A DNA stretch of 64,000 bases from Blastocatellia bacterium (GTDB lineage: Bacteria > Acidobacteriota > Blastocatellia > Chloracidobacteriales > Chloracidobacteriaceae), in assembly GCA_019695185.1 (NCBI GenBank), contig JAIBAN010000024.1:1-64000 (forward strand), written 5' to 3'. The position numbers were made by a program, and so were the translations under genes. Below the pieces are notes generated by a model. It was given only the letters and a program-made list of their open reading frames with translations. It was not told where the DNA came from and did not search any database. This document shows positions 1 to 64,000 of the stretch, piece by piece (positions within the stretch are counted from its first letter, which is position 1; each line of letters begins with the position of its first letter).

Positions 1-18
1 CTCTTGCATACGGGCTTT

Positions 19-153
19 TTTTGGAGTTCGACGACTTGTCGCCGCTTTGGTTTTCGGCAACTTGTTGCCGAACCCGGCTTGTGGTGTGTTTGGTTCAATG
101 GTGGCGACAAGTCGCCACCGACAAAAGCGGCGACAAGTCGCCGCACTCCAAAT
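19..153. repeat. Palindrome-rich inverted repeat element
   Basis: Outer arms at about 19-47 and 125-153 are inverted copies of each other (about 27 of 29 positions match). Inside are two further dyads: 53-72 (arms TTCGGCAAC/GTTGCCGAA) and 100-119 (arms GGTGGCGAC/GTCGCCACC). The right arm at 127-144 is itself a dyad (GCGGCGAC/GTCGCCGC). The element ends three bases from the dndE stop codon. A single arm of the same sequence recurs at 35442-35465. It could be a terminator or a small mobile repeat; function is not known. Confidence 0.75.
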
Positions 154-155
154 TT

Positions 156-536
156 TCAGGGTTGGGAAGGGGCACTAGTTGCCATCAGTTTCAGGATGTC
201 GTCCAGGTTTTTGACCCGTTGCGAAAGCAGCATCACGCCGCGATTCAAATGCGCCCGGAACTGGGTTTCCAGGTCGGTTTCGGAAAGGCCGTCCTCAGCC
301 AGACGTTCCCGCAACAGGGCAAACACCAGCGAATCCCACTGGCCCACCAGCGTGTAGCGGTTGAATTCGCGGGATTGTCCTTCGCTGTACAAACCCATGT
401 CAGGCACCCCGGCTTCGTTCAGCGAAAGTGAAAATCCCAGCCGACATAACAGGTTGGGCGTCAACCCGGTCCGGCTTTTGAGAGAGCGCAGTTTCAGGTC
501 AACCTGTTCGCTGAGATAGATTCGATTAAGAGACAT
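156..536 (-). CDS. dndE: DNA phosphorothioation protein DndE
   Basis: A 126-residue protein recognised as DndE by its opening (MSLNRIYLSEQVD), the TGLTPNLLCRLGFSLSL segment and its position directly after dndD. In the known system DndC, DndD and DndE act together to replace a non-bridging oxygen with sulfur in the DNA backbone; DndE is a small DNA-binding tetramer that prefers nicked duplex. Its ATG at 536 overlaps the end of dndD by 11 bp, so the two are translationally coupled. Length is usual for the family. The stop codon lies three bases from a palindromic repeat that may end the transcript. Confidence 0.9.
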   Translation of the reverse strand: MSLNRIYLSEQVDLKLRSLKSRTGLTPNLLCRLGFSLSLNEAGVPDMGLYSEGQSREFNRYTLVGQWDSLVFALLRERLAEDGLSETDLETQFRAHLNRGVMLLSQRVKNLDDILKLMATSAPSQP

Positions 537-2556
537 GCACTGCCGCCTTTCCGCTGGCCGGGCCGGTTTGGGTCACGATGGTGGCCTGCGCTTCCGGGTC
601 AAACTGAAGCCGGAAACTGCGTGCCGCCCGGCGCTCCAGGAGCGCGGTGCTTTGTTCGTTGGTTTCCGCGTCGGTGACCAGCAAAACCACCTGCTGGCTG
701 ACCTGCGGCAGATAGTCCTGAATCACCCGCAGCCGATGGGTTTCATCCAGCCGGGCCAGCGGCGTGTCAATCACCAGTGGTAAATCCCGGTTTCCGACCT
801 GCCGCAATGCCCAAAAGAGCGCAAATGCGTACAACTGCCGCTCTCCGGCGGAAAGCTCCTCCAGTCCAAGGATTGCCTGATTGCGGTTTTGCAGATGGAC
901 GCCGTAGGTTTCCGGGTCAATCGCCACCGCCGTCAGGAGCGCATCCTTGCGGCACAGCCGGTTGAAGGTTTCAAGCAGCGCCCCTTCCAAAGCGGCTAAC
1001 CGCTGGCGGGTGAGGGCATCCTGGTAACTTTGCAACACCTGTTTTGTACGTTCCGCCAACAGCAGCCGGTGGCATTGCGATTGTGATTCCAGCAATTGCT
1101 CGGCTGTTTTTTGGCGTTTCCGGGTTTGCTCTTCCAGGCGGAACCGCAGGCTGCCGATTTCTTCCGTGAGCACGGTGCGACGGCGGCGGACTTCCGTTAC
1201 CAGTTCTTCCACCCGTTTGATTTCGGCATGAATCGGCAACAGCACCGTTTCATCAGGAACCCGTTGCAAATCGGCCTTGAGGGATTTTTCCTCTTTTCGC
1301 AGGGCACGCAATTTCGTGTGCAGCGTGGCCGCCTCGGCCGGAATACTGTTCAAAGCCTGCTGAATCCAGTCCTGCAACTGCCGCTGGTCGGGTTCGCTCA
1401 GATTGTGGCGCAGCGGTTCGTCAGAGGCTCCGAAATTCAGGTTTTGTTCCAGCAGTTCCAGAAACCCGGCGGTGATTTTTTCCCGTTGCGCCCCACTCAC
1501 GCCTTTGATGCCGGTCCACAGGGAGGGACTCCGAAACGCTGCTTTCACCGCTTCAACCTGGGCCTGCCAGACATCACCGGCAGCCCGCCGCTGCTGCACC
1601 CTGGCTTCGTGCTGCAAGGCTTCCCGCACGGCCACCAGCAGCCGGGGCACCGGCACAAAAGCTCCCAGACCCGCACACAGGTCGTGAACCCGTTGATGGA
1701 TTTCGCCGATTTCCTTTTCCACCTGAACGAGCCGGTTGCGCCAGCCTTCCTGACGCTCGGCATACCCGCCACCGGCGGCTTGCAGGCGTTCCTGTTCGGC
1801 AGCAATTGAGGCCAAAAGCCGCTTTTCCTCGGCGGTCAGATGGTTGGCTTTTTCCTGGAGTCCGGCCATTTGCTGCTCCAGGGTTTCGGAGACTTCCTGC
1901 AATTCCAGCACGTCCGCCCGCAACCGCTCGGTTTTTTTGGAACTGCCCTGCTGGAACGTGAATTTTTCCAGGTCGGTCTGCAATCCGGCCACGACATCCA
2001 GCCCGAACAACTGGCGGATGGTTTTTCCCAGCCGCTGGTTGTGGTGTTCGGGGTTGGAAAATTCCTCCAATCGCTCCGCATCGAAAAAACAGAGTCCGGA
2101 AAGGCTGGGGGGAAACAGTTCGTTCAACCAGCCCTGGCAATCTTCGGCAGTGGCTGAAACCGGTGCGCCATCCTGGGTCACCGAGAGCGTTTCCTGAACT
2201 TTCTTTCCGCTCCGCCGCCAGCGGCGTTCGACCTGAATGTGTTGGATGACACCGGAACGGACATATTCAAAACTGACCATCAGGGCGGCTTCAGGGGCCT
2301 CCGTCTGGGTATGGCGGTGCAGCATCCGCAGCAGCAGCGTTTCGTACTGTGGCCGCGTCAACCGGATACCCAGCACCGCCGGGCCGTGGAAGGCGAGCGG
2401 AATCGTTTGAAACAGCGTGGTTTTCCCGGCTCCGTTATGGCCTTTGAAGAGAACCAGATTCCGCGCCGGGCGGGCGGTGGGGCGGGTCGTCAGGTCAAAA
2501 TGATGAACCCCTCGATAAAGCCCGAAATTTTCAACCGTCAGGTTAAGAAGTCGCAT
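526..2556 (-). CDS. dndD: DNA phosphorothioation ATPase DndD
   Basis: An SMC/Rad50-like ATPase of 676 residues. It opens MRLLNLTVENFGLYRG, has a Walker A site in GHNGAGKTTLFQT, a long Gln/Glu-rich coiled-coil centre (about residues 190-520), and near the C-terminus the ABC signature LSAGERQ and Walker B LPLVIDTPLARLDE. DndD is thought to power or position the DNA during sulfur insertion. I take the ATG at 2556, which overlaps dndC by 14 bp; the frame stays open for another 31 codons upstream, but those lie inside dndC and do not look like family sequence. It overlaps dndE by 11 bp downstream. Confidence 0.92.
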   Translation of the reverse strand: MRLLNLTVENFGLYRGVHHFDLTTRPTARPARNLVLFKGHNGAGKTTLFQTIPLAFHGPAVLGIRLTRPQYETLLLRMLHRHTQTEAPEAALMVSFEYVRSGVIQHIQVERRWRRSGKKVQETLSVTQDGAPVSATAEDCQGWLNELFPPSLSGLCFFDAERLEEFSNPEHHNQRLGKTIRQLFGLDVVAGLQTDLEKFTFQQGSSKKTERLRADVLELQEVSETLEQQMAGLQEKANHLTAEEKRLLASIAAEQERLQAAGGGYAERQEGWRNRLVQVEKEIGEIHQRVHDLCAGLGAFVPVPRLLVAVREALQHEARVQQRRAAGDVWQAQVEAVKAAFRSPSLWTGIKGVSGAQREKITAGFLELLEQNLNFGASDEPLRHNLSEPDQRQLQDWIQQALNSIPAEAATLHTKLRALRKEEKSLKADLQRVPDETVLLPIHAEIKRVEELVTEVRRRRTVLTEEIGSLRFRLEEQTRKRQKTAEQLLESQSQCHRLLLAERTKQVLQSYQDALTRQRLAALEGALLETFNRLCRKDALLTAVAIDPETYGVHLQNRNQAILGLEELSAGERQLYAFALFWALRQVGNRDLPLVIDTPLARLDETHRLRVIQDYLPQVSQQVVLLVTDAETNEQSTALLERRAARSFRLQFDPEAQATIVTQTGPASGKAAVHVS

Positions 2557-3970
2557 TGGTGGTGGCAAAAAGGGAAAGTTGATTGAATTCCTGGGCGGAT
2601 TTGACGATTTCGGCTTCGTCGCGCCATTCCTGATTGACCACCGCCGCAATCGCCTTTTGGATGTTGGCGCGGCTGGTCAAATCCTGGTGGCGGCGCTCCA
2701 CTTCGAGCAGCTTGGCGACCAAATCAAACGGCACGTCATATTCGCGGCAGATATTTTCCAACAGCCCTTTCTGGGCGGCGTCAAAACTGCCGTCGTCGTT
2801 GGTGGACCAGTCCAAGTCACCGCCGGTCACGGTGCGGAAAATGGCTGGAACGGAATCTTCCCAGTCCTGACGTTCGGTCCGCCACAGGCGGCGGATTTCG
2901 TGCAATTCGGCTGCTTCAATCAAGACCAGATGCTGCTCTGGTTTGGCGGCCTGGATTTTTTGCTGAATCGTGAGCAGCCGGGTCAACATGTCCTTACTGG
3001 TTTCAAGTTTATAGGTCCGGGCCGCAACGGTCCCGTTTTTGCGGATAATCACCCGCCCGTCACGCCCTTTGATGTCGCGGAATTCGCGTTTACGGGCCGG
3101 GTCGGTGGTGATGGTCAGCCAGTCGCGGAATTCCAGCAGGGGTTCCAGCCATTCCTCGCCGTTGTCAACCAGGCTTTCCATTGAGGAATCGCGTTCGGCC
3201 ACCGTGCAAACCCAACAGCCAAACCGACTGTTGCCGCAGGTTGGCGTGGTGTCGTCAATCACGAGCGGGCATTCCCCGCCCGCTGCGTTGCGGTACAAGG
3301 CCGACAGGTCACGGTTGTTGCCGCCCCAGGGTGATTCGACCTGGAGCAGATAGGTCCAGACATCATCGGTGGTAAATTCGGCAATCGGGGCATAGACATA
3401 GGCACCCGGCAGCGACGTATGCCGCCGCAGGATATGGTCCTTGACCTGATAGGTATTCATCAACTGCGCCCGCGTCGAGCTTTCCGCCTTGCGGACGCCC
3501 AGCACCATAATCACTTCGCCATACTGGGTGACTTTTTCACTGATGAAGCGGTTGGCCGGATTGATTTTCATCCGGTCGGTACACCAGCGGAACCGTGTTG
3601 TCGGGGCCGGATATCCGCGCCCGATGAGGTTTATCCAAAACGAGTCGTTGAGCATCGGCATCACTTTTTCCGCCCGAAACGGCATTCCGGCGGCCTGGGC
3701 GGCTTGATTGATTTTGTCCAGCGTGGTGTTGATGTAATCCACAATGACCGGCGTTTCGACCTTGGTGTCCGAGGCAATCACGAAAACCGGCTTCTGGCGG
3801 TCGGCTGCGGGCAGCTTTTCCAGGGCTTTCCAGGTTGCCTGCAACACGGTGGTGGAGTCTTTGCCGCCGCTGTAACCAATCACCAGCGGCTGCGGGAACC
3901 GCAGGTACACGTCCTGGATTTCACGGTACAGGTCATCAATGGAGTGATGTTTGAAAAAGGATTCGCTCAT
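2543..3970 (-). CDS. dndC: DNA phosphorothioation sulfurtransferase DndC
   Basis: A 475-residue PAPS-reductase-family enzyme. The ATP-pyrophosphatase loop SGGKDSTT lies near residue 34, followed by the conserved RWCTDRMKI and a Cys cluster (GGECPL, PTCGNSRFGCWVCT) that fits the 4Fe-4S ligands of DndC. In studied systems DndC receives sulfur from the cysteine desulfurase DndA or IscS and passes it to DNA. Gene order C-D-E with overlaps marks an operon. No dndB (regulator), dndA or dndFGH restriction genes are in the window; they could lie before base 1 or elsewhere. Confidence 0.94.
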   Translation of the reverse strand: MSESFFKHHSIDDLYREIQDVYLRFPQPLVIGYSGGKDSTTVLQATWKALEKLPAADRQKPVFVIASDTKVETPVIVDYINTTLDKINQAAQAAGMPFRAEKVMPMLNDSFWINLIGRGYPAPTTRFRWCTDRMKINPANRFISEKVTQYGEVIMVLGVRKAESSTRAQLMNTYQVKDHILRRHTSLPGAYVYAPIAEFTTDDVWTYLLQVESPWGGNNRDLSALYRNAAGGECPLVIDDTTPTCGNSRFGCWVCTVAERDSSMESLVDNGEEWLEPLLEFRDWLTITTDPARKREFRDIKGRDGRVIIRKNGTVAARTYKLETSKDMLTRLLTIQQKIQAAKPEQHLVLIEAAELHEIRRLWRTERQDWEDSVPAIFRTVTGGDLDWSTNDDGSFDAAQKGLLENICREYDVPFDLVAKLLEVERRHQDLTSRANIQKAIAAVVNQEWRDEAEIVKSAQEFNQLSLFATTNATS

Positions 3971-4030
3971 GGGTTGGGTTCCGGCTTTGGTTGGCGATTT
4001 GAGGTGCGCCCTACCATATCGCAGAAACGG

Positions 4031-4462
4031 TTAGGGACGGAACCCTTCCAGGCGTTCCAGATACCACTGCGGAAAGCCGTAACCACGGGCCGGGTTGAGA
4101 ATCCGGTCCAGATAGTCATTGTCTGCCGGACGTGGTTCCATCATGGGGGCAATGTAACAGAGCGCGGGCCTCCAGGTGCCGCTCAGGGTTTCGGCCAGCA
4201 CTGCTTCCGGCAGATAGGTTTCGCCCAGCACATCTTTGGCATGGGCATAGAGCCGCGCCAGTTCCGCGTGTGTCGCCGTGGCCAGAATCCCATAAACGGA
4301 ATGGTGCGGCGAACGAATCAGATTCGCGCGGGGCCGAATGCAAATGTCAAAGCCGTTCAGTTTGGCCACCTCCCAGGCTTCGGGTATCAGATTGACTTCC
4401 TTGAGAACCAGAAAATTGATGTAGGAGCCGTAAAAAAAGGTCCAGATTTGAGGTTCATGCAT
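4031..4462 (-). CDS. GGCT/AIG2-like protein
   Basis: A 143-residue protein with the fold signature of gamma-glutamylcyclotransferase-like (AIG2/BtrG) proteins: an early FFYGSYINF loop, then SVYGILATATHAELARLY, where family members have the VYG-(X)n segment. Such enzymes release 5-oxoproline from gamma-glutamyl compounds, but substrates vary and the match here is from memory of the motif only. It lies 60 bp upstream of dndC on the same strand, so it is probably the first gene of the dnd transcript. Whether it serves phosphorothioation is unknown. Confidence 0.6.
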   Translation of the reverse strand: MHEPQIWTFFYGSYINFLVLKEVNLIPEAWEVAKLNGFDICIRPRANLIRSPHHSVYGILATATHAELARLYAHAKDVLGETYLPEAVLAETLSGTWRPALCYIAPMMEPRPADNDYLDRILNPARGYGFPQWYLERLEGFRP

Positions 4463-4537
4463 AAGGATATTTTCCTTTGGTCAAAAGAGCCAGCACCACC
4501 TGTGTCAACCATGTCTTTAACTGGATTGACAAATTTT

Positions 4538-4691
4538 GCTCCGGCAGGAGCAGGTTCTGGTAGCCAGGGTGTGGAGCGAAGCGAAACCCCTGGGAACGGA
4601 CGGTGAAAAAACCCCCGCGCTCCGGCAGGAGCGCCAAACATTGTATGGATGCGGTTCCAAGGGTTGCGCCTCGCTCCACATCCTGGCTACC
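4538..4691. repeat. Inverted repeat with nested CTCCGGCAGGAG hairpins
   Basis: Arms of about 35 bp at 4559-4593 and 4657-4691 are near-complementary (both carry GTAGCCAGG, TGTGGAGCGA and an AACCC-TGG end). A GCTCCGGCAGGAGC hairpin sits at 4538-4551, and a second, GCGCTCCGGCAGGAGCGC, at 4617-4634 between the arms. The element fills most of the 255-bp gap between the GGCT-like gene and the methyltransferase. It resembles a non-coding palindromic repeat. Confidence 0.75.
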
Positions 4692-4717
4692 GGATGATGC
4701 CCTTTAGGGCAAACAAT

Positions 4718-5470
4718 CTACAGACCCGGCTTCGTTCCGACCAGCACCGGCTGGTAAAACACTCCGTCCAGACGTTCCACGTCCACAAAACCGGCTTCCC
4801 GCATCAGCGCCAAGAGTTTGTCCGTTCCAATCGCGTAGTAACGTGATTGCATGGCGCGTGTCTGCACCGCCCCGGTTGAGAGGTTTTCTTCAATCAGGAA
4901 CAGGGTGAAATCATACTGCTCGCCGGTAAAATCCCAGACTTGCAGGGCCACGTAACGGAAACCGTTTTCCACCCGCACGCCGTAGGGTTTGACAATGCCC
5001 GTTCCGTGCGGCTCCCGGTCGTAATCACGCACCGTCACCACGCAACCGCCGCCCGGACGCAGGCAGGCCAGCATCTGCCTGAAAGCCAGCACAATATCTG
5101 CATCCGTCAGCAAATGCGGCACCGAATTGTCACCTGACAGAACCAGGTCGAAACCTCCGCCGTGTTGGGTAAAACAGGAACGCATGTCTCCGACGGCAAA
5201 GGAAATCTGAAGTCCCCGCGTCCGGGCTTCGGTGCGGGCACGGGCAACCGCTCCCGCTGCCAGGTCCGAGGCGGTCACGACAAAACCATTTTGGGCCAAT
5301 CCGATGGCCTGGGTGCCAATGCCGCAGGAAACATCCAGCACGGTGCGGCACCCAGGCCAGCGCGCCGCCAGCAACGCGGTCAACTGATTTCCCTGGCGGG
5401 CCACACTGGCTTCCCAGTCCTGAAAAATCAAATGGAAATAGGGGGCAAGTTCGTCATAAAAATCAGTCAT
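4718..5470 (-). CDS. Class I SAM-dependent methyltransferase
   Basis: A 250-residue Rossmann-fold methyltransferase. Motif I is VLDVSCGIGTQAIGLA, an acidic TASD follows, and the motif IV region is FDLVLSGDNSVPHLLT, with RPGGGCVVTVRDYD in the motif VI position. The opening FYDELAPYFHLIFQDW is typical of small-molecule methyltransferases in the glycine/sarcosine N-methyltransferase or UbiE-like group. I choose the ATG at 5470 because the 25 codons upstream lack family character. It is divergent from the kinase gene starting at 5604. The substrate cannot be told. Confidence 0.82.
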   Translation of the reverse strand: MTDFYDELAPYFHLIFQDWEASVARQGNQLTALLAARWPGCRTVLDVSCGIGTQAIGLAQNGFVVTASDLAAGAVARARTEARTRGLQISFAVGDMRSCFTQHGGGFDLVLSGDNSVPHLLTDADIVLAFRQMLACLRPGGGCVVTVRDYDREPHGTGIVKPYGVRVENGFRYVALQVWDFTGEQYDFTLFLIEENLSTGAVQTRAMQSRYYAIGTDKLLALMREAGFVDVERLDGVFYQPVLVGTKPGL

Positions 5471-5603
5471 TGCGTTGACCTGAAAAACACTTGAAATACA
5501 AACCTTGCGGGATGGGTTTTGACAATGTGAAGATACTGTACCCAACCCGTCAATACGGTTCCAAACCGGCAGCAGACACCTTGCAGTTCAGCCTCTCCTG
5601 AAA

Positions 5604-8552
5604 ATGATTATGAGCCTTGCAGAAAATCTGATTGGAAAAGTCCTCGATAAAAAATATCTGGTCGAAAAGATTTTGGGTCAAGGCGGTATGGGAGCGGTCT
5701 TTTTGGCTACCCACGTGGGCACCCGCCGCCCGGTGGCGCTCAAAATCATCATGCCCCGCTACATGAATCAGGTTGAGTTTGTCGAACGGTTCAAGCGGGA
5801 GGCGCGGGCTTCGGGACAACTCCTTCATCCGCATGTGGTCAATGTCACGGATTTTGGATTTGCGGCGACCGGACAGGACCAGGTGGCCTATCTGGTGATG
5901 GAATATCTGAACGGGAAAACCCTGGCCGAACTCCTTCAGGAACATCCCCGCCTGCCCCTCAAAACCACGGTTGACATCATTGAGCAGGTTTGTCTGGCCA
6001 TCCAGGAAGCCCACCGGAAGGGTATCATCCACCGTGACTTGAAACCCGAAAATATCTTTTTGCAGGACAACGGACGCGGTTCGTTTCTGGTCAAAGTGCT
6101 CGATTTTGGCATTGCCAAACTGAATGAAGCGGCCTCGGTCGCAATCACCCACACGGCCCTTCCCGAATCGGAAGAAACTGAAGCCACCACCTTGGTGCAG
6201 GAATCAGTGTCGCAGGCGGTTGCCTCTCAAATTGGGGTGGGCAGTATTGAAACCGCACCGGCTGCATTCCTCGACCAAACTCAGGTTTCTTTTGGGAAAG
6301 ACACTGACGATACGTGCCAGCATTTGGACGGCACGGCACTCTATCCGGCCAGCGGAGGAAACCAGGCAGCCCTTACACCGGCAGCGGCTTCCTCTGAAAA
6401 ATCCAGGCACGGGAGCAGCTCACACCAGGTTCCAAATGAAAATGATGTCACTTTGCAGATCAGCAGTGTGGCGACTCCCTCTGATGCGCAAAACTCCCGG
6501 TCTGAACCAGTATCCGAACTGGTTACCAATGTCGGGACTGTCTTAGGAACACCTCATTACATGTCACCGGAACAATGTCAGGGAATTGCCATTGACCAGC
6601 GCTCGGACCTCTATAGCCTGGGCGTGATTTTGTATCGGATGCTGACAGGTGAAGTTCTCTTTACCGGAAGTTTCCCTCAGCTTCTTTACAAACACATCAA
6701 CCAGGAACCACCCGACCCGCGCGAGAAAAACCCCCGGCTGCCAATGGGAATTGTTCGGTTGCTGAAAGCAGCACTCAGCAAAGAACCCGACCGGCGTCCT
6801 CCCAGCGCCCAGGCTTTTGCCGCTGCCCTCAAAGCCAATGCCGAAGGGGAAAGGCCGATTTTTCAGGCAGCCTGGGACCTTTTCAGCCAACATCGCTGGC
6901 CGTTGTTGAGCCTTTCCGCCCTCGTTCATGTCCCGTATTTTGTAGTCACAGGTCTGATTTTCACGGCGTGGCTGACCTTGCTCCGCGAATCCGGCCCGAT
7001 GCCGATTTCCACCCTCAGACAATTCCACAGTTGGTCCTGGCTCCTGACCGGCGGGCTGCTTTTATGGGCTGGAGCCATCAATGGAGCGGCTTTTCATCCC
7101 CTGGTGGCTTTATGCCAACTCTATCCGGACCGACGGGTTTCCCTTTCAGCAACCGCCAAAGCTTTTTTCTCACATTGGGGGCAATTGACCGGCACAGCCA
7201 TGCGGCTGGTTTTTACACTGCTTTTCAGATTTGGCCGACTGTCTCCGCAGAAAAAAGGAACCCTGGTGGGAATGGCTTTGTTTGCGCCGGTGCTGGTCAC
7301 GGAAAACATCACAGGTCGGGAAGTGCTGGAACGGTCGGAAACGCTGGTCCGCCGGTTCTCACCTCCCATGGGAGCCATTTTGGTGCGCTATGCCTTACTG
7401 ATTCTGTTTGCCCTGCTGGCGGCTCCGGGCATGTTTGTGATGACCGGATTGTTTTTTTCAACTTTGGGTGAAGAAAAGGCTGAAATGCTGGTTGGTCATT
7501 CCGGAACGTTGTCTGGTCTGGTCTGGGTGGCGCTGGTGTTTTCTTTTGTGCCCTGGCTGGTTGTTACCCTGGGAGTCCCCTATCTGGCCACAGTCGCCTC
7601 GTTGTTCTATGACAAGCTGTGTCAGATTGGCGGTGAACAGACTGGCGCAGAGGATGCGGAAGAACCAGTGGAACTGGTCGAATTCAAATCAGTGCCTTTT
7701 TATCGCAAACCGGTTGCGGCCTTTGCCCTCACCTGGGTGGTGCTCTTTGGGGCTTGGATGGGGTTGAAAGACCGGTTGTTGCTGATTGCCACCGGCAATA
7801 AACTCAACCGGATGGCCGAAACCGCTCTGGCTGTGGGCGCAAATCCCAATGCCCGAATCCGGCCCGAATTCTTTTCCGATTTTGAAACCACACCATTGCT
7901 GAAAGCCCTGGAAGCCGACGACCCCAAGATGGTCAACCTGCTGCTTGACGCCGGTGCCGATGTCAACCTGACCAATATCAACGGTTGGACACCGCTCATG
8001 CAGGTCATTTCAGTCGAGCAGGACGATTTGGTGGCTTTACTGTTGCGTCGCAACGCCAAAGTCAACGTGCAGCACAATCAGGGGGGCACGCCGCTCATCG
8101 AAGCCACCCAGCATGGCAACCTTGATCTGATTGAGGAATTGTTCCGCTTCAACGCCAATCCCAATCTCAGCCTGAACTCAGGCGAAACCGCTTTGATGAT
8201 TGCCGTTGACAAAGGGTATTTGTATGCCGCCCGTGAACTCTTGCAACATGGAGCCAACCTCGACGCTCAGGATGCGGAAGGCTGGTCACCCATGTTGCTC
8301 GCAGCCAAACATGGCGACCCACACATGCTGCGGCTTTTACTGGAATTTCATGCCGACGCCAACTGGACTGACCCCGAAGGCTGGACGCCGCTCCTGATTG
8401 CCGCCGGGCGCGGTCATACGGAAGCAGTCAAGGTGCTGCTTGCCGCCGGGGCTGACCGCACGGTTGTCATGAACGACCAAACCCCCCGGCAAATCGCGGA
8501 CGAAAGAGGATTCAAGGAAATTGTGGAATTGCTGGATGCCGCCAAACCCTGA
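5604..8552 (+). CDS. Membrane Ser/Thr protein kinase with ankyrin repeats
   Basis: A 982-residue protein. Hanks-type kinase: glycine loop LGQGGMGAVF (about residues 24-33), IHRDLKPEN (about 140), DFG (about 166), then GTPHYMSPEQ only at about 315. The activation segment therefore holds some 140 extra residues of Ser/Thr/Ala/Gln-rich sequence. The kinase ends near 410. About six hydrophobic segments follow (about 430-690), then ankyrin repeats from about 755 to the end (ETTPLLKALEADD, NGWTPLMQVI, EGWTPLLIAAGRGH). The kinase and the repeats should both be cytoplasmic, the repeats acting as a protein-binding arm. The start could be ATG 5604 or 5610; no strong ribosome site is seen. Confidence 0.88.
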   Translation: MIMSLAENLIGKVLDKKYLVEKILGQGGMGAVFLATHVGTRRPVALKIIMPRYMNQVEFVERFKREARASGQLLHPHVVNVTDFGFAATGQDQVAYLVMEYLNGKTLAELLQEHPRLPLKTTVDIIEQVCLAIQEAHRKGIIHRDLKPENIFLQDNGRGSFLVKVLDFGIAKLNEAASVAITHTALPESEETEATTLVQESVSQAVASQIGVGSIETAPAAFLDQTQVSFGKDTDDTCQHLDGTALYPASGGNQAALTPAAASSEKSRHGSSSHQVPNENDVTLQISSVATPSDAQNSRSEPVSELVTNVGTVLGTPHYMSPEQCQGIAIDQRSDLYSLGVILYRMLTGEVLFTGSFPQLLYKHINQEPPDPREKNPRLPMGIVRLLKAALSKEPDRRPPSAQAFAAALKANAEGERPIFQAAWDLFSQHRWPLLSLSALVHVPYFVVTGLIFTAWLTLLRESGPMPISTLRQFHSWSWLLTGGLLLWAGAINGAAFHPLVALCQLYPDRRVSLSATAKAFFSHWGQLTGTAMRLVFTLLFRFGRLSPQKKGTLVGMALFAPVLVTENITGREVLERSETLVRRFSPPMGAILVRYALLILFALLAAPGMFVMTGLFFSTLGEEKAEMLVGHSGTLSGLVWVALVFSFVPWLVVTLGVPYLATVASLFYDKLCQIGGEQTGAEDAEEPVELVEFKSVPFYRKPVAAFALTWVVLFGAWMGLKDRLLLIATGNKLNRMAETALAVGANPNARIRPEFFSDFETTPLLKALEADDPKMVNLLLDAGADVNLTNINGWTPLMQVISVEQDDLVALLLRRNAKVNVQHNQGGTPLIEATQHGNLDLIEELFRFNANPNLSLNSGETALMIAVDKGYLYAARELLQHGANLDAQDAEGWSPMLLAAKHGDPHMLRLLLEFHADANWTDPEGWTPLLIAAGRGHTEAVKVLLAAGADRTVVMNDQTPRQIADERGFKEIVELLDAAKP

Positions 8553-8622
8553 GTGTCGCCAAACCCTGCCTCATTCACTGTCCGAGTCAAGTTGCCTGAT
8601 AATCCCAATGCGGTGCCGAAAC

Positions 8623-9171
8623 CTATTCGAGACAGGGTTTGTTGGCGGCGGCATCGGCGGCGGTGCGCGCCTCTTCATTGGCCCTTGCGCTCGGTTTGAT
8701 CTTATTGGTCACACAAATCTGCTGTCCGGTAATCTTGGCCACCGCCAGATACGAGGTGACTTTTTCCGGCTTCTCGGAATCTTCGTTTGCGTTTACCCGC
8801 ACGATCAACGCAATGGGCACAAGCTTGCCATTCTGCCTGATGACACGCCATTCGGCTTTCTGACCAACCGTTGAAAAGCCGTTGGTGATGGTATGCCAAT
8901 ATTCCAGTGGATGCTCTTTGCCACCTGGGGCAACCACGGTAACCGACATCCGTGCATCATCGTCGAGTATCAGAAGGTGATAGCCACCGACTCCCGGACA
9001 TTTTGTGATGGAGCTGGCGCGTTCCTGATTGACCTTCACCGTCTGGCATTGGGAGAGGTCGGTATACACACTTTCAACCGTATCCGCAGTGGCAGTCGTG
9101 GGTAGGGATCCCTGAAAAGAACCGGCTCCGGAAAACAGAAGGGCGAGTGCGCAAAGAAAAACTCTCTTCAT
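8623..9171 (-). CDS. Secreted protein of unknown function
   Basis: A 182-residue protein with a clear signal peptide (MKRVFLCALALLFSGAGSFQG). Mature part: VYTDLSQCQTVK, then a stretch that looks beta-rich (YHLLILDDDARMSVTVV, AEWRVIRQNGKLVPIALIVRV), ending in an Ala/Glu-rich tail. Cys residues (CQT, KCPG, ICVT, KPCLE) may form disulfides in the periplasm. A GAGGT ribosome site sits five bases before the ATG at 9171. I do not recognise the family. It converges on the kinase-ankyrin gene. Confidence 0.7.
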   Translation of the reverse strand: MKRVFLCALALLFSGAGSFQGSLPTTATADTVESVYTDLSQCQTVKVNQERASSITKCPGVGGYHLLILDDDARMSVTVVAPGGKEHPLEYWHTITNGFSTVGQKAEWRVIRQNGKLVPIALIVRVNANEDSEKPEKVTSYLAVAKITGQQICVTNKIKPSARANEEARTAADAAANKPCLE

Positions 9172-9271
9172 TGATACCTCAACAATTTTCGATTTAGTTG
9201 CCTGCTACCGTAGGCGGTACGGACATGTACTTTCAAGTTCAATCGGACTACAAAGAAAATTGGAATATTTT

Positions 9272-9369
9272 TTCACCACCACAGACACAGAGAACACAGA
9301 GATTGCACAGAGTTTTTTCTTTGTATTTCTCTGTGTCGCCTCTGTGTTCTCTGTGTCTGTGGTGGTGAA
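9272..9369. repeat. Perfect 30-bp inverted repeat
   Basis: Arms 9272-9301 and 9340-9369 are exact reverse complements over 30 bp, with a 38-nt loop. The arm reads as CACAGA-rich direct repeats (ACCACAGACACAGAGAACAC). It sits between two minus-strand genes. It would form a strong RNA hairpin whichever strand is transcribed. The element at 47218-47314 is built the same way. Confidence 0.9.
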
Positions 9370-9392
9370 TGCCTTCAACCATCACGGTCGTG

Positions 9393-11372
9393 TTATTTGC
9401 GCGCCAGCACCACTGGCGAAGTTTCAGCCGCCCGGATTTTTTCAAAAAAGGTCCGCACCACACCATATTGCTCCGGTGGAATGGTGGTGGTTTTGAGGTT
9501 CAGCCGCCGGGTAAAATGCAATTGACCGTCCTTGACTTCGCAATTTGCCGAATACTGACCAAAAGCGGTTTCCAGTTTCACCGGGTCGGGCAGTTCGTCC
9601 ACGGCAAAACCTTCGGGCAATTTGACCCGAACGGTTTCCTGAAACGCTTCCGAATCAAGTTGAACCGGATATTTTCGGCTGGCCTCGGTCAAAACCAGCC
9701 GCTCATGACGTGACACCACCGCCGGTTTGAAAACCAACAGGCGTTGCTGCATCAACTGCCCGTAGGTGGCTGCGGCAAAATCAATCGCCAGATTGAAGCG
9801 GCCTTCATGCATGGCGTCAGAGGGTTCGATTTTGGTGGTTTTGGCCCCCGTTACCGATTGCGTGACCCAGCGTTCAATCAATTTCAGATAGTCCTGGTGC
9901 GATTTGGCCCGCATTTCACGGCGGGCGGTCACGGCGGCCTGCCCGGTCGCCTGTTCGCGGACCTGAGCGGAAATCGAACCATCGGCAAACAGGACCACCT
10001 CGGTCTGCCGTTGGAGCGCATTGGTTTCGGGCGTGGTAACCGGCATTTTCCACAATCCCCCGGAAGGGCCGGCCACCAGGAGGGCAAAACTCCCCTGTTC
10101 ATGGTCCGGCAGGTCGCCAACCGGAGTTAAATCGTCCGTCGGGTCAAAAATCAAAAGTTTTCCTAACGTCGGGTGTTTAATGGTGGTGGGGACCGTCACC
10201 GCATCGTCCACTTTGACGGCAATAATGCAGTGATTGAATTGCTGCGGCGAAGGCCATCCTTCCTGCACATACGAGGCGTCACCTGAATAAATGGCAATCG
10301 GCCAGGCGGTGATGCCCAGGGTTTTTAACATCGCCCGCATCAGGTTTGCCTTGTCTTTGCAGTCGCCATACGACTTGGCAAAAACATCGCCGGCTCCGTG
10401 CGGGCGGTAGCCGCCTCCACGCCCCAGACCGGTTTGGATTGAGACGTAGCGGACTTTTTGGACGAAATTGCCGATGGCCTGAATCTTTTCAAAATCGGTC
10501 TTGGCTCCGGCTGTCAGCTCCCTGGCCTTGGTGGTCAGGGCATCGTTCGGAGCCGCCTGCGGGTCGCTCATTTCCGAAAGCCAGACGGAAACATCAGTCC
10601 AGTTGGCAAACGATTTGCCCATCGTGCTTTTCCCGGTTGGGGCAAAAAAACTGACCCCTACGCGCGGAGCCAGCGTGGTCACCGGCGGTCTGGCCGGTTC
10701 ATGCAAAATCGGGGGCAAATCGCGCAATTCCCAGGTATAGGAAGTTCCCGCCACCACCGGCTCGATTTTTGCCCGGTTGAAAGTCACGCTTTCCGCCCGC
10801 CAACCCGTCGGCAGGTCAACCAGAAAACGTGATTGCAGAGTCGGCAACCGGTCCTGAAACTGCCATTCGAACTGCGTGAAAACCGAACGGTCTTCGCTGA
10901 CGGTTTCAAACCCGAAAACCGAACCGGCATCGGCATCGTCGGTAGCGGAGATAAACTTGAGGCGGACTTCGTTATACACGTCGTCCTCCACCATCGAAGC
11001 ATCCAGTGTCTGGTCCTTCCCATACTTTTTGGGCTCCAGGTTGGGTCGCAGGAGCCACGCCCGGATGTCACGCACTTTGCCGGAATCCGTGCGGTACAGT
11101 TCCTTGGCAAAGGCATATTCCCGGCCTTCCCGATTCAGCACCCGCACAGCGTAATGAGTCGTGGTGGTGACCTTGCCGTCTTCCTCAACGGCCACCCGAC
11201 GTTCATCCAGCAAAACCACCGCCGGCACGTCTTTCGGATAATTTCCCGGAGTGGGCTGGAGCGATGCCTGCCGCAACCACGCTGGTACGTCATCACCGGC
11301 CAAAGCCGAACTGCCGACCAACAGGAACATGGCACTCAATAAAAATAAGCTTCGCAAAACCGCCTGAAACAT
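9393..11372 (-). CDS. Exported DUF3857/transglutaminase-like protein
   Basis: A 659-residue protein with signal peptide MFQAVLRSLFLLSAMFLLVGSSALA. The N-terminal half matches DUF3857 (VVLLDERRVAVEEDG, HYAVRVLNREGREY). A transglutaminase-like core follows with an intact apparent triad: Cys in KSYGDCKDKA (near residue 335), His in FNHCIIAV and Asp in LLIFDPTDDLTPVG. A beta-rich C-terminal region ends the protein. Start ATG 11372 is chosen from the GAGGTG ribosome site and the signal peptide. Family members are found in Bacteroidetes and Acidobacteriota, and their substrates are unknown. It lies directly downstream of a paralogue that has lost the triad. Confidence 0.85.
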   Translation of the reverse strand: MFQAVLRSLFLLSAMFLLVGSSALAGDDVPAWLRQASLQPTPGNYPKDVPAVVLLDERRVAVEEDGKVTTTTHYAVRVLNREGREYAFAKELYRTDSGKVRDIRAWLLRPNLEPKKYGKDQTLDASMVEDDVYNEVRLKFISATDDADAGSVFGFETVSEDRSVFTQFEWQFQDRLPTLQSRFLVDLPTGWRAESVTFNRAKIEPVVAGTSYTWELRDLPPILHEPARPPVTTLAPRVGVSFFAPTGKSTMGKSFANWTDVSVWLSEMSDPQAAPNDALTTKARELTAGAKTDFEKIQAIGNFVQKVRYVSIQTGLGRGGGYRPHGAGDVFAKSYGDCKDKANLMRAMLKTLGITAWPIAIYSGDASYVQEGWPSPQQFNHCIIAVKVDDAVTVPTTIKHPTLGKLLIFDPTDDLTPVGDLPDHEQGSFALLVAGPSGGLWKMPVTTPETNALQRQTEVVLFADGSISAQVREQATGQAAVTARREMRAKSHQDYLKLIERWVTQSVTGAKTTKIEPSDAMHEGRFNLAIDFAAATYGQLMQQRLLVFKPAVVSRHERLVLTEASRKYPVQLDSEAFQETVRVKLPEGFAVDELPDPVKLETAFGQYSANCEVKDGQLHFTRRLNLKTTTIPPEQYGVVRTFFEKIRAAETSPVVLARK

Positions 11373-11454
11373 ATCGCACCTCATTGAATCCAAGGGAATG
11401 GACGTTTTTTCTTTGCTCCCGACTGACAAATCTCACTTCACATCGTGGAAAATA

Positions 11455-13449
11455 TCAGTTCGTTGCTGCCGCAGCCTGCTTGAGTGTAATCGTGTGGTTG
11501 TCACGCTCATGCACACCGTCAAACAAAATTTTGAGCTGCCCATAGCTTTCCTTCGGAAACAGAATGGCTCCCCCGCCCCCGAAAAAGAATTTGCGCTGGT
11601 AGCGGAGTTCCTTGCCATCGGTCGTGACCTGAATTTTCACGTCATAGTTGCTGATGTTTGCCGCTTTTATCGGATTAGGCGATTCGGCATTGTCAAAAGC
11701 AAAGCCCGCCGGAAGTTCAAATACCACTGAATCTTCTTCCGACCACGGGTAGTGAAAATAAACCGGATAGTTCCGGGCCGTGGTCTGGAACCGGGGTTTT
11801 TTGCCATGCTGGAAGAAACCTGGCTGAAAAAAGAGCCGTTTCCCGGTCCGCTGGGCATACCCCGGCACCTTGATGTGATAGCTGTAGGTAAAAGGCTTCA
11901 CCGGGTCCGTGACGTTTTCAATTTTGATGTTTGAGAGTTCCGCTGTGCTTAATGCGGCTTTGACGTCTTCGCGCAAAGTTTGTTCCCGCTCAGTGGCGGA
12001 TTCTTCGTCATCCTCCTCTTTGCGGACTGCATCCGGATGGCCGGCAAACTGAATCGTGACATCGCCTTCGAGGGTTCCATCCTCTGCCAGTTTGAGTTTG
12101 GCCGACCGTTTGATGAGGGATTTTTCCGGTGGTGAGAGAGGCGTGCGGACAAAAAAGGAATTTTTCTCATCCGGAATGAAGGCTTCGGTATTTTCCTCAA
12201 ACCAATTGAGCATGCCTGGCGGCAGATAGGCTGCGGCAGGGTCATAAAACTTCCAGTCAACTCCAACCCGCACGGCCACCTGGTTGGTAATCAGGAAATA
12301 GTCATCCGGGAAAGTCCGGTCAAAGAAAATACTGTTCCGACTGGAGGTTTCCGTCACCCGTGCATCAAATCCGGCGGCAATGGCCAAAGCGGCAAACAAC
12401 CGGTTGATGTCGCCACCGGTGCCATAGCCCCGTTTCAGCGTATCCGCCGTGTTTCCGCTTTCTTTCAGCTTGGCGCGGGCCTCGTCGGTCATCCCGGAGG
12501 CGTCGTCATTTACATTTTTAATTTTGCGGCAAAAGGCGACCAGCCGTTCCAGTTTCTGTTCCGGCTGGGTTGCATCACCAATGGCGGTCTGCGCGGCTTT
12601 CTTGATGTCGTCGTTGATTTTGAGCCGGTCTTTGGTCTTTTCATAGGATTTCTTGCCATACTCCGCCCAGAATTTGTCGGCTGACGTGCGGGTGTCTTCC
12701 GCATAATAGACCAGAATCCAGGGCCGCACCTGGTCGGGCGGAGGCATGTCGGGTTCCTCGTGGAAGGCCGGCACATTGGTCATGGTCGTGCTATAAAAAT
12801 TGTCCTTGGTCTTGGTGAAAGGCGTGCTTTGGGCGTGAAAAACCTGACAGCGCATGCCGTACGTCGGTATATCTTTAAGCGGGCGCACAAAATACGTCAC
12901 GGACTGAACCGGGATTTCCCGCTGCAGCTCCAGCTTGACGTAATTCGCCAGTTGATTGTTATGAACTTCGCGCCAGCGATATTCGATGATGGCTCCTGGT
13001 TCGACGCTCGGCATGGCAAAGGATTTGGCTTTGACCTTGGCACCGCCCAGTTTGACCACCGTCCGTTCAAAAATGGCGTCTTTTTTGAGTTCCACAATGG
13101 AACCGTCCGGTTTGATGGTGCGGGCGGCAATATTTTCCACTTTGTTCTTGCCGGAAAATTGGATGTCCACCGTGGATTGCGAATCCCGCCCCCGTTCAGT
13201 GAAGATTTTGATGCGGATATAGTTGTCGTAAATGGTGCGCGGCGTTTCGCCGTCAATTTCATCCAACACCTTCACTTCCCAAAACAACACCTCGGCATCC
13301 GCATCCTTTTCCACCACCGGGGTTTTCAGATTGAGCTGGGCCGGAGTCACCGGTTTCCAGTCATCTTTATCGGCCAAGGCAGGGTGTACCCAAACGAGGC
13401 AGCACAGGACCGCCAGAATGCAGCTCAACAGTTGCACACGCAGTTTCAT
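11455..13449 (-). CDS. DUF3857/transglutaminase-like paralogue, triad lost
   Basis: A 664-residue exported protein (signal MKLRVQLLSCILAVLCCLVWVHPALA). DUF3857 occupies the first half (YDNYIRIKIFTERG, IIEYRWREVHNN). In the transglutaminase-like region the segment matching YGDCKDKANLM of the downstream paralogue reads YGTGGDINRLF, so Cys is replaced by Gly; the His segment reads NQVAVRV, and only the Asp (FYDPAAAYLPPG) remains. The fold is therefore probably kept for binding rather than catalysis. It lies 82 bp upstream of its paralogue and is likely co-transcribed with it. An AGAGG ribosome site precedes ATG 13449. Confidence 0.83.
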   Translation of the reverse strand: MKLRVQLLSCILAVLCCLVWVHPALADKDDWKPVTPAQLNLKTPVVEKDADAEVLFWEVKVLDEIDGETPRTIYDNYIRIKIFTERGRDSQSTVDIQFSGKNKVENIAARTIKPDGSIVELKKDAIFERTVVKLGGAKVKAKSFAMPSVEPGAIIEYRWREVHNNQLANYVKLELQREIPVQSVTYFVRPLKDIPTYGMRCQVFHAQSTPFTKTKDNFYSTTMTNVPAFHEEPDMPPPDQVRPWILVYYAEDTRTSADKFWAEYGKKSYEKTKDRLKINDDIKKAAQTAIGDATQPEQKLERLVAFCRKIKNVNDDASGMTDEARAKLKESGNTADTLKRGYGTGGDINRLFAALAIAAGFDARVTETSSRNSIFFDRTFPDDYFLITNQVAVRVGVDWKFYDPAAAYLPPGMLNWFEENTEAFIPDEKNSFFVRTPLSPPEKSLIKRSAKLKLAEDGTLEGDVTIQFAGHPDAVRKEEDDEESATEREQTLREDVKAALSTAELSNIKIENVTDPVKPFTYSYHIKVPGYAQRTGKRLFFQPGFFQHGKKPRFQTTARNYPVYFHYPWSEEDSVVFELPAGFAFDNAESPNPIKAANISNYDVKIQVTTDGKELRYQRKFFFGGGGAILFPKESYGQLKILFDGVHERDNHTITLKQAAAATN

Positions 13450-13616
13450 AGATCGTTTTCCTCTTTGTTAGCGATGTTTTTCTCAAAGCAGCCCGCTGTT
13501 TTTGGGATTCAACGGGTCGTTTTTGGCTGACAAGGGCAGGCAACAGAGATCCAGCCAAGGAAAAATTTCCCTGTTTGTATTTCTGCTTTTACCTGTGTGT
13601 GTCTGTTCTAACGCGC

Positions 13617-14708
13617 TTATTTCTTCTCAATCAGTCGGGCGGAAACCACATACTCCCGGTCTTCGCGCCAGATGCGGATACTGACATTGGTGCCCGGCTG
13701 GGTGCGGGCAATCAAACGGTTAAACTGGCCGCTGGAGGTGACTGGGGTGTCACCCACCGCCAAAATAATATCTTCCCGCCGGATTCCGGCAGAGTCGCCC
13801 GGTTGGTCGCGCTCGACTTTGGTCACCAGCACGCCCCGCCGTTTGGTATCCAGTCCCATTTCCCGGCGGATAATGGCGGAAATGTCGCGGGCTTCAAGCC
13901 CCAGAGTGCTGCGGCGGACAAATCCCTGGTCCCGCAGTTGCGGAGCGATGTCCTTGAGCATGTTGACCGGGATGGCAAATCCCAGCCCCTGGGCCCGAAC
14001 CAGCACCAGTGTGTTGATACCGACCACTTCGCCTTTCATGTTGACCAGCGGCCCGCCGGAATTGCCAAAATTGATGGCGGCATCGGTTTGCAGGAAATCA
14101 TCGTATTCGCCATCCAGGCCGGTCCGCCCCTTGCCGCTGATAATACCCAAGGTAACCGTATGGTCCAGCTCAAAGGGGCTGCCGATGGCAATCACCCAAT
14201 CCCCCACCCGCAGCGCATCGCTGTCACCCAAAGGCAGTGCCTGAATCGGGGTTTTGCCAAAGTCCACTTCCAGCAAAGCCAAATCGGTGGCTTCGTCAAA
14301 TCCGCGCAAACTGGCGTTGAGCGTCCGGCCATCCGGCGTCACCACGGTAATCGGCCCCCGGTTTTTGAAGGCGTCCCGGATGACGTGGAAATTCGTGATA
14401 ATTTGACCGTTGGCATCAAAACAAAACCCGCTTCCGATGGACACGCTGCCGTCTTCCGCCGCTGACTGGACGTTGACGACGGACTGGTCAATTTTATCCA
14501 CGATGTCGGCCACACTGACGGTGGCGGCTAAATTGGTGATGGGTTTGTTTGGCGTGGCAGACTCGGTGGCTGGCTTCTTGCCTGTCGGCTGGGTATGCGA
14601 GGCCCGTTGCGGTTTGGCTTTTTGGGGAACCGGAGTGGCTCCCGCCAAAACCGGGTTGAATGACAGGCAGAGAAAAAAGCAAAGAGTAGAACGGATGAAC
14701 AAAGTCAC
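13617..14708 (-). CDS. HtrA/DegP-type serine protease with one PDZ domain
   Basis: A 363-residue envelope protease. A signal peptide (FIRSTLCFFLCLSFNPVLAGA) and a basic Pro/Thr linker precede the trypsin-like domain, with His in ITNFHVI (about 107), Asp in DEATDLALL (about 139) and Ser in NFGNSGGPL (about 215). A single PDZ domain (RRGVLVTKVERDQPGDSAGIRREDIILAVG) ends it. The start is GTG at 14708, supported by an AGGAG site eight bases upstream and by overlap with the stop of the preceding small gene (GTGA), which implies coupled translation. Expected role: periplasmic protein quality control. Confidence 0.9.
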   Translation of the reverse strand: MTLFIRSTLCFFLCLSFNPVLAGATPVPQKAKPQRASHTQPTGKKPATESATPNKPITNLAATVSVADIVDKIDQSVVNVQSAAEDGSVSIGSGFCFDANGQIITNFHVIRDAFKNRGPITVVTPDGRTLNASLRGFDEATDLALLEVDFGKTPIQALPLGDSDALRVGDWVIAIGSPFELDHTVTLGIISGKGRTGLDGEYDDFLQTDAAINFGNSGGPLVNMKGEVVGINTLVLVRAQGLGFAIPVNMLKDIAPQLRDQGFVRRSTLGLEARDISAIIRREMGLDTKRRGVLVTKVERDQPGDSAGIRREDIILAVGDTPVTSSGQFNRLIARTQPGTNVSIRIWREDREYVVSARLIEKK

Positions 14709-14938
14709 GCAGAGTCTCCTGAACGGTCAAAATCAGTGGTGGTTGATTCGGTGGTCTGGGTTTCTTCGGCAGCCGGAGCATACAGCCGACGGCCCCGGAT
14801 AATCCGGGCCGGGCCATGTGAAGGACGCCGGCCAGACCGAATCATTTCGGCAAACAAGTCTACATCATAGTCACATTCGCGTGCCATCTCCTCCCGGATT
14901 GCGTGAAGTTCTTCTAAAAAACGAGGTTTCCGATACAT
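14705..14938 (-). CDS. Small conserved-looking protein coupled to htrA-like gene
   Basis: A 77-residue hydrophilic protein starting MYRKPRFLEELHAIREEMAR, with CDYDVDLFAEMIRSGRRP and a basic stretch ARIIRGRRLYAP. The helical N-terminus and length recall small antitoxin-like or adaptor proteins, but I cannot name a family. Start ATG 14938 is preferred; the frame is open for 21 more codons that would run into the LRR gene upstream. Its TGA stop overlaps the GTG start of the protease. Cell location is presumably cytoplasmic. Confidence 0.6.
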   Translation of the reverse strand: MYRKPRFLEELHAIREEMARECDYDVDLFAEMIRSGRRPSHGPARIIRGRRLYAPAAEETQTTESTTTDFDRSGDSA

Positions 14939-14960
14939 AGCAACAAACCTGCCAAAATGG

Positions 14961-15539
14961 TTATGGTTGAGGAACCTGATACCGTTCCAGTTTGACCCCA
15001 CGGGAGTGCAGTGCGGTCAGTACCCCATGAACCCGGTTGAGAGCGGCTTTGGTCATCCCCCGAGGTGGATTCCAAGCCAGCCGGTTGAGGGCCGGAAGCT
15101 CCAGCAACGGAGCCAAATCAACCACCGCCGTACCGGCCACGTTCAGATATTCCAAAGCCGGCAAGCCTGCCAGCGGAGCCAGGTTTTTGAGACGGGCATT
15201 GAGGTCCAACACCAGCACCCGCAATTTGGTTAATCCCGCCAATGGTTTCAGGTCGGTGACCTGATTTTGCACCAGCCAGATTTCCTCAAGCTGGGTGAGC
15301 CCGGCCAGGGGGCGCAAATTTTTGACGCCGTTTCCGTCAAACAGCAGTTCTTTCAGGTTGACGCAATATTCAATCCCTGAAAGGTCGTAAACGGCCCGCC
15401 AATATGCACCGGCTTCCGCTCGGTATTCACTCCAATCAAGGGTTTTGACCTGCTTCAACGTCTCGTCGTTCAGGTCGTTCCCAATTTGTTCGCGCAAGGC
15501 CACCCGCAGGTCGCCATCCTTGACATTAACGTATTTCAT
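14961..15539 (-). CDS. Leucine-rich repeat protein
   Basis: A 192-residue protein without signal peptide. After a helical cap (residues 1-50), there are about five internalin-type repeats of roughly 22 residues: YCVNLKELLFDGNGVKNL, RPLAGLTQLEEIWLVQNQ, KPLAGLTKLRVLVLDLNA, APLAGLPALEYLNVAGTA, APLLELPALNRLAWNPP. Such repeats bind proteins; the partner is not known. It lies 22 bp upstream of the 77-residue gene and htrA-like gene on the same strand, so the three may be one transcript. Confidence 0.8.
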   Translation of the reverse strand: MKYVNVKDGDLRVALREQIGNDLNDETLKQVKTLDWSEYRAEAGAYWRAVYDLSGIEYCVNLKELLFDGNGVKNLRPLAGLTQLEEIWLVQNQVTDLKPLAGLTKLRVLVLDLNARLKNLAPLAGLPALEYLNVAGTAVVDLAPLLELPALNRLAWNPPRGMTKAALNRVHGVLTALHSRGVKLERYQVPQP

Positions 15540-15646
15540 TCATGGCCTTCAAATATGACCTTGGTCGAAGGTTTTCTTATGCAGGCACTTTTTGAAACCG
15601 CGAAATACGCGGTTAAAAATAAGAAAAAAGCGCTGATTGCCGACCA

Positions 15647-16999
15647 TCACTTCGGCGCGACGACAAAGGTTGGAATGCTCCCGCCCCCGGCACTGACATT
15701 GATGACAGCTTCGGTGGAAGTCCGGGTCACAGCTCCACTCATCACACCGCCCAGATAAAACGGGTTGATGTTGTATTTCATTTCACGGAATTCAAACCCG
15801 TTTTCCGTGCGAATCGGGAACGGTTCGACCGGAGTGGGAACCCGCTCCTGCACGACCCAGCCCGGATGAGTGAGCGCCGTATTGACGGCTGTTTCCCAAT
15901 CCCCTTGACTGGTGACGCTGCCGACAAAAACATTTTTCCCGCCGTAGGCATCTGCCGGTTTCAACACGAACCGTTCGCGTTCCGTCCGCAGGTGCTCGCC
16001 CAGGTCAATCTCCGTCCCGTGAAAATCGGTTTTGCCAGGTCTGACCGCCCGTGTCCAGGGCAGATATTTCCCTAACAGGTGGCGTTCCTCGGCGCTCAGG
16101 TGGCCCAAATAAGCCGGGTCGGTCAAAAACGACATGAACGCTTTGTTTTCACTGATGCGGCAGCGAATAGAATTGATAAAACAGGCCAGCCGGTTCGTGT
16201 AGGCTTCAACGAAGGCACCGCATTCATCCAGTTTTTCGAGCAGTTCACTGGTGACCACCCGCCGATACACCAAATCAATCCGGAAATCCTGGTGGTACAG
16301 TTTCCCCGCGCGGATTTCGAGCGCCCGTGGGTCGGCAATGATGGTGCGATGGCCGTTGGCTTCGAAAAAGTCGCGCAAAATCTCAAAATCCGAAGAGGTC
16401 CGCACTCCCTGCCAGTCAACAATGGCAATATTGGGGTGCTCGGTTCCGCCCCAAATTCCATAGGCTTTGAGCAAAGCCCGAAGCAGGTCCGGACGCGCAT
16501 CATCCGACCGCACCGCGAATTTTTCGCCCAGTTTTTCCATCAACGGCAATTCCAGAAAGAGCCGTGACATAACCGCCGAATAGCCGATACCCGCCGGGGC
16601 ATCATGGTTGAACTCAAGAAACTTGATGTCATCCTCACCGGTCCCGATGAAGGCATCGAGCCGGGTCCAGAACACCCGTTCCTCAAAACCGGGATGCACC
16701 CGCAACAGAACCCGCTCAGCCTGACTCATGCCAAGCGCTTCATAAAGCTGCTCGGCATCGCCGCCAAAGAGTCCCAGTTCCGCCTTGAGCGCAATGGTCA
16801 GGACGTGATGGGCAGCCTGTTCCAGATTGTGCCGAACTGTTGGCGAAAGAAAATGCGGGCGTAAGTGAAACGCCATGGCCTTGCCGGCAAAGCAGATGTT
16901 ATGGGCGACAAACTTTTCCGTCAGCTCCTCATATTGAGCAATGGCACTGGGAATGTCTTGGGCAACAAGGTGGTGAAAGTATTCGATGGCAGGAAGCAT
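15647..16999 (-). CDS. Circularly permuted ATP-grasp-like (glutathionylspermidine synthase-like) enzyme
   Basis: A 450-residue soluble protein. FLEFNHDAPAGIGYS (about residue 125), DLVYRRVV, RFVLKPADAYGGKNVFVG (the ATP-binding Lys strand and glycine loop, about 345-362), WVVQERV and FEFREMKYNINPFYLGG give the order seen in permuted ATP-grasp ligases such as the C-terminal half of glutathionylspermidine synthase. The reaction is presumably ATP-driven amide or ester ligation; the substrate is unknown. The ATG at 16999 abuts a heptamer array, so there is no ordinary ribosome site. No partner enzyme is adjacent. Confidence 0.7.
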   Translation of the reverse strand: MLPAIEYFHHLVAQDIPSAIAQYEELTEKFVAHNICFAGKAMAFHLRPHFLSPTVRHNLEQAAHHVLTIALKAELGLFGGDAEQLYEALGMSQAERVLLRVHPGFEERVFWTRLDAFIGTGEDDIKFLEFNHDAPAGIGYSAVMSRLFLELPLMEKLGEKFAVRSDDARPDLLRALLKAYGIWGGTEHPNIAIVDWQGVRTSSDFEILRDFFEANGHRTIIADPRALEIRAGKLYHQDFRIDLVYRRVVTSELLEKLDECGAFVEAYTNRLACFINSIRCRISENKAFMSFLTDPAYLGHLSAEERHLLGKYLPWTRAVRPGKTDFHGTEIDLGEHLRTERERFVLKPADAYGGKNVFVGSVTSQGDWETAVNTALTHPGWVVQERVPTPVEPFPIRTENGFEFREMKYNINPFYLGGVMSGAVTRTSTEAVINVSAGGGSIPTFVVAPK

Positions 17000-17193
17000 A
17001 GGGTTCGGGATTCAGGGTTCAGGATTCAGGGTTCAGGGTTCAGGGTTCAGGGTTCAGGGTTCAGGGTCTTTTGAATTGAGAATTGAGAATTGAGAATTGA
17101 GAATTGAGAATTGAACTGCAAGTCAAAACCCTGAATTTCTACTATTCGAAAACCCTGAACCCTGAACCCTGAACCCTGAACCCTGAACCCTAT
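17000..17193. repeat. Heptamer composite element, copy C
   Basis: From left to right: GGGTTCA units (17000-17070), a TTTTGAATTGA junction with about six GAATTGA units (17072-17115), a short core containing ACTGCAAGTC and CTGAATTTCT, then TATTCGAAAACCC and inverted CCCTGAA units to 17193. It exactly fills the space between the ATP-grasp start and the DUF4870 stop. The same ordering occurs at 31198-31353, 60512-60683 and, inverted, at 50704-50806. Confidence 0.9.
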
Positions 17194-17195
17194 GC

Positions 17196-17951
17196 TTAAA
17201 TGTTTTTCTCCGTAAACTCGCCAATCACCGGGAGTTTGATATTTTCGCCACTGTTGATTTTCGTCATCATATAGATGCCCGCTGCCATTGAAGCCAGAAA
17301 GAGCAGGGCGGAAACGGCCAGGGAGCCCAAGGTTCCGAGGATTGCACCAAACCGGCCCATGTGTTCAATCACATTGAAGAACATCCCAAAGACGACCGAC
17401 ACAACAAAAAAAACACCATGCAACAGCAGCGATTGCAGGGCATGAAATCGGACAAACCGGTCATTTTTCTCGGTTGCGAGGAAAACCACTCCCAGAACCG
17501 CTCCAATAAAAAGCGGAATATACCCCAACATGGCCGCCATTTTCGGCTCCAAATCCAACGGTCCTTTCATCGGCTTGGTCGGGTTTTCCGACGGAGGATA
17601 TTGCTGATATGGAGGATATTGCTGGTATTGAGGATACTGCTGATATTGGGGATATTGCTGGTACGGCGGATATGGACCGGGCTGGCCGGTGGTGGGTGGT
17701 GGCAGCGGGTTGGTTTGATAGGCTGGTCCTGGAGGATAAGCCGGTGGTGGCGGGTACCCCGGCTGTGGCGGCGGCGGATATCCCGGATATCCGCTTGGAG
17801 CCTGATAGACCGGAATTCCGTTGGGGTTGGTTTGATATGCTTCCGGTTCCTGGGGCATCGCCTGGGGTATCACCTGGGGCTGAGGTTGGGGTGCCTGCCC
17901 TGGCTGTGGTTGATTTTCAGGCTGCGGCAATGGCTGAGTCGTGTTTTCCAT
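17196..17951 (-). CDS. DUF4870-like membrane protein with Pro/Tyr-rich N-terminus
   Basis: A 251-residue protein. The first 120 residues are Pro/Gln/Tyr-rich (PPPPQPGYPPPPAYPP) and include about five copies of a YQQYPQ/YQQYPP unit encoded by 18-bp DNA repeats near 17590-17670. The C-terminal part has about three membrane segments (AAMLGYIPLFIGAVLGVVFL, LLHGVFFVVSVVFGMFF, GSLAVSALLFLASMAAGIYM) and the ENDRFVRFHALQSLLL-like loop typical of DUF4870/Tic20-like proteins (here NDRFVRFHALQS). Function is unknown. Start ATG 17951 is chosen because upstream codons are not protein-like. Confidence 0.8.
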   Translation of the reverse strand: MENTTQPLPQPENQPQPGQAPQPQPQVIPQAMPQEPEAYQTNPNGIPVYQAPSGYPGYPPPPQPGYPPPPAYPPGPAYQTNPLPPPTTGQPGPYPPYQQYPQYQQYPQYQQYPPYQQYPPSENPTKPMKGPLDLEPKMAAMLGYIPLFIGAVLGVVFLATEKNDRFVRFHALQSLLLHGVFFVVSVVFGMFFNVIEHMGRFGAILGTLGSLAVSALLFLASMAAGIYMMTKINSGENIKLPVIGEFTEKNI

Positions 17952-18071
17952 AATGGCCTTGTCTTTGGAAAAACTGTTTCCTGAGTTTGCGTTTTGCGTT
18001 TGAAGACGTTGCAAATATGGTCCTTTCAGACGGAAAACTCAAAATTCAAAACGCACAACGCACAACTTTCT

Positions 18072-18965
18072 TTAATTTGGGTGATGCAATCCGGTCCAAA
18101 AGGCTCCGGTGGGAAAGTTCCGGTCAACGCCTTCGTAGGAAGCTGCCACCGCTGCATCATCCAGAATGTACCCTTGGAGCCAGACACGGGCTGAAATAAT
18201 GCCACCGACCTCAAGGGTTCCCCGAACCCGGTCACTTTCCGCCACAATATCCAGCCCCATCCGTCCGGTGTCAATATAGGCCATCACCAGTTCCGTCCGC
18301 GTCGCCAGATTGCGAACCAGTTTGCACGACAACACTTTGCCGGTCAGTTCATAATCTGTTTCGCAGGACATCTGCCGTTTCTTTTTGGCGGTTCTGGTGG
18401 TAGCCAACTCAAATGAACCCGGCAGCGGCGTCCCTTTCCGGCTATGACATTTGACCGTGTAGGCCAGTCCCGCCAAGCAAACCTGGAGCACCGGTCGCCG
18501 GAACAGGCGGTCGGAAACCTCAGTCAGGTTCTGGACTTCGAATCCCACCAGCACACCCCGCCCGTCAACTGTTCCACGCACAATGGCTTCGCCGTCCTCG
18601 TCATATTCGGTCAATTCCCACGGACTGATGACCACCCGATGCCGTGACCGAAACGCCGGACGGCAGTCAGCATAGGTCAGGTGCCCCTGGGCTTCGTGCA
18701 AGACGGTCCAGACTTCCAATCCCTCATTCAATTTCCAGCAATGCCCGTGCAGGGAGGCCCCACGCCGGTGAATGGTACTTACCCGACCATGTTCACGGGT
18801 GTATTTGGCCAACCGCTCAAAGCTGTTTTCATCGGCGATATGAAAGCCGATGGCGTCAAAAGGTGTCGGCATAGGAACGTGGCGACCGCCTTCCAAAAGC
18901 AGGTTTTCGGCAGGAAGTTCAGGGACTGTCTCACACGGAAACCAGTCTTTTCCCAGGGTTTTCAA
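18072..18965 (-). CDS. Protein of unknown function
   Basis: A 297-residue soluble protein I do not recognise. Notable parts: MPTPFDAIGFHIADENSFERLA near the N-terminus, HRRGASLHGHCWKLNEGLEVW, VISPWELTEYDEDGEAIVRG and a Cys-containing middle (CLAGLAYTVKCHS). It has no signal peptide or membrane segment. The longest frame starts at a TTG (18965) with a GGTGG site upstream; an ATG 31 codons later (18872) is the alternative. It is divergent from the small membrane genes beginning at 19025. Confidence 0.6.
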   Translation of the reverse strand: MKTLGKDWFPCETVPELPAENLLLEGGRHVPMPTPFDAIGFHIADENSFERLAKYTREHGRVSTIHRRGASLHGHCWKLNEGLEVWTVLHEAQGHLTYADCRPAFRSRHRVVISPWELTEYDEDGEAIVRGTVDGRGVLVGFEVQNLTEVSDRLFRRPVLQVCLAGLAYTVKCHSRKGTPLPGSFELATTRTAKKKRQMSCETDYELTGKVLSCKLVRNLATRTELVMAYIDTGRMGLDIVAESDRVRGTLEVGGIISARVWLQGYILDDAAVAASYEGVDRNFPTGAFWTGLHHPN

Positions 18966-19024
18966 ACTATACCACCAATGCTAATGTTTTCAAATATTTG
19001 CAACGAAAAAGAGGGGTACCGGCA

Positions 19025-19495
19025 ATGCCTGAGACGAATCCGGAGGCTGGTCCAGGAACCCGCCCCACACAAACCTGTATGGCTGCACCTGAACTTTCTT
19101 TCAAATCCGAGCTACGCCGGGGCGTCAATGCCTTCAACCTTGCCATCGGAGGCGCGGTGGGAACCGGGGCTGGGCTGGTGATGTTCCTGCTGGTACGGTT
19201 TTGGGGTGCGGACTTTCCGTTTGGCGGTTCGTCCTGGACCTGGGCAGGTGGGACCGGTTGCGGGGTTTTCATCTTTACGACAGGATTGCATACGGCAGTT
19301 CACGCCTATTACGGCTGGCGCTTTGAACATGGTATGCGGGCTGCCCAACAAGGAAAGTATCAGGAGGCGGAGCGCCTGCTGCGCGTGGTTGAACGCCCCG
19401 GCATGGCTCATTATGATGAGGCCGGACTGGCCCGCCAAGCCTTGCTTGCAAGTCGGATTGCACTTCAGGAAAGCCATCACTCATCAAGGAGTTGA
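19025..19495 (+). CDS. Small membrane protein of unknown function
   Basis: A 156-residue protein with two likely membrane segments (LAIGGAVGTGAGLVMFLLVRF and AGGTGCGVFIFTTGLHTAVHAYY), followed by a soluble helical tail of TPR-like look (GMRAAQQGKYQEAERLLRVVERPGM). The ATG at 19025 has a GAGGGG site about ten bases upstream; nine more codons upstream are open. The next gene starts six bases after this one ends, so the pair is an operon. No family recognised. Confidence 0.6.
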   Translation: MPETNPEAGPGTRPTQTCMAAPELSFKSELRRGVNAFNLAIGGAVGTGAGLVMFLLVRFWGADFPFGGSSWTWAGGTGCGVFIFTTGLHTAVHAYYGWRFEHGMRAAQQGKYQEAERLLRVVERPGMAHYDEAGLARQALLASRIALQESHHSSRS

Positions 19496-19501
19496 GCCTC
19501 T

Positions 19502-19906
19502 ATGACTCTCAATCGTTTGCTGTGGGGATCCTTTATCCTCTGTGCAGGATGCGCCCTCTATTTCAGTGGCGGCGACCATCCCTTTATCAGCCAAGGGCCG
19601 TTACCAGCCGGAAAATATCTCTTATGGGCTGTTTTTACTGGATTTACGGCCTACACAGTATATTGCAGCCAGCGGGAAAATCTGCTCAAAACCCTGCAAC
19701 ACATGGCTACGCTTCACTGGGGGCGACAAGTGGGGCTTGACCTCTATCTGGGTCTGACACTTTCGCTTTTCATGATTGCCCTGAACGAAAAATCGGTGTG
19801 GGTGGCGCTGCTCTGGCTGCCGCCGGTTTATGCGTTTGGCAATCTGGCCACCCTGCTCTATTTCGCCATTCACTATGATTCGGTGGTGGCAAAGTTTCTC
19901 CGCTGA
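19502..19906 (+). CDS. Small polytopic membrane protein
   Basis: A 134-residue protein with four hydrophobic segments: LLWGSFILCAGCALYF, YLLWAVFTGFTAYTVYC, DLYLGLTLSLFMIAL and WVALLWLPPVYAFGNLATLLYFAIHY. The length and pattern recall DUF2834-type proteins, but I hold this loosely. A strong AAGGAG site lies eight bases before the ATG. It shares a transcript with the gene ending at 19495 and converges, two bases apart, on the DUF1569-like gene. Confidence 0.6.
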   Translation: MTLNRLLWGSFILCAGCALYFSGGDHPFISQGPLPAGKYLLWAVFTGFTAYTVYCSQRENLLKTLQHMATLHWGRQVGLDLYLGLTLSLFMIALNEKSVWVALLWLPPVYAFGNLATLLYFAIHYDSVVAKFLR

Positions 19907-19908
19907 AC

Positions 19909-20346
19909 TCAAAGACCGAATTGTTCCAAATGGTGGGCCATGTGTTTGTAAATCAGCACACCCCAGGTTTCCGGTGAGAGTTCCCCAAAGGCCGGATGGG
20001 GCACCAGTCGGGGAGGTGGCCCCGCAAACCGTTCGAGCAGGTCTGTGATGGCGGCAATTTCCGCCTGGAGGTTGGTGGCGGCCCTGGCTTTGAGTTCCGG
20101 GGCGGTGGGTGCGCTCTTCGGAAAAGGAAACACGTAAATAATCAAATAGCGCAACGGCGGAAACCGCAAAATTCCGCCTTTGGGTTTAACCGGAAGCTCC
20201 CCAAAGGCCATTTTGAGGGCATCCGTCAAATGGGCCGTCATCTGTTCAGGGGTCATTGAACCCCAGCGCCGTTCGGAGGCAGAGGTCAGTTTTTTCAAAC
20301 GGGTGGCAAGTTCCTGCCGGGCTTCCGCAGCAAAGACGGTTTTCAT
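19909..20346 (-). CDS. DUF1569/DinB-like protein
   Basis: A 145-residue protein. RWGSMTPEQMTAHLTDALKMAFG at the N-terminus and HPAFGELSPETWGVLIYKHMAHHLEQFGL at the end fit DUF1569, a branch of the DinB/YfiT four-helix fold with conserved His residues for a metal. Members are probably thiol- or metal-dependent transferases; the substrate is unknown. Start ATG 20346 is chosen because family similarity begins at MKTVFAAEARQEL. It lies 32 bp downstream of the glycosylase gene on the same strand. Confidence 0.75.
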   Translation of the reverse strand: MKTVFAAEARQELATRLKKLTSASERRWGSMTPEQMTAHLTDALKMAFGELPVKPKGGILRFPPLRYLIIYVFPFPKSAPTAPELKARAATNLQAEIAAITDLLERFAGPPPRLVPHPAFGELSPETWGVLIYKHMAHHLEQFGL

Positions 20347-20378
20347 GGCAATTCTACTCTCGATTGATGTGCCGCCAG

Positions 20379-21005
20379 TCACCCTCGGCGGCTGAGGTAC
20401 AGGTGCCATAGCAACCGGGCTGCCACGGCGCGCCAGGGTTTCCATTGCAGGCTCAGAGCTTCCAATTCTTCGAAAGTTGGCCTGGATGTCAAGTTCTTCA
20501 GTTGCTGCATGGCCACGGCCAGAGCCAAATCCCCTCTGGGCCAGACATCGGGTCGCCGTAACGCCATCAACAGGTAAATATCGGCGGTCCAATTGCCAAT
20601 ACCGGTGAGGGCTGTCAAAACCGACCGCACCGCTTCGTCAGGCAGCCTGTCAAGCGCGGCCAAATCAAGCTTCCCGGTTCGAATTTCCTCAGCCAGCAAG
20701 CGACCATACCGGGTTTTCTGCCGGCTGAAGCCGATGGTTTTCAGTTCCAGGTCGGAAAGCTGCAAAAACCCTTCCGGGGTTACAGGATTCACCGCCTCCT
20801 GCAACCGGTCAAAGGCTGCTTTGGCTGATGCAAGTGATACCTGCTGTTCCAAAATGATATGGAGCAGGGTTGGAAATCCGGGTTCACGGGGCCACAGCGG
20901 CGGCGGACCAAAGTCGCGGACAATTTCCGCCAGTCGCGCATCGCGTTCCGTCAGAGTCTGTACGGCTGTAGCCAAAGTTGATTCATTCAAAGTTTGCAAA
21001 GACAT
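20379..21005 (-). CDS. DNA-3-methyladenine glycosylase (AlkA-like, HhH-GPD)
   Basis: A 208-residue base-excision enzyme that removes alkylated bases. PTLLHIILEQQVSLASAKAAFDRL and the helix-hairpin-helix LTGIGNWTADIYLL are present; the catalytic Asp of the family falls in WPRGDLALAVA. It lacks the N-terminal domain of E. coli AlkA, as do yeast MAG1-type enzymes of similar length. ATG 21005 is preferred over an extension to 21080. It is followed by the DUF1569-like gene, with which it is probably co-transcribed. Confidence 0.85.
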   Translation of the reverse strand: MSLQTLNESTLATAVQTLTERDARLAEIVRDFGPPPLWPREPGFPTLLHIILEQQVSLASAKAAFDRLQEAVNPVTPEGFLQLSDLELKTIGFSRQKTRYGRLLAEEIRTGKLDLAALDRLPDEAVRSVLTALTGIGNWTADIYLLMALRRPDVWPRGDLALAVAMQQLKNLTSRPTFEELEALSLQWKPWRAVAARLLWHLYLSRRG

Positions 21006-21200
21006 GGAGTTTGCGAACGATATTGACCAGACTGTGTTTGAATTGTCGTTTTTTCTGGTTGAATTCGTGAGAGATGTCAACCCAACCTGCCAGCCGGAAG
21101 TGTTTTTTTCAACCCGGTCCTGGAAATCCGGAAAATTGTACCAGGGGGTGCTTTCCGTACCTTCTCAATTAGTTCATAATCGGGTTTCCAGCACAATCAG

Positions 21201-22670
21201 ATGAAACCTGAAAATCCTCCCGCCACAATTGAACGCCACAAAGCCGCCATTGCCCGCACCGAAATGTCAAAACCGGTTCGGACGGCGCTGGAAGCCGGTC
21301 TGTTTCCGGCGGGGACCTCGTTTTTCGATTATGGTTGCGGTCATGGGGTTGATGTCCGGCAGATGGCGGAACTCGGCTATGAAAGTTCAGGCTGGGACCC
21401 GTTTTACGCGCCTGCCATGGCACGACAGGCAGCGGATGTGGTCAATCTGGGTTACGTAATCAATGTCATTGAAAACGAAGGGGAACGCCGGGAAACGCTC
21501 CGGCAGGCATGGCTCCTGGCGCGAAAAATCCTGATTGTGGCAGCGCAGGTTTTGCTGGGCGAGCCGGGCAAAGGGCGGGTTGCCTATGGTGACGGAGTGG
21601 TTTCGGCCCGCAACACCTTTCAAAAATATTATGACCAGACGGAACTGAAGAACTATATTGATTCCGTGCTGGAGGCGGACGCAGTTCCCGTTGGCCTCGG
21701 TATCTTTTTTATCTTTCGGGATGAAACTCAGGCTCAGGCATTCCGGGCTGCCCGGTTCCGTAGCCGGACGGTGGTGCCACGAGTCAAAAAACAGCTTCCC
21801 ACCTTTGATGATTACCGCGAACGGTTGCAACCGCTGATGGATTTCGTGAGCGACCGGGGCCGCCTTCCCTTCCCTGGCGAACTGGCTGACGAACCCGCCA
21901 TCCGGGCGGAATTCCGGACCTTGGAACGTGCCTTTGCCCTGGTCAAACAAGCAACTGACGCGGAGGAATGGGACGCCATCACCGAACGGCGCAAAGAGGA
22001 AATGCTCGGCTACATGGCCCTCAGCAAGTTTGGCCGCCGTCCCAAAATCACCGACCTTCCGGCTGATTTGCAAAACGACATCAAAGCGTTTTTCGGGACG
22101 TACAAAAACGCCTGCGAGACTGCCGACCGGATGCTTTTCAGTTTGGGACAGCCGGGCATCCTGGCCCAGGCTTGCCGTACAAGCCTGGTGGGAAAACTGA
22201 TTGGCGACACGTTGTATGTGCATGTCTCGGCGCTGGAAACGCTTCCGCCGCTGCTCAAACTCTATGAAGGCTGTGCCAGCCGGACCTTTGGCCGGTTGGA
22301 CCATGTGACGCTCATCAAATTCCGGGCGGACAAGCCACGGGTTTCCTACCTCTTTTACCCGGATTTTGATACGGACCCGCATCCGGCTCTGCACAGCAGC
22401 ATGAAGGCGGATTTGCAGTCGCTTTATGTGGAATATCGGGATTATTCCAACAGCCAGAACCCGCCCGTGCTGCACCGCAAGGAAACCTTTGTCACTCCGG
22501 ATTATCCGAATTTCGAGAAATTCGCCCGCCTCACCCAACAGGAAGAGAAATGGGGACTGCTGGAGGATCCCAAAACCATCGGCACCCGTAACGGCTGGCG
22601 GGAGCGGCTCCAGGCTGCCGGAGCCGAGCTGCGCGGCCATCGGTTGGTACGGGTGAAACCTTCGGAATGA
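21201..22670 (+). CDS. DNA phosphorothioation-associated putative methyltransferase
   Basis: A 489-residue protein matching, as I recall it, the family named for its link to dnd loci (TIGR04096). IERHKAAIARTEMSKPVRTALE opens the protein, SFFDYGCGHGVDVRQMA is SAM motif I, and WDPFYAP and VVNLGYVINVIE follow. A long C-terminal half includes ALSKFGRRPKITDLP, conserved in the family, and VTLIKFRADKPRVSYLFYPDFD. The reaction is not established. It is on the opposite strand and some 17 kb from dndCDE. Its ATG follows a 195-bp divergent gap from the glycosylase gene. Confidence 0.82.
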   Translation: MKPENPPATIERHKAAIARTEMSKPVRTALEAGLFPAGTSFFDYGCGHGVDVRQMAELGYESSGWDPFYAPAMARQAADVVNLGYVINVIENEGERRETLRQAWLLARKILIVAAQVLLGEPGKGRVAYGDGVVSARNTFQKYYDQTELKNYIDSVLEADAVPVGLGIFFIFRDETQAQAFRAARFRSRTVVPRVKKQLPTFDDYRERLQPLMDFVSDRGRLPFPGELADEPAIRAEFRTLERAFALVKQATDAEEWDAITERRKEEMLGYMALSKFGRRPKITDLPADLQNDIKAFFGTYKNACETADRMLFSLGQPGILAQACRTSLVGKLIGDTLYVHVSALETLPPLLKLYEGCASRTFGRLDHVTLIKFRADKPRVSYLFYPDFDTDPHPALHSSMKADLQSLYVEYRDYSNSQNPPVLHRKETFVTPDYPNFEKFARLTQQEEKWGLLEDPKTIGTRNGWRERLQAAGAELRGHRLVRVKPSE

Positions 22671-22690
22671 GAGGAAGTGGCTGAAAAAAC

Positions 22691-22706
22691 CTCAGTCCTC
22701 AGTCCT
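22691..22706. repeat. Short GGACTGA-family heptamer array (inverted)
   Basis: Two units of CTCAGTC lie 20 bp after the stop of the Dnd-associated methyltransferase. It is the same unit as the arrays at 24431, 38367, 40939 and 63964. No opposing array is seen here. Confidence 0.7.
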
Positions 22707-22788
22707 AAAGAAACCTTGCGCATCGTTCCAAAATTTTGGAATATCAACTCTTTCATTCCATTCGTTTCCAATCACCAAAGGAACCCTC

Positions 22789-24294
22789 ATGCGTACTGCC
22801 TGTTTGTGGAGTTTTGTTCTTGTTCTCGGTTTGACCATCTTCACCCCTGCCCAGGGTAAGAAAAAAGCGCCTGCTCAAAGTGGGAAACCACCGGCCACCG
22901 CCTCCAAAACCGCTCCCCAAACGGTTCTGCCAACGGCACCGAAAGTCTCGTTTCTTCCGTTTGATGCAGCCCAGCCGATTCTCTACACGATGCACGATGT
23001 TTTGCCGCCCACCATGCGGGTCAAAGGACCACAGGAACTGTCTTTTTACTGGCCAATCTGGACCACCAAATACAACAATGAAATCCGGACCCGGCTGGTG
23101 CAGGGTGATGAAGACACCCTCATCAATTTTCTGCTCTTTGGAACGACGTTTACCAAACAGCCGCGCCTGACCGAAAAAGACCTGAACGCACTGGTGCAGC
23201 CAGCCGGGGAACAAACCTCCGGGCCTGCCTTCAATTCAACGTTGCTCAATGCCCGGATTGGCGATTTGCTGACCGGTCTGGTCACGCCGGGCACCAATGA
23301 ACGCCTGCTCTTTCTGCGGAAACTGGTCGAACAAAAGGGATATACAGTGGATGCGAGTGCCGAAAGCCGCAAAGCCTTGCAGGAATATTTTGTGGGTAAC
23401 CTGAGCCGTGTGTTGCAGGAAAAAGTATTTTATAACCAGACGATTGCCAACGCCCGCCAATACGGTGACCCCAGCCTGGAGCTGGCCGAACGGTCCAAAC
23501 TGTTCAAGGACCGGGGACTGTCGCTGGATACGTCCCTTCGTCCCGATTACGCTATCGAGGAATCCCTGAAAGCCATTGGGGAAAAGAAAATTTTCCTGCC
23601 CAACAGCATCCGCCGGATTGCCGTCATCGGCCCCGGACTTGATTTCACCGACAAACAGGAAGGCTACGATTTCTATCCCCAACAGACCATCCAACCCTTT
23701 GCCATTTTTGATTCCCTGCTGCGGTTGGGACTGGCCGAACCAAAATCCATGCGGATGACCATTCTGGATTTGAGCCCCCGGATTCTGGACCATGTGGAAC
23801 GGACAGCAACCGCAGGACGAAAGGGGACCCCTTACACAGTCAACCTTCCTTATGACACGGAAGCAGCCTGGAAAGCGGAGTTTGTCAAATACTGGGAACA
23901 CTTCGGAGACAAAATCGGAACCCCAGCCCAGGCGGTTTCCGCACCAGGGAACTTGAAAACCGTCAAAGTCCGGGCGGTTCAGATTCGCCCCGATTATGCC
24001 GCCCGGTTAAACACGGCGGATGTCAACATTGTCCTCCAGCACACTGAACTGCCGGAGGATGAAAAATATGACCTGATTGTGGCAACCAATATCCTGGTTT
24101 ACTATGACACCTTCGAACAATCCCTGGCTCTGGCCAATATTGAGCGGATGTTAAAACCGGGCGGCCTGCTGCTTTCCAACAACGCCTTGCTGGAACTGCC
24201 CAGTTCCAAAATGAGGTCGGTGGGATATTTGACGGTGGTTTATTCGGACCGGGACGACGATGGCGACCATATCATCTGGTACCAGAAAAAATAG
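22789..24294 (+). CDS. Exported protein with SAM-methyltransferase-like domain
   Basis: A 501-residue protein. The N-terminus (RTACLWSFVLVLGLTIFTPAQG) is a convincing signal peptide followed by a Lys/Pro/Ala-rich linker. The C-terminal 240 residues look like a CheR-type methyltransferase: IRRIAVIGPGLDFTD as motif I, MTILDLSPRILDHVE as the motif II strand, and YDLIVATNILVYYDTFEQ plus IERMLKPGGLLLSNNALLE. SAM is not expected outside the cytoplasm, so the domain may be a binding fold, or the hydrophobic leader may be an anchor. It follows the Dnd-associated methyltransferase by 118 bp on the same strand. Confidence 0.7.
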   Translation: MRTACLWSFVLVLGLTIFTPAQGKKKAPAQSGKPPATASKTAPQTVLPTAPKVSFLPFDAAQPILYTMHDVLPPTMRVKGPQELSFYWPIWTTKYNNEIRTRLVQGDEDTLINFLLFGTTFTKQPRLTEKDLNALVQPAGEQTSGPAFNSTLLNARIGDLLTGLVTPGTNERLLFLRKLVEQKGYTVDASAESRKALQEYFVGNLSRVLQEKVFYNQTIANARQYGDPSLELAERSKLFKDRGLSLDTSLRPDYAIEESLKAIGEKKIFLPNSIRRIAVIGPGLDFTDKQEGYDFYPQQTIQPFAIFDSLLRLGLAEPKSMRMTILDLSPRILDHVERTATAGRKGTPYTVNLPYDTEAAWKAEFVKYWEHFGDKIGTPAQAVSAPGNLKTVKVRAVQIRPDYAARLNTADVNIVLQHTELPEDEKYDLIVATNILVYYDTFEQSLALANIERMLKPGGLLLSNNALLELPSSKMRSVGYLTVVYSDRDDDGDHIIWYQKK

Positions 24295-24447
24295 GACAGA
24301 GGACGAACTGAGGGCTGAGGACTGAGGACTGAGGACTGAGGAGCGAGTTTTTTTCACTTGAGGTATCACATACCTTCGACGCGCTTCTATAATCTGTTTA
24401 ATCAAAAGCTGGCAGAGGAATCACAAGGCTCTCAGTCCTCAGTCCTG
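24293..24447. repeat. GGACTGA heptamer inverted element
   Basis: About six imperfect units (24293-24341, e.g. GGACTGAGGACTGA) face two inverted units (24431-24447) across roughly 90 bp of AT-rich spacer. It fills the gap between the exported methyltransferase-like gene and the OppA-like gene and runs to within nine bases of the latter's start. Confidence 0.85.
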
Positions 24448-24455
24448 AAACCGTC

Positions 24456-26126
24456 ATGTCACAATCAGCCAAAACTCAAAACAAACAACTCAAAACCCAG
24501 AACTCGCTTTGGTTGAGCGTGATACTCTGCCTGCTCTGTCTGGGAAACGGCTGCCGGATTGCTCCCGGCGGTTTTTTTGGCGATGTCACGCCTCCGCCCC
24601 GCCAGCAACTGGTCTTTGCCAACGATTCCGAACCGCATTCCCTCGACCCGCATAAAATCCAGGGTGTGCCCGATATGAATGTGACACGGGAACTCTTTGA
24701 GGGTTTGACCGTGGCGGCTCCGAAAACTCTGGAACCGGTTCCGGCAGGTGCAGCCTCGTGGGAATCGCAACAGGCCGGGCAGGTCTGGATTTTCCATTTG
24801 CGCCCCACTGCCCGCTGGACCGACGGCCAGCCCGTCACCGCCGGGGACTATGTCTATGCCTGGCAACGGGCACTGAATCCGGAAACCGGGTCGCTCTATG
24901 GAATCCTGCTTGGTGATGTGAGGAACGCCGAAAAATTCTCCACCGAAATTGACGAAACCACCGGCAAATCAAAACATGATGCTTCCATTCTGGGAGTCAC
25001 GGCAGTTGACGACCTGACCTTGCGGGTCGAACTGGAACGCCCAGCCCCCTACTTTCTGCAACTGACTTCGCATTCGGTGTTTGCCCCGGTCCCCCGGAAA
25101 GCAATCGAAGCCTTTGGCCCGGCCTGGACCCGCCCGGAACACATTGTCAGCAACGGCCCCTTCAAACTGATTTCCCATCGCATCAATGATGAAATTGTGC
25201 TGAGTCCCAATCCCGGCTATTGGGATGCCGGTTCCGTAAAACTCAAGGAAGTCCGTTTTTTGCCCGTGAAAGGTGAAACGGCCATCAATCTTTACAAAGC
25301 CGGGGAAGTTGGAGTGATGATGAGTGGCATGATTCCACGGGCTTTTATGTCCGCCCTGAAAACCAAAGCGGATTTTTACAGCGGGGCCAATTTCAGCACT
25401 TATTTTTATTCATTCAACACCCGGAAAGCCCCCTTTGACAAACCGGAGGTTCGACAGGCGCTCAGTCTGGCCGTCAACAAACAGGAAATCACCGACAAAC
25501 TGCTGGCGGGCGGGCAGATTCCGGCCCGGACTTTCGTCCCACCGGGAGTTGTCGGGTATCAATCGCCTTCCGGTGCAGAATTCAATCCGCAAACGGCCCA
25601 AAAGCTGCTGGCCCAAGCCGGTTTTCCGCAAGGGAAGGGTTTTCCCCGCTGCACCCTGCTCTTTGTCACCGATGACACCAGCCGGCAGATTGCCGAGACA
25701 GTCCAACGCATGTGGCAGGAAAATCTGGGGATTACAATCGAACTCCAGAACGAGGAATGGAATACCTTAGGCACCCGGATTGGTGCGGGCGAGTTTGACC
25801 TTTGCCAGGAATTGTGGGTAGGCGATTATGTAGACCCGAAAACCTTCCTGGATTTGATGCAGTCAAAAAATTCAAGCAACCACGCCGGAATGAACGACCC
25901 TGTCTATGACAGTCTGCTCGACCAAGCCAACCGCGCGGAGACTCCGGCCCAGCGGTTGCACTTGCTAACTGAAGCAGAAACCTACCTGCTGGAACGCGCG
26001 CCGGTGCTGCCGCTCTATCATCCGCCGGTAAGTTATCTGAAAAAGCCGTATGTTCAGGGATTCGAACTCAACACCGGCGACTTCCACCAGCTTAAATTTG
26101 TTTCAATCAAAGAAAAACTGCAATAA
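24456..26126 (+). CDS. OppA-type peptide-binding lipoprotein
   Basis: A 556-residue extracytoplasmic solute-binding protein (family 5). After an unusual N-terminus (MSQSAKTQNKQLKTQNS, encoded by TCAAAAC-like heptamers) comes a hydrophobic segment with lipobox CLGNGC. Family motifs: EPHSLDPHKIQG, ELFEGLTV, WIFHLRPTARWTDGQPVTAGDYVYAWQR, NGPFKLISHR, VRQALSLAVNKQEI. It should bind oligopeptides for an ABC importer, yet no permease or ATPase gene is beside it. The ATG is preceded by a GGACTGA-family array rather than a ribosome site. It converges on the flippase gene 16 bp away. Confidence 0.87.
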   Translation: MSQSAKTQNKQLKTQNSLWLSVILCLLCLGNGCRIAPGGFFGDVTPPPRQQLVFANDSEPHSLDPHKIQGVPDMNVTRELFEGLTVAAPKTLEPVPAGAASWESQQAGQVWIFHLRPTARWTDGQPVTAGDYVYAWQRALNPETGSLYGILLGDVRNAEKFSTEIDETTGKSKHDASILGVTAVDDLTLRVELERPAPYFLQLTSHSVFAPVPRKAIEAFGPAWTRPEHIVSNGPFKLISHRINDEIVLSPNPGYWDAGSVKLKEVRFLPVKGETAINLYKAGEVGVMMSGMIPRAFMSALKTKADFYSGANFSTYFYSFNTRKAPFDKPEVRQALSLAVNKQEITDKLLAGGQIPARTFVPPGVVGYQSPSGAEFNPQTAQKLLAQAGFPQGKGFPRCTLLFVTDDTSRQIAETVQRMWQENLGITIELQNEEWNTLGTRIGAGEFDLCQELWVGDYVDPKTFLDLMQSKNSSNHAGMNDPVYDSLLDQANRAETPAQRLHLLTEAETYLLERAPVLPLYHPPVSYLKKPYVQGFELNTGDFHQLKFVSIKEKLQ

Positions 26127-26142
26127 GCCTTTATGACCAACT

Positions 26143-27666
26143 TTACAGCTTCACAATCCGCCGCATCAGGCGGATTTCTTGCGCCCCAAGTTCGCGCAGG
26201 GCAAACAGCACACCCGTGAAAACCAGTCCCTGAAGCGCCATTTTGATGACGACCAGAAACCCTCCCAAAGGGATGAGTGCCAGCGCATACACGACAGCGG
26301 AGGCCACGGCAATCCGAACCAGTGTGAGCGGCGAAATGAGGGCGCGAAAGACAACCCCCACATATCCGCAGGCCAAAATCGCTCCAAACAACATGGAAAC
26401 GGTGGTTCCCAGGGCTGCTCCCCGCAGGCCCATTTGCGGAATCCAGAGGTAATTCAGTCCGGCATTGGCGGCCAGGGTGACAAGCCCGATTCCGAGCGAG
26501 GCCCAGGGGCGACCGCTGCCGGTGATGATAGTGGTGAGCACCGCAATCAGGCCGAAACCAAGCATTCCATAGGCCACAATTTGCAGGGCCGGAGCGCCCG
26601 TGAGGTACATTTTCGGATACAGCAGTGCCAGCGTGTCGGCGGCATTTGAGGAAAACACCGTTGCCAGAAAGGCCATAATCAGCAGGGCCGCCCGCAGTGT
26701 CTGTTCAATATAAGTCCGCACGGTTTCGTTTTCTTTTTCAAACGAAGCCTTGGAAATCAACGGAAATGCCACAAACGTCACCGAAATCACCGCCTGATAA
26801 GTGATATTGGCGATATTCATCAGGGCACTGTAATCCCCCACGGTGGCACTGGCCTGGGCCGGGTCGGTAAAGGCTTTGAGGAAATTGATGTCCACTTTTT
26901 GCAGCAGATTGTTGCAGAGGACAAATGCCAGCAAGGGCAGTTGGAAGCTCAAATACTGGCCGATGTTGACATGCGGGGCGACCGTGCTGCGTCCGCGTCC
27001 TGCCACCATGATGGCCAGCACCAGCACCAGAAAGGCACCCAGGGCAAAGCCTCCGACTGAACCAATCACATTGCGGAAGGCAACCGCCAAACCGACAATG
27101 GCCAGCATTTTGAGTGTCGAATAGGAGGCATCAAGCACCGCCTGCCGGAAAAACTCTTTCTTTCCGTTCAGATAGCCGAGAAAAACCGCATAAAACGAAT
27201 AACTGAGCGTAATCAGGGCTGACACCCGGAGTGGGTTAATCAGCGCCGGGTCATGCCAGAACTCGGCTGCGACCACAGGGGCGGCCAGTACATAGGCAGC
27301 CACTATCCCTGTCCCCAACACTGCCTGCACCAGCAAGGCCCGGTTGCGCAGGCTTTCCGCCGCTGCCGGAATTTCCGAAACAAACTTGGAAACCGCCTGT
27401 TGTGTGCCGGTAATGATGACGGCGTTGATAATCGAAACGAAGTTGGTAATGAGGGCATATTCGCCGTACTGCTCTTTGGTCAGCAGGCGCGGGAGGGCAA
27501 AAATAATCACATACCCCGTGATGATGAAATAAAACTTGGCCAGGGTAATGTAAATCGTGCCCCGTCCGGCTTTGGCGGCGGTGTCTTCTTTGGGAGATTG
27601 GGAGGTCGGGGTCGGGGGTCGGGAGTCGGGGGTCTGGGGAACAGCTTGTTTTTTTGGAGTGGTCAT
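26143..27666 (-). CDS. Polysaccharide flippase (Wzx/MATE-like)
   Basis: A 507-residue protein with about 12-14 membrane segments (FYFIITGYVIIFALPRLL, EYALITNFVSIINAVIITG, LLIMAFLATVF, LVRIAVASAVVYALALIPLGGFLVVI). GRGTIYITLAKFYFIITGYV and LTKEQYGEYALITNFVSI are typical of oligosaccharide flippases of the MVF superfamily. It would move lipid-linked sugars across the inner membrane. The first 35 residues are disordered (PDSRPPTPTSQSP) and encoded by GTCGGG-type heptamers. ATG 27666 abuts a GAATTGA array. Confidence 0.87.
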   Translation of the reverse strand: MTTPKKQAVPQTPDSRPPTPTSQSPKEDTAAKAGRGTIYITLAKFYFIITGYVIIFALPRLLTKEQYGEYALITNFVSIINAVIITGTQQAVSKFVSEIPAAAESLRNRALLVQAVLGTGIVAAYVLAAPVVAAEFWHDPALINPLRVSALITLSYSFYAVFLGYLNGKKEFFRQAVLDASYSTLKMLAIVGLAVAFRNVIGSVGGFALGAFLVLVLAIMVAGRGRSTVAPHVNIGQYLSFQLPLLAFVLCNNLLQKVDINFLKAFTDPAQASATVGDYSALMNIANITYQAVISVTFVAFPLISKASFEKENETVRTYIEQTLRAALLIMAFLATVFSSNAADTLALLYPKMYLTGAPALQIVAYGMLGFGLIAVLTTIITGSGRPWASLGIGLVTLAANAGLNYLWIPQMGLRGAALGTTVSMLFGAILACGYVGVVFRALISPLTLVRIAVASAVVYALALIPLGGFLVVIKMALQGLVFTGVLFALRELGAQEIRLMRRIVKL

Positions 27667-27671
27667 TTTTC

Positions 27672-27853
27672 GAGAATTGAGAATTGAGAATTGAGAATTG
27701 AGAATCTGAGTTTGGCTATTTGTCCAAACTGTGACATGGAAAATATTAATTAGGCCAGAGTTTTAGGTTCACTTTCGCTCCGTCCCTGACTCTATCACAA
27801 CATCTTTTTCTCAATTCTCAATTCTCAATTCTCAATTCTCAATTCTCAATTCA
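27672..27853. repeat. GAATTGA heptamer inverted element
   Basis: Five GAATTGA units (27672-27706) face about six inverted TTCTCAA units (27809-27853) across a 102-bp spacer of low GC. It occupies nearly the whole gap between the flippase start and the universal stress protein stop. The two arrays could pair as a long hairpin. Confidence 0.9.
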
Positions 27854-27872
27854 GCTCCCTGAACCCTTTTCT

Positions 27873-28775
27873 TTAGCTTGGCACCACCAGAACCGGGCAG
27901 TTGGCGTTGCGAATCACTCGTTCAGCATTATTTCCCAAGGGGTTGCCCCGATGCCGGTCACCGGTACCGACAACAATCAGGTCGGCGTCGGTTTCCTTCT
28001 GGACTTCCAGAATTTCATCGTAGGTGCGGCCTTCGCGCAACACAACCTCGGAATCCGTGCCGGGAGCATCAGCCGCCAGCTTTTGCAGCCGGTTGGTGGC
28101 ATCCTCCCGAATCCGGCCTTCCATGTCCTCGGTTTCGGTCAGGGAGACGGACCGGATGTAGCCCATAAAGGTGCCAATCGCGTGCATGAAAATCATTTTG
28201 CTGCCATGCGTGGCCGCAAGTTGAAGGGCCAGGTCACGGGCGTTGTTGTCAAACGGTTTGAAATCGGTGGCAAACAGAATCCGGTTGAGCGCAATCGTGG
28301 TTTCCGAACCGCGATAATAGACAAAATCCTTCACCGGTTGGCGCGAAACAAAAACCGGACAATTGATTTTGGCGAGAACCGTTTCGGTGGTCGAACCGAG
28401 GACGGTCCGTTCAAACCGGCCACGGCGCTGGGTGGCAATCATGGCCAAATCAATCTGGTGTTCCTGGGCGACGCGGACAATTTCGTTCGCGGCAACCCCT
28501 TCCGTCAGCAGAATATGGACATCCAGCCCTTTGACCAGTTCGTTTTGAGCCAGTTCGTCCAATTCCTGCCGCACAGCCACCAGCCATTCATAGCCGTGTT
28601 CGGACAGGGCGCGCTCCGACAGCCGGAATACCTGGGGCGGCAAAGAGCCTTCCTGCGCATTGTGCAGGTACAACCGGGCATTGTGGTGCCGGGCAAAGGC
28701 AGCCGCATATTTCAGCAGGCTGCGCGAAAGGGGCGAAAAATCAGTGGAGAACAGGATGTTCTTGAAGGGATACAT
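27873..28775 (-). CDS. Tandem universal stress protein
   Basis: A 300-residue protein made of two UspA-like domains. Domain 1: MYPFKNILFSTDFSPLSRSLL to RRGRFERTVLGSTTETVLAKINCPVFVS. Domain 2: LNRILFATDFKPFDNNARDLAL to VVGTGDRHRGNPLGNNAERVIRNANCPVLVVPS, the latter with the G-2X-G-9X-G-(S/N) ATP-binding pattern. Its role is presumably stress protection in the cytoplasm. Start ATG 28775 is chosen where the first domain begins; 32 more upstream codons are open but not domain-like. Confidence 0.88.
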   Translation of the reverse strand: MYPFKNILFSTDFSPLSRSLLKYAAAFARHHNARLYLHNAQEGSLPPQVFRLSERALSEHGYEWLVAVRQELDELAQNELVKGLDVHILLTEGVAANEIVRVAQEHQIDLAMIATQRRGRFERTVLGSTTETVLAKINCPVFVSRQPVKDFVYYRGSETTIALNRILFATDFKPFDNNARDLALQLAATHGSKMIFMHAIGTFMGYIRSVSLTETEDMEGRIREDATNRLQKLAADAPGTDSEVVLREGRTYDEILEVQKETDADLIVVGTGDRHRGNPLGNNAERVIRNANCPVLVVPS

Positions 28776-28949
28776 GGCGATGTTCCAGTAAGATATAAGT
28801 TCAGGATGATATTCGGACGGTCCGGTTGAATGCACCTTGGTGTCCGGAAAAAGGAAACCATTCAAAACCACAAATCACGCAAAAATGCAAACGAAAAATG
28901 CTTCCGGGCGTCCTGCCTCCAACCGGCAACCACCGTCCAAAGCCCTGTC

Positions 28950-29441
28950 CTATCCCTGGTTTTCAGCGTTCCCGCCCCTGGATTTACTCAGCAGGGCGCT
29001 GGTCGAATGGTCTTTCGGGTCACCCACAATCACCACTTCCCCACCGTAGCGCCGGACAATTTCCCGTTCGGGCACGGTTTCCGTCGTGTAATCCGTTCCT
29101 TTGGCATGAAAGTTGGGCCGCAGGGTTGCCAAAAGCGGTTCAACCGTCAACGATTCAAACACCGTGACATAATCCACACAGGCCAGGGCGGCAATGATTT
29201 CCGCCCGTTCAGCATCGGGCATGACCGGCCGGCCGGCTCCTTTCAACTGCTGCACGCTGGCGTCACTGTTGATGCCCACCACTAAAATGTCGCCCACCGC
29301 CTTGGCACCTTGCAGGTAACGGATGTGCCCCACATGCAGCAAATCAAAGCAGCCGTTAGCCAGAGTTACCCGCCGACCCGCCTGCCGATGGTGTTCAATG
29401 ATGGAAGCAAGTTCTGAAAGTGAAAATATTTTCTGGTTCAT
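28950..29441 (-). CDS. rfaE2: D-glycero-beta-D-manno-heptose 1-phosphate adenylyltransferase
   Basis: A 163-residue nucleotidyltransferase equal to the C-terminal domain of Hld[22 protein letters not shown] contains the HxGH catalytic motif; [14 protein letters not shown] and [18 protein letters not shown] are family hallmarks. It makes ADP-heptose for the lipopolysaccharide inner core, so the organism is expected to have a Gram-negative envelope. The kinase half (rfaE1) is not in the window. ATG 29441 is chosen over 29474 because similarity starts at [15 protein letters not shown]. Confidence 0.9.
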
Positions 29442-29700
29442 TTTTTGAATCCTGCTGGTTATGCCGGGCTTCACCGGAGACGATGTTCCGAGGGTTGTAT
29501 CACCGGCTCAAGGTATAACGTGATTAAGTATTTTTCCATCGAGGCTGAGAACGAACCCAACTCTGTGTCATCAGTCCGCAGTCCTTGAATTTGACTTCAG
29601 TTCTGTTTTCACCTGACTCCCTTTGAATTTTCCAACCGGTTTGGGATATGTGTTAGCCACATTTCTCTTATCTTATCATTTGACACGGAATCCCCCCTTT

Positions 29701-31197
29701 ATGTTTCTTGACGGAAATTCGCTCACGTTGGACGCATTGTGCCGGGTGGCCACGGCCTCCGAACCGGTTGAACTTGACCCAGCAGCGCGGGAACGCGTCA
29801 TGGCTGCCCGCCATGTGGTCGAACAGATTTTGGCATCAGGCCGGGTGGTCTATGGCATTAACACCGGCTTTGGCAAGCTTTCTGATGTCACCATTCCCCC
29901 GGAGGAACTGCGCGCCCTTCAGCTTAATCTGGTCCGGTCCCATTCAGTCGGTATCGGTCAACCTTTGTCGGAAGCCGAATCCCGCGCCCTGGTTTTGTTG
30001 CGGGCCAACGTCCTGGCCAAAGGGCATTCCGGCGTGCGTCCGGAAGTGCTTGAAACCCTGTGCCAGATGCTCAATCGCGGCGTGCATCCGGTGATTCCGG
30101 AAAAAGGCTCGGTGGGTGCCAGCGGTGATTTGGCCCCGCTCTCTCATCTGGCACTGGTAACGATTGGCGAAGGCGAGGCATTTTATCAAGGTGAACGACT
30201 GCCGGGAGCCGAGGCGCTCCGCCGGGCGGAAATCACGCCGCTCGTCCTCGAAGCCAAAGAGGGGTTGGCGTTGCTCAACGGCACGCAGGCCCTGACCGGA
30301 GTCGGTGCCTTGACCCTGGCCCGGTTGCAAAAACTGGCGACGGCGGCTGATATGATTGGAGCGTTGACGCTTGATGCCCTTCATGGAACCGATGCCGCCT
30401 TTGACCCGCGCATTCACACCGCCCGCCCGCATTCCGGCCAAACCACAGTTGCCACGCACTTGCGGAATCTGCTGGCGGGAAGCGAAATCCGGTCTTCACA
30501 CAAAGATTGCCGCCGGGTGCAGGATGCGTACAGCCTGCGCTGTATACCGCAGGTTCACGGAGCAGTCCGCGATGTGATTGACCATACCCGGCAGGTGGTG
30601 GAAATCGAATTCAACAGTGCCACCGACAATCCGTTGGTGTTTCCTGATACGGGCGAAGTAATTTCAGGCGGGAACTTCCACGGCGAGCCGGTTGCGTTTG
30701 CTCTGGATTATGCCGCCATCGCCGCCGCCGAACTCGGAGCCATTTCCGAGCGACGTATCGAACGGCTGGTCAATCCGGACCTGTCCGAACTTCCGGCGTT
30801 TTTGACTCCTCATGCCGGAACCTGTTCCGGGCTGATGATTGTGCAAGTGGCCGCCGTTTCACTTTGCGCCGAAAACAAAATCCTGGCCCATCCGGCCTCG
30901 GTGGATTCCCTGCCAACCTCAGCCAACAAAGAAGACCATGTTTCCATGGGTATGACTGCGGCACTCAAGTTCCGCACCATCACCGACAATGTGGCGGCAA
31001 TTCTGGCTATGGAACTGTTGGCAGCCGCCCAGGCGCTTGAATTCCTGCGGCCCCAAAAGTCCAGCCCTGTACTGGAAAAAGTCCATGCGTTCGTGCGGAC
31101 ACTGGTCCCGAAAATCGAAACTGATGTCGTGTTGTCCACGCACATCGAAACGCTGAAGTGCCATTTGGAAGAAGTTGTGAGAGTGGCGGAAGGATAG
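29701..31197 (+). CDS. hutH: Histidine ammonia-lyase
   Basis: A 498-residue enzyme that deaminates histidine to urocanate. The Ala-Ser-Gly triad that forms the MIO cofactor is in GSVGASGDLAPLSHLAL. YGINTGFGKLSDV, QDAYSLRCIPQVHGA, EFNSATDNPLVFP and GGNFHGEPVAFALDYAAIA are all present. No hutU, hutI, hutG or hutC gene is adjacent. The start is the ATG at 29701; the frame is open for 26 codons upstream, but they are hydrophobic and not family-like. The TAG stop runs straight into a heptamer element. Confidence 0.94.
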   Translation: MFLDGNSLTLDALCRVATASEPVELDPAARERVMAARHVVEQILASGRVVYGINTGFGKLSDVTIPPEELRALQLNLVRSHSVGIGQPLSEAESRALVLLRANVLAKGHSGVRPEVLETLCQMLNRGVHPVIPEKGSVGASGDLAPLSHLALVTIGEGEAFYQGERLPGAEALRRAEITPLVLEAKEGLALLNGTQALTGVGALTLARLQKLATAADMIGALTLDALHGTDAAFDPRIHTARPHSGQTTVATHLRNLLAGSEIRSSHKDCRRVQDAYSLRCIPQVHGAVRDVIDHTRQVVEIEFNSATDNPLVFPDTGEVISGGNFHGEPVAFALDYAAIAAAELGAISERRIERLVNPDLSELPAFLTPHAGTCSGLMIVQVAAVSLCAENKILAHPASVDSLPTSANKEDHVSMGMTAALKFRTITDNVAAILAMELLAAAQALEFLRPQKSSPVLEKVHAFVRTLVPKIETDVVLSTHIETLKCHLEEVVRVAEG

Positions 31198-31353
31198 GGT
31201 CCAGGGTTCAGGGTTCAGGGTCCAGGGACTTGCAGTTTTGAATTGAGTTTTGAAACCTGTCTCAAAAACCCAAATTTCCTGATATTCGAAAACCCTGAAC
31301 CCTGAACCCTGGACCCTGGACCCTGGACCCTGGACCCTGGACCCTGAACCCTA
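31198..31353. repeat. Heptamer composite element, copy A
   Basis: GGGTTCA/GGGTCCA units (31198-31227), core beginning GACTTGCAGTTTTGAATTGA, then AACCTGTCTCAAAAACCC and CTGATATTCGAAAACCC, ending in inverted CCCTGAA and CCCTGGA units. It exactly fills the gap between the convergent stop codons of hutH and the SBBP gene. Its core is nearly identical to copy B at 60512-60683. Confidence 0.92.
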
Positions 31354-34032
31354 AAACGTGGTTTGCCCAAACGAAACCGCCCGCAGAAAACTGAAGTCTG
31401 CCGAGGCCAGTTGCCCGTTGCCGCGACTGCCGTTGGCATTGGCCGGCACCACATCCACGGCCAGCGTCTGGCGGGTGGTGGGTGTCGCCTGGAAAAGCAA
31501 AAAGGCGCGGGCCAGGGACACGTCATTGGTTTGGAAGGTTCCGTCTCCGGTCGTATCCCCCCAGACAATGAATTCCGGAAAGACGGCTGCGGGGTCTCCC
31601 GGATTGGGTGCATTGGAGGGAAATCCTTGAGAGGTCAGGTCGGCTGAACCCAGCACCCGCACGGTGATAAAGCCATTCACATTGCCGCTTCCCGAACTTG
31701 ACGGCGGAACGGTGGCCCGCACTTGGGTCAGGCTGACAACCTGCACGGCACTGGCCGGAATTAACCGGCTGCCTCCGAAAAAGACCTGCACGCCGCCGGG
31801 GAAAAACCCGTTACCCGTGATGGTGATGGGTTTGCCTGAAGTGGAAGCCACCGGATAAAACTGGGTAAAAGTGGCTGCCGGCAAAGGATTGACCCGCATT
31901 TTGACGACAAACACGTCATTGGCACCGTTGTTGGTGTTTTGCACGCCCCCCACGGTGGTGAAGTCAGTGGAAGAGGTTTGTCCGATGATGTACATGGCAT
32001 CCGATGGGTCCACAAAAATACCGTTGGCCCCCTCCGCACCGGTTCCACCCAGATAGGTGGAAAAAGCCGGAACTCCGCTTGGGTTAAATTGTGCAACAAA
32101 GGCGTCAGTCCCACCGCTAAAAGATGAGGTTGCGTTGAGCACCGGAAAATCACCCGAAGCAGTCTGCCCGACAAAAAACAACCCGCCGGTATCGGTGACA
32201 AACCCGCTCTGGCCGAAATCGTCACCGGTTCCGCCCCAGTAAGTTGAAAAAACCAGGGCAGTTCCTGCCGGATTGATTTTCAGCACTACTGCATCCGAGC
32301 CTCCCCGGTTGGTGGCTTGAGTAGCTGCCACCACAGGAAAATTCGGTGAGGCGGAAGACCCTGTCACATAGGCATTGCCGCTCGCATCAACGCTGATGGA
32401 TTGGCCCAGGTCGTTAAACTGTCCGCCCAGATAAGTGGCATACAAAAGAGCCGAACCGGCTGCATTGAATTTCGCCACATACAGATCGCTTTGGCCCGCG
32501 TTGGCTGCCTGGATGGGGTTGACGGTGGGAAAATTGGTCGAATTGGTGGTCCCGGCCAAGTAAATGTTGCCGGCTGTATCAAGGGTGATGCTCCCTGGCA
32601 CTGTGTTTTCCTCGGCGCTTCCGCCCAGATAGGTCGAAAACACAAGTCCGGTTCCATCCGCGTTGATTTTGGTCACAAAGGCGTCCTGAACGCCCCCGCT
32701 GGCAGCCTGCACGGGGCTTTGCACCGGAAAGTTGGTTGAGGAAGTCTGTCCGGTCAGACAGGCATTGCCAGCCGGGTCGAGGGCAATGCTGCTGGCTGCA
32801 TCAAACATCAACCCGCCCACATAGGTCGAAAAAACCAGGCTATTTCCTGCCGGGGCAAGTTTCGTCACAAAGGCATCTGTATTTCCCCCCAATGCCGCCT
32901 GAAATCCTCCCGGACTGGTGGGAAAATTGACCGAAGAGGTGCGCCCCGTCACAAACACACTGCCCGTGCCGTCCACCGCCACGCCTGCGCCGGAATCAAG
33001 CGAATTCCCGCCCAGATAGGTGGAATACACCAGGGCATTGCCGCTCAGGTTCAGCTTGGCCACAAAACAATCGCTGATGCCCCGGATGGTGCCAAAGAAA
33101 GGTGTCACCGTGGGAAAGTTGCCCGAAAACGTTTCTCCGGTCAGATAGGCATTGCCCTGATTATCCACTGTGACACTCATGCCCATATCTGAACCAAGCC
33201 CGCCCAGATAGGTCGAATAGGAAATCACCGGGTCAATCACAAGTGGCACACTGGTTTCAAAAGCACCGATTTCAAACCCAAGCTCCACTGCTGCGCCTGC
33301 ACGAGGAGCGGATTTGAGCAAATAACGCCCGGCAATCGTCCGTCGCTGGCCATTGACTTCTTGATAGATGACAGGTTTGTGATGGCGGATTTCGCCACCC
33401 GGCACCCGCAAAACCACATCTCCGGAAGCCTCCAGAGCCGCGCTTTCCACCCCTTCAAGAACCAGGGAAATTCGTTTGGGTTCGCTTCCGGGTTGCAGTT
33501 CAAGATCATATTTGAACTGTTTTCCAGTTCCATGAGCCAGCAAATCAACGCCTGGATAGAGATTTTTCAGCCGCACGGTCCCAAAGGTCGGCACATTCCG
33601 CTGCCAGTCGGACGGCTGATTCCCGACCAGATAATTGACCGTTCCCAAGAGCGGATTTTCTGCGGTCACGGTGGAAACGGAACTTCCTCCCTGAAACCGC
33701 ATCCTGACCACGGCGGGTGGATTTTCACTTCCTTCCGGACCTGCTCCGGGCAAGGCCGCCACGACTTCACTTTCGGTCAAGCCGATGATGAAATTTTTGC
33801 TGCGGGCCACATAGCGCAGCCGGGTGTCAAACTGTCCCTGGTTGCGTTCAAAGGCCAGCGGCAGATTGGCAAACCGGGTCTGAATCTGACTGGCAGAGGG
33901 AATGGTCCGAGCCGGAGTTGTGTGATTTTCAGCCTGAACCGCGATAGATGAAAAAGATATCGGCCCCTGGCCCAGCCAGAAAGCTGTCACAATAAGCAAT
34001 AAACCCGGATAAACGTACTTCGGAAACCGCAT
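31351..34032 (-). CDS. Secreted SBBP-repeat protein with dockerin-like C-terminus
   Basis: An 893-residue exported protein. The signal region (YPGLLLIVTAFWLGQ) is followed by a conserved domain (LPLAFERNQGQFDTRLRYVA, NYLVGNQPSDWQRNVP). At least seven SBBP repeats come next, each marked by a YSTYLGG-like motif (STYLGGLGSDMG, STYVGGLMFDAA, ATYLGGQFNDLG) and NAYLTGET-like strands. Next is an IPT/TIG-like region (GKPITITGNGFFPGGVQVFFGG), and then a dockerin-like end (GDTTGDGTFQTNDVSLARAF and GQLASADFSFLRAVS). It is probably a surface or extracellular beta-propeller; no enzyme motif is seen. Confidence 0.88.
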   Translation of the reverse strand: MRFPKYVYPGLLLIVTAFWLGQGPISFSSIAVQAENHTTPARTIPSASQIQTRFANLPLAFERNQGQFDTRLRYVARSKNFIIGLTESEVVAALPGAGPEGSENPPAVVRMRFQGGSSVSTVTAENPLLGTVNYLVGNQPSDWQRNVPTFGTVRLKNLYPGVDLLAHGTGKQFKYDLELQPGSEPKRISLVLEGVESAALEASGDVVLRVPGGEIRHHKPVIYQEVNGQRRTIAGRYLLKSAPRAGAAVELGFEIGAFETSVPLVIDPVISYSTYLGGLGSDMGMSVTVDNQGNAYLTGETFSGNFPTVTPFFGTIRGISDCFVAKLNLSGNALVYSTYLGGNSLDSGAGVAVDGTGSVFVTGRTSSVNFPTSPGGFQAALGGNTDAFVTKLAPAGNSLVFSTYVGGLMFDAASSIALDPAGNACLTGQTSSTNFPVQSPVQAASGGVQDAFVTKINADGTGLVFSTYLGGSAEENTVPGSITLDTAGNIYLAGTTNSTNFPTVNPIQAANAGQSDLYVAKFNAAGSALLYATYLGGQFNDLGQSISVDASGNAYVTGSSASPNFPVVAATQATNRGGSDAVVLKINPAGTALVFSTYWGGTGDDFGQSGFVTDTGGLFFVGQTASGDFPVLNATSSFSGGTDAFVAQFNPSGVPAFSTYLGGTGAEGANGIFVDPSDAMYIIGQTSSTDFTTVGGVQNTNNGANDVFVVKMRVNPLPAATFTQFYPVASTSGKPITITGNGFFPGGVQVFFGGSRLIPASAVQVVSLTQVRATVPPSSSGSGNVNGFITVRVLGSADLTSQGFPSNAPNPGDPAAVFPEFIVWGDTTGDGTFQTNDVSLARAFLLFQATPTTRQTLAVDVVPANANGSRGNGQLASADFSFLRAVSFGQTTF

Positions 34033-34360
34033 AACAAGAGTTAATTCCTTCAGGTGATAAATAGTGGAAATGAGATGGATTGCTACTCAAAATCGAAGTT
34101 TCAGACATTGAGGTGACGGCTGGCCTGTGTTGCGTTCGCATCTCCAATGATGCCATCATACGCGGCACTTTTTGCGCAAGAAACGTCCCAGCCTGTGCGA
34201 GTCATTCAATGGAACCACAACGTCCGTCATACCTGGTCAAGACCAAACCAAATGCTACTGTGCCGATTGCAGAAAAGCAAACGCGGTCGCATTTTTGAGA
34301 ACCTCACGCCCGGAGGCGTACTTTTTGCTTTTTACCTATTTTCACACGGGGAACCCGTTC
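34033..34360. other. 328-bp divergent intergenic region
   Basis: This lies between the SBBP gene and the TerC gene, so it must hold promoters for both. I find no convincing -35/-10 pair and no match to the yybP-ykoY manganese riboswitch that often precedes terC-type genes. The only structure seen is the hairpin listed at 34306-34325. Confidence 0.5.
34306..34325 (+). terminator. Possible attenuator hairpin upstream of the TerC gene
   Basis: ACGCC-CGGA-GGCGT (34306-34319) followed at 34322 by a run of five T. The stem is only five GC-rich pairs. It ends 36 bp before the TerC start codon, so if real it would act as an attenuator. Confidence 0.35.
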
Positions 34361-35410
34361 ATGCATGTTCTGGCAACCGGGGTTCCGGTTCACGAAATCA
34401 TCCTTTTTGCCCTGCTGGTGGCGTTCTTTTTGTACCTCGACATCCGGTCAGGTACGTCTGACAAACCGGTTCCGCTTTCCAAAGCCGCGCTCTGGTCGGT
34501 GATTTGGGTGGTCATTTCGCTTTGCTTCGCCGGGTACATTGCCTGGGACCGGGGAACGACTTCGGCCCTGACCTTTGTCACCGCCTACTTTCTGGAAAAA
34601 ACCCTGGCGGTTGACAATCTGTTTGTCTTTCTGGCGATTTTTTCAAGTTTTTCGATTGCCGAACGGTTCCAGCATCGCATTCTGCACTGGGGCATTCTGG
34701 GAGCTTTGCTCTTTCGCGGTATCTTTATCGGCCTGGGAGCCGGCATCCTGTTTGGGGCCAAACAGGCTGAACATCTGCAATGGGGTGGGTTTCCTATCCA
34801 GCCGGTCAATCTGGTTTTTCTGTTTTTCGGGATTTTTGTGTTGTGGTCGGCCTTTACCCTGCTCAAAAACGTGTCTCCGGGCATGGGGGATGAATCCGCA
34901 GACGAAGAAGTTGATTACGGCAATCACTGGTCCGTGCGGTTCGTGCGGGTGCTGTTGCGCAACCGGATTGCCACTCAACTGGACGGCAACCATTTTTTTA
35001 CCCGGATTCCCGACCTGCAAACCGGTGCCCGGCGACTGGCGGCAACACCGTTATTCCTGTGTCTGATTGTGATTGAAATTTCCGACATCATGTTCGCCTT
35101 TGACTCGGTCCCGGCGATTTTTGCGGTCACACAGGAAACGTTTTTGGTCTACACCAGCAACATTTTTGCCGTTTTGGGCTTGCGTTCGATGTACTTTCTG
35201 GTAACGGCAGCCAAGCGGTATCTCTGTCATTTGGAAAAAGCCGTCCTGCTCATTCTGGTCTTCATCGGTTTCAAAATGGTGTTGTTTGAATGGGTGCATG
35301 TCAAACCGCTCATCAGCCTGCTGGTGGTTTTGGGGCTGCTGGCGGCGGGCATTGCCGCCTCGCTGCTCTGGCCCGAAACCGAACCCATCAATGAATCCAT
35401 TTCCGGGTGA
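34361..35410 (+). CDS. TerC-family integral membrane protein
   Basis: A 349-residue protein with about nine membrane segments. TAYFLEKTLAVDNLFVFLAIFSSF and EISDIMFAFDSVPAIFAVT carry the acidic in-membrane motifs of the TerC/Alx family, now tied to manganese efflux or metal supply to exported proteins. Also typical are HRILHWGILGALLFRGIFI and SNIFAVLGLRSMYFLV. The ATG at 34361 is chosen because the family begins at about VHEIILFALLVAFFLYLD; the open upstream frame is not protein-like. It converges on the histidine kinase gene across a short palindromic repeat. Confidence 0.9.
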   Translation: MHVLATGVPVHEIILFALLVAFFLYLDIRSGTSDKPVPLSKAALWSVIWVVISLCFAGYIAWDRGTTSALTFVTAYFLEKTLAVDNLFVFLAIFSSFSIAERFQHRILHWGILGALLFRGIFIGLGAGILFGAKQAEHLQWGGFPIQPVNLVFLFFGIFVLWSAFTLLKNVSPGMGDESADEEVDYGNHWSVRFVRVLLRNRIATQLDGNHFFTRIPDLQTGARRLAATPLFLCLIVIEISDIMFAFDSVPAIFAVTQETFLVYTSNIFAVLGLRSMYFLVTAAKRYLCHLEKAVLLILVFIGFKMVLFEWVHVKPLISLLVVLGLLAAGIAASLLWPETEPINESISG

Positions 35411-35441
35411 TACAGTCCGTTTCGACAGCTTTTCCGACCCA

Positions 35442-35484
35442 GTGGCGACAAGTCGCCGCACTCCAAAGCCCTCAGTCCTGGTTC
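35442..35484. repeat. Palindrome copy plus GGACTGA unit at convergent junction
   Basis: GTGGCGACAAGTCGCCGC followed by ACTCCAAA (35442-35467) repeats the right arm of the element at 19-153. It is followed at once by CTCAGTCCTGG (35471-35481), the heptamer family unit, whose complement supplies the histidine kinase stop codon. Confidence 0.8.
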
Positions 35485-36815
35485 AAGGGCAACTCCAACC
35501 GGGCGCAACAACCGGGACCGGCGGCATTGTTTTCCAGGGTTAGGCTGCCGTGATGGGCTTCGGCAATCTGGCGGCTCAAAAACAGGCCGATGCCGGAACC
35601 ATTGGGTTTGGTGGTAAAAAATGGCACGAACAGATTGCCCGAATTGCTGATGCCGGGGCCGTTGTCAAGCACCTTCAATTCCACGAAACGACTCCGCCGG
35701 TACCACAAGACGACGACCTCCCCGGAGGTTTCCAGTACGGCATCCACGCCATTGCGAATCAGATTGATGAGAAGCTGCTCAAGCTGTTCGCGGTCTGCCT
35801 GCACCTGTAACGCCGGGCCACCCCGGACAGCCACGGAAAGGCGGGTTTCCAGACTGACAACCCGTTGGACCAGCGGTTCCAGGTCCAGGCTCACCGGACG
35901 GGGGGCCGGCAACCGGGTCAGCCGGGCATAGGCTGCCGTAAACCGGGATAAAGACTCCGCTCTGGAGGCAATCACGCCCAACCCCCGGCCCAAATCCTCT
36001 TCCCAATCGGAAGGCCGCTCCGGACGGGCCGCCACCGTGGCCAGGCTTCCGGCAATGGATTTGATGGGTGTCAGGGAATTGTTGATTTCGTGACCAAGCA
36101 CCCGCACCAACCGTTGCCAGGCCATGCGCTCCTCTTCCCGTAAGGAATCCTTCAAATCGGCAATCACCACCAGCACATGCGGCATTCCCTGCTGCCGAAA
36201 CGTGGTGCGCCGAATGCCCCAGCGTCCACTGCCGCCGGGAAAAGCCAATTCACTGACCCGGTTGTTCTCTCCGCGCAGGCACTCGGCCAAACCGAGTTCC
36301 TGCGCAGTCTGCCCCAGCAACCGCTCCACCGGTTGGGCCAGCAGGCGCTCTCCGGCAGGATTGGTCAAACGGAGCCGCTCCTCCTGGTCAAAAGTAAAAA
36401 TGGCAACCTCAATCACTTCCATCACTGACCGCAGCAGTGCGGTGGCTTCCAGTGCCCGCAGCCGTTGTTCGCGGAGCGTGTCGCTGAGGGCATTGATTTC
36501 CAGGTAGGCTTCCCCCAATGCATCCCCGCGCTGTGCTCCGCGTCCGCGCAGGGAAAAATCACCCTCGCGCAAGGCCGCCAGCAGGTTGGCAATCGTGTGC
36601 AGCGGATACACCACATGCTCACGCAGAGCCACCAGCCCCAGACCAAAGAGGGCCGGTAACAGAATGGTGCCGGTGATTTGTGCCTTGAAGGAAAAGCCAC
36701 CGCCCCACAGCAGACCCAGTGCGACCAGCAACCCTGGCAGTCCCGGCAGCAGGCTGAACCACCACAACCGGGCTTCAAACTGGATTCGCTCCGATTTATT
36801 TGTCTGCTGGTTCAT
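35472..36815 (-). CDS. Sensor histidine kinase (NtrY-like)
   Basis: A 447-residue kinase. Two membrane segments (LLPGLPGLLVALGLLWG and ITGTILLPALFGLGLVAL) lead into a HAMP-like region, a PAS-like domain (about 125-225), then the H-box VLGHEINNSLTPIKS, N-box LINLIRNGVDAVLE, DNGPGI and the GSGIGLFLS loop. It should phosphorylate the NtrC-type regulator encoded just upstream (30 bp). ATG 36815 is preferred over TTG 36830. The last residues NQD and the TGA come from a CAGGACTGA heptamer unit. Confidence 0.9.
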   Translation of the reverse strand: MNQQTNKSERIQFEARLWWFSLLPGLPGLLVALGLLWGGGFSFKAQITGTILLPALFGLGLVALREHVVYPLHTIANLLAALREGDFSLRGRGAQRGDALGEAYLEINALSDTLREQRLRALEATALLRSVMEVIEVAIFTFDQEERLRLTNPAGERLLAQPVERLLGQTAQELGLAECLRGENNRVSELAFPGGSGRWGIRRTTFRQQGMPHVLVVIADLKDSLREEERMAWQRLVRVLGHEINNSLTPIKSIAGSLATVAARPERPSDWEEDLGRGLGVIASRAESLSRFTAAYARLTRLPAPRPVSLDLEPLVQRVVSLETRLSVAVRGGPALQVQADREQLEQLLINLIRNGVDAVLETSGEVVVLWYRRSRFVELKVLDNGPGISNSGNLFVPFFTTKPNGSGIGLFLSRQIAEAHHGSLTLENNAAGPGCCARLELPLNQD

Positions 36816-36845
36816 GGCCTTTTCGAACAAGGAGAAGTAAAGAAA

Positions 36846-38225
36846 TTAGATGTTATAGCGTTGCAGCCGCCGATAGAGCGCGCTCCGGCTGAGTCCCAGC
36901 AAGGTTGCGGCCTGCGAAACATTGCCCTGGAACCGGGCCAGGGCTTTTTGAATGAGAACGGCTTCGACTTCCTCCAGACTCAATTCTTCCAGCCGGTGGG
37001 GATGGTTCTGGTGCGGCAGCAACCCCAGGTCTGCCACCCTGATGACGGATTCCCTGGCCATTAAAACCGCCCGTTCCATGGTGTGGTCCAGTTCCCGGAC
37101 ATTTCCCGGCCAAGGATGGGCTTCCAGCATCCGGGCAGCTTCCGGTTCGATTCCCGCCAGATTTTTTCGGTAGTGAAGTGCATGACGGCGCAAAAAATGC
37201 TCGGCCAAGAGGCGAATGTCCTCCCGCCGCTCACGCAAGGGCGGGATGTGCAGTTCGACCGTGTTCAGGCGGAAAAGCAAATCCTGGCGGAACCGGCCCG
37301 CCGCAACCTCGGCCCTGACATCGGCATTGGTGGCGGAAAGAATCCGTACTTTGACTTTCTGGGTTTTGGAAGCCCCCACCCGTTCAAATTCGCCGGTTTC
37401 AAGCACCCGAAGCAGTTTGGCCTGCTGTGACAGCGGCAGATTGGCAATTTCGTCCAGCAAGAGCGTCCCCAGGTCAGCCATCTCAAACCGTCCAATGCGG
37501 TCGCTTTTGGCATCGGTAAATGCGCCTTTGACATGGCCGAAAAACTCGCTTTCAAACAGTCCTTCGGAAATGCCTCCCAGATTGACCGTGACCAGTGGTT
37601 TGTGGGAACGGTGCGAGACGCGGTGCAGGTAGCGGGCAATCAGACTCTTGCCCGTCCCGTTTTCACCCGTAATCAAAACATTGGCATCCGCCGGGCCAAT
37701 TCGTTCAATCAAGTCCCGCACAGGCTGGACGGCTGGGGAATTGCCAATCAGTTCGGGAAGTTCGGTGCCGGTCTGGTCCCGCCAGATTTGGTTTTCGGCT
37801 TCCAGTTTGTGACCTTTGCGCAAGGCCCGGCCAAGTTCGATTTGGGTTCGGACAATCGCCAGCAACCGTTGATTGTCCCAGGGTTTCTGGATGAAATCCC
37901 GTGCGCCCTGCCGCATGGCCTCGACCGCCAGTTCAACACTGCCCCAGGCCGTCATCACCACCACCGGCAACGTATCGTCCAACGCACGCAGGAGCGGCAG
38001 CAATTCCAGCCCTTCACGTCCGGACGTTGTGTCGCGGGTATAGTTCAAATCCATCAAAACCAAATCCACCGGCTGATTTTTGACTGTGGTGACAATGGCC
38101 TGGGGCGAATTGGCCGCCACCAGTTGAAATCCTTCGCTTTTGAGCAACAGCCGCAAGGCTTCCAACACATCGGGCTGGTCATCAGCCACCAGGATTCGGG
38201 AAATGGTTTCTTCAAAAGCTGGCAT
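36846..38225 (-). CDS. Sigma-54-dependent response regulator (NtrC family)
   Basis: A 459-residue activator. Receiver domain with phospho-acceptor Asp59 (VDLVLMDLN) and Lys in FIQKPW; AAA+ domain with Walker A GENGTGKS, the sigma-54 contact GAFTDAK, Walker B GTLLLDEIANLP and arginine finger region FRQDLLFRLN; Fis-type HTH at the end (GNVSQAATLLGLSRSALYRRLQRY). It is the expected activator of the sigma-54 promoter in front of the HlyD gene at the head of this block, which would make the operon autoregulated. Confidence 0.93.
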   Translation of the reverse strand: MPAFEETISRILVADDQPDVLEALRLLLKSEGFQLVAANSPQAIVTTVKNQPVDLVLMDLNYTRDTTSGREGLELLPLLRALDDTLPVVVMTAWGSVELAVEAMRQGARDFIQKPWDNQRLLAIVRTQIELGRALRKGHKLEAENQIWRDQTGTELPELIGNSPAVQPVRDLIERIGPADANVLITGENGTGKSLIARYLHRVSHRSHKPLVTVNLGGISEGLFESEFFGHVKGAFTDAKSDRIGRFEMADLGTLLLDEIANLPLSQQAKLLRVLETGEFERVGASKTQKVKVRILSATNADVRAEVAAGRFRQDLLFRLNTVELHIPPLRERREDIRLLAEHFLRRHALHYRKNLAGIEPEAARMLEAHPWPGNVRELDHTMERAVLMARESVIRVADLGLLPHQNHPHRLEELSLEEVEAVLIQKALARFQGNVSQAATLLGLSRSALYRRLQRYNI

Positions 38226-38254
38226 AATTTTCTTTAGGACAAAGGAACACTTTC

Positions 38255-38410
38255 AGGACTGAGGACTGAGGACTGAGGACCAGCTTCTTTCCATTCCTGA
38301 TGCCAAGCTGTTGAGTCGTATGGTCTGAACTGAAAGGCAATTTCGTTGCATGGCAGGTGAAAATAACTCAGTCCTCAGTTCTCAGTCCTCAGTCCCCAGT
38401 CCTCAACTCT
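38255..38410. repeat. GGACTGA heptamer inverted element
   Basis: Four GGACTGA units (38255-38281) face about six inverted TCAGTCC/TCAGTTC units (38367-38406) across a roughly 85-bp spacer. It fills the gap between the ADOP permease stop codon (38411) and the response regulator start. Confidence 0.88.
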
Positions 38411-40849
38411 TTACTCGTAGCGCAATGCCTGCATGGGGTCTATCTGCAAAGCCCGCAGAAATGGTATCACACAAGCCGTGACGCCGGTGCCTGCCAAAAC
38501 CACCAGGACAGCGGCAAAAGTCAAAGGGTCCGCCGGGCTGACCCCATAGAGCAGTTTGCCCAGCAGCCGACCGGCTCCCAGGGCCAAACCGGTTCCCACA
38601 AGGCTCCCCATCAAAATCAGCCTGACCCCTTCGCCCACCACCAGTTTCAAAATATCCTGGGCATCGGCCCCCAAAGCCAGCCGGATGCCGATTTCGCGGG
38701 TTCGCTGGCTGACCGAATAGGAAATCACCCCGTACAGCCCAATCAGGGAGAGGGTCAACGCCAACACCCCCATGACGCCCAACAGGCTGGCGGCAATCCG
38801 CGACGGGAACAAGGCCCCCTGAATACTCTCACGGAAGGTTCTTTTTTCAAAAATAGTCAAATTCGGATCCACCGCTTTGAGGGATTGCTGGGCCAACTCC
38901 AGTGCAGTCGCAGAGTCCAGCCTGGTTTTGAGAACCAGACTGTAGGTTGAACGATAATTTTGTGCAGCGGGCAGGAACATAAATGGCTGATGCGCCTCGT
39001 TCAGGGCTTTGTATTTGATATCCGTTGCCACTCCAATCACCTCCACCGGTGTTTTGCCCAGAAAAATCCGCTTTCCAAGAGCATTTCCCTGGGGCCAATA
39101 GCGTGCTGCCATCGTTCGGTTGATAATCACCACCGGCGGAGTGGAATCGGTGTCGGAATCGGAAAAATCCCGACCCTGTTCAATTGGTATTCCCAAAGTG
39201 GCAAAATAACCAGGGGACACCACTTCATAGATGGTAATCATATTTTCACCTGGCGGTGGGTTATATCCTTCAATCTGAATAAATGAAGAACTGTTTCCCC
39301 CCAAACTGAGTGGCAGACGGCGGGTCAGGCAGGCATGTTCCACGCCGGGCCGGGTTCGGATGTCTTCCAGTACGCGCTGGCAAAACACCTGCCCACGGGC
39401 TTCGTCATATCCGTTTGAAAAAAGATCGAAAGTTGCAAAAACCTGATTGGAAACCTGGAATCCGGGATTGGCAGTTTGGGATTTGTGCAGACTGCGCAGG
39501 AACAATCCGGCGCAAACCAGAGTCACAATCGTCAAAGCCACCTGCCCGATGACCAACAGATTCCGCAGAGATGCCTTTTTTCCGGTCATGGAAAGCGAGC
39601 CGGCTTCGTCCTTGAGCGTGGTCGCCAAATCGGTTTTGGTCGCCTGAAGCGCCGGAGCCAACCCGAACAAAATGCCGGTCATACAGGTCAGCAGCAGGGA
39701 AAAAACCAGAACCTGCCGGTCCAGCCCCAGTTCAAACCGAACCGTGTAATTGACGGGTGGAATGAACCACATCAAGGTGTCAGCCGCCCAAAAAGCCAGC
39801 AACAGACCCAGCCCTCCTCCCAACCAGGCCAATACCAGACTTTCCGTCAGCAATTGCCGGAGTACCCGCCAGCGCCCGGCTCCCAATGCCAGCCGGATGC
39901 CGATTTCCCGGCGTCGGCTGCTGGCCCGTGAGAGCAACAGATTGGCAACATTGGCGCAGGAAATCAGTAAAACCAGCCCCACGACTCCTAACAAAGTCAG
40001 CAGAACCGGGCTCAGACGTTTTTCAATTCCATTGGGAGACTCGCTTGGATAATAAGCCGTGATTTGAAAGGAATCATCACTGCTGCGCTTTTGGGCCAGT
40101 TGCACCGACAGCACGTTCAGATTGGCCTGCGCCTGCGCCAGTGAAACACCGGGTTTGAGCCGCCCCATCATGTTCAGCCAGCGCGAAGTGCGCCCCGTCA
40201 AGGCACCATCCAGAGGAAAAACCGCCTCCTGCATCATAATGGGAACCCAGACATCACAGACCAGCCCGGTGTAGGTCCCGCTGAAATCCCTGGGGGCCAC
40301 GCCCACCACCGTGAAGGGATGGCGGTTCAAATGGATGGTTTGTCCAATCACATTGGGGTTGGCTCCCATCCGGGTTTGCCAAAACCCGTAACTGATGACC
40401 ACGACCGGGACGGCATTTGGTTTTTGGTCTTCTTCGGGCCGGAATGCCCGCCCCACAGCCGGCCTCACTCCCAGCACCTCAAAATAGTTTCCCGACACCA
40501 GGTTTCCGGTAATCCGGTCGGTCTGGGCTCCCTGCCCGACTGCCAACGAGGAAATCATCCGATAGACCATTACCCCGGCCAGCGTTTGGTTTCCGTCCCG
40601 AATGTCCTGATAGTCCGGAAACGAAATTGACAGCCCTTCGGTATTCCGGATGGTCCCGCACAGGTCAATCATCTCGTGGGGCGCAGTCACTCCCGGCAAG
40701 GGGCGCAGCAAAAGGGCTTTAATCCAGGTATAAATCGTGGTGTTGGCACCGATTCCAAGTGCAATCGAAAGGACGGCCAAGGCCGTCATTCCCGGAGTTT
40801 TCCGCATCATGCGGAAGCTGAAGCGAATGTCCTGCCAAAGTGTTTTCAT
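38411..40849 (-). CDS. MacB-like permease of the ADOP family
   Basis: An 812-residue ABC permease with the duplicated FtsX arrangement seen in acidobacterial 'ADOP' proteins. MKTLWQDIRFSFRMMRKTPGM opens it. Segments LAVLSIALGIGANTTIYTWI, VLLTLLGVVGLVLLISCANVANLL, SREIGIRLALGAGRWRVLRQ (here SRRREIGIRLALGAGRW), and the C-terminal block YSVSQRTREIGIRLALGA to FLRALQIDPMQALRYE show two MacB core/FtsX units. It would form the inner membrane part of an efflux or mechanotransmission pump with the ATPase and adaptor encoded just upstream. ATG 40849 is chosen; upstream codons come from repeat DNA. Confidence 0.88.
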   Translation of the reverse strand: MKTLWQDIRFSFRMMRKTPGMTALAVLSIALGIGANTTIYTWIKALLLRPLPGVTAPHEMIDLCGTIRNTEGLSISFPDYQDIRDGNQTLAGVMVYRMISSLAVGQGAQTDRITGNLVSGNYFEVLGVRPAVGRAFRPEEDQKPNAVPVVVISYGFWQTRMGANPNVIGQTIHLNRHPFTVVGVAPRDFSGTYTGLVCDVWVPIMMQEAVFPLDGALTGRTSRWLNMMGRLKPGVSLAQAQANLNVLSVQLAQKRSSDDSFQITAYYPSESPNGIEKRLSPVLLTLLGVVGLVLLISCANVANLLLSRASSRRREIGIRLALGAGRWRVLRQLLTESLVLAWLGGGLGLLLAFWAADTLMWFIPPVNYTVRFELGLDRQVLVFSLLLTCMTGILFGLAPALQATKTDLATTLKDEAGSLSMTGKKASLRNLLVIGQVALTIVTLVCAGLFLRSLHKSQTANPGFQVSNQVFATFDLFSNGYDEARGQVFCQRVLEDIRTRPGVEHACLTRRLPLSLGGNSSSFIQIEGYNPPPGENMITIYEVVSPGYFATLGIPIEQGRDFSDSDTDSTPPVVIINRTMAARYWPQGNALGKRIFLGKTPVEVIGVATDIKYKALNEAHQPFMFLPAAQNYRSTYSLVLKTRLDSATALELAQQSLKAVDPNLTIFEKRTFRESIQGALFPSRIAASLLGVMGVLALTLSLIGLYGVISYSVSQRTREIGIRLALGADAQDILKLVVGEGVRLILMGSLVGTGLALGAGRLLGKLLYGVSPADPLTFAAVLVVLAGTGVTACVIPFLRALQIDPMQALRYE

Positions 40850-40865
40850 AAGGATTCTCTGTGCT

Positions 40866-40973
40866 GGAGGGCTGAGGATTGAGGACCGAAGAGACAAACC
40901 ATTTTGCAACACAGACAGATAACCAGCCTGTTTGTTTTCCTCAGTCCTCAGTCCTCAGTCCTCAGTCCTGGGG
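40866..40973. repeat. GGACTGA heptamer inverted element overlapping a gene end
   Basis: About three degenerate units (40866-40890) face five inverted units (40939-40973) across about 48 bp. The inverted array forms the last codons and the stop of the ABC ATPase gene. Confidence 0.8.
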
Positions 40974-41655
40974 TTTTCCATTCCTCCACAATCCGCCCGT
41001 CAAACATCGAAATCGTCCGGTCGGCATAGCGGGCATAGCGCGGGTCATGCGTGACCATGCACAAAGTGGTGCCGTTTCGGTGTAAATCCCGCAGCAGTTC
41101 CATGACGGCCTCGCCATTGTTGGAATCAAGGTTTCCCGTCGGTTCATCGGCCAGCAGGATGGAAGGGTTGCCAACCAGCGCACGGGCCACGGCAACCCGT
41201 TGCTGTTGACCGCCGGAAAGCTGGGCCGGATAGTGTTTCAACCGATGCGCCATGCCGACTTTTTCCAGAGCTTCCAGTGTCCGCCGGGAACGTTCTGCCG
41301 CCGGGGTCTTTCCGTAGGTCAACGGCAGTTCCACATTTTCATAAACCGTCAAATCGCCAATCAGATTGAAAGCCTGAAAGATAAATCCGATTTCGCGGTT
41401 GCGGACCTGGGCCCGGCTTGAAAGCGGAAGCCCCGCCACGGATTGACCATTGAGCGTGTAGGTTCCTTCCGTGGGCGTGTCGAGCAACCCCAGAATCGAA
41501 AGCAGCGTGGACTTGCCGCATCCGGAAGGTCCCGAAATGGAAAGAAACTCGCCAGCCTGAATTTCCAGATGGATGCCTTCCAGTGCGCGGGTTTCAATTT
41601 CATCGGTGAAGAACTTTTTCGTTACCTGGTTCAGTTTGATAAGTGGTGTAGCCAT
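40948..41655 (-). CDS. ABC transporter ATP-binding protein (MacB/LolD type)
   Basis: A 235-residue ATPase. Walker A SGPSGCGKSTLLSIL, Q-loop FIFQAFNL, signature LSGGQQQRVAVARAL, Walker B ILLADEPTGNLDS and H-loop MVTHDPRYARYADR are intact. It should power the ADOP permease encoded 98 bp downstream. The ATG at 41655 has no ribosome site; the leader is a GGACTGA-family array. The C-terminal GLRTED plus stop is encoded by the same repeat family (GGACTGAGGACTGAGGACTGA), so the protein tail was rebuilt by repeat DNA. Confidence 0.92.
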   Translation of the reverse strand: MATPLIKLNQVTKKFFTDEIETRALEGIHLEIQAGEFLSISGPSGCGKSTLLSILGLLDTPTEGTYTLNGQSVAGLPLSSRAQVRNREIGFIFQAFNLIGDLTVYENVELPLTYGKTPAAERSRRTLEALEKVGMAHRLKHYPAQLSGGQQQRVAVARALVGNPSILLADEPTGNLDSNNGEAVMELLRDLHRNGTTLCMVTHDPRYARYADRTISMFDGRIVEEWKTPGLRTED

Positions 41656-41662
41656 ATTTTTT

Positions 41663-41716
41663 TCAGGACTGAGGACTGAAGACTGAGGACTGAGGACTGA
41701 GGACTGAGGGCCGAGT
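41663..41716. repeat. GGACTGA heptamer array
   Basis: Seven near-perfect units in tandem, lying directly before the ATPase start codon (on its strand they form the leader). No clear opposing array lies within the 121-bp gap; the next inverted units are past the gene at 40939-40973. Confidence 0.85.
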
Positions 41717-41776
41717 TGATACTCCTGGCCTCAGCTATGCTTCTGTCATAATCATTGGACACACATGGTTGAAGGG

Positions 41777-43030
41777 TCACTTGAGCTGAATCCGGTCACT
41801 GGTATCCCAGGCCGACATGTCGGACAAAATGACCCGGTCACCTTCCTGGAGGCCCTCCAGGATTTCAACTGTATCAACCGAGTTACGGCCCAGTTTAACC
41901 TTGGTGCGGGCGGCAAACTGCCCTTCCCGGTCTAACTTCATGAGGCTCAGAGCGGCTTGTTCCTGGCTGAAAACCGGACGCCCGACAAACAGCACCTGTC
42001 GCAACCGTTCCAGCTCAATGGTTCCATCCACGGTCAAATCCGGACGTGCGCCTTTGGGCAGTTCTCCTGTGAGGACGACATCCACCGTGACGGTTCCCTG
42101 TTGCACAGCCGGGTCAACCCGCGCCACGCTGCCGGAAATCATGCCGTTCCGGGTGTCAATCAAGGCGGTCAGCCCGACGGCAATGTCTCTCGCCTGCGTT
42201 TCCGGAATTTTGACCTGCGCTTTCAGGCGGGCGGGGTTTGCCACTTTAGCCAACAAGGTTCCCTGAGCAACCTGCTGGCCGACTTCGACCGGAATCTGTT
42301 GGACCACCCCGGCAATGCCTGCCCGAACTTGCAAAGCTGCCACTTTGCTGCGGTTCAAGGTCAACAATGCTTTCAACTGTTCAATCCGGGCCTGCTGTAC
42401 CTCCAGTTGAGGTTGCACCGAATCGGTGGCGATAGCCAGCCGTTGTTCTTCGATATAAGCCCGGTTTTGCAGTTCTTCGGCAGTTACTTTGGATATTTTC
42501 CGGCTCAGAGGACTGACCAGCCCTTGTTTAGCCAGTTCCTCGTCCGCATCCGCCCGCAGCCGGGCCTGACTCGATTCGGCGGCAACTTTGGCGGCCACGG
42601 CCTTTTGGTCGAGTTTAGAGCTTTCCAGCCGGACCCGAAGGTTTTGATATTCGGCTGCGGCAGCCCGCAGTTGAAATTCCGTATCCACCACAGCCTGTTC
42701 CTTTTCCGGATTGGTCAGTTCGACCAGCACCGTTTCAGGTTTCACCGTCGTGCCCGGTCGCACCAGAATCCGCTCCACCCGGCTTTCACCAGGAGCCGGA
42801 ATCCAGCGGATTTCCTCCGGGACAAGCGTGCCAATGCCCCGAACCTGGCGGAGCATGTCACCACGCTTCACGCTGTCAATCCAGACGGCGGAACGGTTCA
42901 CCGCCGGTGCAGCCGGCTTGAGGCGGGCCAGTCCGCTGGCAGCGCCAGCCACCAGCAAACATCCAGCTACAAGATACAAACTGAAACGAAGGGCGCGGTT
43001 TCGATTGTGCGTCAGGCGTGGAATATCCAT
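41777..43030 (-). CDS. HlyD/RND-type periplasmic adaptor protein
   Basis: A 417-residue membrane-fusion protein. One N-terminal membrane anchor (LRFSLYLVAGCLLVAGAASGLA), a lipoyl-like half motif (GIGTLVPEEIRWIPAPGESRVERILVRPGTTV), a long coiled-coil hairpin (about 105-215), the second half AGIAGVVQQIPVEVGQQVAQGTLLAKVAN, then the beta-barrel region. It should bridge the ABC ATPase/ADOP permease to an outer membrane channel; no TolC gene is in the window. AGGAG lies seven bases before the ATG, and a sigma-54 promoter ends 14 bases before it. Confidence 0.9.
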   Translation of the reverse strand: MDIPRLTHNRNRALRFSLYLVAGCLLVAGAASGLARLKPAAPAVNRSAVWIDSVKRGDMLRQVRGIGTLVPEEIRWIPAPGESRVERILVRPGTTVKPETVLVELTNPEKEQAVVDTEFQLRAAAAEYQNLRVRLESSKLDQKAVAAKVAAESSQARLRADADEELAKQGLVSPLSRKISKVTAEELQNRAYIEEQRLAIATDSVQPQLEVQQARIEQLKALLTLNRSKVAALQVRAGIAGVVQQIPVEVGQQVAQGTLLAKVANPARLKAQVKIPETQARDIAVGLTALIDTRNGMISGSVARVDPAVQQGTVTVDVVLTGELPKGARPDLTVDGTIELERLRQVLFVGRPVFSQEQAALSLMKLDREGQFAARTKVKLGRNSVDTVEILEGLQEGDRVILSDMSAWDTSDRIQLK

Positions 43031-43053
43031 GTGGTTTCTCCTGGCTACTCAAA

Positions 43054-43072
43054 GGGCAAGCGCTGTGCCAGG
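43054..43072 (-). promoter_or_regulatory. Sigma-54 promoter of the HlyD-ABC-ADOP-NtrC-NtrY block
   Basis: On the minus strand the sequence reads CCTGGCACAGCGCTTGCCC. TGGCAC and TTGC match the -24 and -12 elements, and the invariant GG and GC are 12 bases apart as required. Predicted transcription start is near 43044, giving a 14-nt leader that still contains the AGGAG ribosome site of the adaptor gene. The operon itself encodes a sigma-54 activator with an intact GAFTDA motif. Confidence 0.82.
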
Positions 43073-43094
43073 AAATCGATCACCCCTCCCTTGG

Positions 43095-43118
43095 TTGCGA
43101 AAAACCCTTATTCCGCAA
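43095..43118. promoter_or_regulatory. Candidate activator binding dyad
   Basis: TTGCG and CGCAA are separated by 14 bp, a dyad centred about 62 bases upstream of the predicted sigma-54 start site. Size and spacing suit an NtrC-family activator site, but a single half-conserved dyad can arise by chance. Confidence 0.35.
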
Positions 43119-43301
43119 GGATTTTCACACCTCAGCCGCCCATCAACGGCTCACTGCCCGGCGCTCTTCATGAAAAGGAACGTGTTCGTTTTTGGGAAAA
43201 TCAAATCCCATTTGTGAGACGAAACGGAACGAGCCTCCGCTAAGACAATCCTCGAAAGCAGTCCATGCAGGGTTCTTCCCGGAAAAATTCAAAAAAAGTC
43301 G

Positions 43302-43330
43302 TTGACGGGATGGGGAAAGCCGTGTACAGT
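43302..43330 (+). promoter_or_regulatory. Sigma-70 type promoter of tRNA-Glu
   Basis: TTGACG (43302-43307) and TACAGT (43325-43330) are spaced by exactly 17 bp. The expected start lies about 25 bases before the tRNA. This is the clearest housekeeping promoter seen in the window. Confidence 0.75.
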
Positions 43331-43362
43331 TCCGCGCTTCGAACACACCCCCTTTTTCGTAT

Positions 43363-43435
<73 letters not shown>

Positions 43436-43441
43436 TTCAAA

Positions 43442-43474
43442 ACCGTCAGCGACAGGCTCGCTGGCGGTTTTTTT
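43442..43474 (+). terminator. Intrinsic terminator of tRNA-Glu
   Basis: An 11-bp stem (43442-43452 with 43458-43468, one G-T pair) with a five-base loop CAGGC runs directly into seven T. Strong and correctly placed after the tRNA. Confidence 0.92.
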
Positions 43475-43633
43475 ATTTCCGGCAACCAGCGCTGAAGGGA
43501 AACCACAAGCTGCAATTGCTCCCAAGTGTGGTACAAATATCAGCCTGCACCATGCAACCAACGTACTGTCTGTTCGGAACAAACCGGCAGCCGGAGCGTG
43601 CAAGGCGTTCGTGGTACGTGATTGGAGCTTTTT

Positions 43634-45298
43634 ATGATGCCCAGGAAATATTTGCTGAATTTGTTTTTTTTGGTTGGTGCTCTGTTCTGGTTGAATACTG
43701 CCGTACAGGCCACCGATATTGTTTTGACGCTTCCATTTGAAAATGTCTCAAATCGTCAGGAGTACAATTGGATCCGCGAAAGTTTCACGGTTTCAATGTC
43801 TGACCTGTTGGATATTCCCGGTTTGATTGCGATTGACCTGGATGAACGGAACCTGGCGTTTGAGAAACTGCGCATTCCCAACACCGCCATCATTACCCGC
43901 GCCACCGAATTAAAACTGGGTGAAGCAGTCAATGCGGACCTGCTCATTCGTGGCATTTACAATGTCACCGGTGAGGGGAAAGACCTCACCATCACCGTCA
44001 AGGCTCAAATCATTTCTTTGCGCGAAGGCCGCTTTTTGGGCAATGAACATGCGTTGAGCGGTCCACTCACCGATTTGCAGGCGATTCAGGGCAAATTGGC
44101 CTGGGAACTGCTGTACCAGCGCAACATGGCGCTTCCGTTTTCCCGCGAGCAACTGATTTCCCGCGCCAGCCGGGTGCCTCCGGTGGCCTATGAAACGTTC
44201 GTCAAGGCATTGCTCACCTCCGGTCAGGAAGACCGAATCCGGCTGCTTCAGAAATCCATTGCGGATTCCACCAAAAACGGTCAGGCCAACTATCCACAGG
44301 CAATGTATGAACTGGCCACCCTTTACTATCGCAACCGGCAGTATGCGGATGCGCTCAAGTGGTATGAGAAAATTGCAGTGGAGGAAAACCGGGGGCTGGA
44401 AGCCCGTTTCTATCTGGGCATCTGTCAATATCAGAGCGGTCAAACCGATGGCGCGCTTAAAAGTTTCTCGGATTTGCTGGCTCCGATGCCGCTCTATGAA
44501 AGTTATAACAATGCCGCCGTGGCCCAGCTTGCCAAAGGCAATACCAACGAAGGGTTGCGGTTGGTGAAACTGGCAGCCGAAGCCGCACCGTTTGACAGCG
44601 AAGTCCAGTTTAATCTGGGCTATGCCTACTGGCTGAAAGGTGAGTACAAGGCGGCGGCAGGCCATCTGGAAACGGTTTTGAAGGGCAGTCCCAAACTTGG
44701 TGCGGCGTATTATCTGCTGGCCAAGTCCTATGACAAAACCGACAAAGCTACGGAAGCAGCGACCATGCTCAACGAGGCCAAGAAAAACCTGCCTGACTTC
44801 GCCAAATGGGAAACCAGCGGCAAGGTTCCGTTGCTGGCGTCGCTCAAGTCAACCTTTAATCGGGAAGCGTTCTATCGTTATCTGCGCAGCAAGGAACAGG
44901 ACCGCCAGTCGGCGTTCATTGGCGGAATGCAGTCCCGTCAGGTTGAAGGATTGCTTTCCAAAGCCCAGGCTTCTTTTCTGAGTGGGAAAGATGACGAAGC
45001 TTTGGTCACCCTGGCACAGGTGGTGCAAACCGCACCCGACAGCAGCGAAGCCCACCTGCTCATGGGACGAATTTATGAACGCCGGAGCGACATGCCAAGC
45101 GCTATCAATGCCTTGAAAGCGGCTGTTTTTTGGAATCCGAAACTGGTTCCGGCGCATGTGTTGCTGGGTCGGCTCTATCTGGGGCAAGGAGACCGGCGAC
45201 GGGCGGAATCCCACATGAAGCTGGCACTGGAAGCTGACAAGACCGACCGCGAAGCACTCGCCTTGCAGCGACTGTTGCAGGAAACCGAAAAGAAGTAA
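43634..45298 (+). CDS. Exported TPR-repeat protein
   Basis: A 554-residue protein with a signal peptide (YLLNLFFLVGALFWLNTAVQA). Residues about 30-150 resemble a TolB/FlgO-like domain (IVLTLPFENVSNRQEYNWIRESFTVSMSDLL, NADLLIRGIYNVTGEGKDLTITVKAQII). The rest is TPR-type repeats (AMYELATLYYRNRQYADALKWYEKI, FNLGYAYWLKGEYKAAAGHLE, AHLLMGRIYERRSDMPSAINALKAAV). Probably a periplasmic scaffold. ATG 43634 is chosen with GGAG six bases upstream; a second ATG follows at 43637. Confidence 0.85.
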   Translation: MMPRKYLLNLFFLVGALFWLNTAVQATDIVLTLPFENVSNRQEYNWIRESFTVSMSDLLDIPGLIAIDLDERNLAFEKLRIPNTAIITRATELKLGEAVNADLLIRGIYNVTGEGKDLTITVKAQIISLREGRFLGNEHALSGPLTDLQAIQGKLAWELLYQRNMALPFSREQLISRASRVPPVAYETFVKALLTSGQEDRIRLLQKSIADSTKNGQANYPQAMYELATLYYRNRQYADALKWYEKIAVEENRGLEARFYLGICQYQSGQTDGALKSFSDLLAPMPLYESYNNAAVAQLAKGNTNEGLRLVKLAAEAAPFDSEVQFNLGYAYWLKGEYKAAAGHLETVLKGSPKLGAAYYLLAKSYDKTDKATEAATMLNEAKKNLPDFAKWETSGKVPLLASLKSTFNREAFYRYLRSKEQDRQSAFIGGMQSRQVEGLLSKAQASFLSGKDDEALVTLAQVVQTAPDSSEAHLLMGRIYERRSDMPSAINALKAAVFWNPKLVPAHVLLGRLYLGQGDRRRAESHMKLALEADKTDREALALQRLLQETEKK

Positions 45299-45310
45299 GC
45301 CTTCCAAAAT

Positions 45311-45434
45311 CAGTCTGGGGAGTCTTGAGAGTCTGGGGAGTCTGGGGAGTCTTGAGAGTCAAGAAAATTTGTCACCTTATCACCTTGTCACCCTGGCACC
45401 CTGTCAGGTTTTTGACTCTCAAGACTCCCAAGAG
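45311..45434. repeat. Nonamer repeat element at a convergent junction
   Basis: GTCTGGGGA/GTCTTGAGA units of nine bases (45313-45361), then 9-base TCACCTTGT-like units (45372-45407), then an inverted ACTCTCAAGACTCCC (45415-45429). It fills the gap between the convergent TPR gene and small Tat gene. The CTGGGGAGTC motif recurs as a hairpin at 56421-56444. Confidence 0.75.
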
Positions 45435-45437
45435 TGT

Positions 45438-45707
45438 TCAATGTCTACGGTCAAAGGACATGCCTTGCCGGACCTCGGCAATCGCATCATCAACCAGGCG
45501 CAGGGCCTTCGCCCGGTGTCCGCCCTTGTCATCAGTTGCTTGCCGGAGTTCGCGTTGGGCCCGCTCAAGGGCATTCAATGCCTGATGCATGTTGCGCTGG
45601 TCGGCTTTCACCGGCTCAGAAAAATAGCTGGTCAAAAAGGCTCCAGCCAATGGCAGGGTTGATAAAACTTTCAAAACATTGCGGCGGGTAAGATTGGTTT
45701 CCGACAT
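45438..45707 (-). CDS. Small Tat-exported protein
   Basis: An 89-residue protein. The twin-arginine signal LTRRNVLKVLSTLPLAGAFLT is followed by a short helical charged domain (MHQALNALERAQRELRQATDDKGGHRAKALRLVDDAIAEVRQG). A run of AGGAAA before the ATG at 45707 supports the start. It is the third gene of a DUF1800-DUF1501 block, so it may be a partner of those exported proteins. No family recognised with certainty. Confidence 0.75.
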   Translation of the reverse strand: MSETNLTRRNVLKVLSTLPLAGAFLTSYFSEPVKADQRNMHQALNALERAQRELRQATDDKGGHRAKALRLVDDAIAEVRQGMSFDRRH

Positions 45708-45803
45708 AACTTTTCCTTTCCTTTCCTGTTATTGATTTGAGGTGAGCGGCGACAGACAGATTTCCAGCCGGGTCCGGCAGGTGACTTTTTTGCCTTATTT
45801 CTG

Positions 45804-45855
45804 GCCGCCTGAAGGCGGAACTCAAAACTGCCGCCTGAAGGCGGAACTCAAAACC
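45804..45855. repeat. Two tandem 26-bp hairpin repeats
   Basis: The unit CCGCCTGAAGGCGGAACTCA with its flanks occurs twice (45804-45829 and 45830-45855), differing only in the last base. Each carries a CCGCC-TGAA-GGCGG tetraloop hairpin. They lie just downstream of the DUF1501 stop codon on the minus strand. Confidence 0.9.
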
Positions 45856-45861
45856 GCAGGG

Positions 45862-47139
45862 CTAAAGGACGCCCAGGAAGCGCCGTTCATCAATTGCATA
45901 TTCCGGCAAAACCGGCTTCAGGTTTTTGTCCCCCAGATGACGGAGCAGAACCTCTGCAAAAACATCCCGGAAATCGGTGGTCACGGCCAAATCACGGCCT
46001 TCATAAAGGTCGTTTGAGCTGAGTCCCGGCCATTTGCCATAGACTTTGCCGCCTTTGACCGTGCCGCCCAGGATGAACATATTGGAGCCATGCCCGTGGT
46101 CAGTGCCTCCCGTTCCATTTTGCCGCACCGTGCGGCCAAACTCGGTCATGGTCACCACCACCACATTTTTCATCCGGTCACCCAAATCCTGGTGAAAGGC
46201 TGCCAGGGAATCGCCCAATTCCTTGAGCAACCGGGCCAGTTGATTGTTTGGTGCGCCCGGAGCGCCCTGGTTGATATGGGTATCCCAACCGCCCATGTCC
46301 GTGAAGGCAACCTCCAGTCCCACATTGGCCTTGATGAGTTGGGCAATCTGGCGCATGGCCTCCCCGAATTTTCCCTTTGGATATTGGGCTCCGTTGGCGA
46401 CCCGGTATTGTCCCGGATTTGCTTTTTTGAGGAAGTTGACGGCATCAAACGTTTCGTGTCCGGTGCCCCGCAAGGCATCGGTCGTGGCCTGGGCATACAT
46501 CTGCTCGAAACTCTGATTGACACTGCCGCCACCGGCACCGGTTTTCAGCGTAAAGTCATTGATATTCGACATGGCAATGACATCGGCTTTGCCCTGCATG
46601 GCCCGAGGCGTCAACTGGGTCATTGAAACCGCCCGGAACGGCGTGGCTCCGGGTTGTGCGACTGTTTGGAGGTACCGATTCAGCCAACCGTCCTGAGTGC
46701 TTTTGCGACCCGGGGTGGCGGATTCCATATAATCCTGGGCATCGAAGTGGGAACGGGTATTGTCGGGCGAACCAACCGCGTGAATGGCGGCCAGTTGTCC
46801 TGTGTCAAAGAGCGGTTTCAGGGCAGCCAGTGCCGGGTTAAGACCGAATTTCCCATCCAAATCAAGGGCGGCCGCCGGGTTGGTCTTGTTCGGCTCGGGA
46901 ATCGCCAATCCCGGACGCATGTCATAATAAGCCCGTTCCGCAAAGGGAACAACGATATTCAGACCGTCGGCGGCACCGCGTTGAAAAATGACCACCAATT
47001 GTTTGCCAGAGGCGGCTTTGGCTGTATCGGCAGAAACGGCTCCGGTTGCACCGTGCAAAAATCCGGGAAGAAATTGTGAGGCTCCCATCACGGTCAATCC
47101 CAGACCGGCTGATTTCAAAAAATATCGGCGTGTCATCAT
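45862..47139 (-). CDS. DUF1501 Tat-exported protein
   Basis: A 425-residue protein of the alkaline-phosphatase-like DUF1501 family. Tat signal TRRYFLKSAGLGLTVMGAS; family motifs LVVIFQRGAADGLNIVVPF, SHFDAQDYMESATPG, DMGGWDTHINQG, VVVVTMTEFGRTVRQNGTGGTDHGHGSNMFILGG. The Asp/His residues of these last motifs would bind metals. DUF1501 proteins are usually paired with DUF1800 proteins, as here; the pair's job is not established. AAGGAG eight bases before ATG 47139 sets the start. Confidence 0.93.
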   Translation of the reverse strand: MMTRRYFLKSAGLGLTVMGASQFLPGFLHGATGAVSADTAKAASGKQLVVIFQRGAADGLNIVVPFAERAYYDMRPGLAIPEPNKTNPAAALDLDGKFGLNPALAALKPLFDTGQLAAIHAVGSPDNTRSHFDAQDYMESATPGRKSTQDGWLNRYLQTVAQPGATPFRAVSMTQLTPRAMQGKADVIAMSNINDFTLKTGAGGGSVNQSFEQMYAQATTDALRGTGHETFDAVNFLKKANPGQYRVANGAQYPKGKFGEAMRQIAQLIKANVGLEVAFTDMGGWDTHINQGAPGAPNNQLARLLKELGDSLAAFHQDLGDRMKNVVVVTMTEFGRTVRQNGTGGTDHGHGSNMFILGGTVKGGKVYGKWPGLSSNDLYEGRDLAVTTDFRDVFAEVLLRHLGDKNLKPVLPEYAIDERRFLGVL

Positions 47140-47157
47140 AACGGTAACTCCTTGGGG

Positions 47158-47405
47158 AGTTTTGAATTCTGAGTTTTGAGTTTTAAATCAAACCACAGAT
47201 GATTTGAACAAAACCTTTCACCGCAGAGGCGCAGAGAAGGCGCAGAGAAGGCGCAGAGAAGAAACCAGAAAAACTCTGCGAAAGCTCTGCAAAAGCTCTG
47301 CGCCTCTGCGGTGAGAAAAATATCTGATGTGTTCCAATGTTGTGTGGTCCGATTTAAGTTCAAAGCAGCGGCAGAAATTCAAAACTCAAAATTCAAAACT
47401 CAAAA
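47158..47405. repeat. GAGTTTT heptamers around a 19-bp inverted repeat
   Basis: GAGTTTT/GAATTCT heptamers at 47158-47186 and inverted TCAAAAC/TCAAAAT units at 47376-47405 bracket an inner palindrome. The inner arms 47218-47236 and 47296-47314 are exact over 19 bp, with internal direct repeats of GGCGCAGAGAA on the left and AAAGCTCTGC on the right. The whole fills the 267-bp gap between the DUF1501 start and the DUF1800 stop. Confidence 0.85.
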
Positions 47406-47406
47406 C

Positions 47407-49485
47407 TTACTTTCTTTGAAATTCCGGTGAACCCAGCACCAGACCGGTCAGTTGGGCAATGTCCGTGACAGGCGCGCCTGCTTTCGTCAGGTCCGACAAA
47501 TCATCCGGACCAGTTTCCATCACACCCTCGGCTTTTTTGCGGCGGCCTTCGCGGCGGGCAGTCTTATCCATGACAGACTGGTCATCCGTGGGCGGTGCGG
47601 TCCGATTCATGCCTGTTGCCGGCTTGGATTGCCCCAGGGTGGCAACCTGAGTCGAGAGCGTCTTGCGGGTCTGGTCCGAGACATCATTCTGGAGGAAGGC
47701 ACCGAAGAGCCGGTCCAAAATCGCTCCGGGTCGGGTTTCCCCGTTGGTCAACTGGTCAAGCGAAACATTGATGCCTGGAATCTTGTTTCCGGCCAGGCCG
47801 ATGCCAAAATTGAGCCGTCCGAGCAATGCTCCGGTATTCACCCAATGGTCAGCCGTATCCGGATAACCTGTCGGAGGCTGCCAGCCATAAAGCGGCATTC
47901 CCAGGCGGGACAAAATCACCACCGCCACCCGTGCATCGCTCACATTGGCATTGGTCGCACGCAACGAACTGGCCACCAGTTCGAGCGGAGTTTTGACTTT
48001 GGCCCGATAGGAATCTTTGGCCAAAAATTGCGGAGAGGTGAAAATCGTCCGGTAGACCGCCGTCAAATCACCATCCGTTTTGCGGAAAGTTTCAGCCGCC
48101 GCATCAATCAATGTCTGGGGGGGATTGTCCGAAACGAACCGCCGGGCCAGCTTGGTGGCGATAAAGCGGGCCGTTGAAGGATGCTGGGCCAGCATATGCA
48201 GGATTTTTTCCCCATCGTTCTTCCCGCCACCTGCCCCGATTTTCACACCCAGCACGGTTTTTTCGCCTTTGTCATGTGCCATTTCGTGATAGGCAAAAGT
48301 TCCTGGTGTGCCGGTATTGAATCCGGCCCGCGCCATCCCGCCATTCGGGCGATTGATGCCCCAGCCGGTAAAGCAGCGGGCGACTTCGGTCACGTCCTTT
48401 TGCGTATAGCCGCCATCCACTCCCAGTGTATGCAGTTCCATCAGTTCGCGGGCGTAGTTTTCATTCAAACCCAGTTTGCGGCCTTGAGCCTGTTTTTTCA
48501 GTTTGGCAGCCGTCTCAGCCTGTTTTTGCTCCTGTGCCTGTTCGCGTTCCAGCTGGTACTGCTGGCGCTCGCGTTGCCGTTCAAGCTGCGCCGGATTGCG
48601 TGGGAACCGGTTTCCACCGCCCAAACGTCCGCCCCCTCCAAAGCGTCCACCACCCAGGGGATTGGGATTTTGGGGACGGCGTTGATTGGCCAGGTTTTGC
48701 AGCTTGGTGTTCATGTTGGGGTCCACCGACTGCCAGTTGTCGAGGTAAAACATCATGGCCGGACTTTCCGCCGTTGCCTTCAACAGGTCCTCAAACTTAC
48801 CGAACACATGGGGACGAATCGTGTCGCGCTCGTAGCTGGTCAGAAACACCCTGTCCAGCCCCTTGCCGACGAACACGTTGAAATGATTGAGCCAGAAATC
48901 AGCCAGCACTTCCTGCAACTGCCGCTCGCTGTAGACAGCCCGGAGCAGCTTGGCTTCCATCAGTTCGCGCGGAATGTCACGCGGCTTGGTCTGCCCGTCA
49001 CCAAATTTTTCTTGCGTGAGCTTCCGGATTTCCTTCCGGCTTTCGGTGGACATGTCTGTTGTATTGAGCTTTCCATCTTCACCCGGTTTGGCTCCGGCTT
49101 TGAGAATCTGCTGCCGCAGTTCCCGTCCTTCACGCTCAACTTCCATCAAATCGCCTTGCGACATGGTGAGTGTCTTAAACTCAGTCAGTCGTGCTTCCAG
49201 GTTCGTATCAGAAATTTTCTCGGGATGCAGTTGCTGGTCGATATATTTTTCAAGCCCCATCTGGCGCACTTTTTCCACATCACCAGGACGCGGGCCATAC
49301 CCCAGCCGGTTCAACACATGAACAATCCGCTGGTCACCGCTTAATTGTGCAATAGGGGCTTTTTTGCCGGAGGGCTTTGAGTCGGCCAGGGAACCAAACG
49401 GTGCCAGCACGGATGTCACAAGCAGGCAGGCCAGGACACCCGCGCACACCGTCAAAAGACGGGTGCGGGTATGTATCTGTAACAT
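47407..49485 (-). CDS. DUF1800 exported protein
   Basis: A 692-residue protein with a signal peptide (RLLTVCAGVLACLLVTSVLA). Family motifs: HVLNRLGYGPRPGDVEKV, LLRAVYSERQLQEVLADFWLNHFNV, NENYARELMELHTLGVDGGYTQKDVTEVARCFTGWGI. Between residues about 270 and 345 lies an insertion of a Gly/Arg/Asn-rich stretch and a Glu/Gln/Arg-rich predicted coiled coil. Start ATG 49485 is chosen (GAGG upstream); TTG 49500 is an alternative. It is the first gene of the block with DUF1501 and the small Tat protein. Confidence 0.92.
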   Translation of the reverse strand: MLQIHTRTRLLTVCAGVLACLLVTSVLAPFGSLADSKPSGKKAPIAQLSGDQRIVHVLNRLGYGPRPGDVEKVRQMGLEKYIDQQLHPEKISDTNLEARLTEFKTLTMSQGDLMEVEREGRELRQQILKAGAKPGEDGKLNTTDMSTESRKEIRKLTQEKFGDGQTKPRDIPRELMEAKLLRAVYSERQLQEVLADFWLNHFNVFVGKGLDRVFLTSYERDTIRPHVFGKFEDLLKATAESPAMMFYLDNWQSVDPNMNTKLQNLANQRRPQNPNPLGGGRFGGGGRLGGGNRFPRNPAQLERQRERQQYQLEREQAQEQKQAETAAKLKKQAQGRKLGLNENYARELMELHTLGVDGGYTQKDVTEVARCFTGWGINRPNGGMARAGFNTGTPGTFAYHEMAHDKGEKTVLGVKIGAGGGKNDGEKILHMLAQHPSTARFIATKLARRFVSDNPPQTLIDAAAETFRKTDGDLTAVYRTIFTSPQFLAKDSYRAKVKTPLELVASSLRATNANVSDARVAVVILSRLGMPLYGWQPPTGYPDTADHWVNTGALLGRLNFGIGLAGNKIPGINVSLDQLTNGETRPGAILDRLFGAFLQNDVSDQTRKTLSTQVATLGQSKPATGMNRTAPPTDDQSVMDKTARREGRRKKAEGVMETGPDDLSDLTKAGAPVTDIAQLTGLVLGSPEFQRK

Positions 49486-49611
49486 AAAAAGAGTCCTCAA
49501 TACCTTTTGTTGGTGGTGTCAGTGACGCCGCTGGCCAGAAGCGTAGTTGTTTTCGTTTTCGGGGTGTTTGATGCAAGGGGGGGAAAAAAAGTCTGGAAGG
49601 AATTTTTTAAG

Positions 49612-49640
49612 TGCTGAGGACTGAGGACTGAGGACTGAGT
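49612..49640. repeat. GGACTGA heptamer array
   Basis: Four GGACTGA units stand in the gap between the DUF1800 start and the stop of the 89-residue gene. No opposing array is seen nearby. Confidence 0.8.
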
Positions 49641-49646
49641 TTTTGG

Positions 49647-49916
49647 CTATGAGCCAAAGATTTCTTCATGGGCCTGGATTGCGGCTTCAAGACTTTCAAA
49701 AAGGCCGGACCGGATTTCTGGGGCCTCTTCAAGAAATAATTCAAGAAACTGCTTCTCCAATTGAATGCTTTGCACTTGGTCGAAAGGCTGACGATAAAAA
49801 TCAGCACTTTGAACACAGAACTTTCCAAGCGGGAGAACCTGGAAACAGCGGTAGCGCACTAATGTTTCCTCATCCTTCCTTATCCAAATATCAATTGCCT
49901 GATAAAGATTTTTCAT
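49647..49916 (-). CDS. Small protein of unknown function
   Basis: An 89-residue acidic protein (MKNLYQAIDIWIRKDEETLVRYRCFQVLPLG in pieces: IDIWIRKDEETLVRYRC, then FCVQSADFYRQPFD, and a helical end FESLEAAIQAHEEIFG). No signal or membrane segment. GAGGAAAGG directly before ATG 49916 supports the start. It begins eight bases after the PaaG-like gene ends and is therefore co-transcribed with it. Family unknown. Confidence 0.65.
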   Translation of the reverse strand: MKNLYQAIDIWIRKDEETLVRYRCFQVLPLGKFCVQSADFYRQPFDQVQSIQLEKQFLELFLEEAPEIRSGLFESLEAAIQAHEEIFGS

Positions 49917-49924
49917 CCTTTCCT

Positions 49925-50692
49925 CTATTTCTTTTTTTCCACAAAAGCCTGAATGCGCTGGCGGGCAGCTTCCGAAGCCCACAGCTCAAGCTGCACCTCG
50001 CGTTCGCGCAGGGTCGCAGCTTCCAGCGTCACGGGCGGAGCACCCGCAAGCGATTTTTTGATTTCGGTCAACGCCTGGGGGGACGCGGCAGCCAGTTTTT
50101 CAGCTACAGTTCGAACCGTTTCAAGCAGCAGTTCCGGTGCAACCACACGATTCACCAACCCAATCTGGAGCGCCGTTTGGGCGTGCAGCGGTTCGCCGGT
50201 CAACATCAACTCTGCGGCGCGGGCCGTTCCAATCAATCGGGGCAGGAGGAAGCTGCCGCCCCAATCGGGATGCAGTCCCAGTTTGATGAATGCCTGTGAG
50301 AACACCGCCGTTTCGGAGGCATAGCGCAGGTCGCAGGCCAGGGCCAGATTGCAACCGGCTCCTGCTGCCACGCCATTGACGGCGGCCAGCACCGGTTTGG
50401 CAGCGGTCTGAATGGTCCGCACAATTTCACCGCCCAGATTCAGCCAGTTGGTGAATTTCTCCCGCTCTTCGCCTTGCTGAGTGGCGTGCATGGCCGCGAC
50501 ATCGCCGCCAGCGCAAAAAGCCCTCCCGGCTCCGGTCAGAATCAATACCCGCACCGTTTCATCCGCCAGCCCTCGCCGGAGAGCCATCAGCAATTCTTCG
50601 CGCATGGTTCCGGCAAAAGCGTTGAGCTTATCCGGACGGTTCAATGTTATGGTTGCAATTGAGTTGGTGATTTCGTAAAGAATTTCAGGCAT
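49925..50692 (-). CDS. Enoyl-CoA hydratase/isomerase, PaaG-like
   Basis: A 255-residue crotonase-fold protein. GAGRAFCAGGDVAAMHA forms the oxyanion-hole region. VNGVAAGAGCNLALACDLRYA and SQAFIKLGLHPDWGGSFLLPRLIG closely follow PaaG-type isomerases: the two Glu residues of true hydratases are missing and the PaaG Asp (HPDWGG) is present. The likely reaction is isomerisation of a ring-epoxide or enoyl-CoA, as in phenylacetate breakdown, but no other paa gene is adjacent. Confidence 0.85.
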   Translation of the reverse strand: MPEILYEITNSIATITLNRPDKLNAFAGTMREELLMALRRGLADETVRVLILTGAGRAFCAGGDVAAMHATQQGEEREKFTNWLNLGGEIVRTIQTAAKPVLAAVNGVAAGAGCNLALACDLRYASETAVFSQAFIKLGLHPDWGGSFLLPRLIGTARAAELMLTGEPLHAQTALQIGLVNRVVAPELLLETVRTVAEKLAAASPQALTEIKKSLAGAPPVTLEAATLREREVQLELWASEAARQRIQAFVEKKK

Positions 50693-50703
50693 AACCAGGG
50701 TTT

Positions 50704-50806
50704 CGGGGTTCAGGGTTCAGGGTTTTCGAATAGCGAAAAGATGGGGTCCTGATTTAGGCTTTAATTCTCAATTCTCAATTCTCAATTCAAAAGGCCCCTG
50801 AACCTT
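50704..50806. repeat. Heptamer composite element, copy D (inverted)
   Basis: Read on the minus strand: a GGTTCAGGG start, TTTTGAATTGA with three further GAATTGA-type units, a 40-bp unrelated core, TATTCGAAAACCC and two CCCTGAA units. This is the same order as copies A, B and C. It lies between two divergently transcribed genes (PaaG-like and the oxidoreductase). Confidence 0.85.
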
Positions 50807-50822
50807 CATAAAAGGAAACTTC

Positions 50823-51752
50823 ATGAAAGCTGTTGTGTTTGACCGTTACGGAGACGCCAGTGTGCTGGCTGTCCGCGATATTCCGGCACCGGCAACCGAT
50901 GCCAGTCAGGTGCAGGTGCGGGTGCGGGCTGCCGCATTGAACCCCAAAGACCTGCTGGTGCGCAAAGGAAAATTCAAACTCTTCACCGGCTCGCGGTTTC
51001 CCTTGGGTGTCGGGTACGATTTTTCCGGCGAGGTCATCGGCGGTTCGAAATTTGAGAAAGGCACCACTGTCTATGGCATGCTCAACGGCTGGTTTGGCCG
51101 GACGCTGGCCGAAGAGGTCGTCTGTCCTGCCAATGAATGCGCCGCCATGCCGGAATTGACTTTTACCGAAGCCGCAGCCATTCCACTGGCTGCTCTGACC
51201 GCCTTGCAAGCCCTCCGTGACCTGGGACGGCTGCAACCCGGACAAACCGTCTGTATCAACGGGGCTTCGGGTGGTGTCGGTGTCTATGCCGTTCAAATCG
51301 CCAAAGCCCTCGGAGCCCAGGTCACCACGCTTTCCAGTGCCCGGAACCTCGAACTTTGCCGCAGCCTGGGTGCGGACGAAACCCTGGATTATGCCCAGGA
51401 CAAGCCTTTCAACCGTTCCAACGGGTTTGATGTGTTCTTTGATGTGTTTGGCAATTTGTCGCTCGCTAAAATTCGGAATTCCCTCAAGCCGCACGGCACC
51501 TACGTTGACACGGTGCCTTCCCGGCAAATCATCTGGGACAGCCTGCGCACCAGCCTGGGCTGGTCCAAACGGGCGCGACTGGTGGTGGTGCGGTCCCGTT
51601 CCACCGACCTGGACCTCCTTAGCCAATGGGTAACCGAGGGGAAACTCCGGCCTGTGGTGGACCAAATCTTTCGGCTTGACCAAACCGCTGAGGCCGAAAA
51701 ATACCTGGAAACCAAACGGGCACGAGGGAAAGTTGTGATTGAAATCAATTGA
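50823..51752 (+). CDS. Zinc-independent medium-chain oxidoreductase (quinone oxidoreductase-like)
   Basis: A 309-residue NAD(P)H-dependent enzyme of the MDR superfamily. MKAVVFDRYGDASVL and VRAAALNPKDLLVRKGKF open the catalytic domain; the nucleotide fold carries INGASGGVGVYAVQIAKALGA. The structural-zinc Cys cluster of alcohol dehydrogenases is absent, which suggests the quinone oxidoreductase branch. AAGGAAA lies before the ATG. The long open frame on the other strand here is not a gene. Confidence 0.9.
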   Translation: MKAVVFDRYGDASVLAVRDIPAPATDASQVQVRVRAAALNPKDLLVRKGKFKLFTGSRFPLGVGYDFSGEVIGGSKFEKGTTVYGMLNGWFGRTLAEEVVCPANECAAMPELTFTEAAAIPLAALTALQALRDLGRLQPGQTVCINGASGGVGVYAVQIAKALGAQVTTLSSARNLELCRSLGADETLDYAQDKPFNRSNGFDVFFDVFGNLSLAKIRNSLKPHGTYVDTVPSRQIIWDSLRTSLGWSKRARLVVVRSRSTDLDLLSQWVTEGKLRPVVDQIFRLDQTAEAEKYLETKRARGKVVIEIN

Positions 51753-51872
51753 GAACCTTGTGCTTGCCCTCTTTGTGACAATCAATAAAGCGTCACAACC
51801 AAAGCCAATCATTGGGTAAACTCTGCGAAAGTCCACCAGCCTGCCGTTTTATTTCCGAAAGGACGTTCGCTT

Positions 51873-52067
51873 ATGTTCAACCGCATGTTCAAATATGGCC
51901 TGATTCTGGGAGCAATCGGGTTCAGTCTTGGTTTTTTCGGCCCGATGATTCTCAACCCAACCAGCGGCAACGGGCCGCTTCTTGGAATTTTCATCACCGG
52001 TCCAGGCGGATTTGTGTTGGGTCTGCTGGTTGGATTGGTGCTGGAACTGCGCAGCCCAGCCCACTAA
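51873..52067 (+). CDS. Small two-segment membrane protein
   Basis: A 64-residue hydrophobic protein: two Gly-rich membrane segments (YGLILGAIGFSLGFFGPMIL and LLGIFITGPGGFVLGLLVGLVLEL) joined by a short NPTSGNGP loop. GAAAGGA about ten bases before the ATG supports translation. No family recognised; no operon partner within 100 bp. Confidence 0.6.
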   Translation: MFNRMFKYGLILGAIGFSLGFFGPMILNPTSGNGPLLGIFITGPGGFVLGLLVGLVLELRSPAH

Positions 52068-52399
52068 CCGTTTGGAACAACCTACATATCCGGTTTTCGG
52101 CCTGCCTGCCTTTGCTCCACCTGCCCGACTTCTGCTTCTGCCTTCCTGTCCTATCACAAGAAAACATAGGAATCTCACCCAGACTGATTTAGAATTCTTG
52201 AAATCAGTTCACATCGGATAGTAAAAGCTGTCTCGTAACTGAAGCATCCTTTTGGAATGGCTCTTGCATTTCTTTTCTGTTTTTCAAGGGGCACAAACCG
52301 TTTTTCAAGTTTTTCAGATGGAGTTTGACACAATCTGTGCCATGGCTCCCATTGTACGACTCATTTTAACCCATTGCGGACGACGTTCACGCACAGGAT
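52068..52399. other. 332-bp intergenic region without gene
   Basis: This lies between the small membrane protein and the kinase-TPR gene. I see no gene, heptamer array or convincing terminator. A TTGACA at 52327 could be a -35 element for the kinase gene, but there is no good -10 sequence at 16-18 bp. Confidence 0.5.
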
Positions 52400-55000
52400 A
52401 TGACTTCAAGGCCAGAAGACCCAAGCAAAACCAAGGTCCCCGCCTTTTCTCAATCCAGCGACACGCTCATTCCTTTTCGGGCAGACCGCTATATCGGGCT
52501 GACACTCAATCATCGCTATGTCATTGAGAAGGAACTGGGCAGGGGTGGGGTAGGCGTTGTGTATCTGGCCCGTGACCAGCACCTGCATGGGAAATCCGTG
52601 GTGGTCAAACTTCTGCTGGAGGAAACCGTCCGCAGCGAATGGGCCCGAACCAAATTCCGCCAGGAAATCGAGGCGCTGGCCCGGATTGACCATCCCGGCA
52701 TTGTAGGCGTGATTGACGCAGCGGAACTGCCGGACGGGACGCCCTATCTGGTTTTGCAATTTATCGAAGGCATCACCCTCCGGTCCATCATACGTCCTGG
52801 CGGACTTCCCAAGGAGCGCATTGCCGGCATCATCCGCCAAATCGGACAGGCGCTCACGGTCGCCCATGAACGCGGCGTTTTTCACCGGGATTTGAAACCC
52901 GAAAATATCATGCTCCAGAGCTACGGCACCGGGCCCGAGCAAGTCAAAATCATTGATTTTGGCATTGCCAGAGTGGAAAATTCGCAGGTTTCCCTCAATA
53001 CAAGCGACTCCATCGTGGCCGGAACCGTGGCCTATATGTCGCCTGAACAGCTACAGGGCCTGCCAATTACGCCCCGCAGCGATATTTACTCGCTGGGAAT
53101 CATTGTCTATGAAATGTTGACGGGGAAACGCCCCTTTGACAACCGCTCGGCGGTCAAGGTCTATGAGGCACAGCGTTCGGGTCTGTTGCAGCTACCTTCT
53201 GAGAAAAACCCGGAGGTCCCGCCAGCCGTAGACACCGTTGTGGCCAGGGCGCTCGCCTTCCGCCCGGAAGACCGCTACATTCGGGCGCGTGATTTTGGCG
53301 AAGCCTTGTTCCGTGCCGTCTTTATTGAATACGTTGACACAAGCTTTGATGAAACCACCGACGAATTTGTCACCATGCCAACGGCCATTCAGATTTCCAA
53401 CCCACTTTCAAAAAGTGAGGAACTGGCACCCACCCTGGCCTATGACATTCCGGCCACCCAAGCAATCAGCAACCGTTTTTTAAGCACCAGTTTTCGCGGG
53501 AAAAATGGACTGGCGGCACTGACCATGGCAGTTCTGGCTACAGTCATCGGGCTCCTCTTTTACTTTGGCTCCTTTCAAAAATCGGCTTCGCCTCCGTCGC
53601 CGCCGTTGGAACCACAAACCCGGACCCTGGCGATTCTTCCCTTTCGCAATCAACGACCTGATACTCAAACCGATTTTTTGAGTTTTTCGCTGGCGGATGC
53701 AGTGATTACCCGGCTTGGGTACGTCAAAACCCTGGTGGTCCGGCCTTCCTCCTATGTCGAAAAATACCGCAACCAAAGCCCGGACCCCCAAAAAATTGCC
53801 GAAGAACTCAAGGTCGACACCCTGCTCACCGCCACCTATCTGAAAGACGGCAATGACCTCCGGATTACCGCCCAACTGATTGATTTACGCACCAACACCG
53901 GTATCTGGCAGGATACGATTGACATCAAGTATGACAAATTGCTCACAATTCAGGACCGGGTGGCCGAGCATATTATCGGGGGGCTGAAACTCAACCTTTC
54001 CACCGATGAAACTGCCAAGCTCAAGCGCGAAATGCCGGGTGACCCGCTGGCTTACGAGTATTTTCTGCGCAGCATTGATAATTATGTGAACAATGATTAC
54101 GAGATGGCCCGCAACATGCTCGAAAAATCCCTGGCGCTGGACCCCAAATATGCGCTGGCCTGGGCACATCTGGGGCGGACCTACAACTCGCTGGCGGCCA
54201 AGCAGTTTGGCGGCACCGAACTGGTTCGCAAAGCCGAAGCAGCCTATCGGCGGGCACTGGAAATCAACCCTGACGCCATCGAGGCCAAAATTTATATGGC
54301 CAACACCTTTACCGATTCCAACCGGGTTGAACAGGCCGTGCCCATGCTGCGCGAAGTGCTCCAAACCAACCCCAACATCGCCGAAGCCCATTGGGAATTG
54401 GGATACGCCTTCCGTTATTCAGGTTTTTTGCAGGATTCGATTCGGGAATGCGAACGGGCCCGCATGATTGACCCCAGCGTCAAAATCACGAATTCGGCTT
54501 TTAACAGCTATCTGTATAACGGGGAATATGAAAAGTTTATCCACAACCTGCCTAACCAGGATGTGGCGTTTGTCCATTTTTACCGGGGCCTGGGTTATTT
54601 TTACCTCAAAGACATGAAACAGGCGGCAGCCAGTTTTCAACGGGCCTCCGAACTTGACACAAAGCAGTTGCAACCGCAAATCGCCTTTGCCCTGAATAGA
54701 TTCATACAGGGCGAAACTGCCGCAGGCTTGGCCGTGTTGCACGAGATGGACCGTAAAATCGAAGCCTCCGGGGTGTTTGACGCCGAAGGAATTTATAAAA
54801 TCGCCCAGGCGTATGCCGTCCTGGGCGACCGGGAAAACGGGCTTCGGATTTTGCGCAAAAGTGTCGAAGGGGGGTTCTTTTGTTATCCCTATCTTGAAAA
54901 AGACCCCCTGCTTGACAACCTCCGGACCGCCCCCCAGTTTGCCGAAATTCTGGCCTTGGCGCGGAAACGGCACGAAGCCTTTCGGGCCAAATTCTTTTAG
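52400..55000 (+). CDS. Membrane Ser/Thr kinase with TolB-like domain and TPR repeats
   Basis: An 866-residue protein. The N-terminal kinase has LGRGGVGVVYLARD, FHRDLKPENIML (about 160), DFGIARV (about 184) and AGTVAYMSPEQL. A single membrane segment (LAALTMAVLATVIGLLFYF, about 370-390) follows. The outer part has a TolB/adenylate-cyclase-associated type domain (RTLAILPFRNQRPDTQTDFLS, VDTLLTATYLKDGNDLRITAQLID) and then TPR repeats to the end (YEMARNMLEKSLALDPKYALAWAHLGRTY). Kinase inside, TPR sensor outside is the expected layout. All catalytic residues are present. Confidence 0.92.
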   Translation: MTSRPEDPSKTKVPAFSQSSDTLIPFRADRYIGLTLNHRYVIEKELGRGGVGVVYLARDQHLHGKSVVVKLLLEETVRSEWARTKFRQEIEALARIDHPGIVGVIDAAELPDGTPYLVLQFIEGITLRSIIRPGGLPKERIAGIIRQIGQALTVAHERGVFHRDLKPENIMLQSYGTGPEQVKIIDFGIARVENSQVSLNTSDSIVAGTVAYMSPEQLQGLPITPRSDIYSLGIIVYEMLTGKRPFDNRSAVKVYEAQRSGLLQLPSEKNPEVPPAVDTVVARALAFRPEDRYIRARDFGEALFRAVFIEYVDTSFDETTDEFVTMPTAIQISNPLSKSEELAPTLAYDIPATQAISNRFLSTSFRGKNGLAALTMAVLATVIGLLFYFGSFQKSASPPSPPLEPQTRTLAILPFRNQRPDTQTDFLSFSLADAVITRLGYVKTLVVRPSSYVEKYRNQSPDPQKIAEELKVDTLLTATYLKDGNDLRITAQLIDLRTNTGIWQDTIDIKYDKLLTIQDRVAEHIIGGLKLNLSTDETAKLKREMPGDPLAYEYFLRSIDNYVNNDYEMARNMLEKSLALDPKYALAWAHLGRTYNSLAAKQFGGTELVRKAEAAYRRALEINPDAIEAKIYMANTFTDSNRVEQAVPMLREVLQTNPNIAEAHWELGYAFRYSGFLQDSIRECERARMIDPSVKITNSAFNSYLYNGEYEKFIHNLPNQDVAFVHFYRGLGYFYLKDMKQAAASFQRASELDTKQLQPQIAFALNRFIQGETAAGLAVLHEMDRKIEASGVFDAEGIYKIAQAYAVLGDRENGLRILRKSVEGGFFCYPYLEKDPLLDNLRTAPQFAEILALARKRHEAFRAKFF

Positions 55001-55125
55001 GAAAAAACCGCCTTCCCTTCCGGTTCCGTAAGGACAAGCAATTCCCGGCCTGACATCCTTGGTTTTGTCTCGCGCCCCCTGGTTTGCAGCCAGGGTTAAT
55101 TCACTTTTGGTTCCCCTGAATATCA

Positions 55126-56403
55126 ATGCCGACAGCCGACCCTGCTCCGCAATGGAGTTTCCCCACCCGCGTGCTTTTTTGTTTCACCTTTGCCTATCTG
55201 GTTTTGTACAACCTGCCGTTTCCGCTGAATATCATTCCGGCAGGCGAAGGGCTGGCCCGGCCCTATGCCAAACTGTGGGACTGGCTGGTGCCCTGGGTGG
55301 GGCAACATCTTTTTTCTCTGGTGATTACGGTTCGTCCCAACGGAAGCGGCGACACCACTTACAATTATGTCCAGGTATGCTGCTTTGTGGTGCTGGCTGT
55401 GGCGGCGACCTTGATTTGGCTCGTGGCTGACCGGAAGCGTCCCCATTACCGCTACCTGGCTGAATGGCTCAACCGCTACCTGGCTTATTCGCTGATGACC
55501 GCCATGTTTCTGTACGGCTCGGTCAAAGTTTTCCAATCCCAGTTCCCGCCCCCGACTTTGGACCGGCTGACACAACCATTTGGCGATGCTTCGCCCATGG
55601 GATTGCTCTGGACTTTTATGGGGGCTTCGCGGAGTTACAACTTTTTTGCCGGAATGTGTGAAATGGTTGGCGGCTTTCTGGTCGGGTTTCGCCGCACCCG
55701 GACCTTGGGGGCGTTGGTCTGTGCGGGTGTCATGAGCAACGTGGTCATGCTCAATTTCAGCTACGATGTACCGGTCAAGCTCTATTCCAGCCATTTACTG
55801 GCAATGGCGTTGTTTCTGACGCTGCCTGACCTGCGCCGACTGCTCAAATTTTTCGTGCTCAATCAACCAACCGAAGCAGTCGTCTGTCACCCGCCGTTTA
55901 CCCGTTCCTGGCTCAATCGGGCAGCAACCGGGTTGAGTGCTTTTTTTGTCTTCGGGTTGGCAGCTTACAGCCTCTATGATGCTGCCCAGCCGGACCCAGG
56001 ATTTGACCTCACCGCCAAGTCCCCTTACTACGGCATTTGGCTGGTGGATGAATTTGCCGTCAACGGTCAACCGCTGCCTTTGACTGCAACCGATGACCGG
56101 CGCTGGCGCAAAGTCATTTTTGACACCACCTACTCGCTCGGCATTCAAAATATGAGCGACTCGCGCAGCCGTTATTTCATTGAATTGGACCCCGAAAAGA
56201 AAATTCTGTCGCTCTCCAAACGGGAAGACCCAGCCTGGGAAGGAGAACTGAAAGTTGAACAACCAGCACCGGAAAATCTGATTTTGGAGGGAATGTTTGG
56301 CGGCCAACCGATACGGGCCACCTTGCACCGGGTCGAGGTTCCCCGGTTTCATTTGGTGCATCACGGCTTCCACTGGATTAACGAAAGGCCGCCGAATCGC
56401 TAA
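55126..56403 (+). CDS. DoxX-like polytopic membrane protein
   Basis: A 425-residue protein. About seven hydrophobic segments occupy the first 300 residues (FTFAYLVLYNLPFPL, VCCFVVLAVAATLIWLVA, YLAYSLMTAMFLYGSVKVF, LLWTFMGASRSYNFFAGMCEMVGGFLVGF, LGALVCAGVMSNVVMLNFSYDVPVKLYSSHLL). The GMCEMVGGFLVGFRRT stretch recalls DoxX proteins. The last 120 residues are soluble and beta-rich (YGIWLVDEFAVNGQPLP). The role is unknown. It follows the kinase-TPR gene by 125 bp on the same strand. Confidence 0.7.
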   Translation: MPTADPAPQWSFPTRVLFCFTFAYLVLYNLPFPLNIIPAGEGLARPYAKLWDWLVPWVGQHLFSLVITVRPNGSGDTTYNYVQVCCFVVLAVAATLIWLVADRKRPHYRYLAEWLNRYLAYSLMTAMFLYGSVKVFQSQFPPPTLDRLTQPFGDASPMGLLWTFMGASRSYNFFAGMCEMVGGFLVGFRRTRTLGALVCAGVMSNVVMLNFSYDVPVKLYSSHLLAMALFLTLPDLRRLLKFFVLNQPTEAVVCHPPFTRSWLNRAATGLSAFFVFGLAAYSLYDAAQPDPGFDLTAKSPYYGIWLVDEFAVNGQPLPLTATDDRRWRKVIFDTTYSLGIQNMSDSRSRYFIELDPEKKILSLSKREDPAWEGELKVEQPAPENLILEGMFGGQPIRATLHRVEVPRFHLVHHGFHWINERPPNR

Positions 56404-56420
56404 CCACCTAATGCTTAGAC

Positions 56421-56444
56421 CTGGGGAGTCTCTTGACTCCCCAG
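56421..56444. terminator. Bidirectional hairpin at a convergent junction
   Basis: CTGGGGAGTC and GACTCCCCAG form a perfect 10-bp stem with loop TCTT, midway between the stop codons of the DoxX-like and enoyl-CoA hydratase genes. No long T-run follows on either side. The stem is the same motif as the nonamer repeats at 45311-45434. Confidence 0.6.
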
Positions 56445-56472
56445 ACCTCCAAACCTAAATCGGCTTTTTCTT

Positions 56473-57261
56473 TTACTTGCCTTTGAATGAAGGCGTCCGC
56501 TTGGTCACATAGGCGTTCAGCCCTTCCTTGGCATCTTCGCTTTGGAAGAGTTGCTGTTGCAGTTCACGTTCAAGCGCCAATCCCGACTCAAACGGAATTT
56601 CCCAGCCCGACTGCACCGACCGCTTGATGCGTCCGACAGCCTTGCTGGCTTTGTTCGGCGGCACAAACTGGCCGGCGTATTCAAGCACTTTTTCCCAATA
56701 GCCTTCGGCTTCGAAAATATCATTTACGATGCCGAGTTCCTTGGCTTCTTCAAATTCAATCAAACGACCTGTAATCATCAGTTCGATGGATTTCGATTTG
56801 CCAATCAGGCGCGACAACCGCTGCGTTCCGCCGGTACCCGGCAACACACCGAGGGAAACTTCGGGAAGCCCGATTTTGCCAGCCCCGCGTTTGGCAATCC
56901 GCAAATCCGCCGCCATGGCGATTTCCATTCCGCCACCAACGGTATGTCCGTTGAGCGCGGCAATCACCAATTTCGGCGTATGCTCCAGGCGGTTGAGGGT
57001 TTCGTTGGCGTGCAGACAGAAACTGTATTTGAAGCCCGGTGTGACTTCCGAAAGCATTTTGATGTTGGCTCCGGCGGAGAAAAATTTCTCGCCCGCGCCA
57101 CGCAGCACAATGACGTGAACTTCATCATCAAAGCGTGCATTCAGAATGGCTTCGTCCAATTCCCGGTTCATTTCATAGGTGTAGGTATTGGCCGGTGGGT
57201 CGTTCATTTCGAGAATGGCAATGCCTTTCTCGACCCGATAGGTGACAAGTTCTCCTGACAT
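56473..57261 (-). CDS. Enoyl-CoA hydratase
   Basis: A 262-residue crotonase. Both catalytic Glu residues of true hydratases are present: LNGHTVGGGMEIAMAADLRIA and GLPEVSLGVLPGTGGTQRLSRLIG. GAGEKFFSAGANIKML forms the acyl-CoA oxyanion site. It would hydrate trans-2-enoyl-CoA in fatty acid beta-oxidation. No other beta-oxidation gene is adjacent. It differs from the PaaG-like paralogue at 49925-50692, which lacks these Glu residues. Confidence 0.92.
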   Translation of the reverse strand: MSGELVTYRVEKGIAILEMNDPPANTYTYEMNRELDEAILNARFDDEVHVIVLRGAGEKFFSAGANIKMLSEVTPGFKYSFCLHANETLNRLEHTPKLVIAALNGHTVGGGMEIAMAADLRIAKRGAGKIGLPEVSLGVLPGTGGTQRLSRLIGKSKSIELMITGRLIEFEEAKELGIVNDIFEAEGYWEKVLEYAGQFVPPNKASKAVGRIKRSVQSGWEIPFESGLALERELQQQLFQSEDAKEGLNAYVTKRTPSFKGK

Positions 57262-57540
57262 ACTTCAAGCTCCTGAAAATAAAAAATTGCGTAGGATGAA
57301 ACGGGCCTGCGGCAGTTTCGGCCAGCCCGGTCTGTGAAAGCTCGCGCATCCTATACAACCGACCGGGTTGTGACAAGGTATTCTCCTGTTCCACCTGCCC
57401 CTGCCCGGTTCCAGGTTGCGCCATGGCTGGCTGTTTGGTAATGACTTAGGTGGTCAAGAAGCCGTATTATTCCGGCTTTGGCAGGAGCCTGTTGTTTCCC
57501 AATTTCTTGTGAGCCAATCCTCTGAAATATCCATCCATCT

Positions 57541-58632
57541 ATGATTTCTGCTCGTTCTTTTCTTCGATTTCCATTGCTGGCCTGTCTTTTTACGTGTGTT
57601 TCGTTCCTCACGGCGTGCAGCGAACCGTTGCCAGTCAAAGAAACGCTGGCCAAACTCCCGGCGGATGAGCGGCAAGCCTTGGAGGTGCTGCTGGCAGCGG
57701 CGGGAACTTCGGCGGAGCAGCTTCAAATCTGGGACAGTCCCATCTTGATTGAAAACAAGCCGCGTGCCCTGGCAGTCAAAGACAATCATTTGACAGGAAT
57801 CAATCTGACCGGCACCACCCTGGCAGCAGTTGAAAACCTGAACCGGTTTCCCCATCTCGAAGTCTTTCTTGCCGCTGATTGCAAAATCCAAAAAGTGACC
57901 GCAACCAATCTTGCAGCTCTCACCAAACTGACGCTTTCACGCAATCAACTGGCGAACGCGGAGGGTATTGGCGACCTGCCGAAATTGATTTACCTCAACC
58001 TGGACGGGAATCAACTGACCAGTGTGGCAGCCTTGAAAAACCTGCCGGAACTGGCCAATCTCAATCTCAGCCAGAACCAACTGACCGAAGTTGACCGCCT
58101 GCCGGAATTTCCCAAACTGCTGTATGTCAACCTTTCGCACAACCCGCTTGAGCGAATGCCGCCGACCCGTCCCAAACGTGGCTGGAGCCTTACGGCGGAA
58201 GGAAACCCGCCCCTCAAAAACATTGTCGAAAAATTGCCGGAGACCGGTTCCAATCCCGTTCCGGAAACCCAAATTTCGTGTTCGGCCAATTTGACTCAAA
58301 CCCAGTATGAGTGTTCCGGGAGTTGTTCCAAACCGGGAAAAGGAGCCATCCGCCTGACCACACAACGACAACCCGTTGTGTACGGCTATGTGCGCGGAAC
58401 CGTCGAAATGGAAGTGGCAGTCAAACAGGGACGGGTGCGGGTTTATCTGGAAAACCCCTGGGGCAAGGGATATGTCTGGGCTGACGCCACGCCCGAACAA
58501 CCAGCCCGGCTCTATGGCAATCTTTGTACCTGGTCCAATCCGGGCAAAGCCAACACCTATCTTTACGGCTGGGTTTGGGAAAGCCCGGATGACCAGGCAC
58601 AAAATCTGACCTTTCGCTTGAATCACCAATGA
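57541..58632 (+). CDS. Leucine-rich repeat lipoprotein
   Basis: A 363-residue protein. Signal with lipobox LTACSE. After a helical region come about five LRR units (FPHLEVFLAADCKIQKV, LAALTKLTLSRNQLANA, LPKLIYLNLDGNQLTSV, LPELANLNLSQNQLTEV, FPKLLYVNLSHNPLERM). The C-terminal 110 residues form a separate domain with four Cys (ISCSANLTQTQYECSGSC, LCTWSNPG) and beta-strand character. Probably an envelope protein-binding lipoprotein. Its stop overlaps the next gene's ATG by four bases (ATGA). Confidence 0.83.
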   Translation: MISARSFLRFPLLACLFTCVSFLTACSEPLPVKETLAKLPADERQALEVLLAAAGTSAEQLQIWDSPILIENKPRALAVKDNHLTGINLTGTTLAAVENLNRFPHLEVFLAADCKIQKVTATNLAALTKLTLSRNQLANAEGIGDLPKLIYLNLDGNQLTSVAALKNLPELANLNLSQNQLTEVDRLPEFPKLLYVNLSHNPLERMPPTRPKRGWSLTAEGNPPLKNIVEKLPETGSNPVPETQISCSANLTQTQYECSGSCSKPGKGAIRLTTQRQPVVYGYVRGTVEMEVAVKQGRVRVYLENPWGKGYVWADATPEQPARLYGNLCTWSNPGKANTYLYGWVWESPDDQAQNLTFRLNHQ

Positions 58633-59168
58633 AACTTCATCTGATTGACCTGGACCCACTGCTGGTCGCCGCATGGCAGACAGCCTTTGCCAACTTTCCG
58701 GAGGTCGAAATCCAAGCCGCAGATATACTTGAGGTGGCTCACACCTGTGTTGTGTCTCCGGCCAACAGCTACGGGTTTATGGATGGCGGGATTGATTTGG
58801 CTTACCGTGATTTTTTTGGCGCACGAATCGAGAAAAAAGTACAGGACCACATTGCGCTCCGGCCTGAAGGACTGCTGCCTGTCGGAGCCAGCCTGCTCGT
58901 GCGAACCGGCAACGACCGGATTCCCTATTTACTTGTGGCTCCGACCATGGAACTGCCCGGACCAGTCGGTTTTCAGAATTGTTATCACGCCATGGTGGCT
59001 GTCCTGCGAATTGCCCACAAATCTGCCGAACTGGTCCCGGATGTCTTTTGCCCTGGCTTGGGGACGGGTTGCGGACGGGTTGCCCCCGAAATGGCCGCGT
59101 CTGAAATGGCCGCCGCATATCGGGATTGGGTTACCCGCCTCAATGTGGCCAACCGTCCCGCAAGTTGA
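58629..59168 (+). CDS. Macro-domain protein
   Basis: A 179-residue protein with the ADP-ribose-binding macro fold: an early acidic strand (LHLIDLDPLLVAAW), TCVVSPANSYGFMDGGIDLAYRDFFG, which matches the N-x-A-N and GGG(V/I)D loop of macro domains, and CPGLGTGCGRVAPEMAA as the second phosphate loop. Such proteins bind or remove ADP-ribose or related nucleotides. It is translationally coupled to the LRR lipoprotein gene. It has no signal peptide, so it acts in the cytoplasm. Confidence 0.8.
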   Translation: MKLHLIDLDPLLVAAWQTAFANFPEVEIQAADILEVAHTCVVSPANSYGFMDGGIDLAYRDFFGARIEKKVQDHIALRPEGLLPVGASLLVRTGNDRIPYLLVAPTMELPGPVGFQNCYHAMVAVLRIAHKSAELVPDVFCPGLGTGCGRVAPEMAASEMAAAYRDWVTRLNVANRPAS

Positions 59169-59195
59169 CAACCGTTGTGTCACCCCTGCCTTTTT

Positions 59196-59217
59196 CTGAG
59201 TCACAGCTCAGTTTTTT
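59196..59217 (+). terminator. Possible intrinsic terminator after the macro-domain gene
   Basis: CTGAG and CTCAG pair across a six-base loop and run into six T. The stem is short, but it lies 28 bases after the stop codon, where a terminator is expected. Confidence 0.5.
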
Positions 59218-59419
59218 GAAATTCAAAAAATCCGCAATAATCTCCAAAAAATCGAAAAAACCTCATCTCGTCACCAGATTTTTCCCTGTCTACCTGGATA
59301 ATCCTGAATATTTGAACTTTGGCATTAGACTTGCCCTTAAACAGCGTGATTCGGGAACATCCCCGGCAGCGAGGGATGTCCACAAGACAACAATTTTCTT
59401 TACTTTTTTTGGAGGTTTC

Positions 59420-60511
59420 ATGTCTGTCACACAATTTGAACTTGTCTCATCAACCGCCACCCCATCACAAACTGATATTTTTGCCGGGAAAGTATTACAG
59501 ATTCTGAATCATGGCGCTTTGTCACTCATGATCAGCATCGGGCACCGGACGCATCTGTTCGATACCATGGCCCTGATGCCACCGGCTGGCTCGCTGGAAA
59601 TTGCCGTCCGGGCCAAACTCGATCAGCGGTATGTCCGCGAATGGCTGAATGCAATGGTGACCGGCGGGATTGTTGAATATGATCCGGCGACCCAAACCTA
59701 TACGTTACCTCCGGAACATGCCGCCCTGCTGACCCGGAGTGCCGCTCCCAATAATCTGGCGGTGGCGGCTCAGTTCATACCGGTTCTGGCCAATGTTGAA
59801 GACCAGATACTGGACTGCTTCAGACATGGCGGCGGCGTGCCCTATTCGGAATATCCGCGTTTTCATGAAGTGATGGCGGAGGAAAGCCTGCAAACCGTCG
59901 TAGCCGGTCTGTTTGACCATATTCTGCCGCTGGTTCCGGACTTACCCGCACGTTTACAGGCCGGAATCTCGGTGCTGGATGTAGGTTGCGGGCGCGGGCG
60001 GGCTTTGATTCGGATGGCGCAGGCTTTTCCCAACAGCCTCTTTACCGGCTATGATTTTTCCCTGGAAGCAACCGACTCGGCCCAGGGAACGGTGGAACAG
60101 TTGGGATTGACCAACATCCGATTTGAAGTACGGGATGTCACCCATTTTGACGAGGTGGAACGCTTTGACCTGATTACCGCTTTTGACGCCATTCACGACC
60201 AGGCCGAACCGGCCCGCGTACTGGCCAACATCCGCCAGGCCCTGCATCCGCAAGGAACGTTTTTGATGCAGGACATTGCCGGGTCAAGTCACGTTCATCA
60301 CAACCTGGAACATCCGATGGGGTCGTTTCTCTACACTATCTCCTGCATGCACTGCATGACGGTTTCGCTGGCTTCAAATGGCGCGGGACTCGGTGCCATG
60401 TGGGGGCAGGAAATGGCGCAGAACATGTTGCACAACGCCGGTTTTGCGGATGTTTCAGTGCATCAACTGCCACATGATGCAATGAACGTCTATTACCTGG
60501 CTCGGAAATAG
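59420..60511 (+). CDS. Class I methyltransferase with winged-helix N-terminus
   Basis: A 363-residue protein. The N-terminal 110 residues look like the winged-helix dimerisation domain of O-methyltransferase-like proteins (GALSLMISIGHRTHLFDTMAL, YVREWLNAMVTGGIVEYDP). The SAM domain has VLDVGCGRGRALIRMAQAFP, FTGYDFS, LITAFDAIHDQAEPARVLANI and HPQGTFLMQDI. The C-terminus has CMHCMTVSLASNGAGLGAMWG, typical of the Rv1498/AS3MT-like 'transcriptional regulator-methyltransferase' group. GGAGG four bases before ATG 59420 sets the start. The substrate is unknown. Confidence 0.87.
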   Translation: MSVTQFELVSSTATPSQTDIFAGKVLQILNHGALSLMISIGHRTHLFDTMALMPPAGSLEIAVRAKLDQRYVREWLNAMVTGGIVEYDPATQTYTLPPEHAALLTRSAAPNNLAVAAQFIPVLANVEDQILDCFRHGGGVPYSEYPRFHEVMAEESLQTVVAGLFDHILPLVPDLPARLQAGISVLDVGCGRGRALIRMAQAFPNSLFTGYDFSLEATDSAQGTVEQLGLTNIRFEVRDVTHFDEVERFDLITAFDAIHDQAEPARVLANIRQALHPQGTFLMQDIAGSSHVHHNLEHPMGSFLYTISCMHCMTVSLASNGAGLGAMWGQEMAQNMLHNAGFADVSVHQLPHDAMNVYYLARK

Positions 60512-60683
60512 AGGGTTCAGGGTTCAGGGTTCAGGGTTCAGGGTCCAGGGTCCAGGGTTCAGGGTTCAGGGACTTGCAGTTTTGAATTGAGGTTTGAACT
60601 TTGAGTTTTGAAACCTGTCTCAAAAACCCAAATTTCCTGATATTCGAAAACCCTCAACCCTGGACCCTGGACCCTGGACCCTG
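60512..60683. repeat. Heptamer composite element, copy B
   Basis: GGGTTCA/GGGTCCA units, then GACTTGCAGTTTTGAATTGA, an extra 14 bp compared with copy A, AACCTGTCTCAAAAACCC, CTGATATTCGAAAACCC, and CCCTGGA units. It fills the gap between two convergent stop codons, as copy A does at 31198-31353. Confidence 0.92.
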
Positions 60684-60686
60684 TTT

Positions 60687-61619
60687 TTACTTACCCGATT
60701 CCGCCGATTGCACGCGAATCTGCCCGGCCTGCGTGCTGAATTTCATACGCCCACCACCGCCCCCCAACTGGGTTTGGATGGCGTTTCCCACCGGAGCATT
60801 GGGGTCCCCTCCGTCTCCGGGCACAATCGGATAATCCAGTTTTAACGGCTGATTTGAGGAAAGTGCCAAATAGGTGTTGTAACCGGAGGGAAACGTCAGA
60901 CTGATATTTCCGACTCCCATCTGCAAATCAATCCCGTTTCCGCGCCAGGAACGTCCGCCAAAAAAAACCTGGACCTCTCCCGTGACAATCCGTGCCACAA
61001 GCGTCCCGCTCAAACCAGAAAAAACCACTTTTCCTTTCTGGGAAGTCAGGTTGACGGAACTGTAAAGACTTTCAAGCACCACCTCGCCTTCGTTGTGGTT
61101 GATTTCAAGGTCCGTGTATTCCGGCACTTTAATCGTGTAATCAATCCGGTAGGGCAGTTTTTGCAAGGTGGGGGGCAATCCCTTTTTGAGGCGTTCCTTT
61201 TCCTTTTTATCGAGCTTCATCTGGGGTCCAACCGTGACCAGATTCCAGACCAGCCCATCCTGGTTGATGCCAAACCCGATGGTGTTCATCAAAGCATCGA
61301 GGTCGGCGTCGCTGCTTCCTTCAATTGCAAATTTGGCTTGCACCGAAATTTCCCGCCGATTCCAGCCTTCGATAAAAAGGCTTCCGGTTGGAGGGGTCGA
61401 AATCATCAAACTTCGACCATAGGCAAAACTCACCTTGTAATCGCGGTTGTATTCACGATGGAGTTTCCCGTCCGGGGTTTTTTCCTGTTTGTAATTTTTA
61501 GCCGGTGCCACCGGAGGCAACGGAGTGGCAGGGTCTTTTTGGGCGGCGGCAGGCACAGTCAGGAAAATCAACCAGGACAGACACCACAGAAACCGGAAAT
61601 GATTTCGAAAGAGGTTCAT
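60687..61619 (-). CDS. Exported DUF4097-like beta-repeat protein
   Basis: A 310-residue protein with a signal peptide (FRFLWCLSWLIFLTVPAAAQ). SLFIEGWNRREISVQAKF, YTIKVPEYTDLEINHNEGEVVLESLYSSVNLTSQKGKVVFSGLSG (split) and GEVQVFFGGRSW resemble the repeated beta-strands of DUF4097 adhesin-like domains, often found with anti-sigma or stress proteins. Function is unknown; location is presumably periplasmic. Its stop codon abuts copy B of the heptamer element. Confidence 0.75.
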   Translation of the reverse strand: MNLFRNHFRFLWCLSWLIFLTVPAAAQKDPATPLPPVAPAKNYKQEKTPDGKLHREYNRDYKVSFAYGRSLMISTPPTGSLFIEGWNRREISVQAKFAIEGSSDADLDALMNTIGFGINQDGLVWNLVTVGPQMKLDKKEKERLKKGLPPTLQKLPYRIDYTIKVPEYTDLEINHNEGEVVLESLYSSVNLTSQKGKVVFSGLSGTLVARIVTGEVQVFFGGRSWRGNGIDLQMGVGNISLTFPSGYNTYLALSSNQPLKLDYPIVPGDGGDPNAPVGNAIQTQLGGGGGRMKFSTQAGQIRVQSAESGK

Positions 61620-61693
61620 TTTTTGCTAGCTTTCGGATTGTTCTGAAAAATTCGGAGCCATTTTCAATGGATGGAGTCCCGCCAGAATGCACC

Positions 61694-61796
61694 AGTGAAG
61701 TGACAAGTGACAAGTGACAAGTGACAAGTCCAAAAAACACCAAGCCAGTTCTTGGCTTTCTCTTTCCTGTCACCTGTCACTGCGGACCTGTCACCC
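61694..61796. repeat. GTGACAA heptamer inverted element
   Basis: Four GTGACAA units (61694-61730) face three CTGTCAC units (61766-61796), one of them degenerate, across a 35-bp spacer. It lies between the DUF4097-like gene start and the gene at 61835. Confidence 0.85.
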
Positions 61797-61834
61797 TTCA
61801 AGTGGGGCAACAACTCGGCAACCGGAAAGTCAAC

Positions 61835-62257
61835 ATGCAGGAAATCACCTTTTTACACAAATACCACCAAGCACTGATTCGGACCTTGGGCACCATCACC
61901 GGACGAACCGTCCCCCACGACCACGGCTTTGAAAACCTGACTGATTACACCTACGGGTGGAATGTTCTCGGTTCCCTGGCAATTGCCGTCTGGGAACTGG
62001 AGGTCTTTTATCCTGATGCCTTTGAACAACACCCCGAATGGGAAGCTACCGCGAATGCGACCTTTATTTATCTGGTCGAGCATTGTTCCCGCTGTGGCAC
62101 CAAAGACAAAAGCCGTTCCAGTCTGGTTTTGTGTCGGTCCTGCCGCGAACAGGTCACCGCCGAATATCTCAACTCCGTGATGGAAGGCCAACTGGCACAA
62201 AACGTATATGCGTTTGCCGATGACCTGACCGAACGGGAAGTCTATTTCCAGGACTGA
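61835..62257 (+). CDS. Small protein with a possible zinc ribbon
   Basis: A 140-residue soluble protein. ITFLHKYHQALIRTLGTITGR and YTYGWNVLGSLAIAVWELEVF lead to a CxxC-X(14)-CxxC pair (CSRCGTKD, LCRSCREQ) that could bind zinc. No family recognised. Start ATG 61835 is chosen because the open frame upstream is repeat DNA. The final FQD and stop come from a CAGGACTGA heptamer unit, so the natural C-terminus may have been altered. rsmB follows on the same strand. Confidence 0.65.
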   Translation: MQEITFLHKYHQALIRTLGTITGRTVPHDHGFENLTDYTYGWNVLGSLAIAVWELEVFYPDAFEQHPEWEATANATFIYLVEHCSRCGTKDKSRSSLVLCRSCREQVTAEYLNSVMEGQLAQNVYAFADDLTEREVYFQD

Positions 62258-62280
62258 GGACTAAGGACTGAGGACTGAGT
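62249..62280. repeat. GGACTGA heptamer array over a stop codon
   Basis: Four units in tandem; the first supplies the last two codons and the TGA of the gene at 61835-62257. Confidence 0.85.
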
Positions 62281-62317
62281 TACGGGACTCCAGTCTCAAA
62301 GCAAAACTGAAAACCAC

Positions 62318-63841
62318 ATGAAACCTATTTCACCACAACTGGTTAAAAAGAAAACCACCCCGACCAGGGAAAAATCAACCGACGGCCAATCGGGTCCGGG
62401 CACGGCTCCGGCGGGCTCGCCGGGAACCGTCAGCCCGGCACGGCGTGTCGCGTTTGAAACGCTCCTCCGGGTGGAACAAAGCGAAGCCTGGGCCACGGAA
62501 GCACTGGAAGCCGAATTCCGGAAATTTGTCACAACCTACCGGGGTGACCGCTCGCATCTGGATGCCGACCGCCGGTTGGCCCAGGAAATCACGCTGGGTG
62601 TGCTCCGGCACCGCGGCTGGCTGGACGACCGGATAGTCAAATTTGCCGGTCGCCGCCTGACCAATATTGACCCGCAGGCACGGGTTACGCTCCGCATGGC
62701 GCTTTATCAGATTGCCTTCCTTTCACGAATTCCCGCATCTGCCGCCGTCAACGAAGCGGTTAATTTAATGAAAGGTTCCCACCACACCGCGCACCTGGGC
62801 GGTTTTGTCAATGCCGTCCTGCGCGAAGCCCTGCGGGCCAAAATCACCTTTGCAGTTTCAGAAGGGTCCCTGCTGGAATTGGCCCGGACCCGGCAATGGG
62901 AAAAACTGGAAGCTGCGCTTTCCCATCCAGCCTGGCTGATGCAGCATTGGGCCCGGCAGTGGACACCCGAACGGGCCGTCCGGATTGCGCTGGCCAACAA
63001 TACCGTCCCTCAAAGCTGCTTCTGGCTGAATCCGCTGCGTGGCAATCCGGCGGAACTGCGCCTGGAACTGGAAGCGCAGGGCGTTCAGGTACGGGAAGTG
63101 CCTGACTTCCCCGGAACCCTGGAATGGGTTGAAGGCGATTTCAGCCTGCTCTGGTCATTGGTTGAAGCCGGCAGTGCCTATGTGCAGGACGTTGCATCCC
63201 GGCAGGTGGCCCACTGGGTCGGGGTGGAACCCGGCATGGACGTGCTCGATATGTGCGCGGCTCCGGGAGGAAAAACCGCCTGTCTGGCTGTCATCATGAA
63301 CAATCAGGGCACGATTTCCGCCCTGGAAATTCATGCCCAGCGCGTAGCGGAACTGAAGGCCAACGTCGCCCGACTGGGAGCCACCATCATCACAGCTTAC
63401 CTGGCCGACAGCACCGACGAGTCTCTTTTCCCTGGACTTGCCCAACGGCATTCTCAATTCTCAATTCTCAATTCTCAATTTGATGCCGTGCTGGTGGATG
63501 CCCCTTGCTCCGGAACCGGAACGCTCCGCCGGCATCCGGAAATCAAATGGCGACTGGAAGCCAAAAAACTGGGTGAACTGGCTGGAACCCAGTCGCGGTT
63601 GCTGGCCAACGCAGCCCAGGCCGTCAAACCGGGGGGCATTCTGCTCTATTCCACCTGTTCCCTGGAAGAAAAGGAAGGCGAGGAAGTCGCCCGGATTTTC
63701 CGCAACCGGCATCCGGAATTTGAAATTGCTCCGCCCCCCAACGCCGAAGCATTCCTTTCTCCCGAAGGGTTTCTGCGAATCTGGCCGACTGCCGGTCCGG
63801 ACGGTTTTTTTGCCGCCCGCTTTCGCAGGAAACAGGGCTGA
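62318..63841 (+). CDS. rsmB: 16S rRNA (cytosine-5)-methyltransferase RsmB
   Basis: A 507-residue enzyme that methylates C967 of 16S rRNA. A 40-residue disordered extension is followed by a NusB-like domain (RRVAFETLLRVEQSEAWATE, LPISRIPASAAVNEAVNL-like AFLSRIPASAAVNEAV) and the methyltransferase domain with MCAAPGGKTACLA (SAM), VLVDAPCSGTGTLRRHPEIKWR and YSTCSLEEKEGEEV, so both catalytic Cys are present. Just before VLVDAPCSG an in-frame heptamer array (63450-63480) adds about ten residues (HSQFSILNSQ) absent from ordinary RsmB. No ribosome site is evident. Confidence 0.93.
   Translation: MKPISPQLVKKKTTPTREKSTDGQSGPGTAPAGSPGTVSPARRVAFETLLRVEQSEAWATEALEAEFRKFVTTYRGDRSHLDADRRLAQEITLGVLRHRGWLDDRIVKFAGRRLTNIDPQARVTLRMALYQIAFLSRIPASAAVNEAVNLMKGSHHTAHLGGFVNAVLREALRAKITFAVSEGSLLELARTRQWEKLEAALSHPAWLMQHWARQWTPERAVRIALANNTVPQSCFWLNPLRGNPAELRLELEAQGVQVREVPDFPGTLEWVEGDFSLLWSLVEAGSAYVQDVASRQVAHWVGVEPGMDVLDMCAAPGGKTACLAVIMNNQGTISALEIHAQRVAELKANVARLGATIITAYLADSTDESLFPGLAQRHSQFSILNSQFDAVLVDAPCSGTGTLRRHPEIKWRLEAKKLGELAGTQSRLLANAAQAVKPGGILLYSTCSLEEKEGEEVARIFRNRHPEFEIAPPPNAEAFLSPEGFLRIWPTAGPDGFFAARFRRKQG
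63450..63480 (+). repeat. ATTCTCA heptamer array inside rsmB
   Basis: Four tandem ATTCTCA units plus a partial unit lie in frame in the rsmB coding sequence. The unit is the same as in the arrays at 27809-27853 and 50763-50788, read in the one orientation that contains no stop codon in any frame. Confidence 0.93.
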
Positions 63842-63852
63842 GAACGCTCCCC

Positions 63853-64000
63853 CAGGACTGAGGACTGAGTGGATTGAACCGACCGGTTGCCTGTGCCAAT
63901 GGTAGTCCGGTATAAGGTGCCAAAAAATTGAGAATCAGAAACACAAACCATGTCAAACCAGAACTCAGTCCTCAGTCCTCAGTCCTCAGTCCTCAATCCT
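63853..64000. repeat. GGACTGA heptamer inverted element (runs off the window)
   Basis: Two to three GGACTGA units (63853-63870) face at least five inverted TCAGTCC units (63964-64000) across a 93-bp spacer. The right array continues past the window edge. Confidence 0.85.

Follow-up and report, generated by a model that had tools for sequence, protein, structure and literature searches.

Autoregulated systems built on an NtrC-type regulator are already known. ZraSR-like systems combine a receiver-AAA+-Fis regulator carrying a GAFTDA motif, a partner kinase, a -24/-12 promoter and an upstream dyad enhancer, and control their own unit; autoregulation of ZraR is stated in PMC12316311. According to the same paper, sigma-54 control of FtsX-type ABC permeases (COG0577) and ATPases (COG1136) was predicted in 2025 by a matrix search covering Gammaproteobacteria, Opitutia and Bacteroidia; Acidobacteriota, HlyD and MacB are unmentioned in its text, and its passages on these transporters give no regulator-specific enhancer for them. 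In the Bce modules of Firmicutes (BceAB-BceS-BceR; PMC10314905, PMC3023708), an FtsX-type ABC transporter is accompanied by a kinase without a dedicated sensing domain, which reads transporter cycling (PMC10314905), and the regulator raises transporter expression. As to the transporters themselves, MacA-MacB tripartite efflux and the darobactin exporter DarBCD both join an adaptor to an ABC ATPase and a MacB-type permease. Permeases of the ADOP type are numerous in Acidobacteriota. No paper giving these permeases a function or regulation was found; a literature search for sigma-54 together with MacB or HlyD found nothing either, and Francke 2011 (PMC3162934) mentions neither MacB, ABC nor efflux.

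Here we describe a locus from a Blastocatellia bacterium (Acidobacteriota), situated in a 64,000-nucleotide stretch of DNA that was analysed as a whole and is called the window below. The locus shares with ZraSR-like systems all the components listed above, the binding of the regulator being predicted, but its target is a HlyD-MacB-ADOP efflux system and its enhancer has the form TGTCCG..GGGA-N8-TCCC..CGGACA. With the transporters in PMC12316311 it has the transporter class, the sigma factor and the computational nature of the prediction in common. It resembles the Bce modules in its FtsX-type transporter and its kinase, and the same role is proposed for its regulator; it differs from them in having an NtrC-type regulator, sigma-54, a HlyD adaptor, a duplicated ADOP permease and a Gram-negative envelope. 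Unlike in MacA-MacB and DarBCD, the ATPase and the permease are encoded on separate genes and the permease is of the duplicated ADOP type. What is new here is the Acidobacteriota regulon, an enhancer code together with its one regulator, and the tie of separate ADOP permeases to one HlyD-ATPase pair.

Results

Genes of the efflux locus

The five genes for the HlyD adaptor, the MacB-type ATPase, the ADOP permease, the NtrC-type regulator and the kinase lie on a single strand (Table 1); no outer-membrane TolC gene was identified within this block.

Table 1. Features of the efflux locus and of its predicted control region (window positions).
Feature	Position	Strand	Basis
Tandem-dyad enhancer (UAS), two dyads	43220-43183	minus	de novo in orthologues; matrix score; core uniqueness
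Sigma-54 -24/-12 promoter TGGCACAGCGCTTGCC	43070-43055	minus	rule geometry; matrix score; conservation upstream of orthologous HlyD genes
Predicted +1	43044	minus	geometry alone, from the -12 at 43056
AGGAG ribosome-binding site of HlyD	43042-43038	minus	inside the predicted transcript
HlyD/RND-type periplasmic adaptor, 417 aa	43030-41777	minus	PF13437, TIGR01730 over cut-off
MacB/LolD-type ABC ATPase, 235 aa	41655-40948	minus	PF00005
ADOP duplicated FtsX/MacB permease, 833 aa	40912-38411	minus	TIGR03434
ADOP-NtrC gap, 185 nt	38410-38226	minus	inverted heptamer arrays, strong hairpin
NtrC-type response regulator, 459 aa	38225-36846	minus	PF00072, PF00158, PF02954
Sensor histidine kinase, 452 aa	36830-35472	minus	PF02518; H at GHEINN (246)

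HlyD orthologues show 42-63% identity, and the ATPase, usually encoded immediately 3' of HlyD in orthologous loci, mostly 65-77%. The ATPase matches the DarD and LolD models, and the proteins of the locus stay under the DarB/C/D cut-offs. The permease matches TIGR03434 over profile positions 1-803, that is, at full length, with 928.9 bits (cut-off 622.3), and is the sole ADOP above cut-off in the genome. The regulator has the domain order of the NtrC family: a receiver (D59 expected), an AAA+ domain with GAFTDA at residue 234 and a Fis-type helix-turn-helix with SRSALYRR at 446. It falls far under every NCBIfam equivalog cut-off (AtoC, ZraR, NtrC, GlrR), with 387 against 714 for AtoC. Domain matches and the located motifs thus bear out an earlier, sequence-only reading of the window, in which the gene block was said to encode an NtrC-type activator with GAFTDA and its kinase. 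At the N-terminus of the kinase, hydropathy indicates two membrane segments with a connecting loop of ~10 residues, a length that is fixed in 33 aligned sequences, and a domain search recognised no periplasmic sensor domain. Two membrane helices with a very short outside loop are also what characterises the Bce kinases; the single BceB-type permease with a large extracellular domain and the OmpR-type regulator of those modules are replaced here by ADOP and an NtrC-type protein.

A conserved -24/-12 site upstream of HlyD

In the same reading, CCTGGCACAGCGCTTGCCC (43072-43054, minus strand) was held to follow the -24/-12 rule exactly and to start transcription 14 bases before HlyD while keeping its AGGAG site. 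The GG at 43069-43068 and the GC at 43057-43056 are indeed 10 bases apart, so that TGGCAC and TTGC elements form a GG-N10-GC arrangement, and the predicted +1 lies 14 nt ahead of the HlyD ATG (43030), with AGGAG retained, as judged by geometry. Counting bare -24/-12 consensus matches with at most one mismatch was uninformative as a test of the site (6 matches in the window against 4.4 expected), and such a frequency is what would be expected if the match were chance intergenic sequence. That explanation is scarcely credible in view of two further results. Firstly, a matrix built from orthologous loci only, the window excluded, ranked 43070-43055 first among the ~128,000 window positions on both strands (16.7 bits, with 14.2 for the next). 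Secondly, the site is conserved at orthologous positions across the whole phylum, down to a protein identity of ~45%. Of 297 Acidobacteriota genomes, 112 have a HlyD orthologue, as do 25 of 58 relatives; among 96 regions of 250 nt each upstream of orthologous HlyD genes, 41 contained a site scoring at least 22, compared with none on the opposite strand and an expectation of 0.55 from shuffles, and 74 a site scoring at least 20, as opposed to 12 on the opposite strand and 7.4 expected in shuffles.

The genome itself (8.33 Mb in 222 contigs) has a single rpoN (one Sigma54_DBD match, 195 bits) and ~33 genes or domains that are good or strong matches to sigma-54 activators. With the strict pattern TGGCAYN5TTGCW it gives 56 matches, as opposed to 10 with the reversed control; therefore, promoters of this type are in use.

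Two variations were observed among the HlyD loci. Several families of the same class keep TGGCACG and have TTGG, TTTC or TTCC at -12 instead of TTGC (L046, L047, L050, L051, L053, L161, L164, L165, L163, L055, L041 and L159); these forms, which occur at other promoters of the regulon as well, are possibly lineage-specific. In one family (L115, L120, L125, L128, L130, L133, L134 and L136) the C of the -12 element lies only 14-17 nt before the HlyD start codon as chosen, which would make the transcript nearly leaderless.

A tandem-dyad enhancer

Inverted word pairs were counted upstream of HlyD in 95 loci and in shuffled controls. TGGGA-N8-TCCCA was found at 9 loci, the window among them (shuffles reach 4), GGGA-N8-TCCC at 22 (shuffles reach 14) and TGTCC-N6-GGACA at 11 (shuffles reach 4). 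These words turned out to belong to one object in two forms, both consisting of two dyads spaced 20-22 bp apart: class A, approximately tgtcCGgttttGGGA-N8-TCCCAnAAgCGgACA, and class B, TGTCC-N6-GGACA repeated after 20 bp. The window copy, GTCTCACAAATGGGATTTGATTTTCCCAAAAACGAACA, was absent from the sequence-only reading. Its first dyad, GTCTC-N6-GGGAT (43220-43205), and its second, TTCCC-N6-GAACA (43198-43183), are 22 bp apart and centred at ~-168 and ~-146 relative to the predicted +1, in agreement with the tandem dyads located ~80-170 bp upstream that typify the NtrC family. With a matrix from which the window was excluded, the element was the top window position (28.5 bits, the next independent site having 14.3).

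Some features of this copy are less regular. It is set 112 bases upstream of the promoter, a longer distance than most relatives have, and the first of its dyads is a weak one, with GTCTC in place of TGTCC; across the NtrC-positive loci, the two patterns recognised an enhancer in only 50 of 72. As a genome-wide marker, exact TGGGA-N8-TCCCA alone proved unspecific (14 sites, 8 in the control), unlike the longer core TCCCANAANCGRACA, of which the whole 8.33 Mb contain precisely one copy. This single occurrence suggests that the regulator would have one main target in this genome. Another dyad, TTGCGGAATAAGGGTTTTTCGCAA at 43095-43118, lies between enhancer and promoter; considered as an activator site in the form TTGCGGAA-N8-TTTCGCAA (43118-43095), it was rejected, not being among the dyads common to the orthologues.

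The promoter and enhancer follow the NtrC orthologue

An orthologue of the regulator (64-68% identity) is present in 21 of 25 HlyD-positive relatives and in 1 of 33 HlyD-negative ones, in many cases distant from HlyD or on another contig. Among 90 HlyD-positive genomes, the HlyD promoter accompanies it in 66 of 72 genomes, compared with 2 of the 18 scored without it (p 4.5e-11; here and below, Fisher tests count related genomes as independent). One of the two exceptions, G059, has a partial NtrC, and its omission gives 1/17 (p 6.6e-12). That partial protein, encoded beside a kinase (L352:4089-6069) in a genome that has kept the HlyD promoter, matches residues 8-266 only and has no helix-turn-helix match; it represents either a truncation or an assembly error. 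The regulator is missing from 12 separate clades of the HlyD tree, mostly adjoining sisters that have both NtrC and promoter, and in 11 of the 12 the promoter is missing too.

The specificity of the dyads changes with the protein. Where the recognition helix could be read at class A loci (GGGA-N8-TCCC core), it is SRSALYRR in 28 of 28, whereas the helices with Gly, Ala or Thr for the second Ser, which come from several families, go with class B dyads in 13 of 13 cases (p 7.7e-7, related genomes again counted as independent). Three independent lines, namely co-occurrence, joint loss and helix/dyad specificity, point to the NtrC encoded by the operon as the predicted ligand of the enhancer, and a joint change of recognition helix and DNA site is, as far as sequences can tell, well supported. 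It could be argued that the promoter depends on sigma-54 and is driven by another of the ~33 enhancer-binding proteins, the neighbouring NtrC having other targets: the genome is rich in activators, and NtrC binding is predicted. However, the repeated disappearance of promoter and enhancer along with the NtrC orthologue, a dyad that follows the NtrC recognition helix, and an enhancer core unique in the genome make such an arrangement improbable.

Predicted autoregulation and the wider regulon

The gap between the ADOP and NtrC genes folds with -71.7 kcal/mol (z -4.9). Its length and strong hairpin raise the question whether transcription of the NtrC-kinase pair may be independent of ADOP, in part or altogether. 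In the fullest version of this explanation, NtrC would drive the efflux genes from the real promoter described above, and the NtrC-kinase pair would have a separate promoter past the hairpin, with no autoregulatory loop in this genome. The 185-nt gap with its inverted heptamer arrays and the separate location of the regulator in many relatives favour it. On the other hand, the minus strand of the gap contains neither a T-rich terminator nor a sigma-70-like promoter, none of the operon gaps yielded an intrinsic terminator on that strand, and heptamer arrays are widespread in the window, plainly unrelated gaps included. A sigma-54 site with an intact -12 GC was not found in the gap either.

As an observation on the window as a whole, its gaps are rich in short arrays of 7-bp units (AGGACTG, AGGGTTC, GAGAATT and others), often arranged as inverted pairs and so potential hairpins, including those between the genes of the operon. 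Such arrays lie at 17000-17191, 24307-24342, 27604-27852, 31196-31352, 38255-38405, 40938-40969 and 41665-41709, and further at 47375-47407, 49614-49639, 60512-60683, 61698-61729, 62250-62279 and 63450-64000.

Relatives in which NtrC is unlinked to HlyD are more telling with regard to autoregulation. In them, genes for ADOP permeases and for a second MacB-type ATPase precede the NtrC-kinase pair, and the majority of such unlinked ADOP/MacB/NtrC clusters have the same enhancer and -24/-12 site (L257, L258, L260, L261, L262, L264, L266, L268 and L269); therefore, the regulator would control its own cluster in these genomes too. Immediately 5' of the unlinked NtrC genes the enhancer and promoter were not found, except in G003, because the promoter precedes the upstream permease or ATPase gene. 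Judged by these sequences, the window, with its linked genes, shows one variant of a self-controlled NtrC cluster, and a separate NtrC-kinase promoter without a loop is rather unlikely.

A composite enhancer-promoter search blind to annotation gave 20 genome-wide matches in the 58 relatives and 0 with the reversed control. Every match belongs to a genome that has HlyD, and the HlyD-negative genomes gave none. The genes that follow the matches encode HlyD, ADOP permeases, MacB-NtrC, a CAAX-type protease and four receiver-SpoIIE phosphatase proteins, besides a small number of other products. Downstream of the same HlyD/ATPase pair, permeases come in several arrangements, of which ADOP is one. 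The receivers of the SpoIIE (PP2C) proteins (L293, L297, L300 and L301) resemble that of the operon NtrC, hinting that the same kinase might have these proteins as its second output.

Relatives of HlyD and NtrC also occur in Verrucomicrobiota, in Opitutia and Chthoniobacterales. Most Opitutia loci have -24/-12 sites, the Chthoniobacterales loci do not, and neither group showed a recognisable copy of the Acidobacteriota enhancer; the Opitutia loci may use a different dyad. At eight of the latter (L367, L376, L389, L396, L399, L415, L417 and L423), NtrC is encoded ~3-5 kb upstream of HlyD, with the -24/-12 site near HlyD.

Discussion

The sequence-only reading had proposed sigma-54 control of the efflux operon by a regulator within that operon, and had called this wiring unusual. 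The former part stands: predicted sigma-54 control is well supported, and so is predicted control by the operon's own regulator, autoregulation included, given the conserved promoter and enhancer, their joint loss with NtrC and the covariation of helix and dyad. The latter part fails, because the circuit recurs across Acidobacteriota and HlyD/NtrC relatives extend to Verrucomicrobiota. The circuit thus appears to be an old, conserved Acidobacteriota regulon and not a local oddity.

From these results, a model may be put forward in which the HlyD-MacB ATPase-ADOP-NtrC-kinase operon is positively autoregulated from the sigma-54 promoter by its own NtrC acting at the tandem dyads; taken as a whole, we consider it highly probable. 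The promoter would be silent until the regulator is activated. The partner kinase would phosphorylate the NtrC-type protein, as their families imply; phosphorylated NtrC would bind the two dyads, and DNA looping, again by analogy with the families, would allow it to remodel the sigma-54 polymerase and open the complex. The output of the transporter and of the regulator would then rise: further downstream, the same gene string includes the regulator and the kinase, presumably on a single transcript that runs through them, so activation would increase their own level. Sigma-54 promoters require their activator, and a basal supply of NtrC would therefore have to come from elsewhere, either another weak promoter or read-through. 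The most speculative step concerns the signal. The kinase, having no evident sensor domain, might read the state of the transporter as in Bce modules, and such sensing is an attractive idea based on that analogy.

More tentatively, and with somewhat more doubt than belief on our side, a broader picture can be drawn: a dedicated regulon under sigma-54 that would go back to the ancestor of much of Acidobacteriota. Within it, one NtrC/kinase pair, using a tandem-dyad code of its own, would co-express a single HlyD-MacB ATPase pair and scattered ADOP permeases, the sensor-less kinase monitoring transporter activity. If this is true, the partners of otherwise orphan-looking permeases are identified, and the system corresponds, under sigma-54, to the flux sensing of Bce modules. 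The joint change of helix and site should be useful for decoding other NtrC-type regulators. The shared enhancer-promoter code would allow cooperating permeases, adaptors and signalling proteins to be read from raw genomes, and, with the regulator and kinase defined, their trigger would show what the pumps respond to.
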